A DNA stretch of 25,048 nt from a virus. Both the position numbers and the translations under genes were made by a program. The stretch covers positions 1 to 25,048 of IMG/VR virus record IMGVR_UViG_3300032157_000044; one strand, written 5' to 3'. How positions within the stretch are numbered: position 1 is the stretch's first letter; each line of letters starts with the position of its first letter. This document shows positions 1 to 25,048 of this stretch, one piece after another. The notes under the pieces were generated by a model that saw only the letters and a program-made list of their open reading frames with translations, was not told the DNA's origin and searched no databases.

Positions 1-1
1 C

Positions 2-181
2 GACGAAGCGCAAGCGGCCAAGATCGCCTCGTATAAAGGAGCACGAAGCCAGTATGCTGTGCTCATGGCCGACGGCCAAACCATCGCCGAGTACCTAGAG
101 GCTGGGGGCGACAAAGGCTTCCTGAGCTTCTACCTGCGGGATGGGGCTTGCAGCGTGACCCCCTACTGCCCACCAGCCTGA
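2..181 (+). CDS. 3' end of an unidentified gene (partial)
   Basis: An open frame enters from the left edge and ends at TGA 179-181, giving the last 59 residues of a protein. The tail reads ...GDKGFLSFYLRDGACSVTPY... and ends in CPPA. I do not recognise the family. The frame has no stop from the window edge onward and is followed by a hairpin (197-221) and then the modification cluster on the same strand, so it is probably the last gene of a preceding transcription unit. The start lies outside the window. Confidence 0.6.
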   Translation, partial: DEAQAAKIASYKGARSQYAVLMADGQTIAEYLEAGGDKGFLSFYLRDGACSVTPYCPPA

Positions 182-196
182 GTCCCAGGCGCTAAC

Positions 197-221
197 AATC
201 AGCCCCACTTCGGGGCTGATT
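197..221 (+). terminator. Hairpin after the partial gene, possible terminator
   Basis: AATCAGCCCC (197-206) pairs perfectly with GGGGCTGATT (212-221) around a 5-nt ACTTC loop, a 10-bp stem. It is followed only by GACATTTAG, so the U-tract is poor. It may be a weak terminator, or an mRNA-stabilising or processing hairpin ahead of the cluster that starts at 243. Confidence 0.5.
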
Positions 222-242
222 GACATTTAGAGGATGACGTAG

Positions 243-1046
243 ATGAAGATTGCCATCATTACGCGAGGGCGGATGAACAATGTCCGCACTATGGATAGCA
301 TCCCCAGAGAGATGCTAAAAGATACGTACATCATCTGCCCCAAAGACGAGGTGTTCAGTCATGAGAAAAGATACCCAAGCGCCACGACCATCGTGGAAGA
401 CCCGGCACGAACTCTCACATACAGCGAAAAGTTTCATCGTATCGTTAATGGTCATTATCCTGAGCTTGGCAGGCGTATCCTTATTATCGATGACGACATT
501 AGATTCTCAGTGCGAAACAGCCACGACCCACGCTCGTTAGTCACGGCCTACGAAACCGAGATTAAGAACGGGTTTGATGTGCTGGCAACTATGATGGAGG
601 ACTACCCACTAGTGGGACTCCACGCCCGGTTGATGGGGAACAATGCCCCCATCGGCATCAAGGAATGCACCCGCATCAACGCCATGCAGGGGGTGAACCT
701 GGACCTAATTGGTCACATAAAACTGGACCACTGGCCCATCCTGGCCGACATGGTGCTGAACCTTACGCTGCTGATGGCTGGGCGAAAGACCGCCGTGTTC
801 TGCAACCTGTTTTGGGACCAGATTGGTCCGTCAAACGCCCCCGGTGGCTGCTCGCTTCACCGCACCCCGGAGCAACAAGCTGAGGCTGTCAGGGGGCTAG
901 CCGCCATGTTCCCTGAGGTTGTGAAGGTAGTAGAGAAGGAGGTTAAGAAGGGATGGTGGGGCGGCGTTCGTGTGGACTTCCGTGTTCAATGGCAACAAGC
1001 GTACAAACTAGGAGTAGCGAGATGCAAATCCACCAAGGCAAGCTAG
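243..1046 (+). CDS. TAGT-like glycosyltransferase (DNA base modification)
   Basis: A 267-residue protein with an N-terminal MKIAIITRGR beta-strand/loop typical of GT-A type nucleotide-sugar binding. It has an Asp triad in RRILIIDDDIRF (D83-D85), the DxD-type metal/sugar-nucleotide site. A conserved-looking middle (VGLHARLMGNN) and C-terminal half (GGCSLHRT, KKGWWGGVRVDF) resemble the TET-associated glycosyltransferase (TAGT) group described in phages with modified DNA bases. The role would be to transfer a sugar onto a hydroxymethylated or otherwise modified pyrimidine in phage DNA. An AGAGGA ribosome site lies upstream. The 3' end overlaps the next gene by 25 nt. The family call is by motif and context and the sugar donor is unknown. 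The next four genes belong to the same kind of pathway, which supports the assignment. Confidence 0.65.
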   Translation: MKIAIITRGRMNNVRTMDSIPREMLKDTYIICPKDEVFSHEKRYPSATTIVEDPARTLTYSEKFHRIVNGHYPELGRRILIIDDDIRFSVRNSHDPRSLVTAYETEIKNGFDVLATMMEDYPLVGLHARLMGNNAPIGIKECTRINAMQGVNLDLIGHIKLDHWPILADMVLNLTLLMAGRKTAVFCNLFWDQIGPSNAPGGCSLHRTPEQQAEAVRGLAAMFPEVVKVVEKEVKKGWWGGVRVDFRVQWQQAYKLGVARCKSTKAS

Positions 1047-1813
1047 GTCGTTATATTCATTACGTTAACGAGCGTGAGAGTATCTTCCGTAAGAGGGAGC
1101 TTGGACTCCCTGCCCCCTGGACCGAGGACGAAGTACTCCGTCACCACCACTTCTGCAACAACCGCCGGGAAGACGACCGTGTCACTAAAGAGCTTCGTGC
1201 GTTGCGCATTGAACTGGATCTGGCCATGCACAAGCGGCCCGAGTACTACACGCTGGCTCGCCTGTTTAACAAGGCTTCCACGGTCAAGGCTTACTATGAG
1301 GGAGGTATCGAGGCTGTCAAGGCACTCCGTGATGATGGCAGGACGATCTTCCATGTCGCCTACGTTGTCAGCACCTGTGGGGAGCGAATGGACAAGGTCG
1401 ACTATGTCGACCGGGTGGTGGCTGCTGTACGAAAGTCATATATTAGCAATCTATCGTGCAGAGAGTGCTTCGATTGCTTACGCAGCGTTGACGGACTTGG
1501 GAGCTTTCTTTCCGGCCAGGTCGTTGCGGATCTCAAGAACGACCAGTATCTCCATTATGCACCTGACTGGTATAATTTTGCGGTGATGGGGCCTGGGAGC
1601 AAGAAGGGGCTGGATATCCTCTTCGGCGTTGGTACTACGGAGCGCAACTTCACAGAGCGCCTAACGGAGCTTGCCCGCATTGTGGAGGGGGACATCCCTC
1701 ACCTGCATATGCAGGATCTGCAGAACACGCTGTGCGAGTTTCAGAAATACATGCACTACGTTGAAAATTCCCCCGGACGCAGGAGGATCTATGTTCAGCA
1801 TCAACACCCGTAA
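1022..1813 (+). CDS. HhH protein of the aGPT-PPlase / HMUDK_hel / ADDT superfamily
   Basis: A 263-residue protein starting at ATG 1022 behind AGGAG (1010-1014). It shows the signature of the alpha-glutamyl/putrescinyl-thymine pyrophosphorylase-like superfamily. This comprises VNERESIFRKRELGLPAPWT (15-34), FCNNRREDDRVT (44-55), a helix-hairpin-helix stretch SVDGLGSFLSGQVVADL (155-171) and FAVMGPGSKKGLDIL (186-200). Members act on hydroxymethyl-uracil in DNA. They are the helical domain of the 5-hmdU DNA kinase, or amino-acid:DNA transferases that displace pyrophosphate from the activated base. I cannot tell the clades apart by eye. No P-loop (GxxxxGKS/T) is present, so a kinase activity would need a partner protein. 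Its neighbours are a glycosyltransferase upstream and a thymidylate-synthase-like enzyme overlapping by 23 nt downstream. Confidence 0.75.
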   Translation: MQIHQGKLGRYIHYVNERESIFRKRELGLPAPWTEDEVLRHHHFCNNRREDDRVTKELRALRIELDLAMHKRPEYYTLARLFNKASTVKAYYEGGIEAVKALRDDGRTIFHVAYVVSTCGERMDKVDYVDRVVAAVRKSYISNLSCRECFDCLRSVDGLGSFLSGQVVADLKNDQYLHYAPDWYNFAVMGPGSKKGLDILFGVGTTERNFTERLTELARIVEGDIPHLHMQDLQNTLCEFQKYMHYVENSPGRRRIYVQHQHP

Positions 1814-2768
1814 CGTCAACTCTGCCTACAATCGGCTTCTGCCGCTTGTGAAGGCATTTGGGCAGGACGTTATGACTCGCAATGGGGTGGCGCTGGCTCT
1901 GCCAAAGCCACTCATCATTCAGTTTAGACAGCCGGAGGAGCGGGTACTATTTGACCCCTACCGCAACTGCAATCCTTTCTTCCATTTGGTGGAGGGTCTG
2001 TGGATGCTGGCAGGTCGCAACGATACAGAGTTTGTGAGGCAGTTCAACCAAAACATGATGACATACAGCGATGATGGCCTCACGTTCAATGCCGCCTACG
2101 GCCACCGCTGGCGCCAGCACTTCGGCTATGATCAGATAGCTCGCACCTGTGAAATACTATCCTCAAATCCGGAGGACAGGCGCTGCGTCATTGCAATGTG
2201 GGACGGGCACAGCGACCTTGGTGGCGGAGGACTTGACTACCCCTGCAATACCACGATCATGTGCCGGGTGATAGGGGGCGCGCTGGACTTCACTATCAGC
2301 AACCGCAGCAATGACATTATATTCGGTCTGTGCGGAGCTAACGCGGTTCATATGTCAATGCTGCAAGAATACATGGCTACTCGTATCGGCGTAGCCGTTG
2401 GCAACTGGTATCATCTGGCGAACAACGCCCATATCTACGAGCGTCATTTCCCCCTGATGGAGGCACACGTACCGAACGGGCACTGGGAGTGGATGCAGTA
2501 CCCGGCGCGTCAAACCATGGTCCAGGACTGGAAAGCCTTCGACCAGGACTGTATTGATCTGTGCAACGGGAAGGTGGATTACTTCACAGAACCCTTCTTT
2601 GACATGACCGTTGCCCCCATGGTCCAGTCGTGGCACGCTTACAAGAGGGGGGCATACGATGAGGCGCTTAACCTTGCTTCGTGTATTGAGGCGGAAGATT
2701 GGTTTAAGGCGTCAACTGAGTGGCTTGAACGAGCTGAGGAGAAACGAAATGTTAAAGATGAACATTAA
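1791..2768 (+). CDS. Thymidylate-synthase-fold enzyme, probable dUMP hydroxymethylase
   Basis: A 325-residue protein starting at ATG 1791, seven bases after an AGGAGG site inside the previous gene. It has the thymidylate synthase catalytic cysteine in LDYPCNTTIMC (C152) and the nucleotide-binding stretch NRSNDIIFGLCGANAVHMSM (171-190). In classical TS the latter reads RSxDxxLGxPFN. The GANAVH variant is common in phage enzymes that hydroxymethylate dUMP or dCMP, rather than methylate dUMP. The expected product is 5-hydroxymethyl-dUMP, the precursor of hypermodified thymine, made with methylene-tetrahydrofolate. The protein is longer than bacterial TS (about 264 residues). The first 60 residues and the region from about 210 carry the extra length. 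Ordinary dTMP synthesis cannot be excluded from sequence alone, and the surrounding modification genes favour hydroxymethylation. Confidence 0.75.
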   Translation: MFSINTRNVNSAYNRLLPLVKAFGQDVMTRNGVALALPKPLIIQFRQPEERVLFDPYRNCNPFFHLVEGLWMLAGRNDTEFVRQFNQNMMTYSDDGLTFNAAYGHRWRQHFGYDQIARTCEILSSNPEDRRCVIAMWDGHSDLGGGGLDYPCNTTIMCRVIGGALDFTISNRSNDIIFGLCGANAVHMSMLQEYMATRIGVAVGNWYHLANNAHIYERHFPLMEAHVPNGHWEWMQYPARQTMVQDWKAFDQDCIDLCNGKVDYFTEPFFDMTVAPMVQSWHAYKRGAYDEALNLASCIEAEDWFKASTEWLERAEEKRNVKDEH

Positions 2769-3270
2769 GCTGGCCCGCGAAGCTGGCAAAACGAAGCGGT
2801 ATCACATGGTGAACACCATCAAAGAGGAGTCGGTTGCTGAGCACAGCTTTAACGTCGTTAACTTGGTCCTAATCTTGAGCGAGGGCAAGGCCAGTCGGTC
2901 CTTAATCCTGGCCGCTCTTACGCATGACATGGGGGAGACTGCCATAGGAGACATCCCTAGCCAGATCAAGAAGATGCTATCCTTTGAGGCGCGGGAAGAA
3001 CTCTGCGCCAAGGAGCAGGAGGCTATTGACCGCATCCACCCCCATATTCACGCCAACATTGATGCAGATGAAAAGCACCTCCTGGAGATCTGCGATAACC
3101 TGGACGGCTTGCTCAAGTGCATCGACGAGCTGAAGATGGGCAACCAGCATATCATCCCTGTGGGAGAGCGCTACTCGGGATATCTGCAGGACCTTATCGA
3201 ACACGACCCTGCGCACCGCCTTGAGGTGGAGTGCGTTATCTCTGAATTCCGTTCGAGGTACTTGAAATGA
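2749..3270 (+). CDS. HD-domain phosphohydrolase, YfbR-like 5'-deoxynucleotidase
   Basis: A 173-residue HD-superfamily protein. The metal-binding set is visible as VAEHSFNVVN (H32), LTHDMGETAIGDIP (H59, D60, E63, D68) and ICDNLDGLL further on, matching the HD..E....GD.P pattern of YfbR-type 5'-nucleotidases that dephosphorylate dNMPs. The start at ATG 2749 is chosen because GAGGAGA (2736-2742) lies 6 nt upstream. ATG 2758 is an alternative. It overlaps the preceding TS-like gene by 20 nt and ends in an ATGA overlap with the next gene. In phages with modified bases, such nucleotidases are thought to remove the unmodified host nucleotide (dTMP or dUMP) from the pool. The substrate here is inferred from context. 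Confidence 0.75.
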   Translation: MLKMNIKLAREAGKTKRYHMVNTIKEESVAEHSFNVVNLVLILSEGKASRSLILAALTHDMGETAIGDIPSQIKKMLSFEAREELCAKEQEAIDRIHPHIHANIDADEKHLLEICDNLDGLLKCIDELKMGNQHIIPVGERYSGYLQDLIEHDPAHRLEVECVISEFRSRYLK

Positions 3271-3572
3271 CCTATAAAGACACAGACTACGCCACAGTAG
3301 AAGAGATCTGTGATGAAGATGTACAGGTCTTAGTGAAAAAGAACGCCAGCTACGGGTCGAGCTGGCGCAAGAGAGGGGGCGTCGGCGCCTTCATGATGCT
3401 CGCCCGTAAGTGGGATCGCATAGAAAACATATGTTCACAGCATGGCTACGACATACTTGAGCTAGGCATATGTGAGGTCGCCCACGAGACGAAGGACGGC
3501 ATACTTGACGACATAGCTGATCTACGCCGCTACCTCCTACTCGTAGAGGAACATATCAGGGCACACTCGTAG
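3267..3572 (+). CDS. Nmad1 / DUF1599-like nucleotide-modification-associated protein
   Basis: A 101-residue protein whose start codon overlaps the stop of the HD gene (ATGA at 3267-3270). The core NASYGSSWRKRGGVGAFMML (35-54) followed by ARKWDRIENI and a C-terminal acidic segment DDIADLRRYLLL (80-91) is the pattern I associate with the nucleotide modification associated domain 1 family (DUF1599). That family recurs in phage hypermodification loci, and its biochemical role is not established. It is the last gene of the tightly packed cluster and is followed by a 63-nt gap. The family call is by motif. The neighbourhood agrees with it. Confidence 0.7.
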   Translation: MTYKDTDYATVEEICDEDVQVLVKKNASYGSSWRKRGGVGAFMMLARKWDRIENICSQHGYDILELGICEVAHETKDGILDDIADLRRYLLLVEEHIRAHS

Positions 3573-3635
3573 TAGCAATAGAGCGTTACCGGTGGTACTA
3601 TAAACAGGTGCCACCCCAACCGTAAAGGAGTTGTC

Positions 3636-3902
3636 ATGCTATATTACAGAGGCGTAGAAGTAGAACACCTCGTAGTGCAAATAAACTGCGAGATCCGTAA
3701 CCCGTACGACGCTATTGAACAAGTGTTCGTCAATAGTGCTCGCCCCCTGACGGATGTGGATCGTATCATTTTCATTGCCGAAAACGTTGCTGAGCTGGAC
3801 CGGCTCTGCAAAGAGATGTACGAAGACTGGAAGGAAAACCATGTGCGTGATGCGGTGCCCATTAAGCGACCAACCCACACCGCGCCGCCCACGCTGCAAT
3901 AG
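3636..3902 (+). CDS. Small conserved-looking protein of unknown function
   Basis: An 88-residue acidic protein with a good ribosome site (AAAGGAG, ending 7 nt before ATG). I do not recognise it. The first 75 residues look globular (alternating hydrophobic strands VEHLVVQINCEI, then a helix FIAENVAELDRLCKEMYEDW). The last 15 residues are Pro/Thr-rich and probably disordered. A TATAAA at 3599-3604 lies 32 nt upstream, but no convincing -35 accompanies it, so the gene may be read from the cluster upstream. Confidence 0.65.
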   Translation: MLYYRGVEVEHLVVQINCEIRNPYDAIEQVFVNSARPLTDVDRIIFIAENVAELDRLCKEMYEDWKENHVRDAVPIKRPTHTAPPTLQ

Positions 3903-3943
3903 CCTGTAGGCTGGCCCGGTATAAGGGGCTAGCCTGTAAAACC

Positions 3944-3994
3944 GCCCCAGCACGCTCACAGTGGCAGGCTGGGGCACTCCGCCCCCTGTGCCAC
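3944..3994 (+). promoter_or_regulatory. Two mutually exclusive hairpins in a leader
   Basis: In the 115-nt gap before the gene at 4018, GCCCCAGC (3944-3951) can pair with GCTGGGGC (3968-3975), an 8-bp stem. The same right arm can instead form part of a second hairpin, GTGGCA...GGGGC (3961-3975) with GCCCC...TGCCAC (3981-3994). The two structures share bases and cannot form together. This is what an attenuator or switch looks like, but GC-rich intergenic sequence can produce it by chance. Confidence 0.4.
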
Positions 3995-4017
3995 GCCAGC
4001 TATAAAGGTATACAAAA

Positions 4018-4179
4018 ATGGACGCTGAGTACTGCAAAGAGAAGATAGTTAAATTGCACGACGAAGTAGTTTTACTGAAGGCCACAGTAAAGAGCCAGAG
4101 AACCTGCATCCGCATCTACCGCGTCCTAGCCCTTGTCGGCTGGGTGGCGTTCGTTGCTGCTCTGTTTGTGGGGGTGTAA
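4018..4179 (+). CDS. Small single-pass membrane protein (53 aa)
   Basis: ATG 4018 to TAA 4177-4179 encodes 53 residues. A charged, heptad-like N-terminal half (EKIVKLHDEVVLLKATVKSQ) is followed by a C-terminal transmembrane helix (about residues 33-52, LALVGWVAFVAALFVG). An AAAGG at 4004-4008 serves as ribosome site. The layout is the same as that of the 55-residue protein at 4273-4440, so the two may be distant paralogues or partners. No function is known. It is too small and lacks the features needed to call a holin or spanin. Confidence 0.6.
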   Translation: MDAEYCKEKIVKLHDEVVLLKATVKSQRTCIRIYRVLALVGWVAFVAALFVGV

Positions 4180-4180
4180 G

Positions 4181-4276
4181 ATGACCCACCGTATCAAGTT
4201 CTGCCCCCACTGTCCATGGCGCTGGTACTACTGTGTCAGCATCAACAAGTGCCCCTGCTGTGGGAGTGTGCTATGA
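4181..4276 (+). CDS. 31-residue zinc-ribbon miniprotein
   Basis: ATG 4181, one base after the previous stop, runs to TGA 4274-4276. The product has two CxxC knuckles: FCPHC (C8, C11) and KCPCCG (C24, C27), spaced by 12 residues with three aromatic residues between them, so it should bind one zinc ion. Its stop overlaps the next start (ATGA at 4273-4276). This overlap chain of three tiny genes argues that it is real despite its size. Function is unknown. Confidence 0.55.
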   Translation: MTHRIKFCPHCPWRWYYCVSINKCPCCGSVL

Positions 4277-4440
4277 ACGACAAGATGGCCAATGAACTCC
4301 AGTACCGTAGGGATCAGCGCCAAATTGCTGACCTTACGTACGAGAACCAAGTGCTGAAAGCCAGGATCATGACTCTGCTGGTAATTGAGATCGGCACAAT
4401 CGTGGTTTTGGTGACAGCAATTTTTGTAAATGCGAGTTAA
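4273..4440 (+). CDS. Small single-pass membrane protein (55 aa)
   Basis: It starts at ATG 4273 inside the zinc-ribbon stop (ATGA overlap), with GGGAG about 7 nt upstream. The product has 55 residues: a polar coiled-coil-like N-terminal half (ANELQYRRDQRQIADL) and a C-terminal membrane helix (about 33-51, LLVIEIGTIVVLVTAIFV). The architecture mirrors the 53-residue protein at 4018. A longer frame starting at 4216 exists but has no ribosome site and would overlap the zinc-ribbon gene. Function is unknown. Confidence 0.65.
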   Translation: MNDKMANELQYRRDQRQIADLTYENQVLKARIMTLLVIEIGTIVVLVTAIFVNAS

Positions 4441-4447
4441 ATAAGAC

Positions 4448-4476
4448 TTGCCTGGGATGCGGGGCCTTGCCATAAT
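4448..4476 (+). promoter_or_regulatory. Sigma-70-like promoter for the exported-protein genes
   Basis: TTGCCT (4448-4453, 4/6 to TTGACA) and CATAAT (4471-4476, 5/6 to TATAAT) are separated by exactly 17 bp, giving a start near 4483 and a leader of about 63 nt to ATG 4547. The -10 sits in the loop of an inverted repeat CGGGGCC/GGCCCCG (4460-4466, 4477-4483). GTACC/GGTAC (4483-4487, 4493-4497) follows and could be an operator. The position directly before two genes unlike their neighbours supports the call. Confidence 0.5.
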
Positions 4477-4546
4477 GGCCCCGTACCCAAGCGGTACAAC
4501 CGGTAACACAATAGGCACTCTGCCTTAACCTAGCTAGGAGTAACAC

Positions 4547-4930
4547 ATGAATAAGCTTATCCTTGCAGCAGCAATCGCACTGGCTTCCGTTGGTGCTCAG
4601 GCCGCAACTCTGAACCTGTTCGGCGGTACTGGCCAGACTCAAACCGGTAGCGTCTCCACCGGGGGCGTACAAGGCGGCTCGGCTGGTGCTTTGGTCGGTG
4701 TATCTGGCACTCAGGCCACCGCTGGTACGACCAGCAGCGGCGCTGCTCAAACCACCATCAAGCCAAGCGGTGTGACCTCGCAGCAACAATCCAGCACCCT
4801 TTCGGTTGGTGGTTCGCAAACCGGTGCTCTGGGCTTCGCTGGCGCCGGTTCCACCTTCGGCGCTCAGGGCGTTTCTGGCGCAGCGGCCACCGGCAACTTC
4901 GGTACCATCGGCCTTGGCATCAAGCCATAA
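4547..4930 (+). CDS. Sec-exported Gly/Ser/Thr/Gln-rich low-complexity protein
   Basis: A 127-residue protein behind TAGGAG. It has a textbook signal peptide: MNKLILAAAIALASVGAQAA, with likely cleavage after AQA at residue 19. The mature part is almost entirely Gly, Ser, Thr, Ala and Gln with few charges and irregular short repeats (GGTGQTQTGS, VGGSQTGALG, GAGSTFGAQG). It would be periplasmic, surface-attached or secreted by the infected cell. I do not recognise a family. The composition recalls extracellular fibre or adhesin proteins, without curlin repeats. It sits behind its own promoter-like sequence and before another exported-protein gene, so the pair looks like a cargo ('moron') unit. 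Confidence 0.75.
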   Translation: MNKLILAAAIALASVGAQAATLNLFGGTGQTQTGSVSTGGVQGGSAGALVGVSGTQATAGTTSSGAAQTTIKPSGVTSQQQSSTLSVGGSQTGALGFAGAGSTFGAQGVSGAAATGNFGTIGLGIKP

Positions 4931-4950
4931 GCTGATTAGCAAAGCGTAAG

Positions 4951-4981
4951 AGTGGGGGGTAGATGTGCTGCCCCCCGCACT
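4951..4981 (+). terminator. G/C-run hairpin between the two exported-protein genes
   Basis: AGT-GGGGGG (4951-4959) pairs with CCCCCC-(GC bulge)-ACT (4971-4981) around an 11-nt loop, followed by TTTCACATAGGAG. It lies 20 nt after the stop of the first gene and 20 nt before the start of the second. It may attenuate transcription or protect the upstream mRNA. The U-tract is short. Confidence 0.45.
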
Positions 4982-5000
4982 TTCACATAGGAGCATTACA

Positions 5001-5543
5001 ATGAAGTCTTTGAAAGTTCTGGCCTTGTCCGCCGCCGTGGCCCTCGCAATGGGATCTGGTGCGGCGTTCGCGGCTTCTGTTGCAGACGCGTCCGCTGGCG
5101 CTAACGCTGGCGCCAGCTCTGGTAGTCAATCTGGGGCCAGCGCCGTAGCTGGGACCAGCCAGTCAGGCGTCTATATCGACCAGTCGTCACAGGGGAACAA
5201 CTACAGCTCCCCAAAGCAGCCGGTGTGGGGAGCAGCACCCTTGATGTTAACTGGGTGTCAAGATGGGCTTTCTGCACAGGGTCAATCGGCGGGGGTAGCC
5301 TCGGCGTTCGAGAGTGCTACCTGTACAAAGCTGCGTATGGCAGAGACTTATCAGAAACTGGCTATCTACTACGAAGCCAAGGGCGACCGGAAACAGGCCG
5401 CGATGTACAACAAGCTACTGGGGGAAGCAGTCGCCCAAGCCGGTGATGCTTCAGACATCCAGCATATCCCGAAAATTGTTGGCGGCACTGCGTCATCTGT
5501 TATTCCATTGGGGGCGCTTCTTTGGTTGTTCACCCTACTGTAA
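5001..5543 (+). CDS. Exported protein with C-terminal hydrophobic anchor
   Basis: A 180-residue protein starting at ATG 5001 (TAGGAG at 4988-4993). Residues 1-25 are a signal peptide (MKSLKVLALSAAVALAMGSG..., AxA-type site near AAFAA). There is no lipobox cysteine. Residues 26-75 are Ala/Ser/Gly/Gln-rich. A central segment with two cysteines (TGCQDG, SATCTK) runs into an alpha-helical stretch (MAETYQKLAIYYEAKGDRKQ, TPR-like in look). The last 20 residues (SSVIPLGALLWLFTLL) are hydrophobic. The layout, exported and anchored at the C-terminus, superficially resembles a unimolecular spanin. It lacks the lipoprotein signal that spanins use, so I do not call it one. Function is unknown. Confidence 0.7.
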   Translation: MKSLKVLALSAAVALAMGSGAAFAASVADASAGANAGASSGSQSGASAVAGTSQSGVYIDQSSQGNNYSSPKQPVWGAAPLMLTGCQDGLSAQGQSAGVASAFESATCTKLRMAETYQKLAIYYEAKGDRKQAAMYNKLLGEAVAQAGDASDIQHIPKIVGGTASSVIPLGALLWLFTLL

Positions 5544-5562
5544 CACCTCATATAACAGAAAG

Positions 5563-5588
5563 AGCCCCCGTGAGGGGGCTTTTCTTTT
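5563..5588. terminator. Rho-independent terminator between convergent operons
   Basis: AGCCCCC (5563-5569), loop GTGA, GGGGGCT (5574-5580), then TTTCTTTT. This is a strong intrinsic terminator for the + strand genes ending at 5543. The reverse complement also has a T-containing tail (CTCTTTCTG), so it can serve the - strand operon that ends at 5597 as well. The 53-nt gap contains nothing else. Confidence 0.85.
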
Positions 5589-5596
5589 GCTTATGG

Positions 5597-8395
5597 TTAG
5601 ATATTGGATAGCCAACTCTGGTCGAATCCCATGTTGCAGACCCCTGCCGGCGAGCCCCCAATGGTGATCACAAACCCCAACTGAACTTGCCCTACAAGAT
5701 TGAGCGTGCAGCCAGCTATTTGCGATCCCAAGTTGTTGTAAGATACAAGACCTGACCAGTACACTGGAGACCATGGGATCTGGTTGGCTGGAACTGTCAT
5801 AATAACATCACTTGGGGACATGACTGTATTGCGGCCGATCAACCCTGTCAAGTAGCAGGTGTTGTTCAATCTTCGGCAACGAAGGCTGCCCCCATCGAAG
5901 TAGTCCGCATTCGGAGTAGGAGCTTGGAACCCGAAGTCCACACGATGCGGATACCAGAATCCCCAGACCCCGCCGCTCAGGTTGCGAATCCATATCTTAG
6001 GTGGGCTGGTGTTGCTGGTAATTCGTTGCATGACGTTGTTAGAGTCAAGGCAGTACACTTCAAGGATATAAAAGCTATTTTCCGGCACGTTGATAGTTCC
6101 TGGTTGAAGCATGTAGGCACCAGGAGTTTTGTAACCATTCAGGTCAGCAGACGCAGGCTCGTAGTTCTCAGTCTGGCTAATGACAATCTGCCAAGGGGAA
6201 AACGCACCAGCCCCGCCAACGAGTGGAGGGCTACCAGCGCGGACCGCAGTACGACCAGTAGTGTACGCAGTGGCATATTGAGCGATAGTATCAGCACCAC
6301 GAACTACCAGCATGGGGCTGAACTGTACGTCCATATTAGCTGGGGCTGGGAATGGCGTGGACTGCAACCTGAAGAACCCAGCGTTACCGACGAGGGGGTC
6401 TGTATTGAGGTTGATGCTGTTAGCCAGCACGATGCCGCGTCCGAGGCCGAATGCACTCTGCACCAAGAGCGCCCCGGCAGTAGTATCAGTCTGGCTGGTC
6501 TGGTACTTCAGTCCAGCTTTGAGCAGCTTGCCAGTGGTGCCGCTGAAGCGCGCCACGTCGTTATCCACAGCCACGCCGGGGCCAGCGACCAGACCGTTGC
6601 CGCCGAACGTTGGGTTAGCTGGGAAGTCCCACACCCCAGTCGCAAGGTCATACGTAGTGGTGAAGCGCAGAGACGAGTCCGCAGGGTTCCAGCTACGGAA
6701 GTAAGTCTTATCATCAGGCCAGACGGTCTGAATAGTGAACCAATTCTGCACTCCTCTGTTGTGTGCGGTGGTGATGGAGCCAGCCGCCACTGGGTTCTGG
6801 AAGATACTAATGAACGGGTTTGGGGAACCGGTGACAGAAAGACTGTTTAGGACAGATGGGGCAGTTTGGCGAAGTACTGAGACCCACGCAGCATCCTGGC
6901 GACCATAGGGGGTGCCATTAATAGGAGCTTCGCTGATGCCCCCTGGACTGCCGATGCTGAAGTTCAGACCACCAGGAGAAACGATACGGCACTGAGTTAC
7001 TGTACCGAGGTTGGTGGTGTTTTTGATAGCAATGATCTCTGCCACCAATGTCGCGTCCATGAGGAACAGCGACGGCTTGTACTGGCTACGATCCCACTCC
7101 AGCAGTGACATCGCATTCTCAACATCGTTGAAGATACGTTGTCCGTATACCCAGATGTACGACCCATAGAGGAAGTACAGGCGGTGAACAACGGTATCGT
7201 TGTTTCCTGGAATTACAGTGACCACTCCAGCGCCGTTCGGGTCGTAGTTGGTGATGGGGGCGTTACTGATAGTAGCCCCAACGGTGTTCTGTCCAGCCAG
7301 CGTCTTGAACTGTATGTTAGACTGTTGAGGAATAGCAAAGACGTTAGGGCTGTTGATGCTGTTAGCATCACCGCCAGCCATGAAGATAGCACCAGCAGAA
7401 ATGTCCAGTTGAAGAAGAGACACTCCGTTTGGCACGACCTTACCGCCGCTGATGACAGTGTTAGCCAGCAGACTTGTAACGTCTGTATTGCGATACCCAT
7501 CGTCAGCAAAGATAGTAGGCTTAGTGACCACACGGTTAGCCACGCCAGTGATATGCTCTACTACCCCCAGGACGGCACAGCTACGGAGGTTAGCGCCGAT
7601 GACTCTGCCAGCGAACTGTACTATCTGACCGAAGTTATTAACGGCGATAGTCGTAGTGAAGCTAGTGGCAAGGAAGGTCAGAGTAATAGCTTGATCTGGC
7701 CAAGTCACCTTAACGGCGTCATTTGGATCATCACTATCTGGTGGAATGATCCATGCCACGCCCGATGGGACGTTGATGCTGGTGCCAGTAGCGATTGTCA
7801 GAGGAGTATACGCTCCGCCCCCTGGACGCTCTTGCCCGGTAGTGGCGAGGGTAAGCACGCCAACGTCTACAGTTGCCGTCACAGCACTGATAAGCTTGAA
7901 CTGAGTACCATCATAGATGGCCATCAGGAACGAACCAGCAGTTACCTGACCAGCCGCCAGAGGCAGACCAGCTGACGAAATAAGGGACCGAGCACCGATA
8001 CCGTTGTAGTTAAGAGTCATTGGGCCGGTGTTGGTAGAGGGGGCGAAGAAACTCACCAGCGCGCCGGCGACATAGGCCGTAGCGCCACCCACCAGAGTAC
8101 CGACAAGGTTATCCACGCCGCTATTAATCTGTACACGCTGGTGCCGACCATCCTGCACCATGCCGAGGCTAGCGTATTGATTGCGGCTGGTAGGATCACT
8201 CACGTTGGTGTGGTGGAAGCCACCCATCGGCAGATTGTTGATGGGTACAGTTTGCCCGTCATACGCAATACTCTGCGACAGGGCAGCCGCAAGGTCCGCC
8301 ATTGTATCGTTGGCCCAGTCGGACTCAATAACCGTCCCCGAAACAACTGGGTTGCTAGGTGGAAGGATATATATTCCGCTGCCGTTTCTGGCCAT
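5597..8395 (-). CDS. Tail fibre protein
   Basis: A 932-residue protein, the last gene of the late operon. The N-terminus (MARNGSGIYILPPSNPVVSG, then DGQTVPINNLPMGGFHHTN and RNQYASLGMVQDG) is the virion-attachment type shared by many Pseudomonas podovirus fibres. Residues about 85-180 form a repeat-poor beta domain ending in YDGTQFKLIS. The middle is long and beta-rich with few charges, as expected for a trimeric fibre. Near residues 780-860 there is a pyocin/phage-fibre-like knob segment (GYKTPGAYMLQPG, IWIRNLSGGVWGFW). The extreme C-terminus (about 870-932, NTCYLTGLIGR) is probably the receptor-binding tip. ATG 8395 lies 3 nt after the preceding gene's stop, whose last codons supply GAGG. 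No endosialidase or lyase catalytic motif was recognised. Confidence 0.85.
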   Translation of the reverse strand: MARNGSGIYILPPSNPVVSGTVIESDWANDTMADLAAALSQSIAYDGQTVPINNLPMGGFHHTNVSDPTSRNQYASLGMVQDGRHQRVQINSGVDNLVGTLVGGATAYVAGALVSFFAPSTNTGPMTLNYNGIGARSLISSAGLPLAAGQVTAGSFLMAIYDGTQFKLISAVTATVDVGVLTLATTGQERPGGGAYTPLTIATGTSINVPSGVAWIIPPDSDDPNDAVKVTWPDQAITLTFLATSFTTTIAVNNFGQIVQFAGRVIGANLRSCAVLGVVEHITGVANRVVTKPTIFADDGYRNTDVTSLLANTVISGGKVVPNGVSLLQLDISAGAIFMAGGDANSINSPNVFAIPQQSNIQFKTLAGQNTVGATISNAPITNYDPNGAGVVTVIPGNNDTVVHRLYFLYGSYIWVYGQRIFNDVENAMSLLEWDRSQYKPSLFLMDATLVAEIIAIKNTTNLGTVTQCRIVSPGGLNFSIGSPGGISEAPINGTPYGRQDAAWVSVLRQTAPSVLNSLSVTGSPNPFISIFQNPVAAGSITTAHNRGVQNWFTIQTVWPDDKTYFRSWNPADSSLRFTTTYDLATGVWDFPANPTFGGNGLVAGPGVAVDNDVARFSGTTGKLLKAGLKYQTSQTDTTAGALLVQSAFGLGRGIVLANSINLNTDPLVGNAGFFRLQSTPFPAPANMDVQFSPMLVVRGADTIAQYATAYTTGRTAVRAGSPPLVGGAGAFSPWQIVISQTENYEPASADLNGYKTPGAYMLQPGTINVPENSFYILEVYCLDSNNVMQRITSNTSPPKIWIRNLSGGVWGFWYPHRVDFGFQAPTPNADYFDGGSLRCRRLNNTCYLTGLIGRNTVMSPSDVIMTVPANQIPWSPVYWSGLVSYNNLGSQIAGCTLNLVGQVQLGFVITIGGSPAGVCNMGFDQSWLSNI

Positions 8396-8398
8396 GAC

Positions 8399-10015
8399 TT
8401 AGTCCTCATCACTCAATTCATATTGCATTGCGGCCTTAAGAGCCTTCGCCGTTGCCTTCCTGGCGAGCGGGCTATTAACGAGCCATTGGGGGCCACCGGT
8501 GTTCAGCAGGGCCTTGGCCAGACCTGCGCCACCGAGAGTGGCAGCGGTCTGGGGAAGATGCAAAACAGACGCTAGAGCTGTAGTGGCACCTGGAGAGGTA
8601 AGGATGCCCTTTGGCTTAACCTTGGGGATGCCTATATCAGCAGCGTTAAGGAGCTCTCTAGCTTCTGGCATGACCTCACCCTTGCGAGATGCTGACTCTA
8701 CAGCCCTGCGAGCAGCGCCTAGATCTACCTCACCCTCCTTCACCATATTGGCTTTGTCTAGCACCTTAGCCAAGCGATATTGACGCTTCTTGATCGCCAT
8801 TTCAGCAGCTTGCTCTGGAGACAGAGTTTTGGCAAACTGATCATCCAAGACTTTGACCATACCGCGAAGAGCCTTCGCATGCTCGGGGGCAGCCTTGGCA
8901 GCCTCACCAGCCATATCAGAACGAATAGCTTGATAAGCCTCACTCTTCAGTTTGGCCCCCTTAGACTCTGAGATATTGGTGAGCTGGGCGGCATAGCGCA
9001 TAACCTGAGGATTGCGCTGGGCTGGCAGAAGGTTCTTGTAGTCCTTCATCACTCCTTTCACACCATCAGCAATGTCGGCCACTGGGACAGTCTTACCCTT
9101 CGTCATTGCCCCTATATCAGAGCCAATAGATTTCTGAATGCCGGACAGAGCCTCTCCTGTGAGTGGGACGTCATGACCTAGCATCTTGAACAGAGCGCTC
9201 CGCACCTTGTCATTCTTCTTGCTAGCCATAGACTCCATCACGTTGCTGGTGATGGGGGAATTCTCTAACCCATAGTCGGCAGCAGCGTTGATAGCGCCGC
9301 CAGCCTGACGAGACTTAGGAACGCTTACTCCATAGCGTTTAAGGACTTCTGCGGCCTTCTGCATAGGCACATTACCCTCACCTACAAGCGACCGCACAGC
9401 CTTGCCAGCGACGGGCAGGGCGCCCCCGAGGCCAGCTCCCCAGGCGGCGTTCTCAGCTCGCTCACCGGGCTTGGTTGTGGGCGCCATGGCACCCATAAGG
9501 CCACCCTCTAGAGCGCCTATGCCAGCCATACCGGCCACTCCAAGGCCAGCCGGGGCCGCAGCACTGGCTAGCATGGCGGCAGGCACAGCGGCGCCCACGT
9601 TGCCTGCGATACTACCGATGGCTCCAGCAGTAGTATCTTCCAGAGGTGCCATCGCTTGCTTCTGTTGCTCAGCTTGACGTTGAAGGTCAGCCTTGTATTC
9701 ATCTGACTTTAAGGAGTCTGGCAGCATTTGCTGCGCTCCGATCACAAGGTTGTTGACGGCACCCCCTGCCCCCATAAGGCCGCGCATGAAGGGGTTCATT
9801 TCATCAACGCGCTTCTGGTACGGGTTGGCTCCGTGGTCAACACGAGTAGGGTCATTTGGGTCTGGCATGACCTGCTGAGGGGGAGCTTCGGGAGCCTGTT
9901 GTTTTTGAGCAGCACGAATCCCCAGACGTTCAATCCCAGCCTTGATCTTCTCAGGTTCCCACCCGGCGGCCTTGGCCTTAGAGTAGAACTGGCGTTGCTC
10001 GTCTGTATATGCCAT
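8399..10015 (-). CDS. Internal virion / DNA-ejection protein (538 aa)
   Basis: The N-terminus is short and helical (YTDEQRQFYSKAKAAGWE). A Pro/Gln-rich linker (residues about 38-60) follows. Residues about 131-178 form a long Gly/Ala-rich hydrophobic stretch with glycine-zipper spacing (GAIGSIAGNVGAAVPAAMLA onward). The remaining 350 residues are helical and basic. Membrane-active glycine-rich segments and a position just before the tail fibre are typical of podovirus ejection proteins (P22 gp16/gp20 class), which leave the capsid and help DNA cross the envelope. The assignment is by architecture and position, not by a recognised domain. The ribosome site is poor (ATGGGTAAC), so coupling to the gene that ends 3 nt upstream is likely. 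Confidence 0.6.
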   Translation of the reverse strand: MAYTDEQRQFYSKAKAAGWEPEKIKAGIERLGIRAAQKQQAPEAPPQQVMPDPNDPTRVDHGANPYQKRVDEMNPFMRGLMGAGGAVNNLVIGAQQMLPDSLKSDEYKADLQRQAEQQKQAMAPLEDTTAGAIGSIAGNVGAAVPAAMLASAAAPAGLGVAGMAGIGALEGGLMGAMAPTTKPGERAENAAWGAGLGGALPVAGKAVRSLVGEGNVPMQKAAEVLKRYGVSVPKSRQAGGAINAAADYGLENSPITSNVMESMASKKNDKVRSALFKMLGHDVPLTGEALSGIQKSIGSDIGAMTKGKTVPVADIADGVKGVMKDYKNLLPAQRNPQVMRYAAQLTNISESKGAKLKSEAYQAIRSDMAGEAAKAAPEHAKALRGMVKVLDDQFAKTLSPEQAAEMAIKKRQYRLAKVLDKANMVKEGEVDLGAARRAVESASRKGEVMPEARELLNAADIGIPKVKPKGILTSPGATTALASVLHLPQTAATLGGAGLAKALLNTGGPQWLVNSPLARKATAKALKAAMQYELSDED

Positions 10016-10017
10016 GA

Positions 10018-11226
10018 TTAGTTACCCATAAGGGAATCAATCTCACTATCCAAATCTGCACCAACCGCTGCAGGACGACCACCAGATTTTAAGCGAGCCT
10101 TAGCTGCCTCTACCTTCTTAAGCCCATTTTCAGTAGCCTTCTTAATAACCTGTAATTTCTTGGTGCGAGCCTCTGGAGTATCATATCTGCTGAACTGGGT
10201 ATCGGCAATGATCTTCTGTTCGTTCTCAGTTACCTGACCAAAGCCACGCATTTGCTCCATGGCATTGAGGTGGAACTGCTTGATAGCTTGTTCCTGAATC
10301 TGTACCTCTGTGTACAGATCAGATGGTTTAGCACCATCTTTAGGGGCAACAAGATCTATGCCCCTGTAGTATGCTCCATCCTTATACGGCTTCTTCTCGT
10401 TGGCAGCAATAAATTCGTTAACCGTGTTGAGGCCAGTTTTAAGCTTAGACTCACCGGCGGCAAGAGCAACGTCCTGCTTAGCCTGCTCCTCTGCAGCCTT
10501 CTTCTCGTATGGGGATGACGATCCAGGCTTGCCTTTGTTCTTAGCAGCGATGTACTCAGCATAACCTGCTGGGTCCTGCTGAGCGAATTCAATCTCAGTC
10601 ATGCCGCGCCCCTGAGTGGGGGCGAAGCGCTTGATGCTCTCCTTGTACTCGGCCATTTCGCGCTCAGTATCAGTCTTCTCTGCTGCCGCTGCCTTGGCTT
10701 TAGATTCAAGGAAGTCATACTGCTCTTGGTTGATCTGCCCACTTTGCAGGAGGAATGCTCTCCCCTCAGAAGTGGCAGCCGCCTGCGCCAGCGCACCGAT
10801 AGCTGGTGCCTTCGGCATCATGCCTTTTATGAGACTTGTGTCAATACCGAGGCTTTGGAGCTGCAAAGCCTTCTCAGGGGTCATTTGTGGCGCTGCTCCG
10901 CCAAAAGCAGCAGGTTGGCCGGGGCTACCGGCCACGCCTTGCGCGGTAGCGCCCTGTCCCATGATGTTCTGAAGTGCCTGCAAGCGTGCCTCACTGGCTT
11001 CTTCCTCAGCCATGCCAGCTTTCTCACCAGCTTGGTTGGCGAAGTACGCCGTACCGAGTTTGGCGAGGTTGCCCCATGGGTTTGCCTGAACCTGAGTGGG
11101 GGCTGCGCCACCACCTTGGGTGACAATAGGGCCAGTGTCGATCTGAGCACCAAGCAGCATCTTCTGGCGAGCGCGAAGCTGCTCAGCCAATTTCTGCTTA
11201 GTCCTGTAATCACCAACAAAGTCCAT
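10018..11226 (-). CDS. Internal virion / ejection-type protein (402 aa)
   Basis: A 402-residue, mostly helical, Ala/Gln/Lys/Glu-rich protein with good ribosome site AGAGGTGA 4 nt before ATG 11226. N-terminal coiled-coil (YRTKQKLAEQLRARQKMLL), a Gly/Ala/Gln-rich linker (about 95-125), and a helical C-terminal half (TEVQIQEQAIKQFHLNAMEQ). There is no catalytic motif. It lies within the block of four soluble, low-complexity, helix-rich genes between the tail hub and the fibre, where podoviruses encode their ejection proteins. That position is the basis for the call. Confidence 0.55.
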   Translation of the reverse strand: MDFVGDYRTKQKLAEQLRARQKMLLGAQIDTGPIVTQGGGAAPTQVQANPWGNLAKLGTAYFANQAGEKAGMAEEEASEARLQALQNIMGQGATAQGVAGSPGQPAAFGGAAPQMTPEKALQLQSLGIDTSLIKGMMPKAPAIGALAQAAATSEGRAFLLQSGQINQEQYDFLESKAKAAAAEKTDTEREMAEYKESIKRFAPTQGRGMTEIEFAQQDPAGYAEYIAAKNKGKPGSSSPYEKKAAEEQAKQDVALAAGESKLKTGLNTVNEFIAANEKKPYKDGAYYRGIDLVAPKDGAKPSDLYTEVQIQEQAIKQFHLNAMEQMRGFGQVTENEQKIIADTQFSRYDTPEARTKKLQVIKKATENGLKKVEAAKARLKSGGRPAAVGADLDSEIDSLMGN

Positions 11227-11236
11227 AGATCACCTC

Positions 11237-11890
11237 TTAGAAGATCTTATCGGCAATGCCGAAGGTGAATGCGTTAGCCAGACCTTTAGCGGCCTTCTTA
11301 GGATCACTCAGCCAAGTGGCTGGGTTGAAGCCGTTGACGAGGTCGCCACCACGCAGGCCGATACCCTTGTACGACAGGCTGTTGAGCTTGTCTGTACTTA
11401 TAGGGCTGTTCTTGCTCTCGTTCATTTCTTTGTCGCCTAGAAAGGCAAGTGCTGCCAGACCAGCAATGCCACCAGCAGAGCCAAGAGCACCAGACATTCC
11501 ACCAGCCGCCGATCCACCACCGCCTCCCGCAGCGCTAGCTGCTCCTGGGAAATTGACCGCCCCCTGTTGGAGGCCGATAGTACCAAGAGAGCTGCCGCCA
11601 CCGGCAGACATCGCAGGCATAGCAGCCTCACCAGCCGCTGCCGTCGCGCCACCACCCTTCAGGCTGGCGGCATACTTCATCAAGTTATTGGCCGTCTGGG
11701 GGCTGATAGGATTGGATGATTGCTGACCTTGTTGACTAACCTGATTGCCAGTACCAGAGTCGGCATTGAAGCCGCCCATGGCGTTCCCACCGACAACTCC
11801 TCCCCCTTGCGGGTAGATCGCTGCTGGTTGCTGACGAAGAGCGGCTGCCATCGCAGCTGTCTTGTAGGGGCTTTCACCACCGTATGCCAT
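11237..11890 (-). CDS. Gly/Ala-rich putative internal virion protein (217 aa)
   Basis: 217 residues. The N-terminal 70 are Gln/Gly/Ser-rich. A Gly/Ala-rich segment (about 80-150) ends in GGIAGLAALAFLGDKE, which is hydrophobic enough to insert in a membrane. A C-terminal ordered part follows (KAAKGLANAFTFGIADKIF). It starts 2 nt after the previous stop, with GGGAG upstream. The small size, hydrophobic glycine-rich core and position suggest a P22 gp7-like ejection protein. No family was recognised. Confidence 0.5.
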   Translation of the reverse strand: MAYGGESPYKTAAMAAALRQQPAAIYPQGGGVVGGNAMGGFNADSGTGNQVSQQGQQSSNPISPQTANNLMKYAASLKGGGATAAAGEAAMPAMSAGGGSSLGTIGLQQGAVNFPGAASAAGGGGGSAAGGMSGALGSAGGIAGLAALAFLGDKEMNESKNSPISTDKLNSLSYKGIGLRGGDLVNGFNPATWLSDPKKAAKGLANAFTFGIADKIF

Positions 11891-11892
11891 GA

Positions 11893-12882
11893 TTACTTAC
11901 TCCCAAGGAAGGCGCCACCAAGAGATGTACCGGCACCGAGCATACTATTCTTCTTACCAGCGCTGGCGTTCGCATTGCCCATCTTAGCTTGATAGCCTGC
12001 CTGCGCCGCACCTGTCATATCAGCCGGGTTGTACCCGGTTGCACCGCTAAAGCCTTGCCACTGGCCTCCTGGGGCCTGTGAGAATAGCTGAGCAGCGGCC
12101 TGCGCCCGTTCCATGGGGAGACTGTAGTTCTGTAATGCTTGATTGTATTGCTGTTGTTGCGAGCCCATAGCAGCTTGGAATGCCTTCCAATCCTGGTCTG
12201 TGTTCGCGTTATAGCCTTCCAACCCTTGGTTAAATCGTTGACCTTGACCGGCTAGGTTTGTGTTATAGATGCCCATCGCTGCGTTATAGCCAGCTCCGGT
12301 GGAATCTAGCGCCAGCTTGGCGTTGACGTCCCCCTGTGAGGTCATCTCGTTCTGCATGGCCCGATTGTAGGCCTCGGTACCGGGTTGCAGTCCTTGCTGG
12401 CGCAGCTTAACATCCAAGGCTTCCTGAGTACGAGCTTGGTCTGGACGCAGGCGAGACATGGACGACTCATACATGTCCTGCGCCACTTTGTCGCCCTGGG
12501 ACCGATCAAACTCACCTATAGTGCCATAGGCATTCGGATCGAAGTTACCGTTACTAAGAGCCTCCCAGTAGCGATTATTAGCCATATCATACGAGGGGGC
12601 TTGGAATTGCCCCTGATTAGCCAAATCCTGTGCTGAGTTAGCGAATGTATTGAAGGCATTAGTCTGCGCCATCTGGAACCATGGGTTCAACGACTGGCTT
12701 TGAGTCCAGTTGCCAGCACCATCCTGAGTCCAGTTAATCGTGTTGCCGTAGGCATCGATCTGTGTAGGTCGATTCCAGCGAGTGATCTCGTTAGCCGTCT
12801 GGCGGTTGGCAAGAGCATCGGACTGTTGCAGGGCGGCATAGTCTGGCGCTGCCGGAGCCTTGGATTTCTTGCCACCGCCCAT
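11893..12882 (-). CDS. Gln/Asn-rich putative internal virion protein (329 aa)
   Basis: 329 residues, beginning MGGGKKSKAPAAPDYAALQQ. This Gly/Lys start followed by APDY is a pattern I associate with podovirus ejection or structural proteins. The body is unusually rich in Gln, Asn, Ala and Tyr with periodic helical segments (PDQARTQEALDVKLRQQGLQ, GSQQQQYNQALQNY), and a Gly-rich C-terminus (GAGTSLGGAFLGSK). It overlaps the GNAT-like gene by one base (TAATG), which implies translational coupling. Function is inferred from position. Confidence 0.55.
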   Translation of the reverse strand: MGGGKKSKAPAAPDYAALQQSDALANRQTANEITRWNRPTQIDAYGNTINWTQDGAGNWTQSQSLNPWFQMAQTNAFNTFANSAQDLANQGQFQAPSYDMANNRYWEALSNGNFDPNAYGTIGEFDRSQGDKVAQDMYESSMSRLRPDQARTQEALDVKLRQQGLQPGTEAYNRAMQNEMTSQGDVNAKLALDSTGAGYNAAMGIYNTNLAGQGQRFNQGLEGYNANTDQDWKAFQAAMGSQQQQYNQALQNYSLPMERAQAAAQLFSQAPGGQWQGFSGATGYNPADMTGAAQAGYQAKMGNANASAGKKNSMLGAGTSLGGAFLGSK

Positions 12883-13328
12883 TATGCAGTCCTCGACATT
12901 ATACTAACGACCTTAGACCATGCAGGTGAGTTTAAGATCCTGCACTGCTCTTTGGTCATAGTGTAGATGATCATATCTCCACTCTCGGAGTAGTCCTTAA
13001 CGCGGGCTTCCTCTACGAAGCCGAAGTGCTTATCAAGCTTGCTAGCTTCCTCATTGGAAGAGTTCACTTGACCAATGAGTTTCTTCACCCCCAACCGGTT
13101 GAAGGGGTAATCGAAGATGGCTGCGTACCACGCCTTGGATGGAATCTTACCTTCATCAACCCAGATGTGGGCGCTGATGCTCCATTCGTTGTAGCCGTCG
13201 TAGATTACTCCCGCTATGGCCTTCCCGTCCTCCAGGCATACGATGCACTGGGCGAGGTTGGTTGGACTGTACTTCAGTATAGTACAGATAAGGGGGAGAA
13301 ACAAGGTTGTACAATCTATCGTTTTCAT
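12882..13328 (-). CDS. GNAT-fold (acetyltransferase-like) protein
   Basis: A 148-residue protein with the GNAT layout. An initial strand pair (CIVCLEDGKAIAGVIYDGY) precedes WSISAHIWVDEGKIPS. A helix/strand motif LGVKKLIGQVNSSNEEASKL then precedes DKHFGFVEEARVKDYS, the hallmark 'neighbour residue, G-F-xx-E' end of GNAT enzymes. Acetyl-CoA-loop residues (Q/RxxGxG/A) are not clear, so activity is uncertain. Many podoviruses place such a gene beside the ejection proteins (T7 internal virion protein A is comparable in size). Its start overlaps the tail-hub stop by ATGA (13325-13328). Confidence 0.65.
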   Translation of the reverse strand: MKTIDCTTLFLPLICTILKYSPTNLAQCIVCLEDGKAIAGVIYDGYNEWSISAHIWVDEGKIPSKAWYAAIFDYPFNRLGVKKLIGQVNSSNEEASKLDKHFGFVEEARVKDYSESGDMIIYTMTKEQCRILNSPAWSKVVSIMSRTA

Positions 13329-14923
13329 ATGGCACCACCCGGTTCATAGACATATTCTACGGCTACCAATGTGGTCGCGTCGTTGGTGGCAGCCTTCATA
13401 AGTAGGGCACAAGCGAATCCCATTGCCGACACTCCGATCCACGGCCTATAGACAGTGAAGGCGGATGACCAAAACGCTTGATCCCATATTGCGACGTCCC
13501 ATATAGGGTCTGTTTGTTCAGCTCCAGGGGGCTGTGGGTTCCCCGATAGCGCCGCTGTATCATAGTCAACATTGAGCTTTAGCAGATAACTTGGGGGCTG
13601 ATCTGACTGGAATATTGGGCGAATAAGCTTCCAGTGCTTGAGTACTCCTGGGTCTCCCATATAGCTGTAGGCACTGAATAGCGAGCAGATAACTGGATCT
13701 CCCCCGGTGCCGTCCTGCTTAACATTGTCCAGATAGTTACCGCCACCGAAGATCATTACCCTGCCGTCTTCGGTACCAAAATAGAACTCTCCACGCGACA
13801 AGCGGCCAGTGTTGACTGGCATATCAATACGCGTCCACGCCCCTGTAGAGGAGTTCATAACGAACTGCACTGCCGGGGCAAGACCATTGGCGGGGATTAT
13901 TAGCGATATGGCCTGCAACGTGGGGATATTATGAAGCTCCCAGTTAGGGTTGTAAGCCTTAGATACTATGATCCTATTAAGCGTTCGGTTTACTCGCTTG
14001 GTGACAGTAGACGACACGGGAGTTTGCCCCATGGAGCCAGAGAGGATCTTACTAAGGGGGATAACACCGAGCACAGTAGTGAGATAGACATCACCACCAA
14101 ACTCACCAAAGGACCTGTCGCCAATGGGGGCTGAGGAGTAGAACACAGCCTGCAAGACCCACTGGTCGGCATCGTCTGGGTTGTCACCAGCATAGACGGC
14201 TACCTCACCAATGTTGGACACGAATACTAGCTTGTTGTCCAGACCGTCGCCGCCGTCCACTGTCCAGTCAATCATGTACAGCAGCTTGCCCCCTCGCTTG
14301 AAGACACTGGTAAGGTAGAACGGTTTAGCCTCGCCAGCTGTGGCATCTATTGGGAGATACCATGCTGTCATAGAGTCATCCTCTACGAACCAAAGGCGGC
14401 GCTTAAACGATGTCACGTGGGAAAAGGTAGATGGGTCAACGCCCTTTATCTGCCCTGGATCTACAGGAGTATCGGTCTCTGTAAACGGATAGAAGTTCAC
14501 ACCGTCATACAGTAAAGACGGATCACTAGAACCGTTCACTAGGACCAGATACTGATTAGAGACGTTGCCGAACTGAATATAGTTGAACTTCCCTTGAGAA
14601 ACTGGGTATGGAGCATCAGGCACGGTGCTTGACAATGTGACATTATAGATGCCATTATCGGTAGCAGCAAAGAGGGCATGATCGCCATTCATACGGTCAT
14701 AAGTCATGAGAGTCCTTACAGGAGCTCCCAGATTAGTGACCCATTCACGGTAGCCTTGACGGGCTTGCAGCGCCGCGTTACCGGGAATCCAGTTCATAAG
14801 CTGGATACAGAACTCCTCACCCATGTTGGCAAGGGGGTCGATATCGTTCAAGCCCCCTAACGGGGCGAGGTTTATTTTGATGTTCGATACTCTGCGCTGG
14901 GCAGAGTTCTTACCAAAGCCCAT
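13325..14923 (-). CDS. Tail hub / nozzle protein (P22 gp10-like)
   Basis: A 532-residue beta-rich protein. The beginning (LAPLGGLNDIDPLANM, then MNWIPGNAALQARQGYREW) and repeated strand patterns (ALFAATDNGIYNV, NKLVFVSNIGEVAVYAGDNP, GRVMIFGGGNYLD) suggest a beta-propeller. This is the organisation of podovirus nozzle proteins such as P22 gp10 (packaged-DNA stabilisation factor), which closes the portal/tail channel. The gene follows the adaptor gene with one base between (TGA-T-ATG) and has GGAGG inside that gene's end. The call is by fold pattern, length and gene order. Confidence 0.65.
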   Translation of the reverse strand: MGFGKNSAQRRVSNIKINLAPLGGLNDIDPLANMGEEFCIQLMNWIPGNAALQARQGYREWVTNLGAPVRTLMTYDRMNGDHALFAATDNGIYNVTLSSTVPDAPYPVSQGKFNYIQFGNVSNQYLVLVNGSSDPSLLYDGVNFYPFTETDTPVDPGQIKGVDPSTFSHVTSFKRRLWFVEDDSMTAWYLPIDATAGEAKPFYLTSVFKRGGKLLYMIDWTVDGGDGLDNKLVFVSNIGEVAVYAGDNPDDADQWVLQAVFYSSAPIGDRSFGEFGGDVYLTTVLGVIPLSKILSGSMGQTPVSSTVTKRVNRTLNRIIVSKAYNPNWELHNIPTLQAISLIIPANGLAPAVQFVMNSSTGAWTRIDMPVNTGRLSRGEFYFGTEDGRVMIFGGGNYLDNVKQDGTGGDPVICSLFSAYSYMGDPGVLKHWKLIRPIFQSDQPPSYLLKLNVDYDTAALSGNPQPPGAEQTDPIWDVAIWDQAFWSSAFTVYRPWIGVSAMGFACALLMKAATNDATTLVAVEYVYEPGGAI

Positions 14924-14924
14924 A

Positions 14925-15635
14925 TCAGCCTCCGTACCCAGTCTCTGGGATGTTGGTCCAGCTGATGTAGAGGTTGCGGCAGATACCGGTCAGGTCAATG
15001 ACCCGCGCACCCTGATTCTGTGCCTTGACGGCTGCCAACATGAAATTAAACTCATCCTGTAGGATGGTAGTGTCGAAGCCTTTCTGGCCCCAGAGCTTCA
15101 CCTTCAGACCGCAAATGAGCAGGCGCTCGTCAAACAGGGGGATATCACCTGTTTTTGTTATGGACGATTTGGGGTCGTTTGGAGGGTCCTGGTCAATCAC
15201 CCAGTTTTTACTGATGTAGTACATCGCGAACTCTTCCCCCACACCTGGGACGGGGAAGACGGTGTACTTGTTACCGAGGATGCGGTAGCGGAAGTAGACG
15301 CCAACACTGACGATTCCGTACTGGGTCCAACTCCATACCTGCGCGCTATCAGGCCCCATCATGGGGCGGCGGTTGTTCACGGCCCACTGGGTCTGGTTAA
15401 CCTGACGGCCAAAGTCAGCAGGCATGTCGAACTGGTCAGCGATGCCATCACCAACAAAGCCCATTGTCTTCTCAAGGAATTGCCAGTCGTGGACGCGAAC
15501 CAGCTCCTGTCCCAGCGCGTTAAGAAGGGACAGGGACTGTGAGCCTAACGTGTCGCCAGTTGCACCACTGAGCGACACGGTCGGCAGACCAAGCTCATGG
15601 CAGGCCGCGTTGATGATTTCGATTGCAGTTGCCAT
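14925..15635 (-). CDS. Head-to-tail adaptor (P22 gp4-like tail accessory factor)
   Basis: 236 residues from ATG 15635, preceded by GGAGGTATC. An upstream in-frame start (15653) has no ribosome site. The helical N-terminus (AIEIINAACHELGLPTVSL, LSLLNALGQELVRVHDWQFL) and the later FDERLLICGLKVKLWGQKGF match the pattern of adaptor proteins that dock below the portal ring in short-tailed phages. It is placed between the head genes and the tail hub, as in P22 (gp4 before gp10). Its role would be sealing the filled head and binding the tail. Confidence 0.65.
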   Translation of the reverse strand: MATAIEIINAACHELGLPTVSLSGATGDTLGSQSLSLLNALGQELVRVHDWQFLEKTMGFVGDGIADQFDMPADFGRQVNQTQWAVNNRRPMMGPDSAQVWSWTQYGIVSVGVYFRYRILGNKYTVFPVPGVGEEFAMYYISKNWVIDQDPPNDPKSSITKTGDIPLFDERLLICGLKVKLWGQKGFDTTILQDEFNFMLAAVKAQNQGARVIDLTGICRNLYISWTNIPETGYGG

Positions 15636-15698
15636 GATACCTCCGTAAATCAACCCAGCTACCGGGTGCCTGCCTCACTGGGCCGTAGGGAAGACCCC

Positions 15699-16262
15699 TT
15701 AACCTTTCGCTGGAACTGGCGTTTTAGCCTGATTGGTCGCAGCATTCTGTGCCTTCAGAGCATCCAGTTCAGCACGAAGGCCTTCAATTTCGGATGCCAT
15801 CGCTGTGAAGGGGGCTGCTTCGTTGGCTTGCTTGAGCCAGAGACCCGCCTTGCGCTTGAGTTCGTACATGCCTGGAACGTTGCAGGCTGCGTCGTTGAGT
15901 TCAGCCAGTTGCTCCAGAGTGCGAACTTTGCGATAAAGCAGTTCATCAACTTGCGACCGTGTGATCCATGGCACTTCGGTGAGGGGTGTCCCCACCAATT
16001 GCTCCTGATCGCCAGCCTTGAAGCGTTCGTACTGGGGGCGAAAGCGATACCGTTCTACGTCACTCGCTGGTTTGCGAATGATATTGTTCGCATTGCCAGC
16101 TGCCAGGATTTCGATGTATTCCTTATCAACATAAATCGGACGTCCGGCCGCAGCACTCTGCACGGGGTCTTCCTTGGACACCCAATAGAAGCGAGCATAG
16201 ACACCATTGTTGTTGTTAGGATCTTCGAAGTCCTTTACATCAAATTCGAATGAGTCGCGCAT
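15699..16262 (-). CDS. Head-associated protein of unknown function (187 aa)
   Basis: 187 residues starting at ATG 16262 behind AGGTG. It begins with an acidic strand-rich part (FEFDVKDFEDPNNNNGVYAR, PIYVDKEYIEIL), then a helical central domain (DELLYRKVRTLEQLAELN) and a coiled-coil (IEGLRAELDALKAQNA) before a Pro/Lys tail. I do not recognise the family. The location, after the capsid genes and before the adaptor, suggests a head completion or minor capsid role. A UUCG-loop hairpin separates it from the previous gene. Confidence 0.6.
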   Translation of the reverse strand: MRDSFEFDVKDFEDPNNNNGVYARFYWVSKEDPVQSAAAGRPIYVDKEYIEILAAGNANNIIRKPASDVERYRFRPQYERFKAGDQEQLVGTPLTEVPWITRSQVDELLYRKVRTLEQLAELNDAACNVPGMYELKRKAGLWLKQANEAAPFTAMASEIEGLRAELDALKAQNAATNQAKTPVPAKG

Positions 16263-16282
16263 TTTGGCACCTGTTAGAAACG

Positions 16283-16298
16283 GCCCCCCGAAGGGGGC
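16283..16298 (-). terminator. UUCG-capped hairpin after the capsid-associated gene
   Basis: On the - strand GCCCCC-TTCG-GGGGGC forms a 6-bp all-GC stem with the extra-stable UUCG tetraloop, followed by CGTTTCT. It lies 7 nt after the stop of the 199-residue gene. It could partly terminate transcription from the capsid promoter or protect capsid mRNA 3' ends, keeping capsid products above those of downstream genes. Confidence 0.55.
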
Positions 16299-16304
16299 TC
16301 ATTA

Positions 16305-16904
16305 TTAGACTGGAGCTGCGGAAGCCGCAGTGTTGCTACCGAACACCGACTGACCAGTGGTCAGCGCGATGCCAGAGCGGTTTGTGAAGCCAGCTTCTAC
16401 AGCAGCGCCGGGGGCGACTGCTCCAGTAGCTGTGACCATCTTGATGCCGAAGCCGGTAAAGGCTGGGCCTGCGCCTGCATCACGGCTTGCGCCGTTACCG
16501 AAGGCTGCGATAGGGGACATGCTCCACATGTTATCAAGGGCAATGCCGTTGATAGCAGGAAAGGAACGGCCACCACCGATGTAGAGCATCCGTGCGTCAG
16601 TTGCTGGAGTCACACCGTCGGGGAAAGTCTCACCGGGAGTGTAGTTGTCGGTAAAACTTGCCGCGCTGATAGAAGCTGGCGCAGTTGGGCCGATGATTGG
16701 TGGCGAGCCGAAGCCGATGCCAGTGCTCAACGCCCCGGTAGAGTAGTTGGTTGGATCCGCCACGAGCAGCTGAGTGGTCGGATGGTACGACTTGGCGTCA
16801 AACGGCGAGCCTTTCGGGCCGCTCATGGGATCCATGATGACGAACAGGCCGGTAGAGGGATTGCCAGCGGGGACCGCTGGGCTACCCATGTTCAGTGCTG
16901 GCAT
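16305..16904 (-). CDS. Gly/Ala/Pro-rich capsid-associated protein, possible decoration protein
   Basis: 199 residues from ATG 16904, chosen because AGGAGG precedes it by 5 nt. The open frame extends upstream to 16961 but those residues overlap the capsid gene. The protein is rich in Gly, Ala, Pro, Thr and Ser with few charges (GSPPIIGPTAPASISAASF, FTGFGIKMVTATGAVAPGAA), so it is beta and non-enzymatic. A small abundant-type protein straight after the major capsid gene is often a head decoration or cement protein. That is inference and I do not recognise the family. Confidence 0.6.
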   Translation of the reverse strand: MPALNMGSPAVPAGNPSTGLFVIMDPMSGPKGSPFDAKSYHPTTQLLVADPTNYSTGALSTGIGFGSPPIIGPTAPASISAASFTDNYTPGETFPDGVTPATDARMLYIGGGRSFPAINGIALDNMWSMSPIAAFGNGASRDAGAGPAFTGFGIKMVTATGAVAPGAAVEAGFTNRSGIALTTGQSVFGSNTAASAAPV

Positions 16905-16918
16905 GATACCTCCTAGGC

Positions 16919-16935
16919 GGGCCAGTCCTTGGCCC
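16919..16935 (-). terminator. Small hairpin behind the major capsid gene
   Basis: GGGCCA (16919-16924) and TGGCCC (16930-16935) form a 6-bp stem with a 5-nt loop in the 40-nt gap between the major capsid stop and the next start. There is no T-tract. It is more likely an mRNA stabiliser than a terminator. Confidence 0.3.
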
Positions 16936-16944
16936 ATTAACCGA

Positions 16945-17910
16945 TTATGGGTTGACGTCAAGACGGCCTTGGAACTGGCTGCCAGAGACGGTGAGGTTGC
17001 CAGCCCATGCCAGGATCTGTACTTCAGCGTCCTGGTTGATAGCGTAGCGTTTGTTAGGCGACAAGGACACGAAGTTCCGCGCGCTGTGTGGACGATAGTG
17101 GAGGTATTTGGTGTTCAGGAAGAACGCCGTACCGGTTGGGCAGAAGCCACCGATACCACCGTCGAGCACGAAGTCGCAGTCCATGTACTTGATGGTTGGG
17201 AAGCCGAGAGCGCCTACGTCGGCGTTGGTGAAGCGTTGTTGAGCTTGCAGGGCAGCGACATAAGCCTGCCATACGACGTTGTCCGCCAGGATGATGTCTG
17301 GGCGGTCAGCACCACGTTGCAGCGAGGCCCACAGTGCGTTCATGTCAGCGAACAGTGTGGCAGTGCTCACAGCATTGCGGATCTTGGAGCGCCAGAAGGT
17401 CCAGGTGCCACGGTCAATGCCCCCGTAGACGCCAGTGGTTGGGTCGAGGGGGACAGCAGCGTCCAGGCCCACGATTTGCTTACCGCCGAACGCAGTACCG
17501 TTGGAGTAGAGACCACCGCAGATCAAGTTCTGCATGGTGGATTCGGCTACGTCGATACGAGCGGTCATGAGGTCGATCATTTGTTCTGGGCCAGCGTTCT
17601 GGAGCATTTCCAGACCAGAGATGGTGATCGGGCAAGCAGCTTGTTTGATGTCATACTGCGCAGCGGAAATCACATCTTGCGCAGCGACGGGCAGCAGGTC
17701 GTAACCGCTGTAGAACCCGGCATTGCCGTTTTCAGCGAACGACAATTCCTCGTAAATAAGACGACCACCGCTGAACGGGCGCGAACGACCGCGTTGCTGG
17801 AACTTCATCAGCATGGCGTTGTTTTTGGTGACGTTGTCTGCGACTTTGCGGCTACGCTTTTCGATCGTAGTCGCCATGATGTCTGAGACGTTGGCGTTGG
17901 CAAATGCCAT
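16945..17910 (-). CDS. Major capsid protein (HK97-fold type)
   Basis: 321 residues, ATG 17910, ribosome site GGAGGT 7 nt upstream. The sequence has the organisation of podovirus coat proteins. An N-terminal arm (SDIMATTIEKRSRKVADNV) is followed by a beta-rich E-loop-like region (RPFSGGRLIYEELSFAEN). Then come long helical and strand segments (GPEQMIDLMTARIDVAESTM, DRPDIILADNVVWQAYVAAL) and a C-terminal beta part (YAINQDAEVQILAWAGNLTV). It directly follows the scaffold gene and has its own leader with a promoter-like sequence and a hairpin over the ribosome site. The length is usual for an HK97-fold coat without a fused protease or delta domain. The call rests on gene order and overall look. 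Confidence 0.8.
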   Translation of the reverse strand: MAFANANVSDIMATTIEKRSRKVADNVTKNNAMLMKFQQRGRSRPFSGGRLIYEELSFAENGNAGFYSGYDLLPVAAQDVISAAQYDIKQAACPITISGLEMLQNAGPEQMIDLMTARIDVAESTMQNLICGGLYSNGTAFGGKQIVGLDAAVPLDPTTGVYGGIDRGTWTFWRSKIRNAVSTATLFADMNALWASLQRGADRPDIILADNVVWQAYVAALQAQQRFTNADVGALGFPTIKYMDCDFVLDGGIGGFCPTGTAFFLNTKYLHYRPHSARNFVSLSPNKRYAINQDAEVQILAWAGNLTVSGSQFQGRLDVNP

Positions 17911-17917
17911 GATTGAG

Positions 17918-17963
17918 TACCTCCAAAGTAAAGGGGATTTTGGCCATCTCTACTTTGGAGGTA
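17918..17963 (-). promoter_or_regulatory. 13-bp hairpin sequestering the capsid ribosome binding site
   Basis: TACCTCCAAAGTA (17918-17930) and TACTTTGGAGGTA (17951-17963) are perfect inverted repeats with a 20-nt loop. On the capsid mRNA, the 3' arm contains the Shine-Dalgarno GGAGGT and ends 7 nt before the ATG. If the stem forms, it hides the ribosome site. The 5' arm carries the anti-Shine-Dalgarno sequence ACCTCC. Confidence 0.65.
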
Positions 17964-18012
17964 AGCTCCGTACCGGAAGGGTAAGCTTCGGAACATCGAG
18001 CGGCTACTGAAT

Positions 18013-18041
18013 ACTATAGCACCGCTTCCGTTATATTGCAA
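18013..18041 (-). promoter_or_regulatory. Sigma-70-like promoter for the major capsid gene
   Basis: Read on the - strand, TTGCAA (18041-18036, 4/6) and TATAGT (18018-18013, 5/6) are spaced by 17 bp. The start would be near 18006, giving a leader of about 95 nt that contains the hairpin over the capsid ribosome site. The -35 begins at the last bases upstream of the scaffold stop, in the only long gap of the late operon. Confidence 0.5.
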
Positions 18042-19091
18042 CTAAACTCGTCCAGAAATTGCTGCCATGTACTCTTTACGCACAGTATCGGCCAAATCGT
18101 CTTCTTTAGAGTCATCATCTACCTTGACATCGATCTCTCCCTTGGGCTTAGGGCTCGCCCCCGAGGCAGCCTCCTGCCGTTTCTGGAGATCAGTCTTCTC
18201 TTTCTCCTTGCCTTGGCGCTGTAGGAGCACCTCCCGGACGGCGGGGGTGGCCCAGCAGGCCTCGTCATAAGCTTCTTGCAGAGTTTGGACTGTGCCGCTT
18301 TCGACAAAGGCTGACATCTTACCACGCACGTCCTCGAAGAACTCCTTACCCTGAGCGAAGGCAGCCAACTCATTCTTGATTTGGCGATCCTCGAACTGCT
18401 CACGCCATTGCTTGGCCTCGGCCAGCTCCTGGGCTACCTGAGGGGGGACATAAGCCTGTTGCTGCCCCTGAGGCTTGGTTAGGACCTCAGACCCCACGCT
18501 CTGGTTAATGATGTCACGAAGTGGTACTCCGTACTGGTCAGCGATTCGCAGGATCTCCTGAAACTTCGTTGGGAGATCAGCCCGGCGCAGGATACGCTCA
18601 GAAGCCAGGACGCTGCCGATGTATTGTTCAGGGGCCACGCCATTCTGCCGAGCCTCCTGAATGTATGGGCTGATCCCGCCAATGAATTTCTCCATTGGAG
18701 CGTAATTTTCCTGTAGCTGACGCACACCGACAGCGGACGCCTCTTCACGGCGAATGATCTCCTTGCGGATATCCTCAGGGATGGTGCCCCATTTCTCCCT
18801 GATCGCTGGCGTCCAGCCCCGAGGCGCCTTGTCCTCGGTCAGCAGGTGCTGCTCTTCCTGTTGCTCGCCCTCGGCAGGCGCGGCTTTCTCGCCCTTGGCT
18901 TCGTCCTTTTTACCGTCTGGCTCGAGGCGCGCAGCAGCCTCAGTTTCTGTTTCACCCTCTTTAGCAACGAACTTACCAGTTTCATCGCGCTCACGCTCTG
19001 TGGTGGTTTCTTCTTTATCCGAGGCTTCATCTACCTCGCCCATCGCGGCACGGATATCGTCTTCGATGGTGGTTTCTTTGACTTCACTCAT
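18042..19091 (-). CDS. Scaffolding protein
   Basis: 349 residues from ATG 19091, with AGGTGAAG upstream. A GTG nine bases earlier overlaps this site and is less likely. The protein is highly charged. Residues 1-90 are Glu/Lys/Asp-rich and disordered (ETTTERERDETGKF, EGETETEAAARLEPDGKKD). A central helical domain (WTPAIREKWGTIPEDIRKEI, AQELAEAKQWREQFEDRQIK) follows. The C-terminus is acidic then basic (EIDVKVDDDSKEDDLADTV...RKEY), the coat-binding type of tail in scaffolds. It directly precedes the capsid gene. It would guide procapsid assembly and leave the head before packaging. Overlaps the zinc-ribbon gene by 8 nt. Confidence 0.8.
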   Translation of the reverse strand: MSEVKETTIEDDIRAAMGEVDEASDKEETTTERERDETGKFVAKEGETETEAAARLEPDGKKDEAKGEKAAPAEGEQQEEQHLLTEDKAPRGWTPAIREKWGTIPEDIRKEIIRREEASAVGVRQLQENYAPMEKFIGGISPYIQEARQNGVAPEQYIGSVLASERILRRADLPTKFQEILRIADQYGVPLRDIINQSVGSEVLTKPQGQQQAYVPPQVAQELAEAKQWREQFEDRQIKNELAAFAQGKEFFEDVRGKMSAFVESGTVQTLQEAYDEACWATPAVREVLLQRQGKEKEKTDLQKRQEAASGASPKPKGEIDVKVDDDSKEDDLADTVRKEYMAAISGRV

Positions 19092-19491
19092 CTGCTTCAC
19101 CTATTTGTGGCTTATAGCCACTCTGCACCTGTTGAATGGATTCGACTATGTCAGTAGCGATTTCTTTCTTTATCTGCTCAGGCGTCTTCGGCAGAGGCTT
19201 CCCTAGATTACCGGCGAGAATTTGTTCCTCGTCGTAACCATCAGCAAGGCACACGACCCCATTTCGCTTATTGTGCTCGTCCATGGTGCGCTGCGAACTA
19301 ACTATGGAGCCATCTACTACTGATTTAAAGGCCTCGAACTTCCCTTTAACGAAACCTTTGGGGGCCTGAAGTATAATGAGCTTCAGTTGACCCCCGCAGG
19401 CGGCGCATCCTTGGTCGTGACGGTCAGACACAGCGCAGTGATACTCTTGTATCGTACCGCACTGCTGGCACTCGCCGTCGTATGTAGCCAT
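19084..19491 (-). CDS. FmdB-like zinc-ribbon protein
   Basis: 135 residues. The N-terminus has two CxxC knuckles (YDGECQQCG, C8/C11, and GCAACGG, C29/C32), the pattern of FmdB-type zinc ribbons. The remainder (FVKGKFEAFKSVVDGSIVSS, then EQIKKEIATDIVESIQQVQS) is helical. AAGGGG supplies a ribosome site 5 nt before ATG 19491. Such small zinc-ribbon genes are often found between portal and scaffold in podoviruses, and the function is not known. It could be a minor head or regulatory protein. Confidence 0.65.
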   Translation of the reverse strand: MATYDGECQQCGTIQEYHCAVSDRHDQGCAACGGQLKLIILQAPKGFVKGKFEAFKSVVDGSIVSSQRTMDEHNKRNGVVCLADGYDEEQILAGNLGKPLPKTPEQIKKEIATDIVESIQQVQSGYKPQIGEADE

Positions 19492-19566
19492 GATTACCCC
19501 TTGCGCCCTGAGGCGACGTCAGGTTCATAGACTGGAGGAGCGACAGGTTCTGGCGCCGGTTTTGGC

Positions 19567-21570
19567 TCACTTTTTGGGGTTGGAGTTTGGGTTGCCATTT
19601 GGCTTATCCTTCATCTGTTGGGCTTTGATATCGCCGGCTTCTTTAGCCTGCTCGTTCTTCATTTGGCCAGAAATAGCCTGTTGCTGGATCTTCAGTCCAA
19701 GTTCACGCTCTTTGAACTGCATTTCCTGTTGCTTCATAGCCATTTCCATGGCGAACATCTCCTGTTGATTCTGAAGTTCTTGCCGTTTGACGGCGATATC
19801 GGCCAGAGCCTGTTGCTGCTCTAACTGCATACGTTGTTGAGACTCTTGCGTGCGCAGCCCAGCCTCCATTTGCGCCTTCTGCATCTCCAGTTGACTCTGC
19901 GACTGCATTTTCTGCTGTTCCAGTTGCGATTGCATCTGAGCCTTCTGCTGTTCCAGTTGCATTTTCTGCTCTTCTGGAGTTGGCTTCGGCGGTTCTGGAT
20001 TTGCAGCCTTTGCGACCAGCGCAGCAAGCTGTTGATCGATGATACCCTCGATTTCAGCGGCCCCCTTGAAGCCAGCGACGCTGAATTTAATGACCGCAAA
20101 GAGCAGCGGGCCGAGTTCTGGGGCATTTTCCACCGCTGGGATGGCGCTAGACAGGAATTGGCTGAGATACCCGGTCAACTCCATGCGTTGGCCCTTTTCG
20201 AGCGCCCAGTCGGACTGAGTTAAGCTGTCCGGCTCTACGTCTACCTTGTACTGCGACATCTGGGGGCTGCGCAGGACCTGCACTGCCTTAGGAAGGAGCT
20301 GTTGATCGGGCTCGCTGAAGCTGCCGCAGATCGCCTGGAGCTTCTCGTCACTATAGAGGTTACTTACCAGTGTTGCGAAGATGCGCAGAATGTCACGCAC
20401 GAACTCCGACACGTCGCGCTGGTAGCCATTCATCCTCACAGAGGCGAATTGGGCCTTGATTTCCTGAGCCGAGGCGGTTTCGTACTGGTTTGACGCCCCC
20501 CTCATAATGTCGGCCATGCCAGTCACTTCGTAGAGGGTCTGCTTGACCATCTCGTACTGACCGGCCAGCGCCTGGAACACCGTGACGACCTGCTCTACAG
20601 GATACCAGTCAATCATACCCTTGGCGCCGCCACGTTCTGCGAACATTGCCCAGTTGTCAACAGGAATGAGCTTGTTTTCCTGGCCTTCCAGCATTGACCC
20701 TATCTCAGATGACGCTGCATCGTAACACCCGGCGACCTTGACAGCCCGGGAAATCAGCGACATACGGGCGTACAGGACGTCCAGTTCGTTGTACTGGTCC
20801 TGTGCGAGGTGGTAATCGGTCACAGGCAGGAATGCCGACGTCAGAAGGTTCGCTACAAGGGGGCGCGGGCAGGGGAAGAAGTCCGGCAGCTTGTAGGGGT
20901 CATCAATAGTCTTGATCGGCTTGGCCGCGCCCTTGATTATGTGGAAGACCTTCCGTGTTTTCTTTTCCCAGATCTCGTATACGCAGTATTTTCCCTCGGT
21001 AATCTCCTTGGGAGTGATGTTGTTGTCGTCCTTGATTTTAGAAGCTTCAACAAGGGCAGATTTTCCATAAAGAGCAATGACTTCCTCACCTGTGAAGTTG
21101 TGTATACGTCCAACCCACGGCACTTCCTCCCAGCATCGGGCAGGGCCGTAAATGAAATCTTCCCAGTAGAGAACGTCAGCAAAAATTTCCTCATCCTTGA
21201 ACCGAATCCAGACCTGCCCAATTCCGGGAACAAGTCGATCAAGAATTGCGTACTTGATAGAGCCTTCAAAAGACTTGGCACAATGCACCTCGTACTCTAA
21301 CGCACGTTGGAGGATGAGCGCCGCCACTCGTGCGACGTCATCCTCGTAGTCCCCCTTATGCAGCCGCGAAACATCGGGCTTAGGTAGACTGTTGAAGAGC
21401 GACTCTTTAATGGTGTTGACGTTGGCGTAGAAGATATTAACCCGCTGGAGGCCGATAACCTCATCGTCACGCTTGTCCTGGTACCGAGTGTATACTTTCC
21501 GGCCATGTTCCCTCGCCTTTTCGAAGAATTTCTCGGCCTTGGCGATACGTTTATCCCAGACACTCATCAT
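19567..21570 (-). CDS. Portal protein (P22-like) with long Gln-rich coiled-coil C-terminus
   Basis: 667 residues. The N-terminal 500 have portal features: RVNIFYANVNTIKESLFNSL near residue 45, the DYHLAQDQYNELDVLYARMS stem-type helix, and YEVTGMADIMRGASNQYETA (conserved in many podovirus portals). Residues about 530-640 are almost pure Gln/Met/Glu/Lys heptads (EEQKMQLEQQKAQMQSQLEQ...), matching the coiled-coil barrel of P22-type portals. The start ATG 21570 overlaps the terminase stop (ATGA). It forms the dodecameric DNA channel and packaging motor dock. The extreme 3' end, CCC AAA AAG TGA, can be read into a long +1 frame, so the true C-terminus may extend further (see findings). Confidence 0.85.
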   Translation of the reverse strand: MMSVWDKRIAKAEKFFEKAREHGRKVYTRYQDKRDDEVIGLQRVNIFYANVNTIKESLFNSLPKPDVSRLHKGDYEDDVARVAALILQRALEYEVHCAKSFEGSIKYAILDRLVPGIGQVWIRFKDEEIFADVLYWEDFIYGPARCWEEVPWVGRIHNFTGEEVIALYGKSALVEASKIKDDNNITPKEITEGKYCVYEIWEKKTRKVFHIIKGAAKPIKTIDDPYKLPDFFPCPRPLVANLLTSAFLPVTDYHLAQDQYNELDVLYARMSLISRAVKVAGCYDAASSEIGSMLEGQENKLIPVDNWAMFAERGGAKGMIDWYPVEQVVTVFQALAGQYEMVKQTLYEVTGMADIMRGASNQYETASAQEIKAQFASVRMNGYQRDVSEFVRDILRIFATLVSNLYSDEKLQAICGSFSEPDQQLLPKAVQVLRSPQMSQYKVDVEPDSLTQSDWALEKGQRMELTGYLSQFLSSAIPAVENAPELGPLLFAVIKFSVAGFKGAAEIEGIIDQQLAALVAKAANPEPPKPTPEEQKMQLEQQKAQMQSQLEQQKMQSQSQLEMQKAQMEAGLRTQESQQRMQLEQQQALADIAVKRQELQNQQEMFAMEMAMKQQEMQFKERELGLKIQQQAISGQMKNEQAKEAGDIKAQQMKDKPNGNPNSNPKK

Positions 21571-22949
21571 ATTCTCCCATTTCGGTTGCGGGCGGCTCGC
21601 TCGGCATAGAGTTTATCGAGGTTATAGACGTTTGTAGGTTGTTCGGCCTTCTTAGTGCTCGGTGCTCGGCCCCCGGTGCGGTCGGCCCGCTTCGCAGCGG
21701 CGGGGTTCATCGCCAGGCACAACATCCTCATGGCGTCGGCAGGGTTGGAGGCCCAATCGTGCTTAGGCTTCTCTTTGAACATCCTAAGCTTGTCATCCCA
21801 CTCTCGCTGATAGAGACGCAGAGCGTTGAGACCTACCTCAGCTACGTCCTTGTTGGTGGTGTTGAACTGAATCGTAGGCAAAGTCTTCCGCACAGCCTGG
21901 ATGCCGTCCTGAACACTGAGGTTCGGCACCAGCCTACACTTCATTTGCGCAGCGACCATGAGTTCCATTGTCGATTTGCCCGTTTGAAAGCTTTTGTTCT
22001 TGGCATCGTGGGGCAGGTAGCATTCACCGTAAGCATAGGGTCGATTCCACAGGACCTCAATGACGTCATCAACCGAGTAGCCAGAGACTGTAAAAAAGTC
22101 GATGACTCGTATGGTCTTCCCGTCATATTGGAAGAACCAGATTGATGTATCATCTGAATAGCCGATGTCCCACGCGGTATAGACCAGTCGATCGGGGTCC
22201 CACGGGAAGTCACCGACGTTTCCTTCGCTCTCCAGCTTCTTAAGAAGTTTGCCATAGTACGCCCCCCTGACGGCGGCATTAAAGTCACACTCGAACTCCT
22301 GCGCGAAGGTGTCTTCATCACTCCCGGGCAGAGTCGCCAGCATTGCCAGTTCCTCTTCGTCCAGAATGCCAGATTCGGAGGACTTGAGCATCGATTTGAA
22401 CCAACGCTCGTCGTTCGCAGCTTTATTCCACAGCGTGTGGAAGTGGTTCGGCCCCTTCGGCGTCCCGATAAAGACGCACCACCCTTTCCGGTCGGCCAGT
22501 GTGGGGGCGATAACCTCACCGAAGAGCCGAGGACTCATGTCACCGTACTCGTCCAGAATCACCCCGTCGTTGTACACCCCCCTCAGGCTGTCGGGGTTGT
22601 CTGCTCCGTAGAGCCTAACCGTCGCTCCGTTCTTAAGCAGGACACTGAGTTCGGACTCCATTATCTTTTCAATGACAGGCGCAGCGTAGAGTTTCAAGTA
22701 GTTCCACGCTACGTCCTTAGCCTGCTTGTAGAAGGGCGCGACGTAGCTGTATCGCGGCATGGCCAGTGGGCATTGCAGCGCCTTGTCGATCAAGTCGTTG
22801 ATGCACGCGACGGTCTTACCAGCTCGCCGGTGCCAGACCAGGATAGCGAAGCGCTCCTTCCGAGCATGGAAGGCCATGGCGTGCTCGCGTGGACGGTACG
22901 CCGACTCTACCACTGTCTTGGTCTGGTCAGACCTCCGCGTGTCAGACAT
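21567..22949 (-). CDS. terL: Terminase large subunit (ATPase-nuclease)
   Basis: 460 residues. ATPase domain: Walker A WHRRAGKT (39-46), Walker B VILDEY (130-135, D133 and catalytic E134), and coupling motif IGTP (161-164). Nuclease domain: AWDIGYSDDTSIW (D261 first metal ligand, D267), YLPHDAKNKSF (D315), and a late NPADAMRM acid. It pumps DNA into the procapsid through the portal and cuts the concatemer. The start at 22949 has GAGG 9 nt upstream and overlaps the small-subunit gene by 8 nt. All motifs look intact. Confidence 0.95.
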   Translation of the reverse strand: MSDTRRSDQTKTVVESAYRPREHAMAFHARKERFAILVWHRRAGKTVACINDLIDKALQCPLAMPRYSYVAPFYKQAKDVAWNYLKLYAAPVIEKIMESELSVLLKNGATVRLYGADNPDSLRGVYNDGVILDEYGDMSPRLFGEVIAPTLADRKGWCVFIGTPKGPNHFHTLWNKAANDERWFKSMLKSSESGILDEEELAMLATLPGSDEDTFAQEFECDFNAAVRGAYYGKLLKKLESEGNVGDFPWDPDRLVYTAWDIGYSDDTSIWFFQYDGKTIRVIDFFTVSGYSVDDVIEVLWNRPYAYGECYLPHDAKNKSFQTGKSTMELMVAAQMKCRLVPNLSVQDGIQAVRKTLPTIQFNTTNKDVAEVGLNALRLYQREWDDKLRMFKEKPKHDWASNPADAMRMLCLAMNPAAAKRADRTGGRAPSTKKAEQPTNVYNLDKLYAERAARNRNGRI

Positions 22950-23274
22950 CTGTCACGTCCTCGTCCACCTGGACCCCGCGATTAAGCGGCGACTGCGGGA
23001 CGTTGGACCGATATTCCAGAATCTGCCCTGCGATGGCCGCTCCGGTGTCCTTCGGTGCGAGTTTCATCAGCAAATCAAGGAACTTTCCGTAGTTCTCTTC
23101 CTGGTTGGCCCAGATGGCGAGTCTGGGGACGCCCCCCACCATCTCGAAAGTCTCGATAAACGCTTGCTCGATCTGTTTCCTACTCCAAATCTTCTCTACG
23201 CCCCCCTTCTGGAGGCGGCGACGCTCTCTATCAGAGAGCTGGTTCTGTAGGGCAACGTTGAAGTCTGTGGGCAT
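22942..23274 (-). CDS. Probable terminase small subunit
   Basis: 110 residues with a strong ribosome site (GGGAGGT, 6 nt before ATG 23274). Basic helical N-terminus (LSDRERRRLQKGGVEKIWSR) compatible with DNA binding, helix-rich core (IEQAFIETFEMVGG, NYGKFLDLLMKLAPK) and an acidic C-terminus (VQVDEDVTDV). The size, its place just before terL, and the 8-nt overlap fit a small terminase that recognises the packaging site. I do not see a diagnostic HTH by eye, so this is mostly context. It is the first gene of the late operon. Confidence 0.6.
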   Translation of the reverse strand: MPTDFNVALQNQLSDRERRRLQKGGVEKIWSRKQIEQAFIETFEMVGGVPRLAIWANQEENYGKFLDLLMKLAPKDTGAAIAGQILEYRSNVPQSPLNRGVQVDEDVTDV

Positions 23275-23332
23275 GGGGGCACCTCCCGATTTTATAGAAG
23301 CCTAGCACAAAAAGAGGGGAAAAGCAAGGGGA

Positions 23333-23361
23333 ATCGTAGTTCGCAGTACCTGGACTAGCAA
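23333..23361 (-). promoter_or_regulatory. Weak sigma-70-like alternative promoter before the terminase genes
   Basis: On the - strand TTGCTA (23361-23356, 4/6) and TACGAT (23338-23333, 4/6) are 17 bp apart. It overlaps the -12 part of the sigma-54-like site (TTGCT). It is a competing explanation for late-operon transcription and the weaker of the two matches. Confidence 0.25.
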
Positions 23362-23372
23362 GGAGTGTGCCA
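23357..23372 (-). promoter_or_regulatory. Sigma-54 (RpoN)-like promoter of the late operon
   Basis: On the - strand TGGCACACTCCTTGCT matches the RpoN consensus TGGCACG-N4-TTGCW at all positions but the seventh (A for G), with correct GG-10-GC spacing. The predicted start is about 23346, giving a 70-nt leader before the small terminase gene. The location, immediately ahead of the morphogenesis operon, is what makes it credible. Confidence 0.5.
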
Positions 23373-23680
23373 TACTCTCAGAACTCAGTACCCAGCACCC
23401 GGCACCGAGTCCTCTTCTCCAAGTGCCCGGAACTAAGTCAAGACGTCTTAAAATCATCATTTTGTGTGCGCGAGGGGAGGTAAGGGTAAGTGAAGGGTGG
23501 CACGTTACCTGATAGGGAGGGGAGGGACGAAAAGCAGAGGAGCTGATCCCGGAGCTCAGGGTCCTTCGCGTCTCCGTGAGGAGAGCGAGGAGCTGAGCTC
23601 GTGGTACTAGGAGGGTGAGCACACTGCGCTCCGTGCTCGGTCCTTAGGGACGGAGCGAGGGGGAGTTTACGGACATGACA

Positions 23681-23701
23681 AAGCCCCGACATGCGGGGCT
23701 T
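23681..23701 (-). terminator. Intrinsic terminator downstream of the 45-aa membrane gene
   Basis: AAGCCCC (23681-23687) pairs with GGGGCTT (23695-23701) across a 7-nt loop. On the - strand the stem is followed by TGTCATG, a short T-containing tail. It lies 23 nt after the stop of the small gene at 23724-23861 and would separate its transcript from the terminase promoter. Confidence 0.55.
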
Positions 23702-23710
23702 GGGGGACTA

Positions 23711-23723
23711 ACGTGCTACAGAC
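23711..23723 (-). repeat. Isolated copy of the GTCTGTAGCACGT element
   Basis: The - strand reads GTCTGTAGCACGT, identical over 13 bases to the second and third units of the array at 24696-24838 (each preceded by G-T). It sits between the terminator at 23681 and the stop of the 45-aa gene, about 340 bp upstream of the late sigma-54-like promoter. Confidence 0.5.
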
Positions 23724-23861
23724 CTAGCGCTTGATCCTGCTGAGGAGCCACTCAAGACCGTTGAAGGCGTAGCAGATGGGGAGCAATGCTATACCAAGGA
23801 CCAGGAACCCGGTAAGCCCCAGATCCAGCAGGCGAAATATGAGTATGAACATGAACTCCAT
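23724..23861 (-). CDS. 45-residue membrane protein
   Basis: ATG 23861 to TAG 23724 encodes 45 residues, with AGGAG 8 nt before the start. The sequence is strongly hydrophobic (MEFMFILIFRLLDLGLTGFL, VLGIALLPICYAF) with a basic end (LLSRIKR), so it should span the membrane once or twice. It lies in the same direction between a UUCG terminator-like hairpin and an intrinsic terminator, which would give it a short transcript. Holin-like function is possible from size and topology, but there is no lysis gene next to it and I would not assign one. Confidence 0.6.
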   Translation of the reverse strand: MEFMFILIFRLLDLGLTGFLVLGIALLPICYAFNGLEWLLSRIKR

Positions 23862-23889
23862 CTGTGGTGCTCCTACGCTAGCGGTGGAA

Positions 23890-23907
23890 AGCCCCCCGAA
23901 GGGGGCT
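23890..23907 (-). terminator. UUCG-capped hairpin terminator after the VETVA-repeat gene
   Basis: On the - strand AGCCCCC-TTCG-GGGGGCT is a 7-bp stem with a UUCG loop, followed by TTCC. It starts 8 nt after the stop of the gene at 23916, so it is probably a partial terminator. Its sequence closely resembles the hairpin at 16283-16298. Confidence 0.6.
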
Positions 23908-23915
23908 AGGGGGGA

Positions 23916-24404
23916 TTAGGCTTCGACGGCTGGCGCTTCGACCGGGGCTTCGACGGCCGCTGGCGCTACGGTTTCGAACTTGGCTTGGAAAGTGCGGAGC
24001 CAGCCGGTTGGCGCCAGATTGCCGGGGGTGCGATTAGCCCCCTTGTGCCATGCCATTTCCGCCGCCAGTACATTGGCCAGCACTACCGGGCGCGGCTGGC
24101 CAATGCTAGCCTGCAAGGCCGCCAGAGCGGCAGCACGGGCCGTACCGGCACGCACGTTAGGGTTTGCACAGCCTACCAACACCGGCACGCTGGCGGGGCT
24201 TACAGCGCCTTGCGGGCTATGCGGCGCTACGGATTTGCGGGCCATGGTATTTTCGACCGTTTTGGCGTAGTTAGGCGCTGGGACCCAGACCGGGGCTTCG
24301 ACTGGCGCTGGCGGGCCTACAAGAACTTCGACCGGCGCTACGGTTTCGACAGCTACGGTTTCGACAGCTACGGTTTCGACTACTGCTTTATTGGACTTTG
24401 CCAT
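23916..24404 (-). CDS. Protein with VETVA repeats flanking a small central domain
   Basis: 162 residues from ATG 24404, where AAGGTG lies about 8 nt upstream. A longer frame to 24491 has no ribosome site. After MAKSNKAV come three VETVA repeats and Pro/Val/Glu-rich sequence (about 9-45). A central ordered part follows (about 48-140, including ARAAALAALQASIGQPRPVV, NVLAAEMAWHKGANRTP and LAPTGWLRTFQAKFETVAP), then another Ala/Pro/Val/Glu tail. The repeats correspond to 15-bp DNA repeats. I do not recognise the family. It is the first gene left of the sigma-54-like promoter region and may be expressed early or highly. Separate from the terminase operon because of two terminators. Confidence 0.6.
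   Translation of the reverse strand: MAKSNKAVVETVAVETVAVETVAPVEVLVGPPAPVEAPVWVPAPNYAKTVENTMARKSVAPHSPQGAVSPASVPVLVGCANPNVRAGTARAAALAALQASIGQPRPVVLANVLAAEMAWHKGANRTPGNLAPTGWLRTFQAKFETVAPAAVEAPVEAPAVEA
24337..24381 (+). repeat. 15-bp tandem repeats inside the VETVA coding region
   Basis: GCTACGGTTTCGACA occurs at 24337-24351 and 24352-24366, and with a final T at 24367-24381. A 14-base partial copy lies near the other end of the gene (23965-23978). The copies encode the VETVA units on the - strand. Such repeats can vary in number by slippage. Confidence 0.8.
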
Positions 24405-24459
24405 GATGATGCACCTTATAGTAAGTGGCCACTGGACCCTATGCCCTAGTGGTAGTACC

Positions 24460-24488
24460 ATTAAAACATGGTGAGTTTTCCAGTGCAA
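24460..24488 (-). promoter_or_regulatory. Weak sigma-70-like promoter for the VETVA-repeat gene
   Basis: On the - strand TTGCAC (24488-24483, 3/6) and TTTAAT (24465-24460, 5/6) have a 17-bp spacer. The start would be near 24453, 49 nt before ATG 24404. A 10-bp palindrome AGTGGCCACT (24424-24433) lies in the leader. Confidence 0.3.
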
Positions 24489-24511
24489 CAACTAGTTAGC
24501 TATATTGAACG

Positions 24512-24530
24512 CGTCTGTTATAACCAGACG
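24512..24530 (-). promoter_or_regulatory. Hairpin in the leader between sigma-54-like start and the first gene
   Basis: CGTCTG (24512-24517) and CAGACG (24525-24530) form a 6-bp stem with a 7-nt AT-rich loop, about 30 nt after the predicted leftward start near 24558. No T-tract follows on the - strand. Possible operator or leader structure. Confidence 0.3.
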
Positions 24531-24568
24531 TTTCGCCCCCCTTATACCCGCGATGCGCGCGCCCGCGT

Positions 24569-24584
24569 AGCAAATCCCGTGCCA
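24569..24584 (-). promoter_or_regulatory. Sigma-54 (RpoN) promoter, leftward
   Basis: On the - strand TGGCACGGGATTTGCT, preceded by T, matches the -24/-12 consensus YTGGCACG-N4-TTGCW at every fixed position. The predicted start is about 24558 and the first gene leftward begins at 24404. The repeat array at 24696-24838 lies 110-255 bp upstream, the usual distance for activator (bEBP) binding sites. Confidence 0.6.
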
Positions 24585-24638
24585 AGAACGTGGCCCGACG
24601 CACGCCGCTCGGTCCGGTGGGAGTGACGTGCTACATCT

Positions 24639-24654
24639 TGGCACGGCGCTTGCA
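24639..24654 (+). promoter_or_regulatory. Sigma-54 (RpoN) promoter, rightward copy 1
   Basis: TGGCACGGCGCTTGCA, preceded by T, agrees with YTGGCACG-N4-TTGCW at all fixed positions. Predicted start near 24665. No gene follows to the right within the window. Confidence 0.55.
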
Positions 24655-24668
24655 TGGTGCGTAGTTCT

Positions 24669-24684
24669 TGGCACGGCGCTTGCA
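24669..24684 (+). promoter_or_regulatory. Sigma-54 (RpoN) promoter, rightward copy 2
   Basis: The same 16-base sequence as copy 1, 30 bp further right. Predicted start near 24695, exactly where the five-unit repeat array begins. Tandem duplication of a consensus RpoN site is unusual. Confidence 0.55.
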
Positions 24685-24695
24685 TGGTACGGAAT

Positions 24696-24838
24696 CTGTG
24701 GCACGTGAGTGGTGAGCTTCAGTCTGTAGCACGTGAGTGGTGAGCTTCAGTCTGTAGCACGTGAGTGGTGAGCTTCAAGGGTCTGTGGCACGTGTCTGGT
24801 GAGCTTCAAACTCTGTACCACGTGTCTGGCGTGCTTCA
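24696..24838 (+). repeat. Five-unit 26-bp direct repeat array with GCACGT core
   Basis: Units start at 24696, 24724, 24752, 24783 and 24813 (spacings 28, 28, 31, 30; spacers 2-5 nt). The consensus is CTGTRGCACGTG, then AGT or TCT, then GGTGAGCTTCA. Units 2 and 3 are identical, and unit 5 is the most diverged (TACCACGTG, GGCGTGCTTCA). All contain the palindrome CACGTG. The first part (CTGTGGCACG) resembles the TCTTGGCACG of the adjacent sigma-54-like repeats and keeps their roughly 30-bp period. Possible activator-binding sites, decayed promoters or origin iterons. Confidence 0.9.
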
Positions 24839-25048
24839 ACTCGGGTGGACGCGACCGAATGAAATGAGCGCCCCCATGAGCGCCCGAAAGTCCATTTTGA
24901 TTGAGCTGAGGGCCGAGTTCTTAGTCCTGGGAGGTTGAAAAGAGGCGGAGGATTCCGCCCCCAAGTGTGCCGCGCCCGGCGCCAAAAATACACAATTACA
25001 GACTACACATTGCCCAAACCATTTTGCAAATGCACTATGCTCACTCCG

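Follow-up and report, generated by a model that had tools for sequence, protein, structure and literature searches.

Clustered sigma-54-type sites near the packaging genes of a podovirus-related phage, and their occurrence in other phages

The usual view is that phages either redirect the host's housekeeping sigma-70 polymerase or supply a polymerase of their own. Sigma-54 depends for the initiation of transcription on an ATP-driven activator, which signals conditions such as nitrogen status and envelope stress. The 25-kb virus record analyzed here (the window, 25,048 nt in full) bears at its right end an array of sigma-54-type sites, which a first-pass annotation had placed in a divergent control region, and the locus raises the question of what reads such sites in a phage genome and whether they act as promoters.

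Sites and layout of the control region

A scan of the whole window with TGGCACGNNNNTTGCW (TGGCACG-N4-TTGCW), allowing no mismatch, returned only L1, R1 and R2 (Table 1), the same three sites that the first-pass annotation had listed, against 0.0075 expected under a first-order Markov model of the window; the earlier estimate of about 0.006 is correct at equal base frequencies. When R is allowed at -20, as is standard, a fourth exact site that the annotation had not listed, L2, is found just upstream of terS, and four sites are observed where the same model expects 0.0225. All of them have the GG of the -24 and the GC of the -12 element, and N4 separates TGGCACR from TTGCW. A matrix derived from 42 E. 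coli sigma-54 ChIP sites in intergenic regions (data of PMC4591121) ranks these four as the top matches in the 25 kb (16.6 to 18.1, L1 being the best), all above the E. coli leave-one-out median of 15.0, and the Markov expectation at a score of at least 16 is 0.25 in the window.

Table 1. Features of the window discussed in the text
Feature	Position	Strand	Remarks
L1, sigma-54 site TGGCACGGGATTTGCT	24569..24584	-	predicted +1 ~24558, 154 nt from the small ORF, toward small ORF and late operon; matrix score 18.1
R1, sigma-54 site TGGCACGGCGCTTGCA	24639..24654	+	predicted +1 ~24665, away from late operon; matrix score 16.6
R2, sigma-54 site, core identical to R1	24669..24684	+	30-bp tandem copy; predicted +1 ~24695; matrix score 16.6
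L2, sigma-54 site TGGCACACTCCTTGCT	23357..23372	-	predicted +1 ~23346, 72 nt before terS ATG; matrix score 17.0
GC-rich block ACGCGGGCGCGCGCATCGC	24550..24568	-	directly downstream of L1; common to several relatives in either orientation
Five tandem 28-31 bp repeats TCTGTRGCACGTGNSTGGTGAGCTTCA	24695-24839	+	abut the rightward sites; GGCACG-like cores too
Candidate intrinsic terminator	24866..24885	-	for leftward transcription coming from the right; consensus scan only
Small ORF, 162 aa	23916..24404	-	from ATG at 24404; Ala/Pro-rich N-terminus; between array and terS; conserved beside array in relatives
terS-like small terminase subunit	22942..23274	-	by position and conservation
terL, terminase large subunit	21567..22949	-	first recognizable late-operon gene; PHROG match
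Portal	19567-21570		leftward late gene
Major capsid	16945-17910		leftward late gene
Amidase	13325-14923		leftward late gene
Thymidylate-synthase-like, glucosyltransferase-like and dATP-triphosphohydrolase-like families	243-3270	+	nucleotide-metabolism genes, rightward

Chance, or a repeat artefact in which one good site was multiplied by local duplication within a GC-rich region, has to be weighed at this point, as R1 and R2 form a tandem duplication of 30 bp (90% identity), so that these two sites are not independent of each other, and the neighboring repeats share GGCACG. However, L1, L2 and R1 differ in N4 and in their flanks, the expected number of sites is 0.0075-0.0225, and the sites recur in relatives and, with controls, in hundreds of IMG/VR stretches. 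This explanation is refuted by conservation and controls, and we give it practically no weight.

The phage is related to podoviruses through its capsid, portal and terminase; no integrase (PF00589) was detected in the window or in eight relatives, and the control region has no nucleotide match among 50,697 phage records. Neither the small ORF nor the terS-like gene has a PHROG match. Among the relatives, taken as contigs whose TerL is 59-90% identical, exact or one-mismatch sites are present upstream of the late operon in G001, G003/G004, G005, G006, G007 and G009, and also in L182, L196 and L221, which are relatives found via the capsid. N4 and flanks vary between them and the -24 and -12 elements are kept; in G001, the closest relative, the counterpart of L1 reads TGGCACGTCTTTTGCT. 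Conservation of the -24/-12 boxes, which the first-pass annotation had proposed as a test, is accordingly seen in G001, G003-G007, G009, L182, L196 and L221, and together with the four top matrix scores this recurrence bears out the claim that the sites are sigma-54-type and clustered for reasons other than chance. In G008 (TerL 76% identical) no sigma-54 cluster is present, which counts against a promoter function.

A divergent layout of the control region is only a possibility, since the right-hand genes of the window lie beyond the contig end, and in relatives the large gene to the right of the array, for a VapE/primase-like helicase, is oriented like the late genes. The array region of the relatives is a boundary between same-direction modules. 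Relative to the predicted L1 start, the 28-31 bp repeats lie about 137-281 bp upstream, an enhancer-like distance, and are candidate upstream activating sites; similar repeats flank the sigma-54 sites of G001, G005 and G009. Some likeness of the repeats to the NtrC box (GCAC-N7-GTGC) was noticed, but it is too weak to claim a known binding motif. In G001 (L160:1310-1360) the place of the rightward pair is taken by two direct TCTTGGTATACC repeats with a perfect GGTATACC palindrome. The GC-rich block (TTGCTACGCG..GCGCGCAT) directly 3' of the sigma-54 site (window 24550-24584) is conserved in G001, G004, G005, G009 and L281, and the alignment of sites from the relatives shows site and block together, in one or the other orientation with respect to the late genes. 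The region of L1 from -11 to +1 is very GC-rich, which again speaks against a sigma-54 promoter. By eye, the small ORF is preceded in several relatives by a sigma-70-like promoter that includes an inverted repeat of the GGTNNNACC type (corresponding to window 24404-24500), and it may thus have a second promoter beside the sigma-54 array; given this sigma-70-like element in relatives, late expression may not depend on sigma-54.

Probable recognition by the host sigma-54 polymerase

The consensus, spacing and substitution pattern of the phage sites are the same as those of bacterial sigma-54 (RpoN) promoters of the -24/-12 type, such as those of the E. coli hycA/hypA and zraP/zraS regions. In 197 one-mismatch sites near clusters, the tolerated changes were C-21 to T (90/90) and G-20 to A (54/55), some change was seen at T-26, T-15 and C-12, and changes were rare at G-25, G-24, C-23, T-14 and G-13 (once each) and at A-22 (twice). 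Compared by sequence, this is the tolerance pattern of sigma-54, and the position-specific degeneracy of the phage sites agrees with that of experimental sigma-54 sites (PMC4591121 Tables 1 and 2). Moreover, the six positions that were not used for selection (-27, -19 to -16 and -11) correlate with the E. coli sigma-54 ChIP sites with r = 0.725 (permutation p = 0.0002, a statistic that ignores the relatedness of the phages). A phage protein with a mere resemblance to sigma-54 is not expected to copy both the tolerance pattern and the unselected positions.

A phage-encoded binder, namely a regulator, a replication initiator or the small terminase, for which the motif would be an operator, iteron or packaging-site repeat with no more than a likeness to sigma-54 promoters, is nevertheless suggested by some of the observations: the motif adjoins terS and is repeated in both orientations, the array of the contig L283 contains iteron-like 18-bp units, and relatives have the VapE/primase-like replication gene beside the region. 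Apart from the match at unselected positions and the exact set of tolerated substitutions, two further points weigh against it. The commonest family near 190 clusters is terL itself and a terS-like family is found in only 20 of these loci, so that no single candidate binder recurs, and in the groups looked at the motif adjoins small terminases that are dissimilar. We consider a phage-protein motif quite improbable. One terS-like protein, encoded beside a ten-site array (L463:3923-4309), carries AT-hook-like motifs at its N-terminus (KKRGRGRPRKS and GRPKG).

Genes for the components of a sigma-54 system were also searched for in the phages. The sigma-54 DNA-binding domain (PF04552) was found in 0/15 records, with the positive controls detected, and the activator domain PF00158 had no match above cut-off in 52 records (the window, 9 relatives and 42 cluster-bearing contigs); one sub-threshold fragment in G071 (14.8 bits, cut-off 20.2) was not accepted as a phage-encoded activator. 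A T7-type RNA polymerase (PF00940) was present in none of 48 cluster-bearing or related contigs, a set that does not include the window, and the positive control, Pseudomonas phage PollyC, was recovered with E = 1.4e-90. The number of sites, which is non-random, and their spacing, substitution pattern, clustering and position lead us to regard them as sigma-54 elements, and on this comparison it is very probably the host sigma-54 (RpoN) polymerase that recognizes them.

A wider class of clusters in phages

IMG/VR was searched for pairs of TGGCACG-N4-TTGC within 30 bp, either in tandem or face to face. Tandem pairs were found in at least 120 stretches and face-to-face pairs in 108, whereas the reversed tandem pattern gave 0 stretches and a tandem pattern with an N5 spacer gave 1, which indicates that the exact spacing is required; the loci were incompletely de-duplicated and related phages share arrays, so that the counts do not represent independent events. 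The tandem pairs have periods of 24-28 and 35-45 bp, and in 63/81 facing pairs the gap is 3-8 bp although 1-30 bp was allowed. The cluster in the window is one member of a class that is widespread and has fixed geometries, an aspect that lay outside the first-pass annotation.

A palindrome or hairpin origin of the facing pairs was ruled out, because their N4 segments are complementary at about the level of chance (among 81 pairs, 0/4 positions in 28, 1/4 in 29, 2/4 in 12, 3/4 in 9 and 4/4 in 3). A bacterial or prophage origin was rejected, as the facing pattern occurs in only 11 stretches of 257 billion bases of prokaryote genomes; 8 of them have gaps above 20 bp, mostly with fully matching N4 segments, and this rarity and wide spacing in prokaryotes mean that the close-gap form is largely viral. 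Weak similarities of arrays to Vibrio and Pseudomonas phages and to Streptomyces or Mycobacterium phages were set aside (E-values of 0.2 or above).

Within 4 kb of terL lie 63 of the 190 cluster loci, and in 62 of these 63 the cluster is upstream of terL, at a median distance of about 1.3-1.5 kb. The nearest ORF on the far side, by a crude ORF call, runs in the opposite direction in 31 loci and in the same direction in 19, and is replaced by the contig edge in 13. Among tandem-selected clusters, 69 sites point away from terL and 29 toward it, which is at odds with a simple promoter role. From the position upstream of terL and the mixed directions of the sites it follows that the clusters belong to a control region close to the genes for packaging and cannot all be promoters of the terminase. 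L283 and L284, whose terS is 41% identical, carry a tandem array, which in L283 comprises 13 sites above the matrix threshold, mostly 18-29 bp apart. In arrays of this type the sites are packed too densely for all of them to be occupied as promoters at once, which also tells against promoters. On a 55.9-kb contig (L340:1964-2270), about 10 sigma-54-type sites in one direction occupy about 300 bp ahead of a rightward ORF near 2498.

Some isolated phages also carry such sites. Vibrio parahaemolyticus phages pVp-1 (Demerecviridae) and VF16 have two tandem sites and one facing site, all intergenic (TTGGCACGATTTTTGAC, ATGGCACGACTTTTGCA and TTGGCATGAAATCTGCT in VF16). Unlike the window, these are unrelated phages of 110-120 kb in which the sites are not annotated as promoters, and the VF16 array lies in the terminal repeat and not upstream of terL. 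In PollyC two weaker sites, both leftward, lie where genes are sparse. All three isolates have named hosts, and the arrays of pVp-1 and VF16 make the sigma-54 reading directly testable; the RpoN regulon of V. parahaemolyticus has been described (PMC9817140). Conversely, Stenotrophomonas phage BUCT555, P26218, Mx8 and RHph_I3_18 have no such array, which again weighs against the promoter reading. BUCT555 is the closest isolate by capsid (76.5%) and has the same gene order, with converging early and late modules, but in the place of a sigma-54 array its control region shows, by eye, a sigma-70-like TTGACG...TACAAT.

Promoters, decoys or roadblocks

The most likely reading of the sites, which we hold with some reserve, is that they would be promoters fired by an activator of the host. 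In this arrangement the host sigma-54 holoenzyme would sit as silent closed complexes before the packaging and late genes and, at R1/R2, as closed complexes facing away from them, until an active ATP-driven activator of the host (bEBP) opened them; the 28-31 bp repeats would be the best candidates for its binding. Transcripts from L1 and L2, both at what may be an ordinary promoter distance, would then cover the small ORF and the terS-terL operon, and those from R1/R2, for which the window shows no gene, would run the other way. As the right-hand gene of the relatives is co-directional with the late genes, R1/R2 may yield antisense or non-coding RNA. In other phages the sites would have been multiplied in tandem or set face to face, with -12 elements 3-8 bp apart, and the start points of a facing pair would by arithmetic lie about 15-20 bp apart on opposite strands, a bidirectional-promoter arrangement to which one polymerase at a time could bind.

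Bidirectional sigma-70 promoters with facing -10 elements are known, and share with the phage pairs the facing core elements, which would give opposite-strand starts roughly 15-20 bp apart; they differ from these in the sigma factor and in that sigma-54 needs an activator. In E. coli, the hycA/hypA and zraP/zraS intergenic regions contain oppositely directed sigma-54 sites about 130-155 bp apart (PMC4591121 Table 1), whereas the phage sites are many per region, often face each other at 3-8 bp or follow in tandem at about 26 bp and, unlike bacterial sigma-54 promoters, have no cognate activator gene nearby.

Alternatively, the sites could bind host sigma-54 polymerase without serving as ordinary promoters, either as a decoy that drains sigma-54 while the genome multiplies or as closed-complex roadblocks between early and late regions. 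This accounts better than the promoter reading for the dense arrays, which reach about 10-18 sites with spacings down to 18 bp and include mutually exclusive facing pairs, and for the bias of the tandem-selected clusters away from terL. The missing activator gene in the 52 records is consistent with it, and in E. coli sigma-54 is documented to bind also where no promoter function is evident (PMC4591121). Yet a pure decoy needs no fixed place and 62/63 clusters lie upstream of terL, and the window contains four sites only, one of them with a predicted start 72 nt before terS, a plausible promoter distance. A decoy or roadblock is a possible explanation, though a less likely one than activator-fired promoters.

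The more general proposal can be put forward only tentatively, at somewhat less than even chances: that these phages share a widespread, undescribed control element in which dense sigma-54 arrays, often built of facing bidirectional units, would load silent host holoenzyme before the packaging genes, to be fired in both directions by a stress or nutrient activator of the host. The occurrence of dense, regularly spaced sigma-54 clusters in many unrelated environmental phages suggests, at the level of sequence, genes hooked to the stress-and-nutrition switch of the host. Sigma-54 promoters are already known, and it is their clustered, facing arrays in phages that appear to be new. In the open-access literature searched, which leaves out most subscription papers and bioRxiv, no description of sigma-54 sites or arrays in the genomes of lytic phages was found, nor of lytic phages driven by sigma-54, in agreement with the remark in the first-pass annotation that no established lytic podovirus is known to work in this way. 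If many phages rely on sigma-54, their expression would be gated by host physiology, which would affect the timing at which infection progresses in nature and under nutrient-poor conditions, and rpoN would be a host factor for these phages or a locus of resistance against them. The phage arrays also provide natural material on how crowded and facing sigma-54 promoters behave.

Two minor observations concern the gene content of these phages. In BUCT555 a gene annotated as an integrase lies inside the replication module (L157:11687-13957), array-bearing relatives have no PF00589 match, and the label may be wrong. In the rightward nucleotide-metabolism region of the window, PHROG matches to a beta-glucosyl-HMC-alpha-glucosyltransferase-like protein, thymidylate synthase and dATP triphosphohydrolase suggest modified bases in the phage DNA.
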